Part shown: piece after piece, positions 1 to 64,000 of the stretch
Layout of the letters: each line of letters opens with the position of its first letter
How positions within the stretch are numbered: position 1 is the stretch's first letter
The notes under the pieces: generated by a model
Told to the model about the DNA's origin: nothing
Database searches by the model: none
What the model saw: the letters and a program-made list of their open reading frames with translations, nothing else
Made by a program: the position numbers and the translations under genes
Source of the DNA: Thalassospira sp. MCCC 1A03138
GTDB lineage: Bacteria > Pseudomonadota > Alphaproteobacteria > Rhodospirillales > Thalassospiraceae
Length of the DNA: 64,000 nt
NCBI RefSeq assembly: GCF_002115785.1
Contig: NZ_JFJY01000006.1
Location: 1 to 64,000 of the forward strand
Direction: 5' to 3'

Positions 1-31
1 GTCGCAGGTTCGAGTCCTGCTGCCGGAGCCA
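1..31 (+). tRNA. 3' end of a tRNA, probably tRNA-Asn (partial)
   Basis: The window opens inside a tRNA. The T-stem pairs bases 4-8 with 16-20 around a TTCGAGT loop. The 3' acceptor strand follows at 21-27, then discriminator G28 and an encoded CCA at 29-31. A G discriminator and the GTCGCAGGTTCGAGTCCTGC segment are typical of alphaproteobacterial tRNA-Asn, but the anticodon lies outside the window, so the isoacceptor is inferred. Confidence 0.7.
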
Positions 32-39
32 ATTAAAAA

Positions 40-70
40 GGGACCGAACAACTTGTTCGGTCCCTTTTTC
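40..70 (+). terminator. Rho-independent terminator of the tRNA
   Basis: GGGACCGAACAA and TTGTTCGGTCCC form a near-perfect 11-12 bp hairpin, followed at once by a T-rich tract. It sits 9 bases after the tRNA CCA end. Confidence 0.85.
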
Positions 71-113
71 TTTTGATATTGCTTTATCCGCCCCAAAACC
101 GGACCTATCGACC

Positions 114-431
114 ATGAAAACAGCCAAAATCGAATTGAAACAAGTGAAACTTGGCACGCTTGCCGGTGCGACTGAGGGCTGGATGATTGTCGGCGAAGAT
201 AATGTCATTCATGGCCTTGTGCACCGGATCGATGGTGATCTGTTTACAATTTCCTCGACGACCGATGAACGTATCCAGGCATTTGGCTGGTGCCCGATGT
301 TTGACAGCCTCGCCCATGTTCAAAATGATCTGGAAATAGCGCTGGCCATGCAAAGTGCCAGCGAAGTTGAGGAATGGATTGAACAGTCCGAGCGTTTCGA
401 TGACGAAAGTCATCATGGGCATCTGCATTAA
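114..431 (+). CDS. Small unknown protein, 105 aa
   Basis: I do not recognise this protein. It is 105 residues, predicted soluble, with no signal peptide or membrane segment. The middle carries a single FGWCPMFDSL stretch with one Cys, and the C-terminus is acidic and then His-rich (DDESHHGHLH), which could bind metal. No strong ribosome binding site precedes the ATG. It stands alone between the tRNA terminator and a CoA-ligase gene 240 bases downstream. The antisense strand also has an open frame, but this strand follows the tRNA and starts with ATG. A real gene is likely, though not certain. Confidence 0.55.
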   Translation: MKTAKIELKQVKLGTLAGATEGWMIVGEDNVIHGLVHRIDGDLFTISSTTDERIQAFGWCPMFDSLAHVQNDLEIALAMQSASEVEEWIEQSERFDDESHHGHLH

Positions 432-672
432 GTAAAGCCGATTAAATAAACTTGCCAATCAGCGGATGTTTGCATGACATATGACGGTTGTGCGAAACCG
501 TTATGCCCACAATGCTTTATTGATCCACAGCAAAACAATATACTCTTTGACGAAATATGATCTCGCATCTGCGAAAGCGGATTTTGACAGGTGGCCGGAA
601 CCAATATGACGGCCACTCAATTGCCACAGGCCGCGTCATCGCGTGCCCCATGGAAAAAGCGGGAATTCGGTC

Positions 673-3363
673 ATGAGCACGATCAATCTGGACCATCTTT
701 TCAAACCAAAATCGGTCGCAGTCATCGGCGCATCCAATCGGTCCCATTCCGTTGGACAGGTGATCATGCGCAATCTGCTGGCAGGCGGTTTTGACGGACC
801 GATCATGCCGGTTAATCCGCACAGCCAGTCAATTGGCGGTGTTCTAGCCTACCCTGATGTTGAAAACCTGCCGGTTGTTCCCGAACTTGCCGTTATTTGC
901 GTTCCTCCCAAAGCCGTTGTGCCAACCATGGAATGCCTTGCCGCCAAAGGCTGCATGGCCGCCATTGTGCTGACCGCGGGTCTTGGTGCCGAACAATATG
1001 ATGATAACCGCAGTGTCAAACAGGCGATGCTTGAAATTGCCGCTAGCCATAAAATGCGGCTGCTGGGTCCAAACTGTCTTGGCCTGATGGTGCCGGGTAT
1101 CGGACTCAATGCCAGTTTCAGTCATCAAAGCATCGGCAGTGGCAAAATCGCATTTGTGTCGCAGTCGGGCGCGCTTTGCACCGCTGTTCTCGACTGGGCG
1201 GCCGCACGCGGCATCGGATTTTCTCACTTTATATCGTTAGGCGAATGTGACGATGTCGATTTCGGCGACGTGATCGATTATCTGGGATCGGATCCGAATA
1301 CGCGTGCGATCATGCTTTATATCGAATCCATTCAGGAACGCCGCGGTTTCATTTCCGCGGCACGCGCCGCATCGCGCAACAAGCCGATCCTTTGCATCAA
1401 GTCTGGCCGCTTTGCCGAGGGTGCCGCTGCAGCTGCATCGCATACTGGTGCACTGGCCGGAGCCGATGACGTGTTTGATGCCGCCATCAAACGTGCTGGC
1501 GTTCTGCGCGTTTATACAGTTTCGGAAATGTTCTCCGCCGCAGAAACCTTGTCGCGTATGCGCCCGTTCCGGGGTGACAAACTTGGCATTATTACCAATG
1601 GGGGCGGTATTGGCGTTTTGGCTGTTGATGCCCTGATTGAACGCCAAGGCCATCTTGCCAAGCTTGAAGACAGCACGATCGAGGCGCTTAACGGTGTCTT
1701 GCCATCGACCTGGTCACATGCAAACCCGATCGACATTATCGGCGATGCCCCGGGCGAACGATATGCAAAGTCGATTGATGCGGTCCTGAAAGATCCCAAT
1801 ATCGACAGCCTTCTGGTCATGCATGCCCCAACCGCAATCACCGATCCGGTGGAAGTTGCCCAAGGCGTGATTGATGCGATCAAGGACAGCCGCAAAAACA
1901 TCCTGACCAACTGGGTTGGCGAGGCAACCGTCGCCAAGGCGCGCAATCTGTTTTATGCCGCCGGGATTCCGACATATCGCACCCCGGAAAATGCCGTTGC
2001 CGCCTTCCAGCATATGGTGAATTACCGCAAATTGCAGGAAGTCCTCATGGAAACGCCGCCATCAGTTCCGCAGGACTTCACGCCGGAAACCGATAAGGCA
2101 CGCCAGATCATCCATACGGCCATTCATTCGGGGCGCGATATGTTGACCGAGCCAGAGGCAAAAGCCGTTCTGGAATGCTATGGCATCAATACGGTCAAAA
2201 CCGTAGCCGCAGAATCGGTTGATGACGCCATCGAAACGGCGGATGCCATCGGTTATCCGATCGCGCTCAAAATTCTCTCGGATGATATCAGCCACAAGTC
2301 CGACGTTGGCGGTGTGGTTCTGAATATCGACAGTGACGAAGAGCTCCGAGCTGCTGGCAACAAGATGCTGCGGACCGTCAAACAGAAATTCCCAAATGCG
2401 CGGGTACGAGGCTTTACCGTTCAGGAAATGATCAAACGTGCCGGTGCACGTGAATTGATCGTTGGCATGACCACCGATCCGATTTTTGGCCCGGTGATCC
2501 TGTTTGGTCATGGCGGGGTCGAAGTTGAAGTGGTCCGTGACCGGGCCATGGCGCTACCACCGCTGAATATGAAGCTGGCGCGCGAGCTTGTGGAAGGAAC
2601 GCGTATCTATAATCTGCTGCGCGGTTATCGCGATGTGCCGCCGGTCAACCTCGAACAGCTTTACGTCACGCTGGTGCGGCTATCACAGTTGGTTGTGCAT
2701 CTTGGCGAGGTGCTTGAACTCGACATGAACCCGCTTCTGATTGATCAGACCGGGGTGATAGCACTGGACGCAAGGATCAAGGTGACACCAAAAGTGGTTA
2801 GCGATGATCAACGTCTGGCAATTCATCCCTATCCGCGTCACCTGAAACAGGAACTGATCCTTGAAGACGGGACAAAATACCTTCTGCGTCCGATCAAGCC
2901 AGAAGACGAGCCGAAGCACTATGAATTCATGTCCAAACTGACACCGGAAGACATTCATTTCCGGTTCTTTGGCTCGGTCCGTGAATTGCCGCATTCGGAA
3001 ATGGCGCGCCAGACACAACTTGATTACGATAGGGATATGGCATTCCTTGCCATCGTGCCAGAGGGGCCAGAAGCAGGTGATATCCATGGCATTGTTCAGG
3101 TCGTAATCGATCCGAACAACGAGCATGCCGAATATGCGATCATGGTTCGCTCAGACATCAAAGGGCGCGGGCTTGGCCGCATATTAATGGAAAAGATGAT
3201 CGAATTCTGCCGCCAGAAAGGGACAGAAACCTTTATCGGACAGGTTCTACCAGATAACCGCCGTATGCTGACACTTTGCGAAAAACTGGGCTTCTCGCGC
3301 AAATATCTTGCCGATGAGGAAGTGTTTGAAGTCACCCTGCCCTTGCAACGCGATGTCGCCTGA
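673..3363 (+). CDS. PatZ/Pka-type acetate-CoA ligase (ADP-forming)-like protein with C-terminal GNAT domain
   Basis: This 896-residue protein has the architecture of bacterial protein acetyltransferase PatZ (YfiQ). A CoA-binding Rossmann domain comes first (residues about 8-130, KSVAVIGAS). A succinyl-CoA-synthetase-like region follows (about 150-450). An ATP-grasp domain has the KILSDDISHKSDVGGV motif, and a GNAT acetyltransferase domain occupies roughly the last 150 residues (GRGLGRILMEKM). His257 in SHTGALAG matches the phosphorylated histidine of active ADP-forming acyl-CoA synthetases; many PatZ proteins lose it, so the ligase half may be active. I chose ATG 673 because GGGA lies upstream; an in-frame GTG at 643 would add 10 residues. 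The likely role is lysine acetylation of central metabolic enzymes, or acyl-CoA formation. Confidence 0.85.
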   Translation: MSTINLDHLFKPKSVAVIGASNRSHSVGQVIMRNLLAGGFDGPIMPVNPHSQSIGGVLAYPDVENLPVVPELAVICVPPKAVVPTMECLAAKGCMAAIVLTAGLGAEQYDDNRSVKQAMLEIAASHKMRLLGPNCLGLMVPGIGLNASFSHQSIGSGKIAFVSQSGALCTAVLDWAAARGIGFSHFISLGECDDVDFGDVIDYLGSDPNTRAIMLYIESIQERRGFISAARAASRNKPILCIKSGRFAEGAAAAASHTGALAGADDVFDAAIKRAGVLRVYTVSEMFSAAETLSRMRPFRGDKLGIITNGGGIGVLAVDALIERQGHLAKLEDSTIEALNGVLPSTWSHANPIDIIGDAPGERYAKSIDAVLKDPNIDSLLVMHAPTAITDPVEVAQGVIDAIKDSRKNILTNWVGEATVAKARNLFYAAGIPTYRTPENAVAAFQHMVNYRKLQEVLMETPPSVPQDFTPETDKARQIIHTAIHSGRDMLTEPEAKAVLECYGINTVKTVAAESVDDAIETADAIGYPIALKILSDDISHKSDVGGVVLNIDSDEELRAAGNKMLRTVKQKFPNARVRGFTVQEMIKRAGARELIVGMTTDPIFGPVILFGHGGVEVEVVRDRAMALPPLNMKLARELVEGTRIYNLLRGYRDVPPVNLEQLYVTLVRLSQLVVHLGEVLELDMNPLLIDQTGVIALDARIKVTPKVVSDDQRLAIHPYPRHLKQELILEDGTKYLLRPIKPEDEPKHYEFMSKLTPEDIHFRFFGSVRELPHSEMARQTQLDYDRDMAFLAIVPEGPEAGDIHGIVQVVIDPNNEHAEYAIMVRSDIKGRGLGRILMEKMIEFCRQKGTETFIGQVLPDNRRMLTLCEKLGFSRKYLADEEVFEVTLPLQRDVA

Positions 3364-3383
3364 TATCGGGTTGATAAATCAGG

Positions 3384-3424
3384 AAAAAAGCCCGGTCGCA
3401 TTGAATTGGCCGGGTTTTCATTTT
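3384..3424. terminator. Bidirectional terminator
   Basis: AAAGCCCGGTC pairs imperfectly with GGCCGGGTTTT, flanked by A-rich and T-rich tracts. It lies between the convergent CoA-ligase gene and the MerR gene and could serve both. Confidence 0.7.
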
Positions 3425-3446
3425 GCCATCAGACGACATCCAAAAA

Positions 3447-3884
3447 TTACGCGGTTTCAGGCGCCAGTTTGGCTTTGATGTGTGCCAATGCCTTTTCTGG
3501 GTCGATCCCCTTTTCGCGCAAGGCGTCGGCAGCTTCGCTTTCGATTTTGCGAAGTTCGCCCAAGGTTGTCTGAACGTCTTCAAGCTGCTGTTCCAGTTCG
3601 GAAATGCGACGACGTCCGACCAGCATCAGATGCGCCAGTTGATCTGCCCCCGACCGTTCAGCGTCATAAAGATCAATATATTCCTTGATGTCTTCAAGCG
3701 AAAAACCAAGACGTTTGCCACGCAGCACCAGCATAAGGCGCGCGCGATCACGATAGTTATATACACGTGTCGCACCGGCCCGTTGGGGTGATAGCAGGCT
3801 TTTGGTTTCATAAAATCGGATAGCGCGCGGCGTGATGTCGAACTCTTCGGCAAGCTCGGTAATGCTGTACAGCTTATCGTTCAT
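3447..3884 (-). CDS. MerR-family transcriptional regulator, LiuR-like
   Basis: This is a 145-residue MerR regulator. The N-terminal winged helix (YSITELAEEFDITPRAIRFYETKSLL) is followed by the second wing, RVYNYRDRARLMLVLRGKRLGFSLEDIKEYIDLY. A dimerising coiled coil occupies about 85-125. The effector region lacks the Cys clusters of metal-sensing MerR proteins, which fits the LiuR/AtuR branch controlling branched-chain amino acid or acyl-CoA degradation. I chose the start at MNDKLYSI because homologous domains begin there; the frame stays open 12 codons upstream. It stands alone on the minus strand, and its target genes are not in the window. Confidence 0.8.
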   Translation of the reverse strand: MNDKLYSITELAEEFDITPRAIRFYETKSLLSPQRAGATRVYNYRDRARLMLVLRGKRLGFSLEDIKEYIDLYDAERSGADQLAHLMLVGRRRISELEQQLEDVQTTLGELRKIESEAADALREKGIDPEKALAHIKAKLAPETA

Positions 3885-3949
3885 GGTTTTTCTTATTGAA
3901 TGAATGCAATGGTGCAACATCGCAACATTGGGACTTACAAGTCAATATA

Positions 3950-3963
3950 TTTACGCTTACGTC
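3950..3963. promoter_or_regulatory. Possible MerR (LiuR-like) operator
   Basis: The sequence TTTACGCTTACGTC lies about 66 bases upstream of the merR start. It resembles the repeated TTTACGT/ACGTAAA pattern reported for LiuR-type MerR sites. One degenerate copy is weak evidence. Confidence 0.3.
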
Positions 3964-4011
3964 ACTTCGCTGCAAGCCATTCCCAAGATTACGACAACGT
4001 CGCCAATCCCC

Positions 4012-5514
4012 CTAGCCCCCTGCATTCGAGTTACTTTCGTTCGTCTTGGTACGAATAAATGCCAAATCAACCGGCACATAGTCCGGACCGCTAAAAAGCT
4101 TTTTGCCGGTCAAGGCCCCCGGCCAGCTTTGGGGATCGGATTTCCAGACGGTGCCATCGGGCATTGGGACTTCAAGCGGATCACAGAAACCCTCGGCATA
4201 TTCGGACACCAATTCCAGGTCACCACAAATACCCGCCTTGAATATCGGCCCAGCTGCCGGCCGTGGATTGCTCAGCACACCGGGCCAGGCATCAAATATT
4301 GCGGGATAAGTCGCGTGATTGCACACATCACCGGAAAACCGCACACCGCGATCTTCATCCCTGCCAAGATCAAGTTCGCCAGTAGGACCAAACAATGTCT
4401 GATCAAGCGGCATCAGGTTGATGGGCAAAGTCGCCGGATTGGCATACCCAATGGCATTACGCCGGTTTTGCCAGATCCTGGTTGCGCCCTTTTTGACGTA
4501 TTTCTGACGCAGGAAGAAGCTGTTGTGAAAGCATTCAAAAGGCATGCTTGGCTGCGCATGACTTGACTTGCCGAATTTGAAAACGGCACCACCGTTGTTT
4601 TCATCACCCTCCGGCCCCGGGCGGCTATCAAACCAGCCGCGATTGCCGAAATAATACCAGTACCCGCCAGCCAGATTATCCTGCGAGAAAAGCTTATGAC
4701 AGTTATAGAACTGGTTATAGGCCACCCACCAGCCCACGGCAGTTGCTTCGGGTTCAATCGGATTGTCGCGCACGAAACTGAATCGGTTATCAATGATGCG
4801 GACGTTGCGGTTAAAACTGCCGATCGGCTTTTGCAGATTGGTCGCCGATACATCCATTCGAACGGCGTTATAGCAGTGGCGCACATCGTTTCCACGGATT
4901 ACGATATCGCCCGCAATGTCATCCGCCCCAAAAAATGCACCGTTCAGGTATCGATATGGTGCTTCCTTGCCCGGTGTAATTTCGCCGTCATGGATCATCG
5001 CCCAGTCAAGGTACCGCCAGATCACATCATCCTGAATCCAGTCGCAATTTTCGATGATGATGCGTGATGTGTGCTCGCCTGTCGCATAAAAGGCATATGT
5101 TCCACCACGGATTTGCATGTTTTTGAATATCAGCTCACTGCTGTCGCGGATATAGACAGCACTCGGCCATGCGCGTTCGATACGGATATTATCAAGACGA
5201 ATATGGCACTTTCCGACAATGCGAAATGCCGCATATTTGGCACATCCGGGATCGGTTGCCGAAACTTCGGGATCAGGCGGACGGCGACCGTCAAGAATGG
5301 CACCATATTCACCGCGAATAATGATCGGCTGATCTTCAAGGCCGCTGATTGGGATATCGACCGGCTCAGGCAGAAAGTAATTCCCCGGCATCAAACGGAT
5401 CAGATCCCCGGGGGCACAATTGGCAACCGCATTATGAAGCGTTGCGGTTTCCCGCCAAGCAGAATCGACCCAATGACGCCCGCCATCCGGCGTGACATAA
5501 ACCATCCTGAGCAT
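4012..5514 (-). CDS. Right-handed beta-helix (pectate-lyase-like) protein, 500 aa
   Basis: The sequence opens MLRMVYVTPDGGRHW and soon shows the PADR1-like entry of beta-helix proteins: LHNAVANCAPGDLIRLMPGNY, then PIIIRGEYGAILDG. Repeated short beta-strand turns follow (HIRLDNIRIERAWPSAVYIRD, RIIIENCDWIQ, DIVIRGNDVRHCYNAV), as in polysaccharide lyases and other parallel beta-helices. No signal peptide is visible, so it is either cytosolic or exported by an unusual route. AAGGGG sits 9 bases before the chosen ATG. No carbohydrate genes adjoin it and the substrate is unknown. Confidence 0.7.
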   Translation of the reverse strand: MLRMVYVTPDGGRHWVDSAWRETATLHNAVANCAPGDLIRLMPGNYFLPEPVDIPISGLEDQPIIIRGEYGAILDGRRPPDPEVSATDPGCAKYAAFRIVGKCHIRLDNIRIERAWPSAVYIRDSSELIFKNMQIRGGTYAFYATGEHTSRIIIENCDWIQDDVIWRYLDWAMIHDGEITPGKEAPYRYLNGAFFGADDIAGDIVIRGNDVRHCYNAVRMDVSATNLQKPIGSFNRNVRIIDNRFSFVRDNPIEPEATAVGWWVAYNQFYNCHKLFSQDNLAGGYWYYFGNRGWFDSRPGPEGDENNGGAVFKFGKSSHAQPSMPFECFHNSFFLRQKYVKKGATRIWQNRRNAIGYANPATLPINLMPLDQTLFGPTGELDLGRDEDRGVRFSGDVCNHATYPAIFDAWPGVLSNPRPAAGPIFKAGICGDLELVSEYAEGFCDPLEVPMPDGTVWKSDPQSWPGALTGKKLFSGPDYVPVDLAFIRTKTNESNSNAGG

Positions 5515-5622
5515 TTCATGTTCCCCTTGTTACCCCGATGCCCGATTAGATTTTATTGCTGGGCTTGTGTTTTATCAGACGTCACGCCATATCTGTCGCT
5601 GTTTCACTGCTGCCGGACCAAT

Positions 5623-6066
5623 ATGAACCAACCACCAAGCCAAGCCGCAAAGGCAATAGATCATCGTGATCGTAGTCAATCCCTACCGGGTTTGTTGCGC
5701 CATGCTGCATTTTGCCTGATTGCTTGCGCGCTTATCCTGTTTGGTGGCGGCACATCCGTTACTGACACGCCAATTTCCGACGGGTCGACTTTCCCCTATC
5801 CATTTAATACCGTCAATCATGATAGCGGCCCGTCGCAGGCGGTCCTTCCGGTGGCACCGGTTCGTGCGACTGCCGGTCCCCGCCAAACCCCGGACGATTT
5901 ACCAGGCCATAAGCCAACCTTCCCCGATGATGTCGTTATTGTACCGTCGGTCACACAGCATACAGCTGCCCAACGGGCAAAATCCATCTTTGTGGCACGT
6001 GCGGTCGCCACTCATGGCGCTGAAATTCTTCCATTTTCCCCGCGCGCTCCGCCCTTTCGGGTCTGA
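5623..6066 (+). CDS. Small single-span membrane protein upstream of SecDF, unknown
   Basis: This 147-residue protein begins MNQPPSQAAKAIDHRD. It has one hydrophobic helix (about residues 26-46, LLRHAAFCLIACALILFGGG) followed by a Pro-rich, probably periplasmic tail with no recognised domain. The frame is open far upstream over the antisense of the beta-helix gene, but ATG 5623 gives a plausible membrane protein. It ends 115 bases before the SecDF start. Position and topology suggest a partner of that SecDF, which is inference only. The family was not recognised. Confidence 0.5.
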   Translation: MNQPPSQAAKAIDHRDRSQSLPGLLRHAAFCLIACALILFGGGTSVTDTPISDGSTFPYPFNTVNHDSGPSQAVLPVAPVRATAGPRQTPDDLPGHKPTFPDDVVIVPSVTQHTAAQRAKSIFVARAVATHGAEILPFSPRAPPFRV

Positions 6067-6181
6067 TTTCTCCTACTCATAATCGCGGCACGATATGCGC
6101 CGTGTTTCCAGAAATATCAGATGACAGCATAACCGGGTATCAGGTTGGCCCGGTCTGACTGCTGTGCGGAGTTTATTTTTC

Positions 6182-8755
6182 ATGCGTACATCAAGATGGC
6201 GCGTGGTTGTCTATAGCCTTGTCCTTCTGACAGGTTTTCTGACAGCCCTGCCAAACCTTTTCACCCCGGCTCAGCTTGCAGACTGGCCCTCATTTTTACC
6301 AACACGCCAGATTGCCCTTGGCCTTGATCTGCGCGGTGGATCGCACCTTGTGCTTGAAATCGATACTGCGGCAATGATCGCCGAACGCCTTGAAATAACA
6401 CGCGATGATGTCACAAACGCCCTTCGCAAAGCCAATGTCGACACCAACAGCATTCAGATCAGTAATGGTCAGGTGATTGTAACCCTGCCTGACGCCAAGG
6501 ATCACGACGCTGCCCTTGAAACCTTAAAAGACCTTACCAATGCGCAGGTTGATACACCGCGACACGGATCGACAGCGGAATTTGTCATTACCGCGCCATC
6601 CGATAACAGCATCCATATCGCACTTAGCGAACAGGGCATTCGCAACCGGGTCGACGCCAGCGCCCAGCAAAGCCTTGAGATCATTCGAAGCCGTATCGAC
6701 CAGATCGGCGTATCGGAACCAACGATCCAGCGGATTGGCAGTGATCGTGTTATGGTTCAGTTGCCCGGCATTCCGGACCCGTCACAGGTCCGAAAACTTC
6801 TGGGCAGCACTGCAAAGCTTGGCTTCTATATGCTCGCAGATCGCAGCGGGACCGATAAACGCGATAGCAGTGTACGAACACTGCAGGACAAGGAGGGTCA
6901 AAGCTATCGCTTGCATCGTACTCCAGCCCTTTCGGGCGACCATCTGACAGATGCCCATGCCGGATTTGATCCGCAAAGCCATCAACCAGTTGTCAATTTC
7001 CGGTTTGATACGGCCGGTGCGGCAAAGTTCGCCGATATCACACGTGCCAATGTTGGAAAACCCTTTGCCATTGTTCTGGACAACGAAGTCCTTAGCGCAC
7101 CAGTCATCCGGGAAGCGATAACCGGTGGTTCAGGTCAGATCAGCGGCAGCTTTACGGTTGGTGAAACGGTAACACTTTCTGCACTTCTTCGTGCCGGGTC
7201 CCTGCCCGCACCAATGACCGTGATCGAAGAACGGACCGTCGGCCCCGACCTTGGTGCAGATGCCATCGAAATGGGCCTTTATACCGGCTTGATCGGTTTG
7301 GCTCTGGTAACCGGACTGATGTTTTTGCTTTATGGCCGCTGGGGGCTTATCGCCAATCTGGCATTGGGGCTTAACGTCATACTGACATTTGGTGCGCTTG
7401 GTCTTATGGGGGCAACGTTGACCCTGCCCGGTATTGCAGGGATTGTTTTGGGGATCGGGCTTGCAGTTGATGCCAACGTTCTGATCAACGAACGTATCAG
7501 GGAAGAAACCAAAAGGGGCCTTTCGGCCTTCATGGCGCTCGATTCCGGGTTCAAGCGTGCTTATGCCACGATTGTTGATTCCAACATAACAACCCTCATC
7601 GCAACCGCCCTTTTGTTTGAGTTCGGGTCCGGCCCGGTGCGTGGTTTTGCCATCACCATGGGTCTTGGCATCGTGATTTCGATGTTTACCGCGGTTGCCG
7701 TGGTTCGGGTCATCATGACCGAAATCGTCTGGCGCACCCGTATGAAAAAGCTCGTCATTGAACCGCTTTGGCGTTTCATGCCCGAAAAAACCAGCATTTC
7801 TTTCATGCGGGCACGTTTTCTCGGCATCGGAATGTCGCTTTTGCTGTCTGCTATTTCAATCGGATTGTTCTTCAAACCCGGTCTTGATTACGGGGTTGAT
7901 TTCAAGGGCGGCATTCAGGTTGAAGTTGTCAGTGGCAGTGCGAATGACGGTAACAGCCCGCTTGACCTTGGAGCCTTTCGGCAGGAACTTTCGACATTGG
8001 GGCTTGGCGATGTCAGCCTTCAGGATATCGGCAAGGATGGCCATATCCTGATCCGGGTTGAACGTCAGCCGGGCGGCGAACAGGCACAGACAGCAGCCGT
8101 CGAGACAGTTAAGAAAGCCGTGCAATCAATTGATCCGGCAGCAGATTTTGAACGCACAGAAGTCGTTGGTCCCAAAGTCAGCGGTGAATTGGCCCAATCT
8201 GGTGTCAGCGCTGTTATCTTCGCAAGCCTCGCGATGCTGGGCTATATCTGGTGGCGGTTTGAATGGCCATTTGCCGTTGGCGCGATTGTGACATTGATCC
8301 TTGATGTGACCAAGACCATCGGCTTTTTCGCGATTATGGGGCTCGACTTCAACCTGACGGCCATTGCAGCCCTGCTCACCCTGATCGGCTATTCGATCAA
8401 TGATAAGGTGGTGGTTTATGACCGGATGCGCGAAAACCTGAGGCTTTATCGAAAAATGCCGATGCGCGAAATCATCGACATGTCGATCAACCAGTCGCTT
8501 GCCCGGTGCCTTTTCACATCTCTGACAACCCTTTTTGCGATGGTGCCAATGGCGATCTGGGGCGGGTCTGCCGTTGAAAGTTTTGCCGTTCCGATGGTGT
8601 TCGGCGTTGTGATTGCCACGACATCGTCGATCTATATCGCGGCACCAATCCTGCTGTTCCTCGACACATGGCGACAAAAACAACGCCAGAAGCATGCGCG
8701 ACTGGCATCAGAAACCGACATTGATGACAATCCCCTGATAAAGGCATCCAGTTAA
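6182..8755 (+). CDS. secDF: Fused SecDF protein-export subunit
   Basis: A single 857-residue chain contains SecD followed by SecF, the proton-driven membrane proteins that pull preproteins out of the SecYEG channel on the periplasmic side. The SecD half shows LGLDLRGGSHLVLEID near its first helix, the P1 periplasmic domain, and the TM4 motif GIGLAVDANVLINERIREE with the key Asp. The SecF half shows GLDYGVDFKGG and LIGYSINDKVVVYDRMREN with the conserved Asp/Arg pair, so the proton path looks intact. ATG 6182 has CGGAG 10 bases upstream; a GTG at 6164 is possible. Alphaproteobacteria usually carry separate secD and secF beside yajC. This fused copy next to a Ni/Co importer is therefore probably a second one. 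Confidence 0.9.
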   Translation: MRTSRWRVVVYSLVLLTGFLTALPNLFTPAQLADWPSFLPTRQIALGLDLRGGSHLVLEIDTAAMIAERLEITRDDVTNALRKANVDTNSIQISNGQVIVTLPDAKDHDAALETLKDLTNAQVDTPRHGSTAEFVITAPSDNSIHIALSEQGIRNRVDASAQQSLEIIRSRIDQIGVSEPTIQRIGSDRVMVQLPGIPDPSQVRKLLGSTAKLGFYMLADRSGTDKRDSSVRTLQDKEGQSYRLHRTPALSGDHLTDAHAGFDPQSHQPVVNFRFDTAGAAKFADITRANVGKPFAIVLDNEVLSAPVIREAITGGSGQISGSFTVGETVTLSALLRAGSLPAPMTVIEERTVGPDLGADAIEMGLYTGLIGLALVTGLMFLLYGRWGLIANLALGLNVILTFGALGLMGATLTLPGIAGIVLGIGLAVDANVLINERIREETKRGLSAFMALDSGFKRAYATIVDSNITTLIATALLFEFGSGPVRGFAITMGLGIVISMFTAVAVVRVIMTEIVWRTRMKKLVIEPLWRFMPEKTSISFMRARFLGIGMSLLLSAISIGLFFKPGLDYGVDFKGGIQVEVVSGSANDGNSPLDLGAFRQELSTLGLGDVSLQDIGKDGHILIRVERQPGGEQAQTAAVETVKKAVQSIDPAADFERTEVVGPKVSGELAQSGVSAVIFASLAMLGYIWWRFEWPFAVGAIVTLILDVTKTIGFFAIMGLDFNLTAIAALLTLIGYSINDKVVVYDRMRENLRLYRKMPMREIIDMSINQSLARCLFTSLTTLFAMVPMAIWGGSAVESFAVPMVFGVVIATTSSIYIAAPILLFLDTWRQKQRQKHARLASETDIDDNPLIKASS

Positions 8756-8771
8756 CAAGACCATATGACCA

Positions 8772-8804
8772 TATCGAAACCGGCTTTCATCGCCGGTTTC
8801 GATA
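8772..8804 (+). terminator. 13-bp perfect hairpin after secDF
   Basis: TATCGAAACCGGC and GCCGGTTTCGATA pair perfectly around a 7-base loop, 17 bases after the secDF stop. No T-tract follows, so it may be a processing or stability hairpin, or a weak terminator. Confidence 0.55.
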
Positions 8805-8816
8805 AACCCCAGATAA

Positions 8817-8844
8817 TCATACGTTTTAAAATATTTTATGAAAC
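8817..8844. promoter_or_regulatory. Candidate nickel/cobalt regulator site 1
   Basis: TCATAC, 14 bases, then TATGAAAC. The same element with the same spacing recurs at 9732-9759 before cbiM. The inner TCATA/TATGA halves form an inverted repeat. It lies about 80 bases before the DUF4198 gene, next to a TTGACC that could be a -35 box. A second dyad, TGAAAC-N5-GTTTCA, overlaps its right end (8839-8855). Confidence 0.55.
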
Positions 8845-8921
8845 ATCTTGTTTCAATGGATTGACCCGGAAAATCGGTCAGCATAGGGTACGGCATCATT
8901 CCAGTTTCACAGGACAGAAAG

Positions 8922-9707
8922 ATGTCGATTCCTTTCCGGTTTATCGTGACCGCGGGCTTTTCATTTGGGTTGCTGATCAGTGCCCAGCATGCTGCACAGG
9001 CCCACTTCCAGAAGATGATCCCGTCAACCAACGTGGTCACCCAGGAAACCGGTCGCGATATCGAGGTTGACCTGACCTTTACCCACCCAATGACCAATGG
9101 CCCGGCTATGGAAATGGCCCGCCCGGTTCAATTTGGCATCCATACCAAAGGCAATAAAACCGATCTTGGCGACAGTCTGGTGGCAAAGACGGTCGATGGC
9201 AAAGCTGCGTTTGACGCAACAATCAGCATTGATCGTCCGGGCGGATATGCGCTTTATGTCGAACCGGTTCCCTATTTCGAACCATCCGAGGGTAAATACA
9301 TCATCCAGTACACCAAAACGATCATTGATGCGTTTGGTGCGGGCGAAGAATGGGATCAGATGGTCGGCTTCCCGGTCGAGATAGAGCCCCTGACGCGCCC
9401 CTATGGCATCTGGACCGGCAATGTCTTTAGCGGGATCGTCCGACACAATGGTGAACCGGTACCGTTTGCCGAGGTCGAGGTTGAATATGCCAATGACGGC
9501 AGTATCACGCTGCCGAATGACAGTTTTTCTACACAGGTCATCAAAGCTGACGGCAATGGTGTTTTCACCTATGCCATGCCACGTGATGGTTGGTGGGCGT
9601 TTGCCGCCTTGGTCGAAGATGGCACGATGACGGCCCCAGGATCGGATGATCAGGTCCCAGTCGAACGCGGCGGTGTTATCTGGGTCAAAACCGACCCAAT
9701 GGACTGA
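8922..9707 (+). CDS. DUF4198 periplasmic protein of a Ni/Co importer (NikK-like)
   Basis: A Sec signal peptide (about residues 1-27, ending AHAAQA) leads to a mature protein beginning AHFQKMIP. A His at the new N-terminus is a hallmark of DUF4198/NikK proteins, which capture Ni2+ or Co2+ for ECF importers. The body is beta-rich with an Ig-like C-terminal part (GEPVPFAEVEVEYAND) and ends GGVIWVKTDPMD. At 261 residues it has the normal family length. It is first in the cluster DUF4198-cbiM-nikL-cbiQ-cbiO. A 206-base gap with a conserved operator-like element separates it from cbiM, so it may be expressed separately. Confidence 0.8.
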   Translation: MSIPFRFIVTAGFSFGLLISAQHAAQAHFQKMIPSTNVVTQETGRDIEVDLTFTHPMTNGPAMEMARPVQFGIHTKGNKTDLGDSLVAKTVDGKAAFDATISIDRPGGYALYVEPVPYFEPSEGKYIIQYTKTIIDAFGAGEEWDQMVGFPVEIEPLTRPYGIWTGNVFSGIVRHNGEPVPFAEVEVEYANDGSITLPNDSFSTQVIKADGNGVFTYAMPRDGWWAFAALVEDGTMTAPGSDDQVPVERGGVIWVKTDPMD

Positions 9708-9731
9708 CGTTCGAGCAACACGTCAGGCCTG

Positions 9732-9759
9732 TCATACTTATTTGTAAAAAATATGAAAC
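9732..9759. promoter_or_regulatory. Candidate nickel/cobalt regulator site 2
   Basis: TCATAC, 14 bases, TATGAAAC: the second exact copy of the element at 8817-8844, here upstream of cbiM. Fourteen bases are identical at identical spacing. The half-site letters resemble those of NikR operators (GTATGA/TCATAC) but in swapped order, so the regulator is unidentified. Confidence 0.55.
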
Positions 9760-9872
9760 CTGCTTGACTTCGCGACTGCGAAATCGCTACGCTTTTCAGG
9801 CAGGTTTCATCGCCTGTCTGCCCCACCGGAATAAAATCAATGCGCCGTTCCATCCGTTTTCAGACCTGCCTG
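9753..9872 (+). other. cbiM leader with mutually exclusive stems
   Basis: ATGAAACCTGC (9753-9763) is perfectly complementary to GCAGGTTTCAT (9800-9810), enclosing a small TTCGC-GACT-GCGAA hairpin. CAGGCAGGT (9797-9805) is perfectly complementary to ACCTGCCTG (9864-9872). The two pairings share bases 9800-9805 and cannot form together. CAGGC can also pair with GCCTG directly downstream. This could be an attenuator or riboswitch-like leader. The AGACCTGCC piece recalls a cobalamin-riboswitch B12 box, but the rest of that core is not seen. Confidence 0.4.
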
Positions 9873-9913
9873 TAAGCTGGTGGATTGCAAATGCACTTTA
9901 CAGGGATTAGACC

Positions 9914-10537
9914 ATGCACATCGTCGACGGAGCCCTATCGAGTGAAGTCGTTGTCACTGGCGCGGTTCTGGCTGTCGCCGGCATCGGTTACGGGCTTCGC
10001 AAAATCGATATTGATGCGATGCCCCGCGTGGCAATGATGAGTGCCGTCTTCTTCGTTGCCTCCCTGCTCCATGTTCCCGTCGGGCCAAGCAGTGCGCATC
10101 TGATCGTCAATGGCTTGGCAGGTTTGATGCTGGGCTGGGCTGTTTTCCCGGCAATATTCATCGGACTGTTATTGCAGGCCGTTTTCTTTGGTTTCGGCGG
10201 TATCACCGTTCTGGGTGTAAATACAATCAACATCGCCCTGCCTGCGGTTTTGATGTGGTGGCTGGTTTCACCATTTCTGGCACGTGCGGAAGGTAAATCG
10301 ATCTTGCTGGCAGGTTTTGTCGCCGGGTCCGGTGCCATTGCCCTTTCAAGCATAATGGTTGGCCTGTCACTTGCAGCCAGCGGGCAGGAATTTGTTCCGA
10401 CGGCAAAGCTTGTCGTCATGAGCCACATCCCGGTCATGGTGGTTGAAGGTATCCTGACCGCAGCAGCCGTTCATCTCGTCAAAAAAGTCCGTCCGGTCAT
10501 GCTGGCACCCGCCGGTTCGCTTCGAAGTGTTGGCTGA
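9914..10537 (+). CDS. cbiM: Ni/Co ECF importer substrate-specific membrane subunit CbiM
   Basis: This 207-residue membrane protein starts MHIVDGALSSE. The N-terminal Met-His is the metal ligand defining CbiM/NikM S-components. PVGPSSAHLIVNGLAGLMLGW is a family hallmark, with inner His residues that complete the metal site. About six helices follow. It captures Ni2+ or Co2+ and delivers it to the cytoplasm with CbiQ and CbiO. nikL starts 3 bases after its stop, so the genes are co-translated. Metal choice between Ni and Co cannot be read from this sequence. Confidence 0.92.
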   Translation: MHIVDGALSSEVVVTGAVLAVAGIGYGLRKIDIDAMPRVAMMSAVFFVASLLHVPVGPSSAHLIVNGLAGLMLGWAVFPAIFIGLLLQAVFFGFGGITVLGVNTINIALPAVLMWWLVSPFLARAEGKSILLAGFVAGSGAIALSSIMVGLSLAASGQEFVPTAKLVVMSHIPVMVVEGILTAAAVHLVKKVRPVMLAPAGSLRSVG

Positions 10538-10540
10538 TCG

Positions 10541-11209
10541 ATGCCCCGATTTCCCGCTTTATATGCAATTGCTGTTCTAATCGGCACGCTGTTCATATTC
10601 GTCAATGCCCAGGCACACAGCCTGCATGTTTTTGCGATGGGAAACGGCGACGTCATCGACGGCTATGCCTATTTCGGAGGTGGTGCCCGGCCGCATGATG
10701 CGGAAATCCAGCTTCTCGATGATACAGGTCGCGTTATTTTTGCCGGAAAGACCGATGATCAGGGTGAATTCAAACTTCGCGTCAGTCACCGGCAAGATTA
10801 TGTCATCGAAGCCAATTCCGGTGATGGCCATATCGCCAGCTTTAAAATCAATGGTGATGAGCTTTCCGTTCAATTGCCGTCAGGTAGCGAAGACATCAAT
10901 ATTTATGTCAGCCAGATTGACACGGCGTCATCTTTCCAAAGCGGCCCCCCCCCCTCCTCATCGACAACCGTTGCCACGGCCACTTCTGACGCGATGGTCA
11001 CCCTTTCGCGGGACGAGTTGGACAACCTGATTGATGCGGCTGTATCCCGTCATGTTCGACCCTTGCGAGAACAGCTGGTTGCCTATGAGGACAAAGTCCG
11101 ATTTTCCGATCTTCTGGGTGGGATTGGTGTCATCATTGGAATATTCGGGGCCTTTGCATGGTTCAGGGCCGGACAATCACGCCCCGATCAGCAGAATGAA
11201 AAAACATGA
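10541..11209 (+). CDS. NikL/CbiL-like accessory protein of the Ni/Co importer
   Basis: 222 residues. A signal peptide ends NAQA, and the mature N-terminus is HSLHVFAMG, again starting with metal-binding histidines. A carboxypeptidase-regulatory-like beta-sandwich follows (DAEIQLLDDTGRVIFAGKTDDQGEFKLRV). A Ser/Pro/Thr-rich linker is encoded partly by a run of ten C. A C-terminal helix (LLGGIGVIIGIFGAFAWF) anchors it in the membrane. This matches NikL/CbiL proteins, which replace NikN in some ECF metal importers. The stop overlaps the cbiQ start by 4 bases. Confidence 0.75.
   Translation: MPRFPALYAIAVLIGTLFIFVNAQAHSLHVFAMGNGDVIDGYAYFGGGARPHDAEIQLLDDTGRVIFAGKTDDQGEFKLRVSHRQDYVIEANSGDGHIASFKINGDELSVQLPSGSEDINIYVSQIDTASSFQSGPPPSSSTTVATATSDAMVTLSRDELDNLIDAAVSRHVRPLREQLVAYEDKVRFSDLLGGIGVIIGIFGAFAWFRAGQSRPDQQNEKT
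10945..10954 (+). repeat. Ten-base poly-C tract inside nikL
   Basis: Ten consecutive C encode the start of the Pro/Ser linker (GGC CCC CCC CCC TCC). Slippage by one base would shift the frame and remove the C-terminal membrane anchor. Confidence 0.9.
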
Positions 11210-11982
11210 TCGGGGCGACAAATGTCCTTGTACCATTACGATCCAATTCAGTTCTGTCACGGATTGATCCGCGCTGTCGTTTGCTGGCAGCTCTCGCGCT
11301 GATCGTAACAGCCGTCAGTTTTTCAAGCTGGCAACCATTGGCAATGCTGGTTCTGGTCGCTGCGATCATTACCGGCTTTGCCAAGCCAGACTGGTCCAGA
11401 ACACTTAAAATGGTTTTGACCATGGATGGCTTCATCTTTGTGATGCTGATCATGTTGCCCTTTACCGTGTCCGGTGATGTGATATTCACCCTTTGGGGTT
11501 TTGACGCCAGCTATCAGGGACTGTTTCAGGCCGTGTTGATCGCGCTTAAGGCAAATGCTGCGATCCTTGTTCTGATTGCACTGGTGGGCGGAATGGATGC
11601 AATCCTTCTGGGGCGGGGTTTGCAGGGGATATACGTTCCGGCAAAGCTGGTGACGCTTTTCATGTTTACCATTCGCTATATCGATCTTTTGCGGCGAGAA
11701 TATCTGCGCCTGCGTGTTGCCATGCGGGCACGCGCCTTTGTCGCGCGCAACAATCGTCATAGCTGGCGCAGTTTTGGATATTTGCTGGGGATGCTGCTGG
11801 TGCGTGGCCATGATCGTTCGGAACGCATTCTTTGGGCTATGAAATGTCGTGCCTATCACGGTCATATGCATTTTGGCTCCCTGCCCCGATTAAGCACTCA
11901 GGATTATCTGTTTGCGACGGCGGTCATTCTTTTCATCGGTACTTTGATCGGGCTGGAGGTCGCATGTCCGGCGCTGATCTGA
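11206..11982 (+). CDS. cbiQ: ECF importer transmembrane subunit CbiQ
   Basis: 258 residues with several helices. The sequence has the ECF T-component pattern: N-terminal LSRIDPRCRLLAALALIV, and near the C-terminus the coupling segment RVAMRARAF followed by RILWAMKCRAYHG, corresponding to the paired Ala-Arg-Gly-like motifs that contact the ATPase. CbiQ links CbiM to the CbiO ATPase. The ATG overlaps the nikL stop (ATGA) and the 3' end overlaps cbiO by 19 bases, so translation is coupled. Confidence 0.9.
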   Translation: MIGATNVLVPLRSNSVLSRIDPRCRLLAALALIVTAVSFSSWQPLAMLVLVAAIITGFAKPDWSRTLKMVLTMDGFIFVMLIMLPFTVSGDVIFTLWGFDASYQGLFQAVLIALKANAAILVLIALVGGMDAILLGRGLQGIYVPAKLVTLFMFTIRYIDLLRREYLRLRVAMRARAFVARNNRHSWRSFGYLLGMLLVRGHDRSERILWAMKCRAYHGHMHFGSLPRLSTQDYLFATAVILFIGTLIGLEVACPALI

Positions 11983-12623
11983 TCACAGCCAAAAACCTGC
12001 ATTTCACCTTTTCCAGCGGGCGCAAGGTATTGAATGGTGTCAACCTGTCCCTGCGCACTGGTGAAAGACTGGCACTGCTGGGCGCAAATGGTGCCGGTAA
12101 AAGCAGCCTTTTGCATTGTTTGATGGGGTTAGCCCCCGCCAGTAGCGGTGAAATCACCATTCTTGGATCCAGATGTGAAACAGAAGCAGAATTCCGCGCC
12201 ATTCGTGGTCGGGTCGGATTACTGTTTCAGGATTCCGATGATCAGCTTTTCTGCCCGACGGTTCTTGAAGACGTGATGTTTGGCTCGCTCAACCTTGGTC
12301 AATCACGCGAAGATGCGCGAAAAATTGCCTTGCAAACGCTGTCGGATCTGGGTCTGGACGGATTTGAAAACCGGATCACCTATCAGCTTTCCGGTGGTGA
12401 AAAGCGACTGGTGGCGCTTGCGACCGTGCTAGCGATGTCGCCCGAAATTCTGCTGCTTGACGAACCAACCAACGGGCTTGATGCCGATGTCGAAAAACGT
12501 CTGATCGAAATTCTGCGGTCCCTGCCGCAGGCAATGCTGATCATTTCACATGATCGGCTGTTTCTTGATCAGGTCGCGACGCGTTCAGTCCGCCTTCAGG
12601 ACGGCGTCATATCCCAAGCCTGA
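11964..12623 (+). CDS. cbiO: ECF importer ATPase CbiO
   Basis: 219-residue ABC ATPase. Walker A is GANGAGKSS, the Q-loop lies at LLFQDSDDQLFCPTVLEDVMFG (the ECF-specific form), the signature is LSGGEKRL, Walker B is ILLLDEPTNGLD and the switch His is in IISHDRLF. All catalytic residues are present. I chose ATG 11964 because GGAGGT precedes it inside cbiQ; the longer open frame is only the cbiQ overlap. It is the last gene of the Ni/Co operon. With CbiM and CbiQ it forms the complete importer, and no nickel enzyme genes lie nearby. Confidence 0.93.
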   Translation: MSGADLITAKNLHFTFSSGRKVLNGVNLSLRTGERLALLGANGAGKSSLLHCLMGLAPASSGEITILGSRCETEAEFRAIRGRVGLLFQDSDDQLFCPTVLEDVMFGSLNLGQSREDARKIALQTLSDLGLDGFENRITYQLSGGEKRLVALATVLAMSPEILLLDEPTNGLDADVEKRLIEILRSLPQAMLIISHDRLFLDQVATRSVRLQDGVISQA

Positions 12624-12682
12624 CTTGCTGGCGCCTGCATGCTCGCCTATGCTGCGCCAACATCAAAAAACGGGAAGCCCTC

Positions 12683-13225
12683 ATGAAACCTGAATCCATC
12701 CTCGTTTTCTGGTTCAAGGAACTAGAACCCAAACAATGGTTTGAAAAAGATATCACGCTTGATCGTCATATCACTGAACGCTTTGCCGATTTTCATGCTG
12801 CCGCGGCAGCCGGGGAGCTATATGGCTGGCGAAAAACCGCACATGGCCGACTAGCAGAAATCATCATTCTGGATCAGTTTTCACGCAATATCTATCGCGA
12901 CAAATCCGGTGCGTTTGCCTGCGATACGATGGCACTTGTTCTGGCCCAGGAAGCCGTTGCCCAGGGGTTTGACATGAAATTAACCAAACCCGCCGAAAAA
13001 TGCTTTCTCTATATGCCTTATATGCATTCGGAGTCAGAAGCGAGCCACGAAGTTGCACTAAAGCTGTTTGACCAGCCGGGTCTGGAAAACAATCACGACT
13101 ATGAAATCAGGCACAAACAGATCATTGATCGTTTTGGGCGTTACCCCCATCGCAATGCCATCCTTGGCCGGGAATCCACTCCCGAAGAAACAGCGTTCCT
13201 GAAGGAACCGAATTCTTCGTTCTGA
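12683..13225 (+). CDS. DUF924 family protein
   Basis: 180 residues with the DUF924 signature: ILVFWFKELEPKQWFEKD at the N-terminus, LAEIIILDQFSRNIYRD in the middle, EKCFLYMPYMHSE and GRYPHRNAILGRESTPEE near the end. The fold is helical and TPR-like; its biochemical role is not established. It is soluble with no signal peptide. It follows cbiO by 59 bases on the same strand, so it may be read through, but its family is not tied to metal uptake. A terminator follows. Confidence 0.88.
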   Translation: MKPESILVFWFKELEPKQWFEKDITLDRHITERFADFHAAAAAGELYGWRKTAHGRLAEIIILDQFSRNIYRDKSGAFACDTMALVLAQEAVAQGFDMKLTKPAEKCFLYMPYMHSESEASHEVALKLFDQPGLENNHDYEIRHKQIIDRFGRYPHRNAILGRESTPEETAFLKEPNSSF

Positions 13226-13230
13226 ACATC

Positions 13231-13262
13231 AAAAAGGGGATGGCGTCGACCATCCCTTTTGT
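13231..13262 (+). terminator. Rho-independent terminator
   Basis: AAAAGGGGATGG pairs with CCATCCCTTTT around CGTCGA, followed by GTGTTTT. It closes the DUF924 gene and possibly the Ni/Co operon. Confidence 0.85.
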
Positions 13263-13292
13263 GTTTTGATTTTCACCTGCAGGCCGTCACGG

Positions 13293-14357
13293 TTACCCGA
13301 TCTTGCGATCGCGCTTCTCCCACCAGCCTTCGACCAATGCCTCAGCCTCGTCCATGTAGTCGGCTTTACCGGCTAGGAACGCGCCCATTGCTGCACTGCC
13401 TTTGATGCGCGCGATGGCAGCACTGTCTTCGACCTCGCCACGCCAGACGGCCAGAAAATGCTGCAAGGTCACCGGGCTGTTATCTTCGTCGTCCTTCTCG
13501 GTCCGTGCCAGAAGAGCGGGCCAGCGAACATCGCTAAGCTCGCCATTATCAAGCATACGCAGATCAACATGCTTAAACGGTGTACGTTCCGCCTCGCCGC
13601 CACCGCCCTTGATTACACCAATACGCGGCAATTCCAGAAGCTTGCCGGTTTCCCGGTGGACATCAAGAAACGCCGGATGGAATACACCAAGAAACGCCGC
13701 ACGTGCCTGTAACGGATTAAGCAGACGCAGCAGAGTATTGACCGGACTGCGAAGGCCCAGCAACGGTCGCAAACCAATCAATTCCTGAAGTTTCGGGTGA
13801 ATATGGCGCAACGGCAAATAGGCAAAGCCCTTGGATGCGATATCGGAACGTGCTTCATCTGCAGACATTGCCAGCGGCAGCTTCAGGGCCTTGACTGCGG
13901 ACTCAGTCCCGACGCCGTTGGTCAGATGCGAGTTATAACCATGCATCAGAACCGGTATGCCATTGCGCGACAGCAACATCGCCGACAGCACGAACCACGG
14001 CAAGCCACGCGAACGCCCTGCTGCATAGGATGGCCAATCCAGCATTGGATGGCATTTTTCCGGAACCAGGCTTTCGTCATCAAGTTCAAGACGGGCAGCC
14101 TTGCGCACGGCTTCGATCATGCCAGCCAGTTCATCGGGCGTTTCCGCCCGATAACGCAGCATCAAAAGAAACGCGCCCAACTGGATCGGCTCAACCTCGT
14201 CACGCAGGATCATTGAAAAGGCGTCAAATGCCTCTTCACGCGTCAGGCTGCGTGAACGCCCCGGCCCACGGAAAAAGGTCCGCAGATATCCGGAAAACGG
14301 ATGAGATTCCGGCAGATGATTGTCATCTTCAAGCTGCTCGAGATGATCGTCGGTCAT
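13293..14357 (-). CDS. ybiB: YbiB/TrpD2-type anthranilate phosphoribosyltransferase-like nucleic-acid-binding protein
   Basis: 354 residues resembling the phosphoribosyltransferase fold of TrpD but without a trp context. Features are LTREEAFDAFSMILRDEVEPIQLGAFLLMLRYRAETPDELAGM (N-terminal helical domain), PWFVLSAMLLSRNGIPVLMHGYNSH, and the Gly-rich VIKGGGGEAERTP. E. coli YbiB/TrpD2 proteins have lost enzyme activity and bind nucleic acid, with a role in the LexA response; this is family knowledge. It lies 21 bases downstream of yaaA on the same strand, so the two stress-linked genes likely form an operon. Confidence 0.82.
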   Translation of the reverse strand: MTDDHLEQLEDDNHLPESHPFSGYLRTFFRGPGRSRSLTREEAFDAFSMILRDEVEPIQLGAFLLMLRYRAETPDELAGMIEAVRKAARLELDDESLVPEKCHPMLDWPSYAAGRSRGLPWFVLSAMLLSRNGIPVLMHGYNSHLTNGVGTESAVKALKLPLAMSADEARSDIASKGFAYLPLRHIHPKLQELIGLRPLLGLRSPVNTLLRLLNPLQARAAFLGVFHPAFLDVHRETGKLLELPRIGVIKGGGGEAERTPFKHVDLRMLDNGELSDVRWPALLARTEKDDEDNSPVTLQHFLAVWRGEVEDSAAIARIKGSAAMGAFLAGKADYMDEAEALVEGWWEKRDRKIG

Positions 14358-14378
14358 ACGATCGCACCTGTTCTGTTA

Positions 14379-15152
14379 TCAGTCATGTTCGCGTGTAAAG
14401 ACCCACTCGTTATCATTCGACTGGTCTTTTTGATAGCGATAACCCTCCACATCGAACGATTTAAGGTCTTCGGGCTTTTCCAGACGATTGTCGATCATGT
14501 AGCGCGCCATTGTGCCACGTGCACGTTTGGCCGAGAAGCCAATGACCTTGCCAACACCGGCTTTGACTTCCTTGAAGACCGGCGTGATCACCGGACCGTC
14601 AAGTACATCCTTTTTCACCGACTTGAAATATTCATGCGACGCCAGATTGATCAGGCTGCGGTTCTTGTGATCAGCGGTGATCGCATTGAGCTGTTTGGCA
14701 ATCTTGTCCCCCCAGAAGGCATAAAGATCCTTGCCGCGCGGGTTCGAAAGCCGCGTTCCCATTTCAAGACGGTAGGGCTGCATCAAATCACGCGGCTTTA
14801 AAAGCCCGTAAAGGCCCGAAAGCATCCGAAAATGGTTTTCAGCCCAATCGATATCCTTTTGGCCCATCGTGTCAGCATCAAGTCCGACATAGGTATCACC
14901 ACGGAACGCGTAAATTGCCGGTTTGGCGTTTGTGCGATCAAAAGGACGTGAAAAATGCGCAAACCGCTGATAGTTCAGATCAGCTAGATTTTCGCTGATG
15001 CCCATCAGTTTCATCAGGTCGCTGCGACTTTTTTTACGCGCAACTTCAACAAGTTCTTCGGTGTCGTCGAGAAATTGCGGTTCTGAAACGACCATTTCAG
15101 GTGCATCGGTTTCGAAATCAAGTTTCTTTGCCGGAGAAACAACAGCAAGCAT
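14379..15152 (-). CDS. yaaA: Peroxide stress protein YaaA
   Basis: 257 residues, full length. It has the YaaA pattern: MLAVVSPAKKLDFE at the start, NYQRFAHFSRPFDRTNAKPAIYAFRGDTYVGLDA, and LSGLYGLLKPRDLMQPYRLEMGTRL. The end carries the VIGFSAKRARGTMARYMI segment. YaaA lowers free intracellular iron during hydrogen peroxide stress in E. coli and binds DNA. AGAGG precedes the start. It heads a likely two-gene operon with ybiB. Confidence 0.92.
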   Translation of the reverse strand: MLAVVSPAKKLDFETDAPEMVVSEPQFLDDTEELVEVARKKSRSDLMKLMGISENLADLNYQRFAHFSRPFDRTNAKPAIYAFRGDTYVGLDADTMGQKDIDWAENHFRMLSGLYGLLKPRDLMQPYRLEMGTRLSNPRGKDLYAFWGDKIAKQLNAITADHKNRSLINLASHEYFKSVKKDVLDGPVITPVFKEVKAGVGKVIGFSAKRARGTMARYMIDNRLEKPEDLKSFDVEGYRYQKDQSNDNEWVFTREHD

Positions 15153-15349
15153 TAAAACGCCTCTTCTCTTTCATCTCTGATCATTTTGTCGTAACAAGCC
15201 ACAAGGCATGGAGAAAGTCTAGGGCCCAAGCCCATGTACACGTGAATATACGCCTGCACATCGGTTTGGACCCTTTGCCTTCTCCATAAACTTCTAATCT
15301 TGCAGAAAATCCGCGGTGTGCAAGCCGCCCGCGGAAGAAAGGACGAGTT

Positions 15350-15670
15350 ATGAGTGAACAAGTTCGCGCATCGCACATTCTTCTGATGTATGCCGGTTCG
15401 GCACGTTCCAGTGCAACCCGCACCAAGGAAGAAGCGCTTACCGAAATCAACGCACTCAAAGACCAGATTGCCAATGGTGCCGACTTCGCTGAAGTCGCCA
15501 AAACAAACTCTGACTGCCCGTCTGGTCAGCAGGGCGGCGATCTTGGCTTCTTTGGCCGAGGCATGATGGTTCCGGAATTTGATGCGGCTGCCTTCAACAT
15601 GGAAGTCGGCACCACGTCCGACGTGGTTGAAACCGATTTCGGTTACCACCTGCTGCAGCGTACCGCCTGA
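15350..15670 (+). CDS. Parvulin-type peptidyl-prolyl isomerase
   Basis: A 106-residue single PPIC rotamase domain. Hallmarks are RASHILLMY at the start, FAEVAKTNSDCPSGQQGGDLGFFGRGMMVPEFDAAAF, and ETDFGYHLLQRTA at the end. There is no signal peptide, so it acts in the cytoplasm, like PpiC. It would speed cis-trans isomerisation of Xaa-Pro bonds. It is monocistronic, with a terminator just downstream; the 197-base upstream region shares space with divergent yaaA. Confidence 0.92.
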   Translation: MSEQVRASHILLMYAGSARSSATRTKEEALTEINALKDQIANGADFAEVAKTNSDCPSGQQGGDLGFFGRGMMVPEFDAAAFNMEVGTTSDVVETDFGYHLLQRTA

Positions 15671-15690
15671 TTAGCGTTCGCTGGAAAAAT

Positions 15691-15729
15691 AAAGGGTCTG
15701 CAATTATTTGCGGGCCCTTTTTGATTTTG
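15691..15729 (+). terminator. Rho-independent terminator
   Basis: AAAGGGTCTGC pairs with GCGGGCCCTTT (with G-T pairs), followed by TTTTGATTTTG. It terminates the parvulin gene and may also serve the convergent DUF1491 gene. Confidence 0.75.
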
Positions 15730-15749
15730 TACTTACGAACTTTGGTCCA

Positions 15750-16100
15750 TCAGAAATCAACCAACGGCGCATCAAGTTCGTATTCGCCCTTGTGATCCTC
15801 CACCTCCAGCACCCAGACATCGCGATCAAATTTCACCTGCTTGCGCCAGTATTCGTCACAGGCAAATTCTGTTTCGCGCCCGCCATCCGGTCCGCCAGCC
15901 ACCTGCATCCAGCCCATATCGCCATCAAGTGTCGTGACACGCGAATAGACATAGCATCCAGCGGCAAAACGATTGAGCTTCAGCAGAACCGCACCGGCAT
16001 CTTCATTGCCCTTGTACGCGACCATCGCCGTAATCAGCTTTGATTGGCAGATCGCAATCTGGCCGCGAACCCAGATGCCAGCCTTAAGCCGTGGCTGCAT
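15750..16100 (-). CDS. DUF1491 family protein
   Basis: 116 residues matching the alphaproteobacterial DUF1491 family: RLKAGIWVRGQIAICQ at the start, AYKGNEDAGAVLLKLNR, then GCYVYSRVTTLDGDMGWMQVAG. The function of the family is unknown. Its ATG overlaps the TAA stop of the upstream M23-like gene (TAATG), so the two are translationally coupled. Confidence 0.85.
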   Translation of the reverse strand: MQPRLKAGIWVRGQIAICQSKLITAMVAYKGNEDAGAVLLKLNRFAAGCYVYSRVTTLDGDMGWMQVAGGPDGGRETEFACDEYWRKQVKFDRDVWVLEVEDHKGEYELDAPLVDF

Positions 16101-16894
16101 TACTGGCCACCCCGCTTTGCCGTCACATTTTCAGGCATTTGCAGGATCAGATTGGCATTTGGACAGATGCTTTCCCAGATTTCCCATTCCGATGGCTTTG
16201 CCGCCCCGAAATAATCGCCCTTTTTACCCAGCATATCGAAAATGATCTGAAAATGAAGATGTGGAATCCAGTCGCCATTAGTCGGGAAATCGCCAAAAGC
16301 ACACAGAAGATGGTCTTTTTCCACGGGCTGTCCGATATAAAGACCTTCAAGCGACTCACGGCTGAGATGACCATACAATGTGTAGAAAGTCACGTCCGGT
16401 TCCGGATTGTGTTCAAGGATGATGGTCGGCCCATAATCAAGATGCAGATTGTTATCGCCAAAGCTGTGGACGACGCCATCAAGCGGCACATAAACGGGCG
16501 TACCCGCCGGGGCAAAAAGATCAATGCCAAGATGCTGGCTGCGCGCCTCGCCATCATTTTTGAATTGATCGGATTGATAACATATCCGGTCTTCGCGATA
16601 ACGACCGACACCTATCGGCGCGTTGGCATCCGCCATCTGCTGCCACATGATTTCGGTCTGGCGCGCCGGATCGCTGGTACCACCAATAACCACATCGCCA
16701 TTGCTTGAAAAGTCATAAACGATTTTAGCACAGCTTTTCAGATCGCAATCCAAGACCGACGCGAAATCAGCCTGATGATCAATGATCCATTGGCGAAGTC
16801 GCGGTGCATCCGCCACCGGTTCCTGCCCCTTTGCGTAACGATCAAGATAAGACTGAAAACGTGCAGACGCGTCATCAAGAATGGCTGTGGTCAC
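16100..16894 (-). CDS. M23-type peptidase-domain protein without signal peptide
   Basis: 264 residues. The C-terminal half is a LytM/M23 domain: HLGIDLFAPAGTPVYVPLDGVVHSFG, then YTLYGHLS and HLHFQII. These supply the His/Asp and HxH zinc ligands of M23 endopeptidases, so the metal site looks intact. The N-terminal half (about residues 1-115) is unrecognised and has no signal peptide or membrane helix. That is odd for a peptidoglycan hydrolase. Cytoplasmic M23 domains also occur fused to class III aminotransferases and kinases, which may be a closer parallel. It is coupled to DUF1491. Confidence 0.8.
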   Translation of the reverse strand: MTTAILDDASARFQSYLDRYAKGQEPVADAPRLRQWIIDHQADFASVLDCDLKSCAKIVYDFSSNGDVVIGGTSDPARQTEIMWQQMADANAPIGVGRYREDRICYQSDQFKNDGEARSQHLGIDLFAPAGTPVYVPLDGVVHSFGDNNLHLDYGPTIILEHNPEPDVTFYTLYGHLSRESLEGLYIGQPVEKDHLLCAFGDFPTNGDWIPHLHFQIIFDMLGKKGDYFGAAKPSEWEIWESICPNANLILQMPENVTAKRGGQ

Positions 16895-16916
16895 AATGGT
16901 GGCTCCGGCAAAGAAA

Positions 16917-16943
16917 AAGGCAGGATGAAAACACCCTGCCTTT
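16917..16943 (-). terminator. Hairpin terminator
   Basis: AAAGGCAGG and CCTGCCTTT form a perfect 9-bp stem with a 9-base loop. On the minus strand it lies downstream of the acidic-protein gene at 16983-17468. Confidence 0.75.
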
Positions 16944-16982
16944 GCCTACATGATATTTTGTCACAAGGGCAAGTCCCAAGAC

Positions 16983-17468
16983 TTACCAGTTGGTGACTTC
17001 GTACTCGCACGCGACATCGTCATCATCGGTATCGGTCAGTGCCACCGTCAGGCGACGCATCTGCGGATTAAAGCGTTTAACGAAATTCAAAAGCACCAGC
17101 GCTTCTTCGGAAAGATCGCCGGCATCTTCGTCATCTTCATCAAGTTCGCACAGCTCTACCAATTCAAGGAACAGAGCCGCAAGCGCACGTTTGACGTCTT
17201 CGCCGCCTTTAAGACCACCGGTCAATTCACCAAGCGGGCCCAGATCAACATCAAGCTTGCGAAGCGTCTTGCTCATCTGGTCGATGGCATCTTCATCCAG
17301 AACCATCTCGGCCGCGATCATGTGCGTGCCGACTTCATTGATGTTCAGGAAACCGATAAATTCGAACAGATCGTCCTTGTTACGGCCTTCAGCCAGAAGC
17401 TGTTCGGTATGCGCTTCGAATTCTTCGAAGTCGATGTCTTCGCCAAGATCGTTTTCGAGGTCGCTCAT
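16983..17468 (-). CDS. Acidic unknown protein, 161 aa
   Basis: I do not recognise this protein. It is very acidic at both ends: MSDLENDLGEDIDFEEFEAH at the start, and an ELDEDDEDAGD stretch and TDTDDDDVACEYEVTNW near the end. A helical middle (NINEVGTHMIAAEMVLDEDAIDQMSKTL) links them. No signal peptide or membrane segment is seen. I chose the start at 17468 because GGAGAG lies 5-6 bases upstream; the frame extends 32 codons further without a good site. It could be a calcium- or protein-binding adaptor, but nothing specific supports that. Confidence 0.7.
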   Translation of the reverse strand: MSDLENDLGEDIDFEEFEAHTEQLLAEGRNKDDLFEFIGFLNINEVGTHMIAAEMVLDEDAIDQMSKTLRKLDVDLGPLGELTGGLKGGEDVKRALAALFLELVELCELDEDDEDAGDLSEEALVLLNFVKRFNPQMRRLTVALTDTDDDDVACEYEVTNW

Positions 17469-17684
17469 GTCGCTCTCCAGTGAAAATTTGCGCCGCTCAT
17501 ACTCTGTATCGGTGAAAAACACAACCCGCACCGGGTCATCAAGGATCAGACATGCGTGGATCACAGATCGGAATGGATACAGGAAACATTAAAGCCGATT
17601 GCGAAGAAACATGTATCCTCAGTAGTATGGCATCGCCAACCAATGTGTTTTACTGTCGAAACGATTTCAAAGACGGATCACATT

Positions 17685-18362
17685 ATGCCCGAATTTACAT
17701 TACTCGACATCGCCGCTGTCAGCTGGGCATTCATCTGGTGGGTGGGCTATACCATATTCGCCGATGCAAGTTCGCGACGGCGCAATTCGATTTCGGCCCA
17801 TATGGCGCGCAATCGGCATCGCTGGATGGAACAGATGCTTCAACGCAATCTGCGCATGGTTGATACCTCCATCGCGGGCAACCTGATCACCGGCATCAGT
17901 TTCTTTTCATCGACCACCATTCTGGTCCTGATTGGTTTGATTGCACTTCTTGGCTACACCGAAAAAGCGATCCAAACGGTATCTGCCCTGCCCTTTGCCG
18001 TCGAAACAACGGCAGCAGTCTGGGAATGCAAGGTCGTACTACTGATTCTGATCTTTATCTATGCGTTCTTCAAGTTCACATGGGCATTCCGTCTGTCGAA
18101 CTATTGTTCGATCCTGATCGGTGCTGCCCCGGACCCAAGCGCACCGGATGCGGCTAGGGCAGCTGCCCGGGCATCACGCATGAGCATGATGTCAGCGCAC
18201 AATTTCAATCGCGGCATTCGCGCCTATTTCTTCGCGCTGTCAGCACTTGCCTGGTTCTATCATCCGGTCGCGTTCATCATCGGCGCCGCATGGGTTACGC
18301 TGGTTTTATACAATCGGGAATTTCGGTCCCATGCACTTGATATTCTTGCCGGGCATCACTGA
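17685..18362 (+). CDS. DUF599 family membrane protein
   Basis: 225 residues with four predicted helices and the DUF599 pattern: LLDIAAVSWAFIWWVGYTIF, then RRRNSISAHMARNRHRWMEQMLQRNLRMVDTSIAGNLITGISFFSS, and GIRAYFFALSALAWFYHPVAF near the end. The function is unknown. The start at 17685 gives the conserved N-terminus; the open frame continues 43 codons upstream without support. A terminator follows directly. Confidence 0.85.
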   Translation: MPEFTLLDIAAVSWAFIWWVGYTIFADASSRRRNSISAHMARNRHRWMEQMLQRNLRMVDTSIAGNLITGISFFSSTTILVLIGLIALLGYTEKAIQTVSALPFAVETTAAVWECKVVLLILIFIYAFFKFTWAFRLSNYCSILIGAAPDPSAPDAARAAARASRMSMMSAHNFNRGIRAYFFALSALAWFYHPVAFIIGAAWVTLVLYNREFRSHALDILAGHH

Positions 18363-18366
18363 CACG

Positions 18367-18393
18367 AAAAAGGCCGTATCAATTGGCCTTTTG
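18367..18393. terminator. Bidirectional terminator
   Basis: AAAAAGGCC and GGCCTTTT around a 9-base loop, between the convergent DUF599 and MFS genes. Confidence 0.85.
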
Positions 18394-18399
18394 CAGTTT

Positions 18400-19587
18400 T
18401 CAAGCGGGTTGACGACGGCGGCGCAACGCATATCCGGCAAGAACCAGCATCACCAACCCAACCGGCAAGGCCGCCGAATACAGCAAGGTTGACCATCCCG
18501 CCCCGGCATATATCGAGCCAGCTGACAATGATGCAATGGCAACAGTACCAAACACCACAAATTCATTGATCGCCTGCACACGGGCTTGCTCCGCAGGGCG
18601 ATAGTTTTCGGTCAGGAAGGTGGTCGCGCCAACGAACATAAAATTCCATCCAACCCCAAGCAGCACAAGAGATGGCCAGAAATTGCCGATCAAATCCTCT
18701 CCGCCCAGACCAAATGCCAGACAGATCAGGCTCAGCACCGCCCCCGCCTGAATGATGCCAAGTGCGCCAAAACGGCGGATAAGGCTGCCGGTAAAGAAAC
18801 CCGGCGCATACATACCCACCACATGCCACTGAATGATGAAGGCGGCATCGCCGAACTCGTAATTGCAATCAAGGATCGCAAGCGGTGTTGCCGTCATGAC
18901 AAAGCTCATGACCGCATAGCCAAGTGCCCCGGCAATCATTGCAACGATCACGGCAGGTTGCCCTATCACCACTCTGAGCGGACGCGCCGGTTCATCATGC
19001 TTGGTGCCGCGCATATCAGGAAGGCGCAACTGGCTGATTGCCAGAACCAGCAGAAATTGAATCCCGATCAGTGCCAGGAAAGTTCCGAGAAATGGCACCG
19101 TATCAAACCAGTTGCGTGCAAAACTTGCCAGATTTGGTCCGACAAAAGCGGCGGCAAGTCCGCCCAGCATGGTCAGTGAAATCGCACGAGAACGGAATTC
19201 TCGCGGGGCGGCCTCGGCTGCGGCGAAACGATATTGCATGGCGATGGCATTGGCAGACCCGATGCAGGCGCAAGCTACACACAGCAACCAGAAATTCCCC
19301 CAATAGACCGTCCCCATGCCTGCCACGGCACCGACCATGCCGATACCAGATCCGATCCAGAACCCGACACGGCGACCGAACCTGTTCATCATCAATGCCG
19401 ACGGAGCGGTCGTCGCCATCATTGCAATCATGGTGAATGCAACCGGTAACGTAGAAAGTGATTTGTCCGGGGCCAGCGAATAACCGATCACGGCGGCAAC
19501 GGTAAACAGCAGCGACATCGCACTTGCTGACAACGCAACGCATAAACTTAAAAACAGAATGTTTCGACGCACTTCGGGGCTGGACAT
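18400..19587 (-). CDS. Major facilitator superfamily transporter
   Basis: 395 residues with twelve predicted helices. The loop after TM2 carries the MFS motif A-like NRFGRRVGFWIG. A large central loop (RLPDMRGTKHDEPARPLRV) separates the two halves, and the C-terminus is short and basic (RRRRQPA). The substrate cannot be read from the sequence, and no linked metabolic gene or regulator is adjacent. It is similar in outline to the YfmO/drug-efflux-like MFS proteins, but this is not certain. Confidence 0.82.
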   Translation of the reverse strand: MSSPEVRRNILFLSLCVALSASAMSLLFTVAAVIGYSLAPDKSLSTLPVAFTMIAMMATTAPSALMMNRFGRRVGFWIGSGIGMVGAVAGMGTVYWGNFWLLCVACACIGSANAIAMQYRFAAAEAAPREFRSRAISLTMLGGLAAAFVGPNLASFARNWFDTVPFLGTFLALIGIQFLLVLAISQLRLPDMRGTKHDEPARPLRVVIGQPAVIVAMIAGALGYAVMSFVMTATPLAILDCNYEFGDAAFIIQWHVVGMYAPGFFTGSLIRRFGALGIIQAGAVLSLICLAFGLGGEDLIGNFWPSLVLLGVGWNFMFVGATTFLTENYRPAEQARVQAINEFVVFGTVAIASLSAGSIYAGAGWSTLLYSAALPVGLVMLVLAGYALRRRRQPA

Positions 19588-19972
19588 GCGGGGCTTACCT
19601 TATGAGGCTTTGGCGTGGTGGCGCCGTTTCAATCTGGTATTTTGGCAAAGTACAAGAACAAGGAACTGCTGTAAAATCTTAACCGGGTTACGGCTTGCCC
19701 TGCTCTTTTTTGATGCTATATTGGCTTCTCAATTAACGGGATAGCATCAATGCACGGCATGGCCGACAAGAAATTGATGGAATGCACAATCACTGCACGT
19801 CTTTTTGGCGTCGCGGTTTTTTGCGCTGCTTCCCCAGTCGCTTTTTTCAAAGAGCGAACTTGACCTCATCCTGAAATTCCTTTTCTTGTGCCTAAAGCCC
19901 GCGTAAACATGCGGGTTTGAAAAATGCGCACATGACATTTATGCCCGCAGATAAAGCAGAGTTGAGCCAGAC
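19588..19972 (+). other. thrS upstream region with hairpins and a 37-codon ORF
   Basis: This 385-base gap separates the MFS gene from thrS. GATGCTAT (19712-19719) and ATAGCATC (19741-19748) form an inverted repeat ending right before a short ORF at 19750-19863 (MHGMADKKLMECTITARL..., 37 codons). A GC-rich hairpin (AAGCCCGC/GCGGGTTT, 19894-19917) follows, then the thrS start. The arrangement could be a leader controlling threonyl-tRNA synthetase, but the peptide has only three Thr, not a run, and its ribosome site is weak. Confidence 0.35.
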
Positions 19973-21910
19973 ATGATTGCCCTCACCCTTCCGGACGGCG
20001 CCGTACGCGAATTTGACGGTCCTGTATCGGGTTTCGATGTTGCCAAAAGCATCAGTCCCTCGCTGGCAAAGAAATCCTTTGCCATCATCGTTAACGGCGA
20101 ATTGCGCGACCTGTCGCGCGAAATCGACACTGATGCCGCCATCGAAATCGTGACCAAGGGGCACAAGGAAGTTCTGCCGCTGATCCGGCATGACTGCGCC
20201 CATGTCATGGCCGAAGCGGTTCAGGAATTGTACCCGGACACGCAGGTCACAATTGGCCCATCCATCGAAAACGGTTTCTATTACGACTTCGCCCGCAAGA
20301 CGCCCTTTACGCCGGACGATCTGATCAAGATCGAAAAGCAGATGCACAAGATCGTCGAACGTAACGAGAAAATCGAACGCGAAGTATGGGATCGTAACGA
20401 GGCTATCAAGTTCTTCCTCGAAAAGGGTGAAGACTACAAAGCCGAGATCATCCGAGATCTGCCGGAAACCGAAACGATCACCTGCTATCGCCAGGGCAAT
20501 TTCATTGACCTGTGCCGTGGCCCGCATGCCCCGTCGACCGGCAAGATTGGCAAGGCCTTCAAACTGATGAAGGTTGCAGGTGCTTATTGGCGTGGCAACT
20601 CGGATAACGAGATGCTGCAGCGTATCTATGGCACCTGCTGGGAAACGCAGGAAGACCTTGATGCCTACCTACACATGCTTGAAGAAGCCGAAAAGCGTGA
20701 CCATCGTCGCCTTGGTCGCGAAATGGACCTCTTCCATATGCAGGAAGAAGCCCAAGGTTCGGTTTTCTGGCACGACAAAGGCCTGAAACTGTATCGCAAG
20801 GTCGAAACCTATATCCGTGAACGTCTTGATGCCGAAGGCTATCAGGAAGTCCGCACGCCGCAGCTTGTCGACCGTATCCTGTGGGAAAAATCCGGCCACT
20901 GGGAAAAGTTCCGCGAGAACATGTTCACCACGACCCCGGATGAAGACGATCCCGAAAAAGTTCTGGCTCTCAAGCCGATGAACTGCCCGTGCCACGTACA
21001 GATTTTCCGTATGGGCAGCAAGTCCTATCGTGACCTGCCGCTGCGTATGGCTGAATTTGGCTGCTGCCACCGCAATGAACCGTCCGGCGGCCTGCATGGC
21101 ATCATGCGAGTGCGTCAGTTCATTCAGGATGACGCGCATATCTTCTGTACAGAAGACCAGATTGTCTCGGAAACCAAGATTTTCTGTGACCTTCTGAAAT
21201 CGGTTTACAAGGATTTCGGCTTTACCGACATCCTCGTCAAATTCTCGGACCGTCCGGAAGTCCGTGCCGGTTCCGATGAAATCTGGGACAAGGCAGAAGC
21301 CGCCCTTCGCGAAGCCGCCGAAGAAGCTGGTCTGACGCTTGAAATTAACCCGGGCGAAGGCGCGTTCTATGGGCCGAAGCTTGAGTTTGTTCTGCGTGAT
21401 GCGATTGGTCGTGACTGGCAGTGTGGCACGCTTCAGGCCGACTTCGTGCTACCTGAACGCCTTGACGCGTCCTATATGGGCGAAGATGGTGAAAAGCATC
21501 GTCCAGTCATGCTGCACCGCGCGATCCTTGGCTCGCTTGAACGCTTCATTGGCATTCTGATCGAAAACTATGCCGGTCGCCTGCCGCTTTGGCTGTCACC
21601 TGTTCATGCCGTGATCTGCTCGATCACTAACGAAGCCGATAGCTACGCAGAAGACGTCAAAAAAGCACTTCAGGCCAAAGGTTTGAATGTTGAGCTTGAC
21701 CTTCGAAATGAGAAGATCAGCTACAAGGTTCGCGAACACAGCCACGCGAAAATCCCGTTGATCCTTGCTCTTGGCAAACGCGAAGCAGAGGAAAAAACAG
21801 CGTCGGTCCGTCGTCTCGGTTTTCAGCATCAGAAAACCATGGGGATTGATGAGCTGGCCGAAAACATGGCGACCGAAATCCGTGATCGCGTAAGCGAAGC
21901 CGATTTCTGA
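19973..21910 (+). CDS. thrS: Threonyl-tRNA synthetase
   Basis: 645 residues, full length. An N-terminal TGS domain (about 1-62) leads to the SAD editing domain with [25 protein letters not shown], carrying the His-x3-His zinc/editing motif, and the later [10 protein letters not shown]. The class II catalytic core includes motif 2 ([22 protein letters not shown]) and zinc ligands such as the Cys in [10 protein letters not shown]. The anticodon-binding domain closes the protein (about 545-640). It charges tRNA-Thr in the cytoplasm. Nothing appears disrupted. A strong terminator follows. Confidence 0.98.
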
Positions 21911-21938
21911 TCGCCTGCCCGTTTCAAGGCAAAACCAC

Positions 21939-21975
21939 AAAGGCCCGCATATTTTATTGCGGGCCTTTGCATTTT
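21939..21975 (+). terminator. Rho-independent terminator of thrS
   Basis: AAAGGCCCGCA and TGCGGGCCTTT form a perfect 11-bp stem around TATTTTAT, followed by a T-rich tail. Confidence 0.9.
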
Positions 21976-22170
21976 GCGTATTTCAGGACGGCACAGCGGA
22001 ACCAAAGGTTTCAACACTCGTTTGGCAATCGCTACCTAATTCAGGGTTTTGGAATATAGCTCTTTCACCAACTCGTGACTGCACTTAACGGAAAGTTGTG
22101 CTAAATCCGAAACTGATCCCAAGCCCCCAACGTATCTGGTGTATATGTTTTTCAGGAAAAGGTAGCGACA

Positions 22171-22632
22171 ATGAATTCCAAAGGTAAAACCCGTTATTTT
22201 ATTGCATCGCTGGCGATGACGCTTGCATTGGGTACTGTATCCTCCGCAGCTTTGGCGATGGGCAGCGGCAGCAGTTGGGGCAGCGATACACCCGATCTGT
22301 CCGAAGTCGTCGAAATGATTGATGCTGGCAAATACGACACGGCTATCGCAAGCCTTGAAGGCATGCTCCAAGATGATCCAAAAAATGCCGATATCCTTAA
22401 CTATCTTGCTTATAGTCAGCGGAAATCAGGCGATCTTCAAAGTGCGTCCCAAAACTACGAACGCGCATTGATGATTGATCCGGAACACAAGGGTGCTTTG
22501 GAATATCAGGGCGAACTGTTCCTTCAGACCGGAAAGCCCGACATGGCGCGTGAAAATCTTGCGCGACTGGAGAAAGTCTGCGGTATGGATTGCGACGAAT
22601 ACAAAGAGCTGTCAGCAAAAATTCCGCAATAG
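22171..22632 (+). CDS. Exported TPR-repeat protein
   Basis: 153 residues. A signal peptide (MNSKGKTRYFIASLAMTLALG..., cleavage near ALA-MG, about residue 29) is followed by two to three TPR motifs: YDTAIASLEGMLQDDPKNADILNYLAY, then GDLQSASQNYERALMIDPEHKGALEYQGEL. Two Cys near the end (VCGMDCDEY) could form a disulfide in the periplasm. Its role is probably protein-protein contacts in the envelope; the partner is unknown. RBS AAAAGGTAG precedes the ATG. Confidence 0.82.
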   Translation: MNSKGKTRYFIASLAMTLALGTVSSAALAMGSGSSWGSDTPDLSEVVEMIDAGKYDTAIASLEGMLQDDPKNADILNYLAYSQRKSGDLQSASQNYERALMIDPEHKGALEYQGELFLQTGKPDMARENLARLEKVCGMDCDEYKELSAKIPQ

Positions 22633-22699
22633 ATTTGCACCGCAAAAAACCTTCCGAAACTATTCGTTAGAATAGCTTTGCAACACACACATTTGTCGC

Positions 22700-22730
22700 C
22701 ATGTATTACCCCTCTTATGGGTAATACATG
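22700..22730. other. 12-bp perfect inverted repeat covering a start codon
   Basis: CATGTATTACCC (22700-22711) and GGGTAATACATG (22719-22730) are perfect complements around a 7-base loop. The last three bases are the candidate ATG of the next gene. It could be an RNA hairpin that hides the start or a DNA operator. Confidence 0.8.
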
Positions 22731-23132
22731 GAACTGGACTTGGTCATGCCTGACGCTGTGCTGCGGAAAAGTTATACTGTTGTTGTCGTGCGCAGCACCG
22801 GACAGCAAATAGACTTAGAAACCCTTTCGAATTATCAAAGCGCGATCAATTCTGCGAAAAACGCATTGACCATCAATAACAATTCCGAAGTTCGCGTTGT
22901 CGAAAACAAATATGACGACGCCACAAAACGCGACAAAAAACAGGTTGTGAAAATTCTGACCCGTCAGGAAAGTGGCGCAGGAAATGGCGGCGAGGCAAAA
23001 TCACGCGCCAAGGATTCCGGCGTCAGCCACGAAGTGGCCAACCAGTTTAGCAAGGGGATCGTCAACATAGTTCTGGCGATTACCGTTCTGGTGATTCTTG
23101 CCGGGATTATCATCCCATTAATGAACCGCTGA
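22728..23132 (+). CDS. C-terminally anchored unknown protein, 134 aa
   Basis: The family was not recognised. A soluble N-terminal part (SYTVVVVRSTGQQIDLETLSNYQSA...) is followed by a charged, Lys-rich linker. A single C-terminal membrane helix (FSKGIVNIVLAITVLVILAGIIIPLM) makes it tail-anchored. The ATG at 22728 lies inside a 12-bp hairpin; an in-frame ATG at 22746 would give 128 residues with the same core and may be the true start. The next gene is 167 bases downstream. Confidence 0.6.
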   Translation: MELDLVMPDAVLRKSYTVVVVRSTGQQIDLETLSNYQSAINSAKNALTINNNSEVRVVENKYDDATKRDKKQVVKILTRQESGAGNGGEAKSRAKDSGVSHEVANQFSKGIVNIVLAITVLVILAGIIIPLMNR

Positions 23133-23299
23133 TATTGCATAATACCGCTAATCGCATCGAAACGACGATATCCCACGAGACGCTGAGATAAATCGATCAT
23201 CTGTTTTCTCTGACTGCTTGACAGTGTGCCGCCCGGTTGCAAAATTGGTGAAGTCCATGCAATGGACCTTCGGGGGCTCAAAGGGAAATCAGGTGCCAA

Positions 23300-24628
23300 T
23301 TGATCAATAAAAGCGCCAAATCCGTCATATCGTCGCGCTGGAAATACGGCTGCCTGACGATTGCACTGTTCGTCCCCTTGCTCTCCGGATGCTCTTCTGA
23401 CGATATGATGTCGCTGTTTGGCGACGAAACTGGGTCCAAACAAATCAAGATCAGCGATACGGACAGCCAATCGCAAACGGCAATAGCAGCTGGCATCGAT
23501 AGTGCTGCCTGCGGCCTTTTCTTTGATAGTGCATCTGCCGGGACAGTTTCGAACCAGGCCCTGAATGACAATGCAGCAGAATCGATATCGCTGCAGGGCA
23601 ATCCGGCCGATGACCTGCGTCATGCCATGGCACTTGATCTTGCCAACGAACACGCAAAGGCGCGGCGCCTTTATCTCTGGTTGACCGCGGCCGATCCGAA
23701 TGCCTCGATCTCGATCAATTGCGGTAACGGCATTATGCTAAGCGGTACGATCACAAGCCTTGCACAAAAGCGCATCAAGACGATGGATATCAGCAATCCT
23801 GATCTTGCCCGCTCGCGCGAAATTGATGCGGTGGTTGCTTCGGCAATCGTTGCGCCCGGCCCGGAACTTCCCGATCCGCCGACGGTACAAAGAAATCGCG
23901 ACTTTTACAAAAACACTATCGCGGTCGGCATTCCGCCCGAGGATTCAACGGCTGCGCGTCCCGCAATGGAAATGGATGTCAGCAGCAATACAGCACGCCT
24001 GACCTCTGTTGACCGACCAGCAAGGAAAATTGCCGCACCGTCTGTTGCACCCCAAACAGAACCGCTAACCGCGGCAACGACACTACCTACGATCAAAGGC
24101 GATGCGGTTACGCCAAGCGCGTCAAACAAGGCTCTGCTCTCAACAACGCGTCCCATTGAAAGCGGCACGCTGGAACTGGAAGATGAAACACCTGCATCGC
24201 AAAGCACCTTGATCGAAGTTCCAATGGTGGATGCGTCAAACAAACCCCAAGCTGAAGAGAGCGCGGCGAAAATTCCAACCAAGCCAGCAAAGAGTACTGA
24301 AGCCCCTGCACCTTCGATCCGAGAACAGGAGACCAAGCAAGAAGTGTCTCAACCGGCTCAAACAAGCAGTTCTTCTTATTACGCGGTGCAATTGGCGGCC
24401 TATCGTTCGCGTGAAATGGCTGAATCCCGTTGGTTGAAATTTGAAACCATGGGCAACGGCATCCTTCGTGGCGCAAACCACGAGGTCCAAAGCATTGCGA
24501 TTGAAGGTCAAGGTCTGTTTTTCCGTCTGATGACCGGACAGTACTCCAGCCAGTCCGAAGCACAGTCAGCGTGTGGCGGCCTAAAACGCGCCGGAATTGA
24601 CTGTCTGATCCGTCACATAAAACCCTGA
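23300..24628 (+). CDS. SPOR-domain lipoprotein
   Basis: 442 residues. A lipobox (LLSGC, Cys31) marks it as an outer- or inner-membrane lipoprotein. A low-complexity linker rich in Ser, Thr, Pro and Ala occupies about 200-350. The C-terminal 80 residues are a SPOR domain (SYYAVQLAAYRSREMAESRW...FFRLMTGQYSSQSEAQSAC), which binds denuded peptidoglycan glycans at the division site. The start is a TTG at 23300; no ATG exists before the lipobox in this frame, and AGGT lies 6-9 bases upstream. Its likely role is in septal peptidoglycan or lytic transglycosylase-like context, but no enzyme domain is seen. Confidence 0.82.
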   Translation: MINKSAKSVISSRWKYGCLTIALFVPLLSGCSSDDMMSLFGDETGSKQIKISDTDSQSQTAIAAGIDSAACGLFFDSASAGTVSNQALNDNAAESISLQGNPADDLRHAMALDLANEHAKARRLYLWLTAADPNASISINCGNGIMLSGTITSLAQKRIKTMDISNPDLARSREIDAVVASAIVAPGPELPDPPTVQRNRDFYKNTIAVGIPPEDSTAARPAMEMDVSSNTARLTSVDRPARKIAAPSVAPQTEPLTAATTLPTIKGDAVTPSASNKALLSTTRPIESGTLELEDETPASQSTLIEVPMVDASNKPQAEESAAKIPTKPAKSTEAPAPSIREQETKQEVSQPAQTSSSSYYAVQLAAYRSREMAESRWLKFETMGNGILRGANHEVQSIAIEGQGLFFRLMTGQYSSQSEAQSACGGLKRAGIDCLIRHIKP

Positions 24629-24663
24629 AATCACATCTTCGGAAAACGCTTCAGGGGTTTGGC
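24619..24663. terminator. Bidirectional hairpin over two convergent stops
   Basis: AAACCCTGAA and TTCAGGGGTTT pair across about 20 bases. The SPOR gene stop and the convergent membrane-protein stop both fall inside it. Confidence 0.6.
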
Positions 24664-25040
24664 TTATCGTCAGGTGGCATACCCGCCCCGGATGCTTTAC
24701 CTGCCCAGTGACCGAATGACCGGTGCCGATGAAGCGCTTCCGGCCTTGTCTTACGGCCATGCCTGCGAAGAAACCCCGGCAGGCGCTTCAGAACCGCCTC
24801 GATTCTAGTGTTGTGCCGGTAATGTCGCCAACGCAAATACTGGATGAAACGCCTTGTGCGTTTTGACCCGGCCGCAAGCATCGGGATGCCAATCGCAATA
24901 AAAACCATCCCGAAAAATGGTGGCGGCAGAGGCAGGAATACGCACCCGATGAACAGGTTGATTACACCGCCACCAATCAGCAAGGATGATTTCAAATGTC
25001 TTGCGCGTCGCAAATCAGCGGCTTCCAGCGATAATGACAT
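24651..25040 (-). CDS. Small two-helix membrane protein, unknown
   Basis: 129 residues. Two adjacent hydrophobic helices (about 19-59: LLIGGGVINLFIGCVFLPLPPPFFGMVFIAIGIPML, broken by a Pro-rich turn) are followed by a strongly basic, Arg/His-rich tail of about 70 residues. The PLPPPF turn recalls PGPGW-type transmembrane proteins, but I cannot confirm it. It is convergent with the SPOR gene and divergent from msrA. No function is proposed. Confidence 0.55.
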   Translation of the reverse strand: MSLSLEAADLRRARHLKSSLLIGGGVINLFIGCVFLPLPPPFFGMVFIAIGIPMLAAGSKRTRRFIQYLRWRHYRHNTRIEAVLKRLPGFLRRHGRKTRPEALHRHRSFGHWAGKASGAGMPPDDKPNP

Positions 25041-25177
25041 GCAGTATTCTTATTATCGCGTCCCGCACGGCCCTTACCAAAAGAATGTTCGAAGACAATT
25101 TACCGTGAAGGCAATTGCCAAAGCATCGATCTGGGTTAAATTGCAACTCAGTCCATTAACTCAAGGCAGGTTCTGAC

Positions 25178-25822
25178 ATGTTCTCTTCGATCGCCCCGGA
25201 AAAAGTCTCTATCCCGTCTGCCGAAACCGCCCTGCCCGGTCGCGCCGAGAAATTGCAGGTCGCAGACCGTCACGCGGTTACTGGAAATCCGATGACCGGC
25301 CCGTTTCCCGACAACATTGAAACAGCTGTCTTTGGCATGGGCTGCTTCTGGGGGGCAGAGCGTCTTTTCTGGAAACAGGATGGCGTCTTCACCACAGCAG
25401 CAGGTTACGCAGGTGGCTACACTGAAAACCCCACATATCGCGAGGTTTGCAGCGGCATGACGGGCCATGCGGAAGTTGTGCAGATCGTTTTTGATCCGAC
25501 AGTGATATCCTATCAGGCATTGCTGCGCCTGTTCTGGGAAAATCATGACCCGACCCAGGGAATGCGCCAAGGGAATGATATCGGCACACAATACCGTTCG
25601 GTTATCTACACCCTAAACGACACACAGAAAGAAGCCGCCGAGACGTCGAGAAAACAATATCTTGATGCGCTCAAATCCGCCGGGCGCAAAGCCATCACAA
25701 CCGAAATCAAAGACGCCCCGCCGTTCTTCTATGCAGAAGACTTCCACCAGCAGTATCTGCACAAAAACCCGGATGGTTACTGCGGCCTTGGCGGAACCGG
25801 CATTTCGTGCCCGGGGTTGTAA
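25178..25822 (+). CDS. msrA: Peptide methionine sulfoxide reductase MsrA
   Basis: 214 residues. The catalytic motif [13 protein letters not shown] carries nucleophile Cys56. Further landmarks are [56 protein letters not shown] and the C-terminal [22 protein letters not shown], with resolving Cys residues. It reduces methionine-S-sulfoxide in proteins using thioredoxin. No signal peptide, so it is cytoplasmic. It is monocistronic with a terminator shared with the iclR gene. Confidence 0.96.
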
Positions 25823-25842
25823 AACGCAATACAAGGTTTAAA

Positions 25843-25877
25843 GATCAGCCCGCATGAACACCCAATGCGGGCTGATC
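25843..25877. terminator. Bidirectional 13-bp hairpin
   Basis: GATCAGCCCGCAT and ATGCGGGCTGATC form a perfect stem between the convergent msrA and iclR genes. No long T-tract is present. Confidence 0.7.
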
Positions 25878-25880
25878 ATC

Positions 25881-26642
25881 TTACACCGGTTTGCCGCCAT
25901 ATTCACGGCTAAGATCAGCACAGACCCGCCGGACTTTCAAGCCGAACTGTTCAATACGTTCGTTCGGTATGCGGGCAGCGGGACCCGACAAGGATAGTGC
26001 CGCAATCGGCAGTCCTGTCTCATCACGTACAACGCCTGCAACACAGCGCAAGCCAATGGCATGTTCTTCATCGTCAAGTGCATATCCACGCTGTCTTGAC
26101 CGGTTCAGATCACTTTTCAGCGTATCGGCACTGATCAGTGTACGTTCGGTGATTTTTGGCAGACCATGCTGCGTGATTACCGCATTCACCTCTTCATCAG
26201 GCAGAAATGCAAGCAGCGCCTTCCCCACACCCGAGCAATGCATCAGCGCCCGGCGGCCTGGCGTTACCAATGCCCGCATCATCTTGCGGCATTCCACCTG
26301 CGACAGGAAAATAACTTCGCCGCCATCAGCCACAGCCAGATTGACCGTTTCGCCACTATCTTCCATCAAGGCGCGCATATAGGGGCGCGCGATCTGGCTA
26401 AGATTACGGTTTTTCGTAAAGGCATTACCCACACTGAACGCCTGCACGCCAATCGACCACAGCGTTCGTTCGCCATCGAATGTGACATAGCGTTCATGCT
26501 GCATCGTCGTCAATAACCGGTGCACGGTAGAGGGCGGCAAATGCACCTGATGGGCGATTTCGGTCAAGGTCATACCGTACTCGCTATCCGCAAGCGTGTT
26601 CAGAATGCTGATTGCCCTTACCAATGACTGAACCTGCTGCAT
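25881..26642 (-). CDS. IclR-family transcriptional regulator
   Basis: 253 residues. The N-terminal winged helix (SLVRAISILNTLADSEYGMTLTEIAHQVHLPPSTVHRLLTTMQ) and the C-terminal effector domain (RRALMHCSGVGKALLAFLPDEEV..., GYALDDEEHAIGLRCVAGVVRDETGLPIAALSLSGP) are both complete. The GLRCVAGVVRD segment is the IclR ligand-binding signature; typical ligands are small organic acids or glyoxylate. I chose ATG 26642 because GGAAGGA lies 8 bases upstream; the ATG at 26651 abuts that site. No obvious target operon adjoins it. Confidence 0.9.
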   Translation of the reverse strand: MQQVQSLVRAISILNTLADSEYGMTLTEIAHQVHLPPSTVHRLLTTMQHERYVTFDGERTLWSIGVQAFSVGNAFTKNRNLSQIARPYMRALMEDSGETVNLAVADGGEVIFLSQVECRKMMRALVTPGRRALMHCSGVGKALLAFLPDEEVNAVITQHGLPKITERTLISADTLKSDLNRSRQRGYALDDEEHAIGLRCVAGVVRDETGLPIAALSLSGPAARIPNERIEQFGLKVRRVCADLSREYGGKPV

Positions 26643-26713
26643 GCAGATCATCCTTCCGGTCGCAGGCTTTGAAGCCTTGGGAACTGATATATTGTAATAT
26701 TATGGGATCGGCT

Positions 26714-27520
26714 TCAGACACGCACGGACTTTTCGCGCATCCAGACCAAAGTGGAATAAGCGATCAAATAAACTGTCGCTGCCGCGAAGCCAAGCAATGT
26801 ACCGACATTAATGCCCCAAACCGGATACGTGAACGTCACCGCCAGAATATAAATCCAAAGCGATCCCATACCTCTTGGGAAGTTACGGATTACCGTGTGC
26901 AATGGACCAATGCCATAAGATGCATGCAGGATCAGCATCATCGGATAAAGCGTCACCGGGAACCCTGAAAAAAGCCCGGCCCATTTCGGTCCGATCCATG
27001 CCGCAATACCGCTGATGCCAAGAACAATCAGCGCGGCAAGAACAGCTCGAAACAGCACAATGCGTCGGGTCAACCGCACCCGGTTCAATATGCGAACATT
27101 CTCGATCCCCCGAAACAGTATCAGAGCGACGATCATGGCAACCAACAGGGTAACGGCACCTGAAATCCGGGTAAACTGGATCTGCTGGCAAATCCATGAA
27201 ACGAACATGAATGCGCCAAAGGCCGCGACGGAACTTACCGGTATCTGAAATATCATCCGGCGGTCTGACAACAACCGTGACGTCAGGTAATAGGCATATA
27301 GAAAGGCAAGTGTTGCGATCAGCCCCGGCAGGGCATAGACGGCGCTTTCTGTCGCAAACACAACGCCCTGCTCCAGCCCGATGAAATACAGCAGGATCGC
27401 CGTTCCAAGCGGATATCCGGAAAGCACCCCGGCGGCACGCGGGCCTGTACGCTCCGCAAGGATGGATAACCCCAGCACAACAGAAATTGATACTGCAAGC
27501 TTGGCAAACAGCAACGTCAA
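26714..27520 (-). CDS. Multi-helix membrane protein with internal duplication
   Basis: 268 residues with about eight to nine helices. Two halves carry the same motif: GPRAAGVLSGYPLGTAILLYFIGLEQG (about residues 26-52) and GPKWAGLFSGFPVTLYPMMLILHASYG (about 180-206), pattern GPxxAGxxSGxP. This suggests an ancient duplication, as in many small transporters. I do not recognise the family and cannot give a substrate. It lies 71 bases upstream of the iclR gene on the same strand, so the regulator may be co-transcribed. Confidence 0.65.
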   Translation of the reverse strand: MTLLFAKLAVSISVVLGLSILAERTGPRAAGVLSGYPLGTAILLYFIGLEQGVVFATESAVYALPGLIATLAFLYAYYLTSRLLSDRRMIFQIPVSSVAAFGAFMFVSWICQQIQFTRISGAVTLLVAMIVALILFRGIENVRILNRVRLTRRIVLFRAVLAALIVLGISGIAAWIGPKWAGLFSGFPVTLYPMMLILHASYGIGPLHTVIRNFPRGMGSLWIYILAVTFTYPVWGINVGTLLGFAAATVYLIAYSTLVWMREKSVRV

Positions 27521-27655
27521 GGTAACCTCCCGCAGCTTATTTTAACAATTCATCGATGAATTGTCGTAATATTATATTTTATCGCTATCTCCTTTTTCCA
27601 GCCTGCGCAAGCAGGAACCAATTTTAAGATGTTTCACGAACACCGGCGCATAAGC

Positions 27656-27686
27656 AAAAAAGCGAGCCCCGACGGTGCCCGCTTTT
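27656..27686 (-). terminator. Terminator of the chemoreceptor gene
   Basis: Read on the minus strand, AAAGCGGGC and GGGGCTCGCTTTTTT form a hairpin with a T tail, just downstream of the chemoreceptor stop. Confidence 0.65.
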
Positions 27687-27731
27687 CTGGTTGCTATGCT
27701 TTACTTCGTCTGGCTTTGCTGCCGACCGCCC

Positions 27732-28793
27732 CTATGACGCCATTGAAAGCTTTGCCCCCGGCTTATCAACTGCTTTGGTGGCATTTCGGGGTTGTTGAAC
27801 AATCACCCCGCGCCAACCAAGCCCCTTATATGTCTCATAACCGGGCGTTAGCGCATAAGCGACCAGTGACCCATCCGCCAATAGATAGGAACCACGATTG
27901 GGATCCTTGACCTCCAACCGGATCTGCTCGCTCAAAACGCCCTGATTATCGGACGCCGCAATGATGCGATTTTGCGAGTCAATCAGCATTACACGCGTGC
28001 GTGCACGCTCTTCGTCGCTGAAGTTCAATGCCCTTACCACCATCGGTGCCTGGTTTTCCCAATCAAAGAAAACCCCCATAACGCCGATAACGTCGCCTTT
28101 TGCCTTACCGCCCCGTCGAACAGCCGTCGCATAGGTCGCCGTAGCCGCGTTATTTAGCAGCTCATTGCGCGCGATATCCGCAACCGCATACGCCCCGCCA
28201 TCCCGGCATCGCATGGCTTCGCGGAACCACGGCATGTGACCGATATCCGTACCGACAAGACGGTATTTATCCGGACGCCCTGTGGCAATGATCCGACCGT
28301 TACAATCCGCAATCCAAAGGTCAAGATAGACGGTATAGGAATCAAGGATCACGCCAAGGCGCTGCGATGTCTGGCTGGCGATTTCTCCGTTGTCCGGGTT
28401 CTCGCAAACATCAACAACCGCGGCGTCTGTGGCCCACCATCGAACATCACAAGACCGCTCAAACAGGTTTCGGTCCATAAGCTCGACAACATATCGTGAC
28501 AGGTCGGCAAAGCGGTCGCCACGCGCCGTTTGCGCCGTTCGCTCAAGATCAAGCGCCAGACTTTCAAACATATGTTCGAGTTCTTCGGTAATGACGGTTA
28601 CGCGCTGCGAGATTTCCTTAACCTCGTTGGCAACGACACCAAACCCGCGGCCTACTTCCCCCGCACGTGCTGCTTCGATCAACGCATTCAGCGCCAATGT
28701 CCGTGTAGCCCGGGTTACACCTTTTATTTCTGTGATCTTCTCATTGGCAAGTTGCGACATCTCTGTCGCCACCTGCAAAATTCGTTCGGGCAT
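27732..28793 (-). CDS. Short soluble chemoreceptor: MCP signalling segment followed by a Cache-like domain
   Basis: 353 residues in unusual order. The N-terminus is the MCP signalling hairpin (ITEIKGVTRATRTLALNALIEAARAGEVGRGFGVVANEVKEIS), which contacts CheA/CheW. The C-terminal 230 residues form a PDC/Cache-type sensor (VYLDLWIADCNGRIIATGRPDKY, HMPWFREAMRCRDGGAYAVADIA). There is no membrane helix, so both parts should be cytoplasmic. GGGGAG lies 9 bases before ATG 28793; a TTG at 28814 is an alternative. The signalling hairpin is shorter than in canonical receptors, and no adaptation tail with a CheR pentapeptide is seen. Confidence 0.75.
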   Translation of the reverse strand: MPERILQVATEMSQLANEKITEIKGVTRATRTLALNALIEAARAGEVGRGFGVVANEVKEISQRVTVITEELEHMFESLALDLERTAQTARGDRFADLSRYVVELMDRNLFERSCDVRWWATDAAVVDVCENPDNGEIASQTSQRLGVILDSYTVYLDLWIADCNGRIIATGRPDKYRLVGTDIGHMPWFREAMRCRDGGAYAVADIARNELLNNAATATYATAVRRGGKAKGDVIGVMGVFFDWENQAPMVVRALNFSDEERARTRVMLIDSQNRIIAASDNQGVLSEQIRLEVKDPNRGSYLLADGSLVAYALTPGYETYKGLGWRGVIVQQPRNATKAVDKPGAKLSMAS

Positions 28794-28959
28794 TCCCGCA
28801 AGCTCCCCTTGCAAAATCTGGTTTCACCCCGTGTTGATGCTTTTTTTTTATGCACCATTATTAAGCGTGCAATTTATATGCAATTCATGCCCGATTGGTT
28901 AATGAAAAAATGCTTACATATGCGTTTGAGATAATTTTCCCGATTAAATCACGCCAAAA

Positions 28960-28990
28960 GAAAAAGGGCAGGAAACTTCCCACCCTAAAA
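28960..28990 (-). terminator. Weak hairpin after the TSUP gene
   Basis: AGGG-CA-GG and CC-CA-CCCT pair with internal mismatches around AAACTT, downstream of the TSUP gene on the minus strand. Confidence 0.4.
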
Positions 28991-29041
28991 TTCAACCTGA
29001 TGAACACAAAAATTACCGCATCAATCACACCAGAACGTCAT

Positions 29042-29812
29042 TCAAATCTCGGCAAAGTGGATAACGGCATCAGACAGCAGTTTTAAACCGGTAATAAACA
29101 GCAAGGTGTAGCACACCCGATAAAACAGCTTCTCATTGACCTTGTCATGCGCCCAAAGCCCCAGCCACGTCCCGAGAATCGCCACCGGAACCAGAACAAG
29201 CGCGGTTCCGAAATTGGCACCACCGAATTGCCCCAGATACCAGTACGGAATCAGCTTCACATAATTGACAACGATGAAGAACATGACGGTCGTACCGACA
29301 AAGACCGTTTTGTCCATTCGCTGCGGCAACAGGAATACAGAAACCGGCGGACCGCCTGCATGCGCGACAAAGCTGGTAAAACCGGCAATGGTCCCCCAAA
29401 ACGATCCCTTGCCCCAATTGGCAGGCATGGCCTCATCGCCACGCTTCTTTCCACGAAACCAGTGGTCCAGCGTAAAGCCTATGGCAATCAGGGCAATGAT
29501 CAGCTTCACGGCATATTCATTCAGATAGCTGAACGATAATGTGCCGATCAGGATACCGAGGAGTGCGGCCGGGATCAGGATCATCATGTTGCGACGATCC
29601 CAGTTCTTGCGATATGCCCAGACATTGGCAACATCCATCAGACACAATATCGGCAACATAATTGCCGCGGCGGCCTGCGGTGACAGCGCCAATGCCATTA
29701 ACGGAACCGCCATGACACCAAGCCCGCCACCAAAGCCGCTTTTGGACACACCGGCAATCAAAACCGCCGGAATCCCGACAAGATAGAAGAAGGGATCAGT
29801 GATAATTTCCAT
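29042..29812 (-). CDS. TSUP (TauE/SafE) family permease
   Basis: 256 residues with about eight helices. The N-terminus AVLIAGVSKSGFGGGLGVMAVPLMALALSPQAAAAIMLPILCLMD is the TauE/SafE motif, and GKGSFWGTIAGFTSFVAHAGGPPVSVFLLPQRMDK is its internal repeat. Members export sulfite, sulfoacetate or other organosulfur anions. I chose the start at 29812 (MEIITDPFFYLV) with AGGACG upstream; the frame stays open 12 codons further. moaB lies 52 bases upstream on the same strand, so co-transcription is likely, but the functional link is unclear. Confidence 0.88.
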   Translation of the reverse strand: MEIITDPFFYLVGIPAVLIAGVSKSGFGGGLGVMAVPLMALALSPQAAAAIMLPILCLMDVANVWAYRKNWDRRNMMILIPAALLGILIGTLSFSYLNEYAVKLIIALIAIGFTLDHWFRGKKRGDEAMPANWGKGSFWGTIAGFTSFVAHAGGPPVSVFLLPQRMDKTVFVGTTVMFFIVVNYVKLIPYWYLGQFGGANFGTALVLVPVAILGTWLGLWAHDKVNEKLFYRVCYTLLFITGLKLLSDAVIHFAEI

Positions 29813-29864
29813 TAAATCGTCCTGTAGAAAGCTGGTCGTGTCTAGCACCAGTCAAAACGACAGA

Positions 29865-30395
29865 CTACTTTTCAGTCAAACGCGGCATCAGTTCGACGAA
29901 ATTGCATGGACGGTGACGAATGTCGAGTTGATAGAACAGGATATCATCCCAGGCATCCTTGCACGCACCATTCGACCCTGGCAGGGCAAACATGTAAGTC
30001 CCGCACGATACGCCAGCGGTTGCACGCGATTGAACAGTCGATGTGCCAATCTTGGCATATGACAGCCAGCGAAACAGCTCGCCAAACCCGGGGATCTCCT
30101 TATCATAAACCCTCTGATGAGCCTCTGTCGTAACATCGCGCCCGGTCACACCAGTCCCGCCCGTACTGATGATCACGTCAACCTTCGGATCATCACACCA
30201 CTGCCGGAGCTGCGAAACAATCGTGTCGAAATCATCCTTTACGATAGTTCGCGCCGCGACCTTGTGGCCTTTGGCTTCGATCCGATCGGCAAGTATCTGG
30301 CCAGAGGTATCATTCTCCAGCGTTCTGGTATCGCTCACCGTCAGAAGAGCAATATTTACAGATACAAACGGGCGATTTTCATCGATCTTGGCCAT
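29865..30395 (-). CDS. moaB: Molybdenum cofactor biosynthesis protein MoaB
   Basis: 176 residues with the MogA/MoaB fold: VNIALLTVSDTRTLENDTSGQILADRIEAKGHKVAARTIVKDD, then the substrate-binding VDVIISTGGTGVTGRDVT and ALPGSNGACKDAWDDIL. It adenylylates or binds molybdopterin in the cytoplasm. I chose the start at MAKIDENRP, where homologues begin; the frame is open 41 codons upstream but those residues are Cys-rich and unlike the family. It precedes the TSUP gene, a possible two-gene operon. Confidence 0.92.
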   Translation of the reverse strand: MAKIDENRPFVSVNIALLTVSDTRTLENDTSGQILADRIEAKGHKVAARTIVKDDFDTIVSQLRQWCDDPKVDVIISTGGTGVTGRDVTTEAHQRVYDKEIPGFGELFRWLSYAKIGTSTVQSRATAGVSCGTYMFALPGSNGACKDAWDDILFYQLDIRHRPCNFVELMPRLTEK

Positions 30396-30822
30396 GCTAT
30401 CAACTCCGGATGGTAGCTTCATTTCCGACAGAGTAGTCAGCATGCAAACAAGCGCAAGCCGTTTCGAGATACCGCACCGCACAACACACCCCCAGCACAT
30501 CATAATCGAACAAAACATCGCAAATTTTGGTTATTTAATTACCGAAAAACGCCTGAATTTCCCGAAGCCCGATCACCCTCCACTCAAAAAACAGACAACA
30601 AACCCAATAAAATTAATGTTAATTTTCATAACACTAAGAAGAAAACCTGAAACTCTTAAACTTGACTTTCAGCAAGATAATTCACACTTCGCCCCCTCTG
30701 CCCCATGACTTTTCTTGCCGTGCAACATAATTCACCGTAAAAAAGTGGTAGGGAGATACCGATTTGAGACTTAAAAATGGTCGGTAATTGCAAGAAAACA
30801 GGCAGGAAACAAAGGATCCATC
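30396..30822. other. Divergent moaB/aacS intergenic region
   Basis: 427 bases, AT-rich. Two dyads stand out: an 18-bp palindrome AAAATTAA-TG-TTAATTTT (30609-30626) and TTGC-CGT-GCAA (30715-30725), about 100 bases before the aacS start. No small gene or RNA was recognised here. It should contain both promoters. Confidence 0.5.
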
Positions 30823-32775
30823 ATGAGCGATTTGCTTTGGCAGCCCAGTCCAACGCGCGTTGAAAACGCCAATGTCACCCGGTTCCGCAACTGGGTGAAC
30901 GAAAAGCACAGCCTGAAACTGGACAGCTTCCACGCGCTCTACGACTGGTCGGTTGCCAGCAAGGAAGATTTCTGGCCTGCAATTATCGACTATGTCGGCC
31001 TGAAGGCAGAAAGCTGGGGTGACTCAGTACTTGTTGACGGCAACAAAATGCCCGGTGCAAAGTTCTTCCCGAATGCCCGACTGAATTTTTCAGAAAACCT
31101 GCTGGTCCGTGATGACGATACCGACGCGCTCGTTTTCTGGGGGGAAGACAAGGTCAAAACCCGTATCTCATGGTGCGACCTGAATATCGCGGTATCGAAA
31201 TTCTCGCAGGCACTTCGCGCCGAAGGCATCAAAAAGGGTGATCGCGTATGCGGATATATGCCCAACATGATCGAAACCGTGATCGCAATGCTGGGTACAG
31301 CCGCAATCGGTGCCACTTGGTCATCGGCCTCCCCCGACTTCGGGGTTCAGGGCGTCGTTGACAGGTTCGGCCAGATCGAACCCAAATTGATGATTACCGT
31401 TGACGGCTATCACTATAATGGCAAAAGCCACGACATTCGCGAAAAAGTCCGCGATGTTGTCGACAGGATCACGACGATCCAGAAAGTTGTCATCGTCAAA
31501 TATGCCTTTGATGGCGCCAACACGACCGGCATTCGCAATGGCGTTTCCTGTGATAATTTCCTTGCCCCCTTCAGTCCGGAAAAGATCGTATTTGAACAGG
31601 TCGAATTCAATCACCCGCTTTATGTGATGTTTTCGTCCGGCACGACAGGCAAACCGAAATGCATTGTGCATGGCGCTGGCGGAACGCTTCTTAAACAGGT
31701 TTCCGAACATGTCCTGCATTGCGATGTGGTGCCCGGCGATCGGGTATTCTACTTCACCACATGTGGCTGGATGATGTGGAACTGGTTGATGGGCGGCCTT
31801 GCCGCTGGCGCGACACTGCTGCTTTACGATGGATCGCCGTTCTACCCCAGCGGCAATATATTGTTTGACTATGCCGATGCCGAGGACATGACCCTGTTCG
31901 GGACATCGGCCAAATATATCGATGCATTGGCAAAGGCAGAACTTAAACCACGTGAAACCCATGATCTATCGACGGTGCGTGCCATGACATCCACCGGATC
32001 TCCCCTGGCTCCCGAAAGTTTCGATTATGTCTATCGCGATATAAAATCCGATATCCATTTAGCCTCCATCTCTGGCGGGACCGACATTCTGGGCTGCTTT
32101 GTTCTTGCTTGTCCGGCCTTACCGGTGAAGCGCGGCATCATTCAGACCCGCGCGCTGGGGCTTGCCGTTGATGTTTTTGACGATGACGGCAAATCAATCC
32201 GCAATCAAAAGGGCGAACTGGTCTGCACCGCGCCCTTCCCCTCCATGCCGATCGGTTTCTGGAATGACCCCGATGGCGCACGCTATAAGGAAGCCTATTT
32301 CAACCGTTTCGATAACATCTGGTGCCACGGCGACTATGTCGAGCTTGACGATGACGGCGGCATGGTCATCTACGGCCGATCAGACGCGACGCTTAACCCG
32401 GGCGGTGTCCGGATCGGCACCGCCGAGATTTATCGTCAGGTCGAAAAGCTTCCCGAAATTCAAGAATCCATCGTTATCGGTCAGGAATGGGATAACGATG
32501 TTCGGGTTGTCCTTTTCGTTGTGCTGCGCGAAAAATATCAGCTGGACGAACTTCTGATCGACCGTATACGCAAACAGATCAGGAACAATTGTACGCCCCG
32601 TCACGTCCCGGCAAAGATCATTGCCGTGGCCGATATTCCCCGCACAAAGTCCGGAAAAATCACCGAACTGGCCGTGCGCGATGTTGTTCATGGCCGTCCA
32701 GTAAAGAACCAGGAAGCGCTTGCAAACCCCACTGCACTTGAACTTTTCTCCAATTTGCCGGAACTGCGCAGCTAG
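30823..32775 (+). CDS. aacS: Acetoacetyl-CoA synthetase
   Basis: 650 residues, the normal length. It is an ANL-superfamily adenylate-forming enzyme. The N-terminal ACAS_N segment (ARLNFSENLLV) is followed by the P-loop YVMFSSGTTGKPKCIVHGAGG, then TSTGSPLAP, the A8-like motif YGRSDATLNPGGVRIGTAEIYRQV, and PRTKSGKITELAV with the catalytic Lys near the C-terminus. It converts acetoacetate, ATP and CoA to acetoacetyl-CoA in the cytoplasm, typically to reuse ketone bodies or products of polyhydroxybutyrate breakdown. It is monocistronic with a strong terminator. Confidence 0.95.
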   Translation: MSDLLWQPSPTRVENANVTRFRNWVNEKHSLKLDSFHALYDWSVASKEDFWPAIIDYVGLKAESWGDSVLVDGNKMPGAKFFPNARLNFSENLLVRDDDTDALVFWGEDKVKTRISWCDLNIAVSKFSQALRAEGIKKGDRVCGYMPNMIETVIAMLGTAAIGATWSSASPDFGVQGVVDRFGQIEPKLMITVDGYHYNGKSHDIREKVRDVVDRITTIQKVVIVKYAFDGANTTGIRNGVSCDNFLAPFSPEKIVFEQVEFNHPLYVMFSSGTTGKPKCIVHGAGGTLLKQVSEHVLHCDVVPGDRVFYFTTCGWMMWNWLMGGLAAGATLLLYDGSPFYPSGNILFDYADAEDMTLFGTSAKYIDALAKAELKPRETHDLSTVRAMTSTGSPLAPESFDYVYRDIKSDIHLASISGGTDILGCFVLACPALPVKRGIIQTRALGLAVDVFDDDGKSIRNQKGELVCTAPFPSMPIGFWNDPDGARYKEAYFNRFDNIWCHGDYVELDDDGGMVIYGRSDATLNPGGVRIGTAEIYRQVEKLPEIQESIVIGQEWDNDVRVVLFVVLREKYQLDELLIDRIRKQIRNNCTPRHVPAKIIAVADIPRTKSGKITELAVRDVVHGRPVKNQEALANPTALELFSNLPELRS

Positions 32776-32800
32776 CAGAAACCTGCGAAATGACACAGCA

Positions 32801-32837
32801 AAAACCCCGTTGTGCACACGACGGGGTTTTCATTTTT
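32801..32837 (+). terminator. Rho-independent terminator of aacS
   Basis: AAAACCCCGT and ACGGGGTTTT form a perfect 10-bp stem around TGTGCACACG, followed by CATTTTT. Confidence 0.9.
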
Positions 32838-33166
32838 GCGAAAGATTAATCAGAACTGCAACGTGTCATGATCAGGGCCATGCCGACATCAGAAGTCGAT
32901 TCCGCGTCGCAACAGAGTTTATTTTTTGAGCAACAGTTAACTTTGTTTAAAAATTGCCCATTTAATTGCTGGCAACAAAAAAATTTTGAGATTTGTTTGT
33001 TTTGGGAACCTGACCATTCGAACAGGTTTTTAACCTTTTGAAATATGGCGACTTTTGGGAGCAGCCGAAGGGTGTAGTCGCTCAAACAATGCTTACCAGC
33101 GCAGTACCAAAGCATGGAAATCACGTGAATCTGATGAACAAGCCCTCAGCGTAAAATTTTTCAGAC

Positions 33167-33196
33167 TTGACACATAGCAGCCGAAAATTTCTTAAT
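33167..33196 (+). promoter_or_regulatory. Probable sigma-70-type promoter of aapJ
   Basis: TTGACA, 18 bases, CTTAAT (4 of 6 matches to TATAAT), about 115 bases before the aapJ start. The rest of the 472-base gap from 32838 to 33309 is AT-rich and shows no gene that I can support. Confidence 0.5.
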
Positions 33197-33225
33197 TTGG
33201 AGGTCCGATAAAAAACAGGACAGTA

Positions 33226-33248
33226 GGATATGCTGCTCTGGCATATCC
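33226..33248 (+). other. Hairpin in the aapJ leader
   Basis: GGATATGC and GCATATCC are perfect complements around TGCTCTG, 61 bases before the aapJ start and downstream of the predicted promoter. It may stabilise the abundant binding-protein mRNA or be an operator. Confidence 0.5.
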
Positions 33249-33309
33249 AGGGTGGCATAAAAGTTACCAAAGCCATAAAGAATGCTTTGCTAATGAGGGA
33301 GCTCATCTA

Positions 33310-34329
33310 ATGAAAATCAAAACGATCCTGGCCGCTGGCGCAATGTCTGTTGCCGCCATCGCCGCGAACAATGCCCAGGCGGGCGCTGTACTTGACGGCA
33401 TCAAGGCTAAAGGTTTCGTTCAGTGTGGCGTGAACACCGGTCTTCCGGGTTTCTCCGCTGCCAACGCCGAAGGCAAATGGGAAGGTATCGACGTTGACGT
33501 TTGCCGTGGCATTGCTGCTGCACTTCTGGGCGACGCCAACAAGGTTCAGTACACCCCGTTGACCGCTGCACAGCGTTTCACCGCGCTTCAGTCCGGCGAA
33601 ATCGACATCCTTTCGCGTAACACCACGGCGACCCTGACGCGCGACGTCAAGCTTGGTCTGACCTTCCTTGGTATCAACTACTATGATGGTCAGGGCTTCC
33701 TGATTCCGAAAGCTCTGGGCGTATCCAGCGCGACGGAACTTGACGGCGCAACCGTTTGCGTCGAGCCGGGCACCACCACTGAACTCAACCTGGCCGATTA
33801 TTTCCGCGCCAAAGGCATGAGCTTCGAGCCGGTCGTTATCGAAAACATCAACGAAGCAACCGCTGCCTTCTTCTCTGGCCGTTGCGACGTTTACACCACT
33901 GACGCATCGGGCCTTGCCTCGATCCGCACCACCATGGCGCCGAACCCGGACGACTATATGATTCTTCCGGAAATCATTTCCAAAGAACCGCTTGGACCGG
34001 CTGTCGCACAGGGTGACGAACAGTGGGCTGATATCGGTCGCTGGGCTCTTGCCGCAATGCTCGAAGCCGAAGAATACGGCGTCACCAGCGCAAACGTTGA
34101 TGAAATGAAGAGCAGCACCAACCCTGGTATCCAGCGTCTTCTGGGTGTTTCCCCGGGCATGGGCGAAGCTCTTGGTCTTGACGAAGAGTGGGCATACCGC
34201 ATCATCAAGCAGGTCGGTAACTATGGCGAAAGCTATGAGAAAAACGTTACTGCGAAACTGGGTGTCGAGCGCGGCCTGAACGCTCTCTGGACCGACGGTG
34301 GTCTGCAATATGCTTGGCCGGTTCGCTAA
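33310..34329 (+). CDS. aapJ: General L-amino-acid ABC transporter, periplasmic binding protein AapJ
   Basis: 339 residues. A signal peptide (cleaved after about residue 24, NNAQA) leads to a type 3 solute-binding fold: GVLDGIKAKGFVQCGVN in outline, then GLPGFSAANAEGKWEGIDVDVCRGIAAALLG and ERGLNALWTDGGLQYAWPVR at the end. The two Cys (in VQCGVN and VDVCRG) and the later pair fit the AapJ/BztA family. It binds a wide range of L-amino acids, especially glutamate and aspartate, in the periplasm. It is first of four genes; a strong hairpin separates it from aapQ, which should give higher expression of the binding protein. Confidence 0.93.
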   Translation: MKIKTILAAGAMSVAAIAANNAQAGAVLDGIKAKGFVQCGVNTGLPGFSAANAEGKWEGIDVDVCRGIAAALLGDANKVQYTPLTAAQRFTALQSGEIDILSRNTTATLTRDVKLGLTFLGINYYDGQGFLIPKALGVSSATELDGATVCVEPGTTTELNLADYFRAKGMSFEPVVIENINEATAAFFSGRCDVYTTDASGLASIRTTMAPNPDDYMILPEIISKEPLGPAVAQGDEQWADIGRWALAAMLEAEEYGVTSANVDEMKSSTNPGIQRLLGVSPGMGEALGLDEEWAYRIIKQVGNYGESYEKNVTAKLGVERGLNALWTDGGLQYAWPVR

Positions 34330-34354
34330 TCTCTAGCGTCGGCTGAAAATCGCC

Positions 34355-34405
34355 TAACGAAGCTCCGCCCCACTGCCTGAACGCATGGGCGGAGCTTTTC
34401 GTTAA
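34355..34405 (+). terminator. Attenuating hairpin between aapJ and aapQ
   Basis: AAGCTCCGCCC (34360-34370) pairs with GGGCGGAGCTT (34387-34397), extended by TAACGA/TCGTTA. A T-rich stretch follows. It is likely a partial terminator or 3' mRNA stabiliser. Confidence 0.75.
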
Positions 34406-34444
34406 GGCCACTCACATTGGATACAATCTACACCTGAGGGTCAG

Positions 34445-35641
34445 ATGAGTAAGACTCAAAATGCCCCGGGGGGTGTTCGTTCCAAGACCGTCGTCGATTA
34501 CCTGAATGACGAGAATGTTCGCGCGATACTGTATCAAATCATTGCGATCGGACTTGTTATATTGGCGGGCTGGTATCTGGTTTCCAATACGCTGGTAAAC
34601 CTGGAACGACAAAACATCTCAACCGGTTATGGCTTCCTTGATCTCGAAGCTTCGTTCGAAATCAGTGAAAGCATGGTCCAGTACAGTGCACAAAGCAGCT
34701 ATGCAACCGCACTGTTGGTTGGCCTTCTGAACACCGTAAAAGTGTCTTTACTCGGGATTATCCTGTGTACCATTATCGGTACCATTTTCGGGATTGCGCG
34801 TCTGTCGTCGAATTGGATCGTTCGGAAACTGGCGACTGTTTACGTGGAAATTTTCCGGAATATCCCGGTCCTGTTGCAACTTTTCTTCTGGTATGCCGTC
34901 ATTCCGAACGCGTTCCCGCATCCGCGCGACGCATTCGAACCCCTGCCCGGCGTTCTGCTGACGTCACGTGGCATGTATATGCCGGTTCCAGTTGCCGATA
35001 ATGCCTATACCCTGATGGGGATTGCTGCGATTATCGCCTTCGTTGCCATCTTTCTTATCAAAAAATGGGCAAAAAAACGTCAGGATGAAACCGGTCAACC
35101 ATTCCCGGTATTTCTTGTCGGAACGGGCATTTTTATCGGCCTGGTCTTTATTGCCTATCTGATCGGCGGTGCGCCGACCGATATGGACATACCGGAACTC
35201 AAAGGCTTCAACATCCGTGGTGGCACAAATGTTTCACCCGAATTCCTTGCCGTGCTAATTGGCCTGACGGTTTACACGTCAACCTATGTTGCCGAAGTTG
35301 TCCGGTCCGGTATTCAGGCCGTCCCTCACGGCCAGTGGGAAGCTGCCGATAGTCTTGGCATCAAGCGTTCGGTTGCCCTTCGCAAGGTGATCCTGCCGCA
35401 ATCCATGCGCGTCGCCATTCCGCCACTGACCAACCAGTATCTGAACCTGACCAAAAACAGTTCGCTTGCTGTCGCTGTCGGTTATCCCGATCTGGTGTCG
35501 GTATCAAACACGACCATGAACCAGACCGGTCAGGCGATCGAGGCAATCTCGATCTTCATGTCGATCTATCTTGGTCTGTCCTTGTTGACCTCGCTCTTTA
35601 TGAACTGGTTCAACAAGAAAATGGCACTGGTGGAGAGGTAA
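34445..35641 (+). CDS. aapQ: General L-amino-acid ABC transporter permease AapQ
   Basis: 398 residues, with the long N-terminal extension and internal loop typical of AapQ/BztB. The HisMQ-type permease domain has LLNTVKVSLLGIILCTIIGTIFGIARLS and the EAA loop EVVRSGIQAVPHGQWEAADSLGIKRSVALRKVILPQ. About eight membrane helices are predicted. It forms the channel with AapM. The next gene starts one base after its stop (TAAG-ATG), so translation is coupled. Confidence 0.93.
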   Translation: MSKTQNAPGGVRSKTVVDYLNDENVRAILYQIIAIGLVILAGWYLVSNTLVNLERQNISTGYGFLDLEASFEISESMVQYSAQSSYATALLVGLLNTVKVSLLGIILCTIIGTIFGIARLSSNWIVRKLATVYVEIFRNIPVLLQLFFWYAVIPNAFPHPRDAFEPLPGVLLTSRGMYMPVPVADNAYTLMGIAAIIAFVAIFLIKKWAKKRQDETGQPFPVFLVGTGIFIGLVFIAYLIGGAPTDMDIPELKGFNIRGGTNVSPEFLAVLIGLTVYTSTYVAEVVRSGIQAVPHGQWEAADSLGIKRSVALRKVILPQSMRVAIPPLTNQYLNLTKNSSLAVAVGYPDLVSVSNTTMNQTGQAIEAISIFMSIYLGLSLLTSLFMNWFNKKMALVER

Positions 35642-35642
35642 G

Positions 35643-36746
35643 ATGGCAGATAACGCAAAATTACCTCCGCTTCCTACAGGCACTTTTTCTGCCCGTGCAG
35701 TTACATGGTCAAAAAAGAACCTGTTTGACGGCTGGTTCAACACCCTACTGACACTAGGCTCCATCGCATTCCTTGTGTGGCTTATTCCGCCACTCGTGAA
35801 CTGGGGGATACTCAATGCAACGCTGACGCCCTCCATCGAAGGCTGTGCCGAAGTCACCGGCGCATGCTGGGGCTTTGTAAACGCCAACTTGCGTCTCATT
35901 CTGTTTGGAACCTATCCCTACGACGAACAATGGCGCCCGCTTCTTGCGATGATTGTCCTGATGGGCATCATTTGCTTCAGCCTTGGCGGGGTTAAATATC
36001 CTTCCTTCCGCAAGGCAATCATCCCGATGTGGGTGATCGGGGTTCCGATCATTGCCATCCTGATGTGGGGCGGTGCACTTGGCCTGACCTATGTCCAGAA
36101 TAGCTATTGGGGCGGACTTCCGCTGACTCTGATTCTGTCGGCGATCGGCATCATCTTTGCCTTCCCGCTGGGTTTGCTTCTGGCGTTGGGTCGTCAGTCA
36201 ACAATGCCGGCGATCAAGACGATCTCGGTTGTCTATATCGAGGTGATCCGTGGTGTGCCGCTGATTACGGTTCTGTTCATGGCATCAGTAATGTTCCCGC
36301 TGTTCCTTCCGGACGGTGTGACCATCGACAAACTGCTGCGTGCGCAGATCGGTATCATCCTGTTCACTGCGGCCTATCTTGCCGAAGTGTTCCGTGGCGG
36401 TCTGCAGGCTGTTCCACGTGGCCAGTTTGAAGCCGGTGACAGCCTTGGCCTGTCCTATTGGCAGTCCATGCGTCTGATCATCCTGCCGCAGGCTTTGCGT
36501 CTGGTAATCCCGCCAACCGTCAACAGCTTCATTTCGATGCTCAAGGATACGACACTGGTGGTCATCATCGGTCTGTTCGACTTCCTTGGCACCGTCAAGC
36601 TGGCACTGCGCAGCGACCCCGCATGGACGAAATACTACGTCGAGGGTTATGCCTTCGCCTCGGCAATTTTCTTCCTGATCTGTTTCTCCATGGCCAAATA
36701 TTCGGCCTATCTTGAAAAAGAGCTCCGCAAGGGCGAGCAACGGTAA
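35643..36746 (+). CDS. aapM: General L-amino-acid ABC transporter permease AapM
   Basis: 367 residues, with several helices in an N-terminal extension followed by the HisMQ core: [30 protein letters not shown] and the EAA loop [40 protein letters not shown] loop with Cys residues ([12 protein letters not shown], about residues 61-72) faces the periplasm. It pairs with AapQ as the heterodimeric channel. It is 17 bases from aapP. Confidence 0.93.
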
Positions 36747-36763
36747 GGAGAGAGGAAAAAACA

Positions 36764-37552
36764 ATGACAGCTACAGAAGCACAAACCACCAATGGCGTTG
36801 TCCCTCCTCCGTCGAACGAGGAAGTGATTACCGTCAGCAAGGCCAACAAATGGTATGGCAACTTCCATGTCCTCAAGGATATCGATCTGCATGTCCGCAA
36901 GGGCGAGCGCATCGTTATCTGCGGGCCGTCCGGTTCGGGTAAATCGACCCTTATCCGTACACTCAACCGTCTTGAGACCTATCAGAGCGGCGAAATCACC
37001 GTTGATGGCATTCTGCTTGGCGACGATGTCAAAAACATCGAAGCCGTGCGCCGCGAAGTCTGCATGGTTTTCCAGCACTTCAACCTTTTCCCGCACATGA
37101 CCGTGCTGGAAAATTTGACTCTGGCACCGATCTGGGTTCGTAAGATGCCCAAGAAAGAAGCCATCGATCTAGCGATGCACTATCTGCAACGCGTGCGGAT
37201 TGCCGAACAGGCCCACAAGTTCCCCGGTCAGCTTTCCGGTGGTCAGCAGCAACGCGTGGCAATTGCCCGCTCGCTCTGCATGCAGCCGAAAATCATGCTT
37301 TTCGATGAACCGACATCGGCCCTTGACCCTGAAATGGTCAAGGAAGTGCTCGACGTTATGGTCGAACTCGCCAAGGAAGGCATGACCATGCTTTGCGTGA
37401 CCCACGAAATGGGCTTCGCCAAAGAGGTTGCTGACCGCGTCGTGTTCATGGACGCCGGTGAAATCGTTGAAATGGCGGGACCGCAGGAATTCTTTGCGAA
37501 CCCGAAAAGTGAACGGACCAAGCTGTTCCTCAGCCAGATCCTGTCACATTAA
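36764..37552 (+). CDS. aapP: General L-amino-acid ABC transporter ATPase AapP
   Basis: 262 residues. Walker [12 protein letters not shown]-loop [18 protein letters not shown], signature [13 protein letters not shown], Walker [16 protein letters not shown] and the switch His in [16 protein letters not shown] are all intact. It powers amino-acid uptake through AapQM. RBS AGGAGAGAGG precedes the ATG. A terminator follows at 37591. Confidence 0.95.
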
Positions 37553-37590
37553 TCAAAACGCACTGCGGATTTCCGCTAATCGCATACAGG

Positions 37591-37624
37591 AAACGGTCCC
37601 GGAAACGGGGCCGTTTTCTTTTTT
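37591..37624 (+). terminator. Rho-independent terminator of the aap operon
   Basis: AAACGGTCCC and GGGGCCGTTTTC pair around GGAAAC, followed by TTTTTTG. Confidence 0.85.
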
Positions 37625-37698
37625 GCAAATTTCGGGCTTGCCCCCTGCCCGTCAAATGCCGAAGATCGGCGAGAAAACAGCAATGGATAAACATCTTC

Positions 37699-38523
37699 AT
37701 GACCACGCCTTCCACACCTGTTACCGCTGCGTCGACATCGGGCTTCATCACGGTTCAGTCGCTGACCAAAAAGTTCGGTCCGAATACCGCGCTTGATTAT
37801 GTCAGCCTGTCGCTCAGCAAGGGTGAAACCATGGCGATCATCGGCCCATCAGCGGCGGGTAAAAGCGTGCTTTTGAAATGTATCGTCGGTCTTCACGGAG
37901 CCGATAGCGGTAAGATCATGCTGGGCGGTGACGATGTCAGCCAGGTCAGTTCGCCTGCGCGAAAACATTGGGCAGAACGGATTGGCATGCTGTTTCAGCA
38001 AAACGCCCTGTTTGACAGCATGAAGGTTTGGGAAAATATCTGTTTTCGCCAGATAGAGCGCGGAACCATGACCCGCAAAGAAGCCAAGGATCACGCAGTC
38101 GGCCTGCTTGGTCATGTTGGCCTGTCTGAAGACAGTGCCTTTCTTTCCCCGGGAGATCTTTCCGGCGGCATGCAAAAGCGCGTTGGCATTGCGCGTGCCA
38201 TTTCAACCGATCCGGAAATTCTGCTGCTTGATAATCCGACCGCGGGTCTTGATCCGGTTCTGTCGAACCATATCGAACTGATGATCAGCAAGATCGCGAC
38301 CCAGCACGGTACCACCGTCATTACCATCACCAATGACATGCAGATCGCACGCACGCGTTACGCTAACCTTGTGATGATGCACGCGGGCAAAGTTTACTGG
38401 TCGGGTCCGACAAACGATATTGATGACGCCCATAACGAACATCTGACCCAGATGCTCAATGGTTCGTCCAAAGGTCCGATCACCATGCGGATGGGCAAGC
38501 GCGGCGACCATATGGTTGCCTGA
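37699..38523 (+). CDS. Orphan MlaF-like ABC ATPase with substituted catalytic residues
   Basis: 274 residues, closest in outline to MlaF/Ttg2A ATPases of phospholipid importers. Walker A (GPSAAGKS), Q-loop (MLFQQNALFDSMKVWENI) and signature (LSGGMQKRVGIAR) are normal. Walker B reads ILLLDNPTAGLDP, with Asn179 where the catalytic Glu belongs. The switch region reads TITNDM, with Asn212 in place of His. Both changes were confirmed in the codons (GAT AAT CCG; ACC AAT GAC). No MlaE permease or MlaD gene adjoins it. It may be weakly active or regulatory; the family is fairly certain, the partner unknown. Confidence 0.75.
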   Translation: MTTPSTPVTAASTSGFITVQSLTKKFGPNTALDYVSLSLSKGETMAIIGPSAAGKSVLLKCIVGLHGADSGKIMLGGDDVSQVSSPARKHWAERIGMLFQQNALFDSMKVWENICFRQIERGTMTRKEAKDHAVGLLGHVGLSEDSAFLSPGDLSGGMQKRVGIARAISTDPEILLLDNPTAGLDPVLSNHIELMISKIATQHGTTVITITNDMQIARTRYANLVMMHAGKVYWSGPTNDIDDAHNEHLTQMLNGSSKGPITMRMGKRGDHMVA

Positions 38524-38543
38524 TCGCAAATCGTTGTTGTCGG

Positions 38544-39308
38544 TCAATTCGCGGTATAAACCGACAAATCCGCTTCACGGATGACATCGGCCCAAACCGG
38601 GCCGGGATGACGGTCGGTAAACAGGGCGTCAATTTCCGAAAGATGCCCCAACCGCACCATCGCGCGCCGCCCGAATTTCGATGCATCGGTACACAGGAAC
38701 GTCTGTCGGGCATTGGAAATGATCGCACGCGCCACACGGACTTCGCGATAGTCGAAATCCATCAGACTACCATCTTCGTCAACGCCGGAAATCCCGACAA
38801 TCGCGTAATCGACCTTGAACTGGTTGATAAAATCGATGGTCGCCTCACCAATCACGCCAAAGTCACGCTGACGAACAACGCCACCAGCAATAATCACCTC
38901 AAAGCCCGGATTGGCGGCACAAATCTGGGCGACATGCAGGTTATTGGTGATGATTTTCAGGCTCTTGTGTGACGATAACGCGCGCGCAACCTCTTCATTT
39001 GTGGTGCCGATATTGATGAATATAGACGCCCCTTCGGGGATATGCTGCGCCACCAGCTTGGCAATCTCGCGCTTGCTCCCAAGGTTAAGAACCTGACGAT
39101 CAGTATAGGCCGTGTTTTCCGTGGTCGAAAGGCTGGCCGCCCCGCCATGATAACGCGCAACAAGCCCTTCTTCGGCCATCTCGTTGATATCACGTCGAAT
39201 GGTCTGGGGGGTAACGGCAAAATGGTCGGCCAATGTATCAATCGTCATGAAACTGTTCGCCGCAACCAGTTCAAGAATTTCGCGACGCCGCCGATCAAGC
39301 TTGCCCAT
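38544..39308 (-). CDS. DeoR-family transcriptional regulator (GlpR-like)
   Basis: 254 residues. The N-terminal DeoR helix-turn-helix (RRREILELVAANSFMTIDTLADHFAVTPQTIRRDINEM) is followed by the sugar-phosphate-sensing domain (GASIFINIGTTNEEVARAL, then VIAGGVVRQRDFGVIGEATI, DYAIVGISGVDEDGSLMDFDYREVRVARAII). The length and GlpR-type spacing suggest a phosphorylated sugar or polyol inducer. I chose ATG 39308 because GGAAGGAAACAAT precedes it. It lies just downstream of a DASS transporter gene on the same strand. Confidence 0.9.
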   Translation of the reverse strand: MGKLDRRRREILELVAANSFMTIDTLADHFAVTPQTIRRDINEMAEEGLVARYHGGAASLSTTENTAYTDRQVLNLGSKREIAKLVAQHIPEGASIFINIGTTNEEVARALSSHKSLKIITNNLHVAQICAANPGFEVIIAGGVVRQRDFGVIGEATIDFINQFKVDYAIVGISGVDEDGSLMDFDYREVRVARAIISNARQTFLCTDASKFGRRAMVRLGHLSEIDALFTDRHPGPVWADVIREADLSVYTAN

Positions 39309-39328
39309 ATTGTTTCCTTCCACCCTGA

Positions 39329-39357
39329 ATTTTCGTCTTTGATTCTTAATTTTCGTT
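39329..39357. promoter_or_regulatory. Tandem AATTTTCGT repeats before the DeoR gene
   Basis: AATTTTCGT occurs at 39329-39337 and 39349-39357, 20 bases apart (two helical turns). DeoR-family operators often contain TTTCG-type repeats, so autoregulation is plausible. Confidence 0.45.
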
Positions 39358-39414
39358 ACCGATCAAAATGCTTTCTAATGAACGGCAATGCAAGCCCTGC
39401 ACTCAAAGAAGTTG

Positions 39415-40974
39415 TTATTTAAACAGAATGGGCACCAGAATCATGGAAAACACCACCAGCAGAGCAAGCCCGGCAAGGTTCACAACCGCACCGGCGCGAA
39501 CCATATCGCCAATTTTCAGATAGCCGCAGGCAAAAACAATAGCATTCGGGGGCGTTGCCACCGGCAACATGAAAGCACAGCTTGCGGCAATCGCCACCGG
39601 CACGGCAAGCAATAGCGGGTCGATGCCCTCGCCCAACGCATAAGTTGCCACCAGTGGCAAAAAGGTTGCAGCCGTCGCCGTATTGGATGTCAGATGGCTG
39701 ATCAGGATCACCATCAAGGCAATCAGACCGATCTGCAAGAACACCGGCAGGTCTGGTAGAGTACCGGCATTTCCGGCAATCCAGACCGCAAGGCCGCTGC
39801 CATTGATCAGCGCCCCTAACGCCAGTCCGCCGCCCACCAAAAGCAAAATGCCCCAGGGCAACCGCAATGTCGCCTTCCAATCCAGCACATAAAGATTTTC
39901 ACGTGCCTTGACAGGGATCGCAAACAAAGCAATCGCAGCAAACATCGCAATCGATGCATCGCTGATCGGGACATCGGGCAAAGCCACCTCGATCAGTGGT
40001 CGGAAAAGCCACAAGCAGGCCGTCGTCACAAAGACGATGGCAACCGACTTCTCTCCGCGTGACATCGGTCCCAGTGCAGCAATATCACGCGCCAAAGCAT
40101 GTCGTGCATTTTCCGGAAGATCATCCGCCTGCGGATAGACAACAGATGTCAGTATCCACCAGCAGAACAGCAAAAAGACCGCAGCAAAAGGAACCCCCAA
40201 CATCATCCATTGCCCGAACCCGATGCTGACATCAAAATTACTGGCAAGATAACCGGCAAGCAACGCATTCGGCGGCGTCCCGATCAGGGTCCCGATCCCG
40301 CCGATGCTCGCACCAAAGGCAATCCCGAATAGAAGCGCCAGCGCAAAATTGCGCGTCAGCGGAGCAAGCTTTTCCGTCACACTTTCATCGTCGTCCTCAA
40401 TGCCTCTGGACGGTTCCGTTTCATTGTCGCGAAGCAAATTCACAATCGAAAGCGCAATCGGCAACATCATCGTCGCGGTTGCGGTATTACTGACCCACAT
40501 CGAAAGGAATGCCGTGGCGGTTATGAAGCCCCCGACAAGAGCACGCGGCCGAAACCCTACCGTTTTCAGAATCATCAGCGCAATGCGTCGATGCAGGTTC
40601 CAGCGCTCCATGGCGATCGCAATGATAAATCCCCCCAAAAACATGAATAACAGGGGGTTGGCATAGTGCGACGTTACCTGTGCAACCGATGCCAGACCAA
40701 ATAACGGCGCCAGGGCAACCGGCACCAACGCTGTCGCCGCTATCGGGATCGCTTCCGACAACCACCAAACGGCCATCAAGGCGGCAAGGGATGCCGTGTA
40801 CCAAGCAATCGAACTCATGCCGCTTGGTGGCTCCATCAGCACCATGGCAACAAACAGGATAATCCCACCCCAAAGCCCGATCTGCCGTCGAAATACGCCG
40901 GGTCGGCGAGGAGATGCCGGGTTGGCACCTGTCGACGAGATCGGAAGCCTGTCAATCAGAGGAAATCGGATCAT
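39415..40974 (-). CDS. DASS/SLC13-family sodium-coupled anion transporter
   Basis: 519 residues with about 12-13 helices. Hallmarks are GGFIIAIAMERWNLHRRIALMIL, the SNT motif VSNTATATMMLPIALSIV, GGIGTLIGTPPNALLAGYLAS, and a second repeat SHLTSNTATAATFLPLV with TPPNAIVFACGYLKIG near the end. These two SNT repeats bind sodium and the carboxylate substrate, typically di- or tricarboxylates or sulfate. It lies 106 bases upstream of the DeoR gene on the same strand and divergent from the GMC oxidoreductase, so these may be one regulon. Confidence 0.92.
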   Translation of the reverse strand: MIRFPLIDRLPISSTGANPASPRRPGVFRRQIGLWGGIILFVAMVLMEPPSGMSSIAWYTASLAALMAVWWLSEAIPIAATALVPVALAPLFGLASVAQVTSHYANPLLFMFLGGFIIAIAMERWNLHRRIALMILKTVGFRPRALVGGFITATAFLSMWVSNTATATMMLPIALSIVNLLRDNETEPSRGIEDDDESVTEKLAPLTRNFALALLFGIAFGASIGGIGTLIGTPPNALLAGYLASNFDVSIGFGQWMMLGVPFAAVFLLFCWWILTSVVYPQADDLPENARHALARDIAALGPMSRGEKSVAIVFVTTACLWLFRPLIEVALPDVPISDASIAMFAAIALFAIPVKARENLYVLDWKATLRLPWGILLLVGGGLALGALINGSGLAVWIAGNAGTLPDLPVFLQIGLIALMVILISHLTSNTATAATFLPLVATYALGEGIDPLLLAVPVAIAASCAFMLPVATPPNAIVFACGYLKIGDMVRAGAVVNLAGLALLVVFSMILVPILFK

Positions 40975-41300
40975 CGGATGCTCCGGCCATAAGGCGCCAT
41001 ATGTGCTGTGAAACGCTGTGATATGCCATCAACTTACGACATCACAATCTCTTCGCAACAGTTTGATTTTTATATAACTATTCCAACTTTCAATTACTTT
41101 CGGAGTTTTCCGTATCGCGGAACGCTTCCCGCCATTGATTATATTTCCGATCCCGGCGATCAATGATAGCGTTACAGCAAAAATCAAATGCAGCCAATTG
41201 TGCTGCCAAAACAACGACACCACTGGGAGGATAGAAAACATGATCACACGACCTTACCCTATCCAGAATGATCCCCGTGTCACGCAACGGAGTTCGATCA
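40975..41300. other. Divergent DASS/GMC intergenic region
   Basis: 326 bases, AT-rich in the centre (41060-41100). I see no conserved RNA, gene or clear dyad. It should hold two divergent promoters. Confidence 0.4.
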
Positions 41301-42899
41301 TTGGATAACTTTGATTACATTATTATTGGCGCCGGTTCTGCCGGATGCACACTGGCCAATCGCCTCTCTGAAATGGGCCAGGCCAGCATTCTTCTGCTAG
41401 AGGCCGGCGGCAAGGATACCAATCCATGGATTCATATTCCCGTGGGTTACCTTTATTGCATTGGCAATCCGAATGTTGACTGGTGCTTCAAAACCGAGGC
41501 AGAGAACGGCCTGAATGGCCGATCACTGGGATATCCGCGCGGCAAGGTTCTGGGCGGGTGTTCGTCGATCAACGGCATGATCTATATGCGTGGTCAGGCT
41601 GCCGATTATGATCACTGGCGGCAATCGGGGTGTAACGGTTGGGGCTGGGATGATGTCTTGCCGCATTTCAGAAAATCCGAAGATTACTACCTCGGTGCTG
41701 ATGACATGCACGGGTCAGGCGGCGAATGGCGGGTTGAACAGGCGCGCGTGCGCTGGGAAATCCTTGATGCCTTTCAGGATGCCGCCGAACAGGCAGGCAT
41801 CCCCAAGGTCGTCGACTTTAACCGCGGCAATAACGAGGGGTCGGGCTATTTCGCGGTCAATCAGAAACGCGGCATACGCTGGAATACCTCGAAGGCATTT
41901 CTGAAGCCTGCCCTATCGCGCAAAAATCTGGAACTGCGTACACATGCGCAGGTTCGGCGTCTGATCATTGAAAACGGTCGCGTCACGGGCGTTGAATATG
42001 ACCGCGACGGCCAGATTGAAACCGTCACCGCACGTCGTGAAATCGTTTTGTCGGCGGGTGCCGTCGGGTCGCCCCATATTCTCGAACTGTCGGGTATTGG
42101 CCGGGGCGATGTCCTGCAAAAACATGGCATCCAGACCATCCATGAAAGCACGCAGGTTGGTGAAAACCTGCAAGATCACCTGCAACTTCGCTGCGCTTTC
42201 AAAGTCACGGGCATCCGCACCCTGAATGAACAGGCCAGCAGCCTTGTCGGCAAGGCCGGGATCGCGCTGGAATACCTGTTTAATCAATCAGGGCCGATGT
42301 CGATGGCCCCAAGCCAGCTTGGCATCTTCACCAAATCCGATGCATCCTTCGAAACGGCAAACCTGCAATATCATGTGCAGCCGCTGTCACTTGAAAAGTT
42401 TGGCGATCCTGTCCATCCCTTCCCGGCCTTTACGGCAAGTGTCTGCAATCTGCGCCCGCAAAGTCGCGGTAGCATCCATCTGAAGTCACCCGAATTCCGC
42501 AACCAACCGGCAATTGCACCCAATTATCTGAGCGCGGATGCCGATAAAAAGGTTGCTGCCGACTCAATCCGGCTGACCCGCAAAATTGCCAATCAGCCCG
42601 CCCTTGCCCCGTATCGGCCCGAAGAATTCAAACCCGGCCCGTCATACGAGACAGAGGATGATCTGGTCAAAGCAGCAGGCTATATCGGCACGACGATTTT
42701 CCACCCTGTGGGCACATGCCGCATGGGCGCGGACCCGGCATCGGTGGTTGATCCACAATTACGGCTGCGTGGGCTTGACGGGCTTCGGATTGCTGATGCC
42801 TCGATCATGCCCACCATCACATCGGGCAATACCAATTCACCAACCATCATGATTGCAGAAAAAGCCGCCGCCATGATTATGGCAAGCGTACGCAACTAG
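41301..42899 (+). CDS. GMC-family FAD oxidoreductase (choline-dehydrogenase-like)
   Basis: 532 residues from a TTG at 41301 (MDNFDYIIIGAGSAGCTLANRL), which has CGGAG upstream; an ATG at 41268 would add 11 residues but lacks a ribosome site. The dinucleotide fold is followed by GMC signature 1 (YPRGKVLGGCSSINGMIYMRGQAADYDHW), signature 2 (LSAGAVGSPHILELSGIG) and the C-terminal active-site region (FHPVGTCRMG and DASIMPTITSGNTNSPTIMIAEKAA). It oxidises an alcohol to an aldehyde with FAD, probably passing electrons to quinone. The true substrate is unknown; there are no betaine genes nearby. Confidence 0.88.
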   Translation: MDNFDYIIIGAGSAGCTLANRLSEMGQASILLLEAGGKDTNPWIHIPVGYLYCIGNPNVDWCFKTEAENGLNGRSLGYPRGKVLGGCSSINGMIYMRGQAADYDHWRQSGCNGWGWDDVLPHFRKSEDYYLGADDMHGSGGEWRVEQARVRWEILDAFQDAAEQAGIPKVVDFNRGNNEGSGYFAVNQKRGIRWNTSKAFLKPALSRKNLELRTHAQVRRLIIENGRVTGVEYDRDGQIETVTARREIVLSAGAVGSPHILELSGIGRGDVLQKHGIQTIHESTQVGENLQDHLQLRCAFKVTGIRTLNEQASSLVGKAGIALEYLFNQSGPMSMAPSQLGIFTKSDASFETANLQYHVQPLSLEKFGDPVHPFPAFTASVCNLRPQSRGSIHLKSPEFRNQPAIAPNYLSADADKKVAADSIRLTRKIANQPALAPYRPEEFKPGPSYETEDDLVKAAGYIGTTIFHPVGTCRMGADPASVVDPQLRLRGLDGLRIADASIMPTITSGNTNSPTIMIAEKAAAMIMASVRN

Positions 42900-42913
42900 C
42901 CACAAAAACTAGA

Positions 42914-42949
42914 CAAAAAGGCAGGGAAGTCACCCTACCCGGCCTTTTG
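42914..42949. terminator. Bidirectional terminator
   Basis: CAAAAAGGC pairs with GGCCTTTTG, with an inner AGGG/CCCT, between the convergent GMC and deoA genes. Confidence 0.7.
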
Positions 42950-42966
42950 CATTCTCAGTTGTGTGA

Positions 42967-44307
42967 TCACCCTTTGGTGCGAGCAACGATCCGTTCGCGT
43001 ACTGCGGCGGCGGAACCGGTTCTGGCGACTTCGCCATCGCCAATTACGATTGCCTCGCGCAACAGCGCCGTCGCCTCGTCAAGCTGTGCCTGATCACGGA
43101 CATGAGCGATACAAAGCGGCGTTTCGGCCGAAACGGCCTGCCCGACCTTGATGAAATCGGTAAAGCCGACAGCAAAGTCGATCTTCTGATCGGCGCGCGT
43201 CCGGCCACCTTTCAACGCAACCAGCGCCAGACCAACCTTGCGGGCATCCATCGATACAACCCGCCCGGTCTTCGCCGCGCTGACGGACTTAATCATCGGA
43301 GCTACTTCAAGATGGGCCGATGTGTTTTCGATAAAATCGGCTGGACCGCCAAGGGCCGATACCATTTTGCCAAATACTTCGGCTGCCTTGCCCGATGTCA
43401 GGGCGTCGCTTGCTTTCTGCAAACCATCAGCGACATCGGTTGCAACGCCGGTCAATGACAGCATTTCCGCTGCCAACGCCATCGTGACATCATAAACCCT
43501 CTGTTCCTGATGCTTGCCGGTCAGGAAATCAACTGCTTCGTGCATTTCAAGCGCGTTGCCAACCGTATCGCCCAGAACCTGTTCCATATCAGTCAAAAGG
43601 GCCGTTGTCGGCACACCATTGCGGGTTGCGACTTCGGTGATGCTTTCGGCCAGCTCGCGCGCACGATCATATTCATTCATGAAGGCACCCGATCCGAATT
43701 TAACATCCATCACCAGCGCATCCAGACCTGCCGCCAGCTTTTTCGACAGGATCGATGCGGTAATCAACGGAATGCTTTCTACCGTCGCAGTAACATCGCG
43801 AATGCCATAAAAACGCTTGTCCGCAGGGGCAAGATCGGCAGTCTGTCCGATGATGGCGCAGCCTACTTCACGCGTGACCTTGGCAAATTCATCCAGGGTC
43901 GGTGCGGTACGATAGCCCGGGATGGAATCAAATTTGTCCAGCGTCCCGCCCGTATGGCCAAGGCCCCTTCCCGAAATCATCGGAACAAAAGCACCGCACG
44001 CACCAACAATCGGCCCCAGCATCAGGCTGACCTTGTCGCCAACCCCACCAGTCGAATGCTTGTCGACAATCGGCCCGTCAAGGCCAAGCGCCTTCCAATC
44101 AAGTACGGTCCCGGAATCACGCATATTTCGCGTCAGCGCCGCGCGCTCATCCATGGTCATGCCGTTAAAGAAAACCGCCATGGCAAGGGCGGCCACCTGC
44201 CCCTCGCTGATGCTTTCATCGGCAATGCCCTTTACGAAAAAGGCGATTTCGGCGTCTGTCAGTACTTCGCCTTCACGTTTACGGCGAATGATTTCCTGCG
44301 GCAGCAT
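42967..44307 (-). CDS. deoA: Thymidine phosphorylase
   Basis: 446 residues. The family signature is intact: [51 protein letters not shown] binds phosphate and nucleoside. An N-terminal helical domain ([25 protein letters not shown]) and a C-terminal mixed domain follow the normal plan. It splits thymidine and deoxyuridine into base and deoxyribose-1-phosphate. RBS AGGAG precedes the ATG. It is the last gene of the nucleoside import/catabolism operon; deoxyribose-phosphate enzymes (deoB, deoC) are not in the window. Confidence 0.95.
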
Positions 44308-44365
44308 ATGCTTTCTCCTGCGCGCTTATTATTGAATTACGTTTCCAAACCCGATCAAAAAATCT

Positions 44366-45172
44366 TCATGCATCACTTGAAAAATAACGCAGCAGGATCT
44401 TGATCAAATTTGCAGATCCTTCTTTCGCCATTTCAAGTGTCTGTTCATGACTAAGAGCGGTCGGGCCCATGCCAGCGGCCAGATTGGTGATGTTTGAAAC
44501 TGCCGCCACCCGGAATCCCAGACGCCGGGCAAGAATGTTTTCCGGCACGGTCGACATGCCCACCGCATCCGCCCCAAAAGTCTTAAGCGCGCGAATTTCG
44601 GCCGGCGTTTCAAAGCTCGGCCCGGTGCACCAGCAATAAGTCCCTTCAAACAGGTCAATGCCAAGCTCGGCCGCAGTATTTTTCAACCCCGATCCTATTT
44701 CCGGATCATACGGCACATCCATCCCGACAAAACGATCATTGCCATGATATCCGATCAGTGGGTTGGGCCCAAATAGGCTGATATGATCCGTAATCAGCAT
44801 CAGGTTCCCCGGTGATGCCTCGGGGATCAGCGAGCCCGCAGCATTGGTCAGGATAAGCCGGTCGGTACCCAATTCACGCAATGTTTCAAGCGGCTCACTC
44901 ATCAAATCCGAACGGCCATGTTCATAATAATGCGCCCGGCCCTGCATGACGGCAACCGATACACCACCAATCCTGCCAAGCACCAACTGCCCGCCATGGC
45001 CCTCCACCGTCGGCCTGGGAAAGCCCGGTAGTTCGGCATAGGAAATCCTGATCGCATCACTGACCGCGTCAATAACGCCCCCCAGCCCACTGCCAAGAAC
45101 AAGTGCGACCTGGGCCCTAAAGCCCGGCGCCTTAGCGGCAATGACGTCCAATGCGGCTTTGACTTTGCTCAT
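44366..45172 (-). CDS. punA: Purine-nucleoside phosphorylase
   Basis: 268 residues, trimeric low-molecular-mass PNP type. Motifs are VALVLGSGLGG, the phosphate loop VMQGRAHYYEHG, LILTNAAGSLIPEASPGNLMLITDHIS and GPSFETPAEIRALKTFGADAVGMSTVPENI with the purine-binding Glu and later Asn (VSNITN). It phosphorolyses purine (deoxy)nucleosides. Its ATG overlaps the cdd stop by 4 bases (ATGA). It sits between cdd and deoA. Confidence 0.95.
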   Translation of the reverse strand: MSKVKAALDVIAAKAPGFRAQVALVLGSGLGGVIDAVSDAIRISYAELPGFPRPTVEGHGGQLVLGRIGGVSVAVMQGRAHYYEHGRSDLMSEPLETLRELGTDRLILTNAAGSLIPEASPGNLMLITDHISLFGPNPLIGYHGNDRFVGMDVPYDPEIGSGLKNTAAELGIDLFEGTYCWCTGPSFETPAEIRALKTFGADAVGMSTVPENILARRLGFRVAAVSNITNLAAGMGPTALSHEQTLEMAKEGSANLIKILLRYFSSDA

Positions 45173-45588
45173 TTCAAATTCTCCGGCCCGAAGGAATGGG
45201 GAATAAGCTCTTCACGCGTCAGGGTCAGAAGCGTTTTGCCTGCATCATTGATGATATAAATCGTTGCATCCGATCCGGTGAATTCCCGGATTTTCTGGCG
45301 ACAACCACCACATGGTGTACAGGCAACATCCCCCAGCCCGACAACGACGATTTCATCAAACTTGGTTTCACCCGACAAAACCATTGCCGAAATCGCCCCG
45401 GCCTCGGCACAAACACCTTCGGGATAGGCTGCGTTTTCAACATTGCATCCGGCAATGATCTGACCACCTTCCGTCCGAAGTGCTGCCCCGACATAAAACT
45501 TTGAATATGGCGCATACGCCTTGTCACGCGCGGCAAGTGCCGCGTCAATCAAATCGCGCGGGGCGTCGGTTACAGTTTGCGATGTCAT
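45169..45588 (-). CDS. cdd: Cytidine deaminase
   Basis: 139 residues, the small tetrameric form. The zinc site is complete: CNVENAAYPEGVCAEAGAI supplies a Cys and the catalytic Glu in CAE, and ACTPCGGCRQKIREF supplies the P-C-x-x-C pair. It converts cytidine and deoxycytidine to uridine and deoxyuridine, feeding the phosphorylases downstream. It is translationally coupled to punA. The decayed BMP gene lies just upstream. Confidence 0.95.
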   Translation of the reverse strand: MTSQTVTDAPRDLIDAALAARDKAYAPYSKFYVGAALRTEGGQIIAGCNVENAAYPEGVCAEAGAISAMVLSGETKFDEIVVVGLGDVACTPCGGCRQKIREFTGSDATIYIINDAGKTLLTLTREELIPHSFGPENLK

Positions 45589-45614
45589 ATGTCTTATCCT
45601 GTTTTTCCTGCCGC

Positions 45615-46168
45615 TTAACGCGGGCAGGTTCCATCTTGCATATAGTCGTGAACCGTAAACCTGCCGTTGATGATGTCGTTGCGCGCCGCATCGGCCGCAT
45701 CCTTCATCGCAGGCGTGATCAGGTCCCTGTTAAAATCGTCTAACGTCCAGTCAACGCCGCCTTCGGCAAGGCCAAGACTGAGAATACCCCGTTTCCAGTC
45801 CCCATCTCGCGCGGCCGCGAATGCCTCGAAAGCTGTGGCATCGACATGCTTAACCATCGATGTCAGAACCGATTCCGGATGCAGTCCGTTCTGGTTTGCA
45901 TCCGATACAATCCCAAGCTTTCCGGCATCTGCTGTTACGTGCAAAATACCAATTCCCGTGCCACCGGCCAGTAGCAAAACAACATCCGCACCAGGACCGA
46001 TCTGTGTCGCTGCCAGTTCGGCACCGGGGATCGTGGTCGTTCCACGCGGCACCGGTCGAATAAACAACTATCGGCGTAATTTCCAGCGGCCTGTACGGCG
46101 CAAACCTTAGCAGGCAGCGAAACGGCCAGAACGGCAATGATGAAAAAGACCTGTTTGCAATTCATCAC
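45615..46168 (-). pseudogene. Decayed BMP-family nucleoside-binding protein gene
   Basis: Three pieces of a BMP/PnrA-like binding protein lie in order. A signal peptide (MMNCKQVFFIIAVLAVSLP...) starts at 46168. A fragment VVYSTGAAWND then matches the intact paralogue's GTTGAAWND. The C-terminal 140 residues continue in another frame (ADVVLLLAGGTGIGILHVTADAGKLGIVSDANQNGLHPESVLTSM... to the stop). Compared with the intact gene at 49927-50922, about 150 residues of the N-terminal lobe are missing and a frameshift follows WND. The remnant begins with a TTG and could still make a truncated protein, but it cannot form a two-lobed binding protein. Confidence 0.8.
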
Positions 46169-46216
46169 AGCCTCGTTTGCCAGATATGCCGGACCAGAAA
46201 GCGGACCGCAACGCGA

Positions 46217-47188
46217 TCAGCGTTCCTTCACATACGGACGACCAAGCGATTTCGGCGGAATGGCGCGGCCAATAAAGCCCGCCAGCAGGATCACCGTCAA
46301 AACATAGGGCAATGCCTGCACCAGTTGCACCGGTACCTCGCCAATCCCCGGCAGGATAACACCCTGCATGCGGGTTGCCGCGGCATCAAGGAAACCAAAC
46401 AGCAGGCACGCAAACAGTGCCGGGAAAGGCCGCCATTTACCAAATACCATCGCCGCCAGCGCAATATAACCCTTGCCCGCCGTCATATCCTGCAGGAACG
46501 ACGCCCCCTGCGCGGTCGACAGATACGCACCCGACATACCGACAAGAACGCCACTGCAAATCACCGCACGATACCGCATGGCGACCACGCCAATACCGGC
46601 GGTGTCAACCGCCCCCGGATTTTCGCCAACCGCACGCAGACGCAAACCGAAACGGGTGCGATACATCACCCACCACGCGGCTGGTACTGCCAGAAATGCG
46701 ACATAGACAAGAATGTTATGACCGCTCAGCAATTCTGAATAAATCGATCCCAGAACCGGGACATCGGCAACGGCATCCGCGCCGGGCAAGGTAATCGGCT
46801 GGAACCGCGATTCATGATCAAGCGACGGAGTCTTACCGCCCTGCGCAAACAGGGCAATCCCGACAAGTGCCGTCAGGCCCGACATCAGGATATTGATCGC
46901 CATGCCCGATACGACCTGATTGCCCTTATGCGTGATGCAGGCAAAACCATGCAGAAGCGAAAGGCAGATCGTCGTTGCAATTGCCGCCAGCAAGCCGGCC
47001 CAGGGATTTCCGACATAGTAGGCAACAGCCGCCGCCGAAAACGCCCCGCCCAGCATCATGCCTTCAAGTGCAAGGTTGATCGTGCCGGACCGTTCTGAAA
47101 ACATCCCGGCTAGTGCGGCAAGAATAAGCGGGGTCGATGTCCGAAGCGTCGCATCCAGAAGCAGGATAACCAGTTCAAAATTATCCAT
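46217..47188 (-). CDS. Nucleoside ABC transporter permease (YufQ/NupQ-like)
   Basis: 323 residues, about nine helices, of the branched family of sugar/nucleoside permeases: PLILAALAGMFSERSGTINLALEGMMLGGAFSAA is the signature of BMP-system permease 2. The EAA-like cytoplasmic segment lies in LRAVGENPGAVDTAGIGVVAMRYRAVI. The ATG overlaps the TAA stop of the preceding permease (TAATG), so I start at 47188, not the longer open frame. It forms a channel with the 47188-48306 protein and works with the BMP binding protein. Confidence 0.92.
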   Translation of the reverse strand: MDNFELVILLLDATLRTSTPLILAALAGMFSERSGTINLALEGMMLGGAFSAAAVAYYVGNPWAGLLAAIATTICLSLLHGFACITHKGNQVVSGMAINILMSGLTALVGIALFAQGGKTPSLDHESRFQPITLPGADAVADVPVLGSIYSELLSGHNILVYVAFLAVPAAWWVMYRTRFGLRLRAVGENPGAVDTAGIGVVAMRYRAVICSGVLVGMSGAYLSTAQGASFLQDMTAGKGYIALAAMVFGKWRPFPALFACLLFGFLDAAATRMQGVILPGIGEVPVQLVQALPYVLTVILLAGFIGRAIPPKSLGRPYVKER

Positions 47189-48306
47189 TATGCGGCCTCC
47201 TGCGCACGGCGGCGCAAATGCCACGCTGTATAAATCCGGGTCACGCGCGGACGGAACATATGTTCCATCGCACCGGTAAACAGGATCACAAGTCCCTGAA
47301 TAACCACGACCATATCGTTTGAAATCGTCGGAATTTCAAAGCTGAGCTCCGCCCCGCCCTGATACAGCATCCCAAACAGCAATGCCGCCAGAAAAATACC
47401 AAACGGGTGATTGCGCCCCATCAGGGCAACCGCGATCCCGACAAAGCCATAACCGGCCGTAAAATCGATCAGCAACCGGTGCTGCACGCCCATCACTTCG
47501 TTAAGCGCCATGAAGGCCGAAAGCGCACCTGAAATCATCATCGCCATGATGATGTAACGCCCCGGCTCGATCCCGGCATAGGTCGCGGCAACCGCATTGG
47601 CACCCACGGTGCGGATCGCATACCCCCATCTTGTATGCCAGATGAACAGCCACACCAGAACACTGCAAACAAGCGCATAAACAAACGACAGGTTCAGCGG
47701 GCTACTTGCCATCTCCAGACCAAGGCCTGCGGCAATGTCGTGAATGAACGGTAAACGCAGATGTTCGGCGATCTGTTCGCTTTCCGGGGTCATTGATCCC
47801 TGCGGACGCAGAACATTGACCAGCAGATAAACCATCAGTGACGATGCAATGAAGTTGAACATGATCGTGGTGATCACGACATGCGACCCGCGACGCGCCT
47901 GCAAATAAGCAGGTATATAGGCCCATGCCGCACCGAAAATTGCCGAGGCCAGAATGGCAACGATCAGCATGATCGGGAATGGCAGGAAATCAAGGTAAAG
48001 GGCCGCCAGAATGACACCAAGCCCCCCGACATAGGCCTGCCCCTCGGCACCGATATTGAACAGCCCGCAATGGAATGCCACGGCAAAGGCCAGACCGGTA
48101 AAGATGAAGTTGGTGGTGTAATAAAGCGTATAACCCCACGCCTCTTCATAGCCGAACGCACCATAAAGCAGGATTTCAACGACTTGCGTCGGTCTTTCAC
48201 CAATCGCCAGAACAACAAGCCCCGAAACGACGAGTGCCAGCAAAAGATTAAGCAGCGGCAACGCGCCGACATCAATCCAGCGCGGCAGTTGAACACTGTC
48301 ACTCAT
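47188..48306 (-). CDS. Nucleoside ABC transporter permease (YufP/NupP-like)
   Basis: 372 residues, about ten helices. The FTGLAFAVAFHCGLFNIGAEGQAYVGGLGVILAA segment matches BMP-system permease 1, and IRTVGANAVAATYAGIEPGRYIIMAMMISGALSAF is the ATPase-contacting region. It pairs with the following permease. Its start overlaps the ATPase stop by 4 bases and its stop overlaps the next start, so the three genes are coupled. Confidence 0.92.
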   Translation of the reverse strand: MSDSVQLPRWIDVGALPLLNLLLALVVSGLVVLAIGERPTQVVEILLYGAFGYEEAWGYTLYYTTNFIFTGLAFAVAFHCGLFNIGAEGQAYVGGLGVILAALYLDFLPFPIMLIVAILASAIFGAAWAYIPAYLQARRGSHVVITTIMFNFIASSLMVYLLVNVLRPQGSMTPESEQIAEHLRLPFIHDIAAGLGLEMASSPLNLSFVYALVCSVLVWLFIWHTRWGYAIRTVGANAVAATYAGIEPGRYIIMAMMISGALSAFMALNEVMGVQHRLLIDFTAGYGFVGIAVALMGRNHPFGIFLAALLFGMLYQGGAELSFEIPTISNDMVVVIQGLVILFTGAMEHMFRPRVTRIYTAWHLRRRAQEAA

Positions 48307-49898
48307 GACTGCCCCTCCGCGGCTTTGGCTTCATGGGGATCAACCCCGGCCATCATCAGGCCAAGCACCCGTTCATTAGCATCAGCAGCAGAAACTTCAC
48401 CGATGATGGCTCCATCACACATCACCAGTATGCGGTCGGCAAGAGACATGATTTCGTCCAGTTCGACGGATACCAGCAAAACGGCCTTGCCAGCATCACG
48501 CATCGCAACAATACGTTTGTGAATGAATTCGATGGCACCGATATCGACACCGCGCGTCGGCTGACCAACCAGAAGAAGCTCCGGATCGCGCATGATTTCA
48601 CGCGCCAGAACCAGCTTCTGCTGGTTGCCGCCGGAAAAATTGGCTGCTTTCAGATCGGGATCGTTCGGGCGCACGTCGAATTCTGACATCAGATGCTTCG
48701 TCGCATCGGAAATCGCATGCCAGTTAAGGAAAAGACCCTTCTGATAGGAAGCGTCATCCTCATAACCTAGAATAGCGGCTTCCTTGGCCGAAAATGACGT
48801 CACCATTGCCATGCGATGGCGATCTTCAGGCACATGGGCGACACCACGCTTTCGCAGTTCGGCCGCATCCACACCACGACCCGGCGTCACATCCTGCCCG
48901 TTTAACAGGACCTGGCCTTCGGTTACCGCACGTATCCCGCCAAGCGCTTCAAGAAGTTCGCTTTGCCCGTTGCCGGAAACCCCGGCAATGCCGACGATCT
49001 CGCCGGCGCGCACCGAAAAGCTGGCATTCTTTACCTTGCGCACACCCTGCGATGTTTCAACGCACAGATTATCGACTTCAAGAACCGTTGCTGCCGGTGC
49101 GGCTTCACCCTTTTCAAGACGCAACAGCACCTTGCGGCCGACCATCAGTTCGGAAAGTTCTTCGGGGCTGGTTTCGGCCGTTTTGCGATGGGCCACCATT
49201 TCACCCTGGCGCATCACGGAAACATTGTCCGTTGCCGCCATGATTTCGCGCAGCTTATGCGTGATCAGAACAACCGTTTTTCCCTGCTGTTTCAGGGTTT
49301 CCAGAATGCGGAACAGATGATCGGCTTCCTGCGGGGTCAGAACCCCGGTCGGCTCGTCCAGAATTAGAATTTCGGCCCCCCGATAAAGGGCCTTCAGAAT
49401 TTCAACGCGCTGCTGCAAGCCAACAGATAGGTCACCAACAATGGCATCGGGATTAACGTCAAGCGCATATTCACGCTCCAGACGTTTAAGCTCCCCGCGG
49501 GCTTTATCAACGCCCTCGCGCAGGATCGCCCCACCCTCGACACCCAGAATAACGTTTTCAAGAACCGTAAAGGGCTCCACCAGCATGAAGTGCTGATGAA
49601 CCATGCCGATCCCGACCGCAATAGCGTCTTCGGATCCCTTTATATCGCAAAGCCTGCCATCGACATGGATGGTGCCCCCATCGGCCTGATAAAAGCCGTA
49701 TAGAATGCTCATCAAGGTCGATTTCCCTGCACCGTTTTCCCCGACGATGCCGTGAATCGTGCCTTTTTCGACTTTCAGATCGATTGATTTATTCGCGTGT
49801 ACCGCACCGAACCGCTTGTCTATACCGCGCAATTCAATAGCGGGCTGCACGGCACCGGTCTCCCCGGCGCCGTGCATTTGATGCATCGTATCCGACAC
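48303..49898 (-). CDS. Nucleoside ABC transporter ATPase, two-domain (YufO/NupO-like)
   Basis: 531 residues with two ABC domains. The first (about 20-260) has Walker A GENGAGKST, Walker B ILILDEPTGVLTPQE and switch ITHKLREI. The second (about 275-515) has GVSGNGQSE, signature FSGGNQQKLVLAR and LLVGQPTRGVD, where Gln replaces the catalytic Glu, as is normal for the second site of this family. It powers the BMP-type nucleoside importer. It lies 28 bases after the binding-protein gene. Confidence 0.93.
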   Translation of the reverse strand: MSDTMHQMHGAGETGAVQPAIELRGIDKRFGAVHANKSIDLKVEKGTIHGIVGENGAGKSTLMSILYGFYQADGGTIHVDGRLCDIKGSEDAIAVGIGMVHQHFMLVEPFTVLENVILGVEGGAILREGVDKARGELKRLEREYALDVNPDAIVGDLSVGLQQRVEILKALYRGAEILILDEPTGVLTPQEADHLFRILETLKQQGKTVVLITHKLREIMAATDNVSVMRQGEMVAHRKTAETSPEELSELMVGRKVLLRLEKGEAAPAATVLEVDNLCVETSQGVRKVKNASFSVRAGEIVGIAGVSGNGQSELLEALGGIRAVTEGQVLLNGQDVTPGRGVDAAELRKRGVAHVPEDRHRMAMVTSFSAKEAAILGYEDDASYQKGLFLNWHAISDATKHLMSEFDVRPNDPDLKAANFSGGNQQKLVLAREIMRDPELLLVGQPTRGVDIGAIEFIHKRIVAMRDAGKAVLLVSVELDEIMSLADRILVMCDGAIIGEVSAADANERVLGLMMAGVDPHEAKAAEGQS

Positions 49899-49926
49899 TA
49901 CAAATCCCCGGTTTGTTCGTCCTGCC

Positions 49927-50922
49927 TTACATCGGGCAGGCGCTGTCGCTCATATAATCGTGGACTTCAAGGTTGCCGGAAATGATGTCTTCCTTGGCTT
50001 TGGCAACAGCCGCTTTCATGTCGTCGGTGATAAGCTTTTCGTTGTTCTCGTCAAGTGCCCAGTCAACACCGCCTTCGGCAAGGCCAAGAACGGTAACGCC
50101 CGGCTTCCATGTATCGTTGGCTGCCGCGTCGAACGCTTCATAAACAGCAACGTCAACACGTTTGAGCATTGAGGTCAGAACCGACCCCGGATGCAGAGCA
50201 TTCTGGTTGGAGTCAACGCCGATACCAAGCTTGCCGGCATCTGCCGCCGCCTGCAGAACACCGACACCGGTGCCGCCTGCTGCGTGATAGACAACGTCAG
50301 CACCTCGGTCGAACTGCGATTTCGCAAGCTCGCCACCTTTAACCGGGTCATTCCAAGCCGCACCGGTGGTGCCGGTCATGTTCTGGAAAACTTCGGCATC
50401 GCCATTGGCGTGTTTAACGCCCTGTGCATAACCACAGGCAAATTTACGGATCAACGGAATGTCCATGCCACCGATGAAACCGACCTTACCGGTTTTCGAT
50501 GCCATCGCCGCAAGAACACCAACCAGGAACGAACCTTCATGTTCCTTGAAAACCACCGACTGAACGTTCGGCAGGTCAACAACCATATCAACGATCGTGA
50601 ACTTGGTATCGGGGAATTCGGTTGCAACTTTCTCAAGGGCGGACGCCTGCGAGAAGCCGATTGCAACAATCGGGTTCATGCCACGGCGTGCGAAGTTGCG
50701 CATTGCCTGTTCGCGCTGCGAATCGTTCTGGATCTCGAAATCGCGATACTCGACGCCCTTGTCGGCCTTGTATTTTTCGGCACCGTTATATGCGCCCTGG
50801 TTAAACGAACGGTCAAAACGGCCACCCATGTCGTAAACGACTGCCGGATTGATTTCTGCTGCGCTTGCTACACCTGCATAGCATGCAACAGCCGCGACCA
50901 TGGAGGTCAGAAGCTTTTTCAT
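49927..50922 (-). CDS. BMP-family nucleoside-binding protein
   Basis: 331 residues. A Sec signal peptide (cleaved near ASA-AEINPAV, about residue 22) leads to the Bmp/PnrA fold: VVYDMGGRFDRSFNQGAYNGAEKYK, NPIVAIGFSQASALEKVATEFPDTKFTIVD, VYHAAGGTGVGVLQAA and GVDSNQN. These residues bind purine or pyrimidine nucleosides in known members. It heads the minus-strand operon bmp-ATPase-permease-permease-(decayed copy)-cdd-punA-deoA, which couples uptake of nucleosides to their breakdown. The 45615-46168 remnant is its broken paralogue. Confidence 0.93.
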   Translation of the reverse strand: MKKLLTSMVAAVACYAGVASAAEINPAVVYDMGGRFDRSFNQGAYNGAEKYKADKGVEYRDFEIQNDSQREQAMRNFARRGMNPIVAIGFSQASALEKVATEFPDTKFTIVDMVVDLPNVQSVVFKEHEGSFLVGVLAAMASKTGKVGFIGGMDIPLIRKFACGYAQGVKHANGDAEVFQNMTGTTGAAWNDPVKGGELAKSQFDRGADVVYHAAGGTGVGVLQAAADAGKLGIGVDSNQNALHPGSVLTSMLKRVDVAVYEAFDAAANDTWKPGVTVLGLAEGGVDWALDENNEKLITDDMKAAVAKAKEDIISGNLEVHDYMSDSACPM

Positions 50923-51521
50923 TCCGATGCCCTTCTATTGCTTGATTCTCTTTTATATCCCGCCAGCGCCCTTAACCGGCAGGACTCCCTCATCGAAAAA
51001 GTGTTTCATGCAGCAGCACCGCCTTTTTGCCCCGGACACCGGTGCCTCTTGTGCGTATCTGCTACAGAACGCCTATGGTAACTACAAAATACGGTACTCT
51101 GTAAATAGCAGAGCACGGACCATTAACACAAAACCTGTCCATTCGGTCAGAATGCATTCTACCCCAGCTTGTCATTTTGCCGTCTATCTGCGGGGTTTCC
51201 CTTAGTTTTTACCGCATTAGCAAACGCTGACATTTCAGCCGCTGCCAATACTATTTCTCAAAGAATTTCATAATCGCACTGCGCGCCATTTCTGCAATTC
51301 GGCCTGCTGCCCCGAAAACGGCGCCGTCCGATTCTGCATTGCAATGAAAATACAACTCCCCGCCCGAACAAATGCAGATCGACAATTTAACCGTCACGTC
51401 ATCAACCGGGCGTACCCCCGCCGGAATTTTAATGCTAGGATCGCGTGCGTTCAGGGATTTGACTTTTCATGCCACGCCGGGGCGAGGGATCCCGGTGCAA
51501 CGGCTTGTTCGGAGATAAAAA
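50923..51521. other. Divergent bmp/5'-nucleotidase intergenic region
   Basis: 599 bases, the longest gap in the window. The bmp side has a TATAAA about 30 bases upstream of the ATG. I found no convincing gene, RNA or long dyad. Short open frames here (for example 50900-51205) have no family look or ribosome site. Shared regulation of nucleotidase and nucleoside import from this region is plausible. Confidence 0.45.
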
Positions 51522-53117
51522 ATGAAACGGAAAATTGCCGGGCTTCTTTCGGCCTGTACGATGCTGACTTTTGGTGCCGGTTCGGCACTTGCGGATTATG
51601 ATCTTCGTATCCTGCATACCAACGACGTTCATGATCGCGTTGAATCAGTTACCAAATACAACAACAGCTGCAGCGCAGAAGACGAAACCGAAGGCAAATG
51701 CTTTGGCGGTTATGCGCGCCTTGCAACTGCCATTCGCGACAATCGCGCCATGGGCGGCAATGTCCTTGTCCTGGACGGCGGCGATCAGTTCCAGGGGTCG
51801 CTTTATTATTCGACCTACAAGGGCGAACTGACCGCCGAACTGATGGCAATGGCGGGCTATGATGCCATGACCATCGGCAACCACGAATTTGACGACGGTC
51901 CCGATGTTCTTGCCGCCTTCATCAAGGCCAGCAAAATTCCGGTTCTGTCGGCCAACGTAAAACCACTTGGCGGTTCCGGCCTTGAAGGCTTCATCAAGCC
52001 TGACACCATCGTCGAAGTCGGTGGCGAGAAAATCGGTCTGATCGGCATCACCACCGAAGAAACCCCGGATATCTCCAGCCCGGGCGATCATGTCAGCATT
52101 ACCGATTCCGAAATGGCGTTGCGCTATTCCGTGGCCCGTCTGCGCCTGAAGGGCATCAACAAAATCATCGTTATGAGCCATTCCGGGTCCTACAAGGATT
52201 TTGAACTGGCAAAAACCGTCAGCGGCATTGATGTTATCGTCGGTGGCCACGATAACCAGCTATTCTCGAACACCAATGAAAAGGCCGACTATCCCTACCC
52301 GGTTGTTGAAACCGCACCGGATGGCAAACCTGTTCTTGTCGTTCAGGCCTACGCCTATAGCCGCTATCTCGGCGCGCTTGAGGTCACCTTTGACGATGAC
52401 GGTGTTGCAAAGGCGTGGTCGGGTGAACCGATCACTCTTGATGCCAGCATCAAACCCGCCGAAGACGTTCTGGCGAAAATCGCCGAAGTCAGCGGTGCGG
52501 TAGATGCCATTCGCACGGTTGAGGTCGGAAGCTTCACCACGGCCGCCGATGGATCGCGTGAAAGCTGCCGCGCGATGGAATGCGCTATGGGTTCCCTGAT
52601 TGCCGATGCCATGCTGTGGAAAGCTGGCGAAGGGTATCAGATCGCCATCCAGAATGGTGGCGGTATCCGTGCCAGCATTGACGAAGGTACCGTGACAATG
52701 GGCGAAGTCCTGACGGTTCTGCCGTTCCAGAATGCTCTGGCAACCTTCAAACTGACCGGTGCCGATGTCGTGGCGTCCCTTGAACATGGCGTATCAATGG
52801 TATCCGAGGGCAAGGGCCAGTTCCCACAGGTTTCCGGTCTGAAATTCGATCTGGACCTTAACGCTCCGGTCGGATCACGCATATCCAACGTTATGGTCGA
52901 TGAAGGCGGTACTTTCGTTCCGATTGACCCGGCCAAAACGTATGGCGTTGTTTCGAACGACTTCATGCGCAATGGCGGGGATGGCTATGCCCTGTTCTGC
53001 GATAACGCAACCGATGTCTATGATTTCGGTCCGAACCTTGAACAGGCAGTGGCGGAATACATCAGCATGAATTCACCGATGACCCCGGCAACCCATGATC
53101 GTATCATGATGAAATAA
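51522..53117 (+). CDS. Secreted 5'-nucleotidase (UshA-like metallophosphatase)
   Basis: 531 residues. A signal peptide ends near ALA-DYD (about residue 25). The metallophosphoesterase domain has LRILHTNDVHDRVE, LDGGDQFQGS, TIGNHEFDDGPDV and VGGHDNQLFSN, the full dinuclear metal site. The C-terminal 5'-nucleotidase domain has IQNGGGIRASIDEGTVTMGEVLTVLPFQNALATFKLTG and NDFMRNGGDGY, which bind the nucleotide. It releases nucleosides from nucleotides in the periplasm, matching the divergent nucleoside importer. GGAG precedes the ATG. A terminator follows. Confidence 0.92.
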   Translation: MKRKIAGLLSACTMLTFGAGSALADYDLRILHTNDVHDRVESVTKYNNSCSAEDETEGKCFGGYARLATAIRDNRAMGGNVLVLDGGDQFQGSLYYSTYKGELTAELMAMAGYDAMTIGNHEFDDGPDVLAAFIKASKIPVLSANVKPLGGSGLEGFIKPDTIVEVGGEKIGLIGITTEETPDISSPGDHVSITDSEMALRYSVARLRLKGINKIIVMSHSGSYKDFELAKTVSGIDVIVGGHDNQLFSNTNEKADYPYPVVETAPDGKPVLVVQAYAYSRYLGALEVTFDDDGVAKAWSGEPITLDASIKPAEDVLAKIAEVSGAVDAIRTVEVGSFTTAADGSRESCRAMECAMGSLIADAMLWKAGEGYQIAIQNGGGIRASIDEGTVTMGEVLTVLPFQNALATFKLTGADVVASLEHGVSMVSEGKGQFPQVSGLKFDLDLNAPVGSRISNVMVDEGGTFVPIDPAKTYGVVSNDFMRNGGDGYALFCDNATDVYDFGPNLEQAVAEYISMNSPMTPATHDRIMMK

Positions 53118-53140
53118 ACCCGAACCAACCGAGTTAGCCA

Positions 53141-53182
53141 AAGGGCGGCGCACGATGATCCCGTACGCCGCCCTTCTTGTTT
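53141..53182 (+). terminator. Rho-independent terminator
   Basis: AAGGGCGGCG and CGCCGCCCTT form a perfect 10-bp stem, followed by CTTGTTTTG, after the 5'-nucleotidase gene. Confidence 0.88.
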
Positions 53183-53262
53183 TGCTTGCGTTGAATTGAC
53201 CCCGCAGATTATGACTTTGCGCCAGCCATCAAAGACCGTTTAACAATAAACAGAGCATCATC

Positions 53263-54213
53263 TTGATCAACCAAGCCAGCAACATCCTTTGCCTTGGTGC
53301 AGCCCATTTTGACCGAACCCTGCAATGCACGGAAACATTCGTGCCTGCGGCGTCAAACCCTGTCCGGACCCTGCACCGCAAGCCCGGTGGCGTCAGTCGC
53401 AATATCGCGGTTCACCTGCGGTTGCTGGGATGTAATGTCGGCATGCTGGGTGCGGTCGGCGACGATGGCGACGGCGATCAGATCATCCGCTCCTTGTCGG
53501 AAATCGGTATCGATACCCGGCAAATACGCAAAATCCCAGGCGGCCATACCGCGGGTTACACCGCCATCCTTGACGAAACCGGTGAACTGGCCCTCGGCCT
53601 GATGGATGCCGAAATCTATGACCGCCTGACATACGATCTTCTGGCTGATCAACTGGCAAATATTCAAAACTGGCCTTGGTGGCTGGTCGATGCCAATCTG
53701 CCAACCGAAACTCTGATCTGGCTGGCCGGTCAAAAGCGCACATCACGCTTTTGTGCCGCCACCGTATCCCCGTCAAAATCGGCACGCTTCAAGCCACTTC
53801 TGGACAAACTTGATGTCCTAATCGCCAACCGGGCCGAAGCAAAAGTTTTATCCGGTATTGAAATCAACGACATCAATGACGCGGTAAACGCGATCAAATC
53901 CCTGCGTGATCATGGTATTCCCCATATTCTCATCACGCTGGGTGCCAAGGGTGTCATATCCGCCGATGACCGCGAAATCGCGTTCTGGCGTCCCTTGCCG
54001 ACACGGGTTGTTGACGTCAATGGTGCCGGTGATGCCTTCTATTCCGGCTTTCTGACGACCTTTAGCAAACCGGGCACCAGCTTTGATGATGCCATCGGCA
54101 CCGGCCTTGCGATGGCAAGCCTGACCGCCGAAACCGAAGGCACAACCGTCTGGAACATTGATAACAAAACGGTTCAGGAACGCGCCGTAACCGCCTTTAA
54201 AGAAAAGATTTAA
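53263..54213 (+). CDS. PfkB-family kinase, nucleoside or pseudouridine kinase-like
   Basis: 316 residues. The ribokinase fold is marked by HRKPGGVSRNIAVHLRLLGCNVGMLGAVGDDGDG at the N-terminus and the C-terminal DVNGAGDAFYSGFLTTF with the anion-hole GAGD and catalytic Asp. The HFDRT and NPV start and the length fit pseudouridine kinase (PsuK) or other nucleoside kinases more than fructokinases. No psuG-type glycosidase adjoins it. Proximity to the nucleotidase and nucleoside importer supports a nucleoside substrate. The start is TTG at 53263; no ATG lies closer. Confidence 0.78.
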   Translation: MINQASNILCLGAAHFDRTLQCTETFVPAASNPVRTLHRKPGGVSRNIAVHLRLLGCNVGMLGAVGDDGDGDQIIRSLSEIGIDTRQIRKIPGGHTAGYTAILDETGELALGLMDAEIYDRLTYDLLADQLANIQNWPWWLVDANLPTETLIWLAGQKRTSRFCAATVSPSKSARFKPLLDKLDVLIANRAEAKVLSGIEINDINDAVNAIKSLRDHGIPHILITLGAKGVISADDREIAFWRPLPTRVVDVNGAGDAFYSGFLTTFSKPGTSFDDAIGTGLAMASLTAETEGTTVWNIDNKTVQERAVTAFKEKI

Positions 54214-55067
54214 CCAACTTTTCTTCCGACTGAATATTTCAACCAGTTGCCAAGTTCCAGCAATCTGCGTTCATAGCGCAACGCATCATTATCAATGCCA
54301 TATTGCCATGCCAGATCGCGTCGGCCCGGGTTCTCATGCAATGTCATCCAGTTGGCCGCCATTGTCTCAAGCGCGCCCTGATCGGCAAACAATCCTGCAT
54401 CAATCAACCGTTGCCCATACCGCCGGAAAATCGCGGCAAGCTCAGCCAGCGTATATTCGGGATGGTATTGCACGCCCCAGAATTTCAGGCCGTCATATTC
54501 CATCACCAATGCCTGAATATGGCTGTGTTCGTTCCCCGCAAGGATTACCGCCCCCTTTGGCGGAACCGATACTTCGTCCATATGCACGGTCAGTGCCGAA
54601 AAACAAATCGATTTCCCGCGATACATCGGATGCGCAACCCCTGCCCGATTCAGGCGGATCATACGGCCCACGCCGATCTCGCGTCCATTGGGCGATGCAC
54701 GCACTTCGCCGCCAAAGGCGCGGGCGACAATCTGCATGCCCCAGCAACTGCCAAATACCGGCACACCGGATTCAACCGTCGCCCTGGCCAATGGTAATTG
54801 GTTTAAAACGGCATCTTCATCGATATAGGCATTAAGCGCCGAACCGGTCCAAGCGATGCCGTCAAAATCGCCAAGCTTCACACCGTCGGGAAGACAGTCC
54901 GGCCCATCATCCGCAGGCCGGACAATCGTAACATCAAGTTCAGGATCAAGGCGTCGCAGGGCCGTTTCATATCCCTCGCCCGATGGCGATCCCCCCAGTG
55001 AACGGTTCAATTCATTCACTTCGTGGCGATTGCCATCGACAATCAGGATTTTTCTGACGTTTTCCAT
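54210..55067 (-). CDS. Class I glutamine amidotransferase-like hydrolase, probable gamma-glutamyl-amide hydrolase
   Basis: 285 residues. A GMP-synthase-like GATase1 domain has nucleophile Cys108 in VFGSCWGMQ and the His202/Glu204 pair in VQYHPEYT, so the triad is complete. A C-terminal extension of about 75 residues follows. It is last in the operon ligase-ALDH-ADH-hydrolase. In puu-type pathways the hydrolase (PuuD) removes the gamma-glutamyl group from the oxidised product. PuuD is a different branch in detail, so the role is inferred from the triad and neighbours. Its stop overlaps the convergent kinase stop. Confidence 0.75.
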   Translation of the reverse strand: MENVRKILIVDGNRHEVNELNRSLGGSPSGEGYETALRRLDPELDVTIVRPADDGPDCLPDGVKLGDFDGIAWTGSALNAYIDEDAVLNQLPLARATVESGVPVFGSCWGMQIVARAFGGEVRASPNGREIGVGRMIRLNRAGVAHPMYRGKSICFSALTVHMDEVSVPPKGAVILAGNEHSHIQALVMEYDGLKFWGVQYHPEYTLAELAAIFRRYGQRLIDAGLFADQGALETMAANWMTLHENPGRRDLAWQYGIDNDALRYERRLLELGNWLKYSVGRKVG

Positions 55068-55113
55068 GATAATACCCTGATCCCGTTATTGTTCTGGTTA
55101 TCGTTTCTTGAAC

Positions 55114-56283
55114 TTAGCCAAGTTCGCCGACACAGGCCCGACGGAAGATTTCGGCATAATCAGCCACCGAAAGTTCAATCGGGTTGCCTCCATCGGACGG
55201 ATCACCCTTGGCTTTGGTCGCGACTTCGTCGGCACGGTTTACGTCGACACCGATTTCCGCCAGCGTATTGACGATGCCAAGACGGATACGGAACGCCAGA
55301 ACCCATTCAAACAGGGTATCAAAGCCCGGTGCGGCAAGGCCGAGCAAACGGCAAATCGTTTCACAATTGCCTTCAATCGCGCGGCGGTTGGCACGCATGA
55401 CATACGGCAGAAGGATTGCATTGGTCAGACCATGGTGGGTATCAAAAATCGCCCCGATCGGATGGGCCAGTGCGTGAACACCGCCAAGTCCCTTCTGGAA
55501 GGCTGTCGCCCCCATCGATGCGGCCGAAAGCATATCAGCCCGCGCTTCGATATCCTTGCCATCGTCATAGGCACGCGGCAGGGCATCAGCAATCAAACGC
55601 ATACCTTCAAGGGCAACACCATCCGCCATCGGATGATAACCCGGCGCACAATGGGCTTCGAAACAATGCACAAACGCATCGACACCGGTCGCTGCCGTCA
55701 CATGCGGCGGCAGGCCAATGGTCAGTTCCGGATCGGAAATCACGATGGCTGGTAACATCTTCGGATGGAAGATGATTTTCTTTTCGTGCGTATCTTCCTT
55801 GGTGATCACGCTGGCACGACCGACTTCGGAACCAGTCCCCGATGTAGTCGGAACGGCAACAATCGGCGCGATACCGGCCGGATCGGCACGGGTCCACCAG
55901 TCACCGATATCTTCGAAATCCCACATCGGACGGGTCTGCCCCGCCATCAAGGCAACTGCCTTGGCCGCATCAAGGCCCGAACCGCCACCAAAGGCAATCA
56001 CACCGTCATGACCGCCTGCACGGTAGACCGCCAGACCGTCTTCAACGTTTTTGCCTGTCGGATTGCCTTTCACACCGGCAAACAGCCCTGTCGGAAGTCC
56101 TGCGGCTTCGTTTGCGGCAATCGCATCGCGCACCATCGGCAGGTCTTTGAGCCCCTCATCGGTGATCAGCAACGGCTTCTTCATGCCGGTTGCCTTGCAG
56201 GCATCTGCCAGTTCTGAAATACGGCCCGGACCAAAACGCACGGAGGTCGGGAAGTTCCAGTTTCCAACAATCTTTTTGGTCAT
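55114..56283 (-). CDS. Iron-containing alcohol dehydrogenase
   Basis: 389 residues of the group III ADH family. The N-terminal NAD fold (FGPGRISELADACKATGMKKPLLITDEGL) and GGGSGLDAAKAVALM are followed by the metal-ligand region, with HALAHPIGAIFDTHHGLTNAILLPYVMR supplying the His ligands. The start at 56283 (MTKKIVGNWNF) has AAGGAT upstream; 34 further open codons are not family-like. It probably oxidises the alcohol group of a gamma-glutamylated amino alcohol to an aldehyde for the neighbouring ALDH. It lies 29 bases after the ALDH gene. Confidence 0.88.
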   Translation of the reverse strand: MTKKIVGNWNFPTSVRFGPGRISELADACKATGMKKPLLITDEGLKDLPMVRDAIAANEAAGLPTGLFAGVKGNPTGKNVEDGLAVYRAGGHDGVIAFGGGSGLDAAKAVALMAGQTRPMWDFEDIGDWWTRADPAGIAPIVAVPTTSGTGSEVGRASVITKEDTHEKKIIFHPKMLPAIVISDPELTIGLPPHVTAATGVDAFVHCFEAHCAPGYHPMADGVALEGMRLIADALPRAYDDGKDIEARADMLSAASMGATAFQKGLGGVHALAHPIGAIFDTHHGLTNAILLPYVMRANRRAIEGNCETICRLLGLAAPGFDTLFEWVLAFRIRLGIVNTLAEIGVDVNRADEVATKAKGDPSDGGNPIELSVADYAEIFRRACVGELG

Positions 56284-56312
56284 CTCTGTATCCTTTGCGC
56301 GCAAACGCGACG

Positions 56313-57704
56313 TTAAATCTTGGTCCGCAGGTGGAAGCTTTTCGGCCGGGTCAGTGATTCGTAACCCAGTTTCGAAAGCGTGCATCCACGTCCCGAACTT
56401 TTCACACCTGTCCAGGCCAGTGCCGGATCAAGGTAATCTGCACGGTTCATGAAAACCGTTCCAGTCTGAAGCCGGTCACCAATCGAAAGGGCAGCATCTT
56501 CATCCGCCGTCCAGATCGATGCCGTCAGGCCGAATTCACTGTCATTCATCAGGGCAATGGCTTCCTCGTCGGACGTCACCTTCATGATGCCGACCACCGG
56601 GCCAAAGCTTTCCTCACTCATGACGCGCATCGAATGATCGACATTGATCAAAACCTGCGGCGCCAGATACGGGGTGCCTTCCTTGTTGGCGGCAAATTTC
56701 GACGGATCGATCAATGCCTTTGCCCCGTCGCGGATGGCATCGGCAATCTGGCCACGCACAAAGGCCGCCGATGACGCCCGCACCATCGGGCCAAGGTTGG
56801 TTTCCGTATCAATCGGGCTGCCAAGGCGGTATTGCGACACAAGGTCGGTTGCCTTTTCAACAAAGGCATCAAACACGCTTTCATGGGCGTAAATGCGTTC
56901 AATCCCGCAGCACGACTGACCGCTGTTAAAGAACGCACCATCAATGACGTTTTCAACCGCATGATCGATATTGACGTCAGAACGCAGATAGGCCGGGTCT
57001 TTCCCGCCAAGCTCCATACCGGTTGCGATGAACTTGCCACCCACCGCTTGCTGAACTGCGTGACCGCCCGGCACCGAACCGGTGAAATTGACGAAATCAA
57101 CACGGATATCGCCCATCAGTTTTTCCGCATCCGCATGGCTCAGATGAAGATACTGGAACAATCCCTTGGGCAGGCCAGCGGCCTCAAACGCCTCGGCAAA
57201 GCGTTCCGCGCAAAGCGGGGTCTGGTGCGAATGTTTCAGCACCACCGCATTCCCCGCCATAAGGGCGGGAACAACGCCATTCACGGCCGTCAGATACGGG
57301 AAGTTCCACGGCGCGATGATCGCAACAACGCCCAATGGTTCACGGCGGATGAAACGGTTAAAACCGGCCTTCTCGCCCGGATTGTAATCGCCAAGCGCCT
57401 CGGGGGCGATGTCGATCATGTAATCCGCACGTTCCTTGAAACCGTTGACCTCGCCACCAGCCTGCGAAATCGGGCGGCCCATCTGCCAGCTGATTTCAGC
57501 CGCGATTTCATCCTTTTTCGCGACAAAGGCGGCAACCGCCTTGCGCAGGATTTCCTGACGGGTTGCGACCGGCACAGTTCGCCATTCGGCCTGTGCGGCG
57601 CGGGCAACATCAAGTGCCTTGTTGATCTCGGCAGCACTGGCAAGCGGACGCTCGACATAAACGGATCCATCAACGGGCGAGATGGTGCGTAAACTCTCGG
57701 ACAT
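56313..57704 (-). CDS. Aldehyde dehydrogenase, probably gamma-glutamyl-aldehyde specific
   Basis: 463 residues, full length. The NAD fold has VVAIIAPWNFPYLTAVNGVVPALMAGNAVVLKHS and FTGSVPGGHAVQQAV. The catalytic pair is Glu231 (ELGGKDP) and Cys265 (NSGQSCCGIERIY), a double Cys like some PuuC/GabD relatives. It oxidises an aldehyde to an acid with NAD(P). Its place between a glutamate-amine ligase and an ADH points to a gamma-glutamylated aldehyde. The ADH gene begins 29 bases downstream. Confidence 0.9.
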   Translation of the reverse strand: MSESLRTISPVDGSVYVERPLASAAEINKALDVARAAQAEWRTVPVATRQEILRKAVAAFVAKKDEIAAEISWQMGRPISQAGGEVNGFKERADYMIDIAPEALGDYNPGEKAGFNRFIRREPLGVVAIIAPWNFPYLTAVNGVVPALMAGNAVVLKHSHQTPLCAERFAEAFEAAGLPKGLFQYLHLSHADAEKLMGDIRVDFVNFTGSVPGGHAVQQAVGGKFIATGMELGGKDPAYLRSDVNIDHAVENVIDGAFFNSGQSCCGIERIYAHESVFDAFVEKATDLVSQYRLGSPIDTETNLGPMVRASSAAFVRGQIADAIRDGAKALIDPSKFAANKEGTPYLAPQVLINVDHSMRVMSEESFGPVVGIMKVTSDEEAIALMNDSEFGLTASIWTADEDAALSIGDRLQTGTVFMNRADYLDPALAWTGVKSSGRGCTLSKLGYESLTRPKSFHLRTKI

Positions 57705-57788
57705 AATGCCTCACAATTGGAGAATGAGTTAGGGCGCTAAGATATGTGATCGGGCGCGAAGCGACGATGCGTCGCCGCGTGCAACAGA

Positions 57789-59156
57789 TCAAATGATTTC
57801 GAAGTAACGCTGCATTTCCCAGTCGGTAATCGCCTTGCGGAATTCGCGTTCTTCCCATTCCCGCGACTGGGCGTAATGGGTCACGAATTCTTCACCAAAC
57901 AGTGATTTTGCCGCCTCGGATTTGCGCAAACGTCCGGCTGCCTCGTAAAGGGTCGCGGGCAATGTCGTATCTTCGGGGAATTCCTGCGCATAGGCGTTAC
58001 CAACGACCATTTCGCCGGGCTCCACCTTGTTTTCAATGCCCCAAAGTCCAGAACCGATGGCAGCCGAAAGCGCGATATAGGGGTTAATGTCCGCCGCAGC
58101 AATGCGATATTCAATGCGTTGCGACTTCGCACTCCCCGGAATGACGCGAAGCGCCGTGGTCCGGTTTTCAACTCCCCATGTTGCCGTCGTCGGTGCCCAG
58201 AAACCCGGGATCAGCCGCGAATAACTGTTTACCGTACAGGCCACCATCGACAGAAGTTCCGGCATAAGTTTCTGCTGCCCACCAAGGAACCAGCGCATTT
58301 CATCGGACATGTTGTGCGGTTTATTGGCGTCATAAAATGCCGCCCGGCCATCCTTGCCCTTTATCGAAACATGCATATGCCCCGACTGCCCCGGCCAATC
58401 GGGCGACCATTTCGCCATAAAGGTCGCCATCCATCCGGCACGCTGGGCCAGAACCTTGGTAAAGGTCTTGAACAATGCGGCTTTATCTGCTGCCCTTAAT
58501 GCATCGTCATGACCGATGGCGGCTTCAAGCACACCCGGGCCAGTTTCGGTATGAAGTCCCTCGATCGGGAAATCCATGCTTTCGCCGAGTTCAAGCAGGT
58601 CATGATAGAATTCCGAATGCACGGAATTACGCAGCATCGAATAACCGTAAAAACCCGGCGTGATGTTCTTAAGATTACGATAATTCTTCTCGCGCACAGA
58701 ATGCGGATCTTCCTCGAACAGGAAAAACTCGAATTCGCAGGCGGCCGAAACGTCATACCCCATGCTATCGGCTTTTTCGAGAACACGGCGCAATGTGCCA
58801 CGCGGGCAAACGGTTTCCGCCCGTCCGTCGAACTCACCAAGGAACAGGACTGTATCGTCCTCCATCGGCAATTCGCGGCAACTTTCCGGGATCACGCGCA
58901 CCGGTGCATCCGGATATGCCGTGTGCCAGCCAGTAAACTCGGACTTGTCATAAAGCTGGTCATTTGAATCCCAGCCCAGAACCACATCACAAAAGGCAAA
59001 ACCGGAATCGAGTGCCGACAGGAATTTGTCACGATGCATGTATTTGCCGCGCATGATTCCGTCGACGTCGAAAATACCGATTTTGACGAATTTGATGTCT
59101 CGTTCCTTAATCAGTTTTCGTGCGTCATCGGCGGTTTTGACATCCTTCGCCTGCAT
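57789..59156 (-). CDS. Glutamine-synthetase-family ligase, probable gamma-glutamyl amine ligase
   Basis: 455 residues. The catalytic domain shows CEFEFFLFEED, HTETGPGVLEAA, SGHMHVSIKG and the ATP/Arg region GFWAPTTATWGVENRTTALRVI, so metal and ATP ligands are kept. The length and the IFDVDGIMRGKY N-terminus fit the PuuA/GlnA4/GlnT-like branch, not the housekeeping enzyme; the adenylylation-site Tyr motif is absent. It joins glutamate to an amine, the first step of puu- or ethanolamine-type degradation. GGAGG precedes the ATG. Two TGTAA-type palindromes lie 90-155 bases upstream. Confidence 0.88.
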   Translation of the reverse strand: MQAKDVKTADDARKLIKERDIKFVKIGIFDVDGIMRGKYMHRDKFLSALDSGFAFCDVVLGWDSNDQLYDKSEFTGWHTAYPDAPVRVIPESCRELPMEDDTVLFLGEFDGRAETVCPRGTLRRVLEKADSMGYDVSAACEFEFFLFEEDPHSVREKNYRNLKNITPGFYGYSMLRNSVHSEFYHDLLELGESMDFPIEGLHTETGPGVLEAAIGHDDALRAADKAALFKTFTKVLAQRAGWMATFMAKWSPDWPGQSGHMHVSIKGKDGRAAFYDANKPHNMSDEMRWFLGGQQKLMPELLSMVACTVNSYSRLIPGFWAPTTATWGVENRTTALRVIPGSAKSQRIEYRIAAADINPYIALSAAIGSGLWGIENKVEPGEMVVGNAYAQEFPEDTTLPATLYEAAGRLRKSEAAKSLFGEEFVTHYAQSREWEEREFRKAITDWEMQRYFEII

Positions 59157-59245
59157 CGGCGGCCTCCTGTGATTTGGGCTTTGTTATTGTGTCGGATTGA
59201 CCGGTTCCTGCCCGTTTATATTTCGCGTCTTGTGACATCTTGGTC

Positions 59246-59261
59246 TGTAATGTAAATTACA
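59246..59261. promoter_or_regulatory. Candidate RpiR operator 3
   Basis: TGTAA-TGTAAA-TTACA, fitting TGTAA-N6-TTACA, 90 bases before the glutamate-amine ligase start. It resembles the HexR-type (RpiR family) motif. Confidence 0.6.
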
Positions 59262-59294
59262 ACATTGAACATTTAAACAAATATTTTGCCATTT

Positions 59295-59310
59295 TGTATT
59301 ATTTGTTACA
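59295..59310. promoter_or_regulatory. Candidate RpiR operator 4 (one mismatch)
   Basis: TGTAT-TATTTG-TTACA, one mismatch from the shared pattern, 49 bases from operator 3. Confidence 0.5.
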
Positions 59311-59349
59311 TGGACAAAACTCGCATAAATACAAAAGAATACCGGTTTA

Positions 59350-59387
59350 CAGGGCAGCAGGTGCCCAATGAAACATCTGCTGCCCTG
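59350..59387 (-). terminator. Hairpin after the TRAP operon
   Basis: CAGGGCAGCAG and CTGCTGCCCTG form a perfect 11-bp stem downstream of the binding-protein gene. No T-tract is seen. It separates the TRAP operon from the catabolic operon. Confidence 0.7.
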
Positions 59388-59417
59388 CCCAATCAAAATT
59401 GACCGTTCCCGACGGGC

Positions 59418-60470
59418 TTAGCTGTAACGATACGGCTTGCCTGCTTTTTCCATCACCGCAGCATACTGCTTGAAGATATCCACGACTCTGGCGCAACGCG
59501 GGCTAGTCTGAGCAATCTCGTCCCAGAATTTATGTGCTTCGGCTTCGACCGTCGCCCATTCCGCATCCGGGATCGAGGTCAGCTTCAGCTTCGTACCCTG
59601 GGTCCGAAGTTTGGCTTCACCACCCCAGTACCAATGCTGGCGATAATAGTGCGAGCTGTCCATGCACAGCTTGAACAGAACTTTCAGATGTTCCGGAAGT
59701 TCGTTCCAGCGTTCTTCATTGGCGAAGAACGAGCCACACCATGCACCGGAAATGTTGTTGGTCAGAAAATAGTTGGTCACATCGGCCCAACCGACCGTGT
59801 AATCCTCGGTGATGCCCGACCATGCGATCCCGTCAAGCTCGCCGGTCTGAACGGCAACCTCGATGTCTTCCCACGGCAGGGTGACCGGAACAACGCCAAA
59901 GCGCGACAGGAATTTACCCGCCGTCGGGAAGGTAAAGACACGCTTGCCTTTAAGGTCTTCCAGACTGTTGATCGGATCAACCGTTGCAAAATGGCACGGG
60001 TCCCACGAACCGGCCGAAAGCCATTTGACACCTTCGACTTCGCTATATGCTTCGTCCCAGATTTCGTTCAGGCCGTATTCTTCAAACAGGACCGGAACGT
60101 CAAGGCTGTAACGGGTCGCGAACGGGAAATAGCCGCCAAAGACCGAAATATCCACCGGAGCCGCAATCGAGTCATCATCGGACTGAACCGCATCAATAGT
60201 GCCGCGCTGCATGGCACGGAACAACTCGCCGGTCGGAACCAGCTGATCAGCATAGTAAAGTTCGATTTCCATTTCGCCATTGGCGACCTTGTTAAAGGCA
60301 TCAATCGCCGGTTTGATCACATGTTCGCCCAGCGCCGGACCGGCATAGGTCTGCAAACGCCAGGTGATCTTGGCGTTCTGCGCCTTGACATAAGGTGCGG
60401 CAAACGCCGTGGTACCGGCTGCTGCGGTTGCAACACCGGCTTTCTTCATAAAGTCGCGTCTCGTCGTCAT
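59418..60470 (-). CDS. TRAP transporter binding protein with Tat signal (DctP-type), candidate ethanolamine binder
   Basis: 350 residues. A Tat signal (TTRRDFMKKAGVATAAA..., cleaved near residue 31) precedes a DctP-type fold (YYADQLVPTGELFRAMQRGTIDAV). In most DctP proteins an Arg after the LKGxK/R segment binds the carboxylate; here the aligned position is Phe179 (LKGKRVFTF). This suggests a ligand without a carboxylate, and acidic DDD98-100 nearby would suit a cation. The start is at 60470; the longer frame lacks a signal peptide. It is last in dctQ-dctM-dctP, after two intercistronic hairpins. Confidence 0.85.
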   Translation of the reverse strand: MTTRRDFMKKAGVATAAAGTTAFAAPYVKAQNAKITWRLQTYAGPALGEHVIKPAIDAFNKVANGEMEIELYYADQLVPTGELFRAMQRGTIDAVQSDDDSIAAPVDISVFGGYFPFATRYSLDVPVLFEEYGLNEIWDEAYSEVEGVKWLSAGSWDPCHFATVDPINSLEDLKGKRVFTFPTAGKFLSRFGVVPVTLPWEDIEVAVQTGELDGIAWSGITEDYTVGWADVTNYFLTNNISGAWCGSFFANEERWNELPEHLKVLFKLCMDSSHYYRQHWYWGGEAKLRTQGTKLKLTSIPDAEWATVEAEAHKFWDEIAQTSPRCARVVDIFKQYAAVMEKAGKPYRYS

Positions 60471-60514
60471 TGTATCATCTCCCTGATCGATGAAGTTCGT
60501 TAACGCATTAATTA

Positions 60515-60622
60515 GCTGCCCTGCCCGCCTTACGGGTCTGGCAGCGCCTCCTCTTGTTGGAAATTTAAACCTCCCCTGAATTGATTTTGTTTTGAACGGC
60601 GGGGCCTTCTGCGACCCCGCCG
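60515..60622 (-). other. Two hairpins between dctM and dctP
   Basis: GCTGCC/GGCAGC with inner CCCG/CGGG (60515-60545), and CGGCGGGG/CCCCGCCG around a 10-base loop (60597-60622). They lie in the 169-base gap before the TRAP binding-protein gene and could raise its mRNA level over the upstream genes. Confidence 0.6.
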
Positions 60623-60639
60623 GTATCGGGTTCATTTGC

Positions 60640-61965
60640 TTACCGCGCGTAATGCCATTCCGGCAGCCACAGCGCGATCTGCGGGAACGCCATCACGATG
60701 CCAAGCGCCATCGCCATGATGATCACAAACGGTGTGATGGATTTATAGATGTCCTTTAACGTCACCTCTGGCGGGGCCATGGCACGCATCAGGAACAGAT
60801 TGTAACCAAACGGCGGTGTCATATAGGCGATCTGACAGGTGATGGTATAAAGCACGCCATACCAGACCAGATCGAAACCAAGTGCACCAACCAGCGGCAC
60901 ATAAAGCGGTGCGACGATCACCAGCATCGCGGTGTCATCAAGGAACATGCCCATCATGATGAAGGAAATCTGCATCATGATCAGGATCTGCCACGGGCCA
61001 AGGCCCATCTGATCGACAAAGAAGCTTTCAATCGCCCGAACTGCACCGAGGCCATCAAAAACCGCCCCGAAGGCAAGGGCCGCCAGAATGATCCACATGA
61101 ACATGCAGCTGATCGACAGCGTCTTGCGCAGGGTTTCTTCCATGACAACGCGGGTCAGGCGGCGCTTGAACAAGGCGGCAAGGGTCGCGGCAAGCGCCCC
61201 CACGGCTGAACTTTCAACAAGCGATGTAATCCCCATCAGGAACAGACCGGTCATCGAGAAGAAGATGAACAGCGGAACGATCCCGGCTTTCAGCAGGCCG
61301 ACCTTCTCGCCCCATGAGATTTCCGCGCGTTCGTCCTTGCTTAATGCCGGGCCCATGCTGGGCTGCAGCCAGCAGCGAATGGCAATATAGATGATGAACA
61401 TGCCCGCCATCAGCAGCCCGGGGAACACCCCCGCCAGCCAAAGCTGCCCGACCGGCTGACGCGCGATCATGCCATACAGCACCAGAACCACACTTGGCGG
61501 CACCAGAATGCCAAGCGAACTGCCCGCCTGGATCACGCCGGTCACCATGACCTTGTCATAGCCACGCCGCAAAAGCTCCGGCAACGCAATGCTGGCCCCG
61601 ATCGCCATGCCCGCAACGCTCAGGCCATTCATGGCCGACACCGCGACCATCAGGACAATCGTCCCGATGGCAAGACCACCGCGGACTGGCCCCATCCAGA
61701 CATGGAACATCCGGTAAAGATCATCCGCCAGACCGGATTCCGAAAGCATGTAACCCATATAGACAAACAGCGGCAGCGTCAGAAGCGGATACCACTTCAT
61801 CAGCTTCATCGCGGCACTGAACGCCATTTCAGAACCGCCATCCCCCCACATGCCAAGGGCGAAAACAACGGCAACAAAACCGATGGCACCAAAAACCCGT
61901 TTCCCGGTCAGAAGCATCAGCATCATCGTGGAAAACATCAGAAGAGCGATCATCTCGTAACTCAT
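60640..61965 (-). CDS. dctM: TRAP transporter large membrane subunit (DctM)
   Basis: 441 residues with about 12 helices: the MIALLMFSTMMLMLLTGKRVFGAIGF start, GASIALPELLRRGYDKVMVTGVIQAGSSLGILVPPSVVLVLYG and the C-terminal ITCQIAYMTPPFGYNLFLMRAM are DctM hallmarks. It moves the substrate with sodium. ATG 61965 overlaps the dctQ stop (ATGA) and GGGGAG precedes it; 40 upstream codons are only the overlap with dctQ. Confidence 0.93.
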   Translation of the reverse strand: MSYEMIALLMFSTMMLMLLTGKRVFGAIGFVAVVFALGMWGDGGSEMAFSAAMKLMKWYPLLTLPLFVYMGYMLSESGLADDLYRMFHVWMGPVRGGLAIGTIVLMVAVSAMNGLSVAGMAIGASIALPELLRRGYDKVMVTGVIQAGSSLGILVPPSVVLVLYGMIARQPVGQLWLAGVFPGLLMAGMFIIYIAIRCWLQPSMGPALSKDERAEISWGEKVGLLKAGIVPLFIFFSMTGLFLMGITSLVESSAVGALAATLAALFKRRLTRVVMEETLRKTLSISCMFMWIILAALAFGAVFDGLGAVRAIESFFVDQMGLGPWQILIMMQISFIMMGMFLDDTAMLVIVAPLYVPLVGALGFDLVWYGVLYTITCQIAYMTPPFGYNLFLMRAMAPPEVTLKDIYKSITPFVIIMAMALGIVMAFPQIALWLPEWHYAR

Positions 61966-62471
61966 GAAAGGCTCTCCCCGCGGGCGGCTGCCACATCTTT
62001 GAAGAAGGTTGCAATTGCCTGCAGCAGCATCATGAACACGCCAAATGTCATGATCGCCTTGATCGGCGACATCGGCGGTGACCACGCGGAATAGCTGGTT
62101 TCGCCATACTCGAACGCGTAGGCGGTCGATGACACGCCGCCATACAGCAGAAATGCCAGATAAAAGATCAGAAACAGGATTGTGATTGCATCAAGCCCGG
62201 CCTGTTTGCGCGGCGACAATGCGCCATACAGCAAATCCATCCGAACGTGCGAGTCCAGCTGCATGGAATATCCTCCACCCAGCAGGAAATACGACACCAT
62301 CAGGAACTGAGCGGTTTCCAGCGTCCAAAGGGCCGGAAATTCCATAAGCTTGGTCGCAGCCGAATATAAAAGCACCGCAAGCATCGCAAAGATCAGATAC
62401 ATCGCAAACCGGCCGATGATCCGGTTAACGCAATCGACCCATCTGACGTAGGTCTTGATAAATTCAGGCAT
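61962..62471 (-). CDS. dctQ: TRAP transporter small membrane subunit (DctQ)
   Basis: 169 residues with four helices, first in the operon. The segment VDCVNRIIGRFAMYLIFAMLAVLLYSAATKLMEFPALWTLETAQFLMVSYFLLGGGYSMQLDSHVRMDLLY carries the DctQ pattern (GGGYSM...HVRMD). It assembles with DctM. The C-terminal TM ends with a short tail. Its 5' region is long, running to the divergent rpiR gene. Confidence 0.92.
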   Translation of the reverse strand: MPEFIKTYVRWVDCVNRIIGRFAMYLIFAMLAVLLYSAATKLMEFPALWTLETAQFLMVSYFLLGGGYSMQLDSHVRMDLLYGALSPRKQAGLDAITILFLIFYLAFLLYGGVSSTAYAFEYGETSYSAWSPPMSPIKAIMTFGVFMMLLQAIATFFKDVAAARGESLS

Positions 62472-62795
62472 CTAACGCCACCCCAACATCTCCCTGTTCT
62501 ATCGGTCGCAACAGCGGCTGGTCTGTCATCTGCCAATACGACCCCCTCCGTTCGCATCCGAAGGACGCGAACGGCGATATAAAATGCCTTACCGCTCGGA
62601 AAAACCCGACAGGTTGGACATCAACACCAAATCTGGATGGAAGTATCCGCAGCCCTGACAACCCATATTGCATCCCCTTGTCTGCACCACCTTTTGCAAG
62701 GCCGTACCGTGTGATGAACCGCCTCCCGGGCGACCGACTTTTGCCAAGCCGTTGAATTGTTGCACCGCTTTTTGCGGCACGGGTTTTATCCCCTC

Positions 62796-62811
62796 TGTAA
62801 CGAACGTTACA
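62796..62811. promoter_or_regulatory. Candidate RpiR operator 1
   Basis: TGTAA-CGAACG-TTACA: the whole 16-mer is a perfect palindrome (TGTAACGA/ACGTTACA reads TGTAACG-AA-CGTTACA with outer halves matching). It lies between dctQ and rpiR. Confidence 0.65.
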
Positions 62812-62845
62812 TGATTTCAATTTTGATGACAAGAATATCAAATAT

Positions 62846-62861
62846 TGTAAAATTCATTACA
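62846..62861. promoter_or_regulatory. Candidate RpiR operator 2
   Basis: TGTAA-AATTCA-TTACA, 50 bases from operator 1 and about 83 bases before the rpiR start. The dyad extends to ATTGTAA/TTACAAT. Confidence 0.65.
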
Positions 62862-62943
62862 ATCATTGTATTTGTATGTCAGACAAGGTAAACCGCGCCC
62901 GAACAATGCATAAGCGCACTTTGCGGGTGTTTGGCCATTCCGT

Positions 62944-63855
62944 GTGAATGGCATAACCGGGGAAATATCGCCTTTGGATGCGAAGCAGCAGGCAACGAAA
63001 CCGACAGTCGCCGAACAGATCACGCAAAAAGCCGATACGCTGACCGCATCGGAACGCAAGCTCGCCCAGGCCCTGCTTGGCAACTATCCGATGGCCGGCC
63101 TTGAAACGGTGGCGACCTTCGCCGAACGGTGTGGCGTTTCCGCCCCAACAGTGCTGCGTTTTGCCAGCAAGATCGGCTTTGACAGCTATCCCGATATGCA
63201 GGCGCGCCTGCGCGGTGAACTCGAAGCCCGCCTGCAATCGCCCCTAACCCGAAGCAGCCTGCCCCGCTCGCGCAATCATTCCGGCCATCCAATGGGCGAA
63301 TTGCTTCATGAAATGGCCGAAGCGACCACCAGCAACATCCGCACAAGCCTTGCCAATATCAACCCGGCCGAACTGCAAAGTGCCATCGAACTGATCGGTG
63401 ATTGCAAAGGATCAGTTTATCTGCTGGGAGGGCGGTTTACATCCGCCCTTGCGGTATATGCCTATGAACATCTGCGCACCATGCGAAGCCACGTTAGGCG
63501 CGTTTCGGGGCAAAGTGCCAAATGGGCCGAAGACCTTCTCGATGTCGGCAAACGCGATGTTTTACTGGTCTTTGACGTCCGGCGCTATCAGGCCGATGTC
63601 ATCGCCTTTGCCGAGGCCGCCGTACGGCAGGACGCCAAAATCATCCTGTTCACCGACCAGTGGCTCAGCCCGATTGCGCAGTTCGCCCGTCACGTCTTTC
63701 CGGTGCGTATCGAAACCGGCACGACATGGGATAGCTCGGCGGCCAGCATGGTGATGCTTGAAACCCTGCTTGAAGGGGTCGGGCAGCATAACCCGGAACA
63801 GGTGCGTGCGCGCATCAAACATCTTGAAATGCTGCGCCGTCCGCCGCAATCGTAA
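62944..63855 (+). CDS. MurR/RpiR-family transcriptional regulator
   Basis: 303 residues. The N-terminal HTH_6 domain (ASERKLAQALLGNYPMAGLETVATFAERCGVSAPTVLRFASKIGFDSYPDMQARLRGEL) is followed by a SIS domain (GSVYLLGGRFTSALAVYAYEHLRTM, then RDVLLVFDVRRYQADVIAFAEAA). SIS domains bind phosphosugars, but this one controls a non-sugar locus by context. The GTG at 62944 has no strong site; a TTG at 62974 (ten codons in) has GGGG about 11 bases upstream and may be the true start. It is divergent from the TRAP operon and probably regulates it and itself. Confidence 0.88.
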   Translation: MNGITGEISPLDAKQQATKPTVAEQITQKADTLTASERKLAQALLGNYPMAGLETVATFAERCGVSAPTVLRFASKIGFDSYPDMQARLRGELEARLQSPLTRSSLPRSRNHSGHPMGELLHEMAEATTSNIRTSLANINPAELQSAIELIGDCKGSVYLLGGRFTSALAVYAYEHLRTMRSHVRRVSGQSAKWAEDLLDVGKRDVLLVFDVRRYQADVIAFAEAAVRQDAKIILFTDQWLSPIAQFARHVFPVRIETGTTWDSSAASMVMLETLLEGVGQHNPEQVRARIKHLEMLRRPPQS

Positions 63856-63952
63856 TACGCAGCGTATATTCGCCGCAGTAATGATTGAAACCACCGCCGC
63901 ACCGCGATAGCTTGGGGCATAATTTTTATCCCCAAATACCGGAGCCGCACCG

Positions 63953-64000
63953 ATGCATCCCTTTTTCATTTTCGTGAAATGCGATCTGGGCAAAGCCTAC
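63953..64000 (+). CDS. Lrp/AsnC ligand-domain protein, N-terminal 16 codons (partial)
   Basis: The frame begins MHPFFIFVKCDLGKAY with GGAG 8 bases upstream and runs off the window end. This opening matches stand-alone RAM/AsnC effector-domain proteins (about 80 residues) that lack the DNA-binding domain. Only 16 codons are visible. Confidence 0.5.
   Translation, partial: MHPFFIFVKCDLGKAY

Follow-up and report, generated by a model that had tools for sequence, protein, structure and literature searches.

The NikR operator of E. coli reads GTATGA-N16-TCATAC, with its two half-sites facing inward (PMC7055735). In delta-proteobacteria, reversed NikR sites with N13 have been predicted upstream of nikMLKQO and another cluster in Desulfotalea psychrophila and upstream of nikK in Desulfovibrio vulgaris, with the signal GTAACAC-N13-GTGTTAC; delta-type sites have N13 in both orientations (PMC545781). 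In Helicobacter pylori, NikR activates when it binds 5' of the polymerase site and represses when it covers the -10/-35 region (PMC4464171). The nickel ECF transporter NikKMLQO, from whose descriptions we took the name nikK, is encoded by the K, M, L, Q and O genes (PMC2667541, PMC545781). A search of the open-licence literature, with subscription journals mostly outside its scope, found no other reports of everted NikR sites. Reversed NikR sites are already known as a prediction; what is new in the locus described here is the letters of the sites, the presence of two sites per locus and a repeated distance to the promoter.

The locus lies in a 64,000-nucleotide stretch of the Thalassospira sp. 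MCCC 1A03138 genome (the window), where the K, M, L, Q and O genes are found together, as in a NikKMLQO ECF transporter, with putative metal specificity. Unlike the described transporter, nikK and nikMLQO appear here under separate promoters, each with its own site: one element lies between secDF and nikK, and the other between nikK and nikM. No regulator gene was found among the open reading frames (ORFs) identified around the importer locus. The features, by window position, are:

8817..8841, no strand assigned: candidate NikR-type site in everted form at the nikK promoter, reading TCATAC-N13-TTATGA; the longer N14 form ends at 8844
8861..8889, + strand: likely nikK promoter, TTGACC-N17-TAGGGT, separated from the upstream site by 19 bp, with comparable boxes in relatives and a predicted start
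8922..9707, + strand: nikK, periplasmic component of the Ni/Co ECF importer (DUF4198, PF10670)
9732..9756, no strand assigned: candidate NikR-type site in everted form at the nikM promoter, reading TCATAC-N13-ATATGA; the longer N14 form ends at 9759
9764..9793, + strand: likely nikM promoter, TTGACT-N18-TACGCT, separated from the upstream site by 7 bp
9914..10537, + strand: nikM, substrate-specific membrane component (CbiM, PF01891)
10541..11209, + strand: nikL, NikL family Ni/Co ECF subunit (NF058648, 160 bits against a cut-off of 100)
11206..11982, + strand: nikQ (CbiQ, PF02361/TIGR02454)
11964..12623, + strand: nikO, importer ATPase (ABC_tran, PF00005), its start chosen within a longer ORF

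A run of ten C inside nikL (10945-10954) is a possible slippage spot.

The original prediction was built on an identical sequence before both Ni/Co importer units, and TCATAC-N14-TATGAAAC is indeed exact at both 8817-8844 and 9732-9759. The left half TCATAC is exact in the two sites, while the right half matches at 5/6 positions (TTATGA and ATATGA) and lacks the G in both. Comparison with relatives gave the core of the element as TCATAC-N13-nTATGA, with N14 in one genome and the perfect palindrome TCATAC-N13-GTATGA in some relatives. The trailing AAC is not kept among relatives.

The same prediction held that fourteen fixed bases were unlikely to recur by chance. Within the window, the 14-base form at up to three mismatches occurred 9 times, whereas shuffled sequence gave 3.4 on average and 8 at most; the two elements were the only perfect copies. 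The proposed genome scan, at up to two mismatches, gave 21 matches, and the only perfect ones were the two window copies; with two perfect matches, the idea that this genome has a broad regulon built on the 14-base form was rejected. Some 14-base two-part word common to both regions (166 and 206 bp) arose in 4 of 300 first-order Markov resamples. The pair is therefore suggestive, moderately surprising by itself and not decisive, and it is conservation that decides.

By-eye inspection revealed no inward partner sites beside the two window elements, and the N16 inward pattern, at up to two mismatches in this genome, occurred at near-control numbers (63 against 45 control per strand) and was uninformative. 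A riboswitch at the elements was rejected, as an Rfam scan of positions 5500-14000 returned one chance match (E 0.61). An inverted repeat with 15-nt arms, 93% complementary (9753-9767 and 9796-9810), starts within the right half-site, its arms enclosing the nikM promoter. Similar repeats and leader hairpins, in other letters, are seen in relatives. A TTTCA/ATCA word is kept about 8-10 bases 3' of the right half-site in nikK promoters (window 8842-8860) and is absent from nikM promoters.

Across the genus, we fetched 30 NikK loci and took as nickel-type those nikK genes with over 60% identity, leaving out of the count 10 distant copies (37-42% identity). An everted-form site was present upstream of all 20 nickel-type nikK genes (19 genomes), one with N14 and one with TCACAC, and in 10/10 of the named Thalassospira nikK contigs. 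The ten top-ranking named relatives of the window NikK all come from Thalassospira contigs. The second site, between nikK and nikM, was found in 11 of the 12 genomes whose fetched locus includes nikM. The exception is G025, where nikK is duplicated: nikM lies directly 3' of the additional nikK copy, which itself has the second site upstream. The left half of five of the eleven nikM sites ends differently or fits worse (TCATAA in four). The half-sites stay while the spacers and flanks diverge, in the 20 nikK upstream regions as in the 11 nikK-nikM gaps. Column counts over the 25 distinct sites are partly set by the collecting expression, and we rest conservation on the raw site list instead. 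Thus, the element is conserved beyond this genome and, as originally claimed, is real and tied to nickel uptake. Two of the eight exact everted sites of the genus lie away from nickel genes. Among the distant nikK copies of other Thalassospira, the two that were scanned are preceded by cobalamin riboswitches (L091 1093-1285 and L098 2447-2639), and the genus appears to run cobalt-type and nickel-type nikK copies under different controls.

The observation that no nikR gene lies here stood for the neighborhood and failed for the genome, where nikR is located distant from the importer locus (G000 C1:381420-381644). The gene is present in 29/29 genus genomes; consequently, nikR loss offers no comparison within the genus. 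The NikR protein passes the NF002815 model (185 bits, cut-off 83) and falls short of TIGR02793 (159 vs 175). Among solved structures it is closest to the NikR chains 1q5v and 2hzv, which align over residues 1-133, with the strand MTRVTVSI opposite MQRVTITL. At 159 aa versus 133 in the solved chain 1q5v, the protein has a histidine-rich C-terminal extension. This nikR, which is not in the window, is oriented divergently to a second pair of nikK-like and nikL-like genes, and the stretch separating them holds an inward GTATGA-N15-TCATAC (G000 C1, L010 7325-9230).

Exact copies of this inward sequence were found in 15/29 genus genomes, against 0 for the backward control, and by place they lie at nikR (9 genomes), upstream of nikA (TIGR02294; 4), upstream of the HupE/UreJ gene hupE (1) and at an unassigned position (1). 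Allowing up to one mismatch, the nikR upstream regions carried an inward site in 17/29 genomes and an everted site in 0/29. As the exact inward operators at nikR, nikA and hupE carry GTATGA, this appears to be the NikR-type half-site of the genus, with the same letters as the everted elements. The half-sites were originally described as NikR letters in swapped order, which agrees with these inward operators. In the window elements the half-sites point outward, N13 apart, which departs from the inward N15/N16 of a canonical NikR operator; their centers, counted as 7-bp half-sites, are 20 bp apart, within the canonical 20-21 bp. The window elements combine NikR half-sites in outward orientation with N13, a place upstream of nickel-uptake genes and nikR in the genome.

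Outside the genus, we surveyed 317 genomes of the order, of which 84 carry nikR and 96 have a NikK match, and took upstream DNA for every NikK match outside Thalassospira that had E below 1e-70 (46 in all), excluding weaker and partial matches. Among the nikR-positive nikK promoters, an inward operator was present in 11/12 at up to two mismatches, 7/12 at up to one and 5/12 exactly, compared with 0/34 of the nikR-negative promoters at any of these levels (Fisher 9e-10 at up to two mismatches, 1.5e-5 at up to one). In four of the twelve (G095, G099, G236 and G237), a divergent nikR shares the DNA upstream of nikK. Of the unlinked cases G106 is the cleanest, having an exact inward operator with nikK and nikR on different contigs. 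Another four of the twelve have a weak right half (TATTAC); upstream of NikK, four nikR-positive genomes of one family (L314, L316, L319 and L329) read GTATGA-N15-TATTAC, an inward site whose right half is altered alike. Around 57 nikR genes from 55 non-genus genomes, half-site pairs with up to one mismatch were inward N15 in 20 cases, inward N16 in 9 and outward N13 in 2. Together with the contrast between nikR-positive and nikR-negative promoters, these spacings suggest that nikK is a NikR-type target in this order. None of the 46 non-genus nikK promoters carried an everted site. Thus, relative to other genera, Thalassospira carries the predicted NikR-type operator of nikK with its half-sites reversed.

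Exact everted sites are rare elsewhere. G130, which belongs to a different family of the order, has one between nikR and the gene for a NicO nickel permease just behind it (L207 439-2043); the site overlaps the core promoter of the NicO gene and fills its -35/-10 spacer. The everted site upstream of nikR in G200 is doubtful, as its GTATGA also pairs with a downstream TCACAC. Of the 288 genomes in the order outside Thalassospira, 13 had exact everted sites and 7 had the backward control. In the class, they occurred in 11/385 genomes against 19/385 for the backward control, and the idea that everted sites are common in Alphaproteobacteria was rejected; none of 12 everted loci from the class had a match to Nik proteins or NikR alongside.

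The delta-proteobacterial reversed signal (PMC545781, Table 4), itself a prediction, shares with the Thalassospira sites the outward orientation, N13, a position upstream of nikK or a nik operon and a nikR gene in the genome. The letters differ, as the window sites read TCATAC-N13-(G)TATGA, the letters of the genus's own inward operators, and not GTAACAC/GTGTTAC. Also unlike that signal, Thalassospira has two sites per transporter locus and a repeated promoter distance. We scanned 59 distant NikK promoters, drawn from 80 NikK loci after excluding alphaproteobacterial or other nearer loci and one that was too short. With delta-type letters at up to two mismatches, both orientations peaked at N13 (4 outward and 6 inward loci), compared with at most 1 outward and 2 inward loci at other spacings. 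This spacing profile was used because the motif at up to three mismatches was noisy (13 control loci vs 10 inward loci). The Desulfobulbus/Desulfogranum nikK promoters (L132, L162 and L166) carry two imperfect delta-type sites together, one everted and one inward, with starts 53-54 bp apart.

Judging from sequence comparison, the two elements are very probably operators of the nickel-responsive ribbon-helix-helix regulator NikR in an inside-out form. Their GTATGA half-sites face away from each other across 13 bases, instead of facing each other across 15-16. Each NikR DNA-binding domain is a two-fold-symmetric dimer with the ribbon-helix-helix fold; because of this symmetry, a half-site can be turned in place, and on geometric grounds the dimer may take it in either direction, provided that the distance between centers is kept. 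Counted as 7-bp half-sites, the inward N15 and everted N13 forms both leave N13 between the halves and 20 bp between centers, and the inward N16 and everted N14 variants both have 21 bp between centers. The E. coli operator (PMC7055735) shares the half-site letters, the 20-21 bp between 7-bp half-site centers and the nickel-import targets; its half-sites face inward, in contrast to the Thalassospira elements, which face outward and lie upstream of the -35 box. Nickel-loaded NikR would sit upstream of the nikK and nikMLQO -35 boxes and tune nickel import to supply. In support of this highly likely identification we count nikR in every genus genome, the likeness of its product to solved NikR chains, the conservation of the everted form, the inward GTATGA operators, the nikK operators that go with nikR, the G130 site, the reversal in delta-proteobacteria and the equal spacing. 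Against it, while leaving it the strongly favored reading, we count the lack of an everted site at non-genus nikK promoters, the rarity of everted sites elsewhere, the four shared stretches and four weak right halves among twelve, the purely inward sites of the nikR promoters, the two exact genus sites away from nickel genes, the G lacking from the right half of both window sites and the presence of nikR throughout the genus, which leaves no loss to compare.

If NikR is the regulator, repression of the importer is somewhat likelier than activation. For repression, NikR would block contacts of RNA polymerase with AT-rich upstream DNA. A serious though less likely alternative is that NikR activates nikK and nikMLQO, its everted sites being held in constant phase upstream of -35 and recruiting RNA polymerase, and represses from inward sites over -10/-35. 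Consistent with activation, the element lies wholly upstream of the TTGAC box in 24 distinct promoters, at 19 bp (10), 18 bp (8) or 7 bp (6), and never over it. Arithmetic from the -10 box would place element centers at roughly -67/-66 or -56, positions that differ by about one helical turn. In contrast, the genus's inward sites overlap the -10 of nikA and the core promoter of nikK2. H. pylori NikR activates from upstream and represses over -10/-35; its ureA site resembles the Thalassospira elements in lying upstream of the polymerase site with two half-sites, and differs from them in having seven-base half-sites eleven apart, other letters and urease as the activated target (PMC4464171). Nevertheless, an importer switched on by its own metal would be unexpected, as the known importers covered by PMC7055735 and PMC4464171 are repressed, and the G130 everted site overlaps a core promoter. 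Moreover, the starts are predicted positions, the fixed distances may reflect shared ancestry, and the promoter table leaves out, for want of an assigned TTGAC box, the nikK sites of seven genomes (L078-L080 and L082-L085; eight further nikK loci) and no nikM site. More tentatively still, one NikR might use two operator syntaxes: inward sites over the core promoter (nikA, nikR/nikKL2) would repress, while outward sites upstream of -35 (-67 or -56), in fixed helical phase, would touch RNA polymerase and either activate nikK and nikMLQO or tune them. Whether nickel control is positive or negative would then be written in the orientation and phase of the half-sites.

The sites could instead serve another sensor of nickel or cobalt, such as a Fur-type or MerR-type protein, their likeness to NikR half-sites being convergence; we consider this improbable. 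We know of no NikR structure on everted DNA, and the everted order differs from that of the characterized E. coli operator (PMC7055735). Against such a sensor, the half-sites have the same letters as the inward operators that the genus carries at nikR and nikA, nikK promoters are NikR-type targets elsewhere in the order, NikR-linked reversal recurs in G130 and, with other letters, in delta-proteobacteria, and the ORFs identified around the locus include no regulator gene. The new nickel/cobalt sensor suggested in the original prediction is thus unlikely, given nikR in every genus genome, the shared half-site, the inward nikK operators that outside the genus occur only in nikR-positive genomes and the earlier prediction of N13 reversal (PMC545781). 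Chance, or a by-product of AT-rich promoter DNA, is hardly credible even with an AT-rich spacer and the 4/300 resamples sharing a 14-base word, as the half-sites persist while the spacers and flanks of 20 nikK regions and 11 nikK-nikM gaps diverge.

The sites of nikK promoters thus point inward in other genera and outward in Thalassospira. Because the half-site letters are the same in both orientations, either-direction reading by a symmetric dimer becomes testable with one protein and two natural operators. Within the open-licence literature, the earlier record of reversed NikR sites is a prediction from one paper, in delta-proteobacteria (PMC545781), and motif scans that assume one orientation miss operators. 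The Thalassospira importer would also be a naturally occurring system in which to ask whether a metal sensor activates or represses according to the position and phase of its operator.
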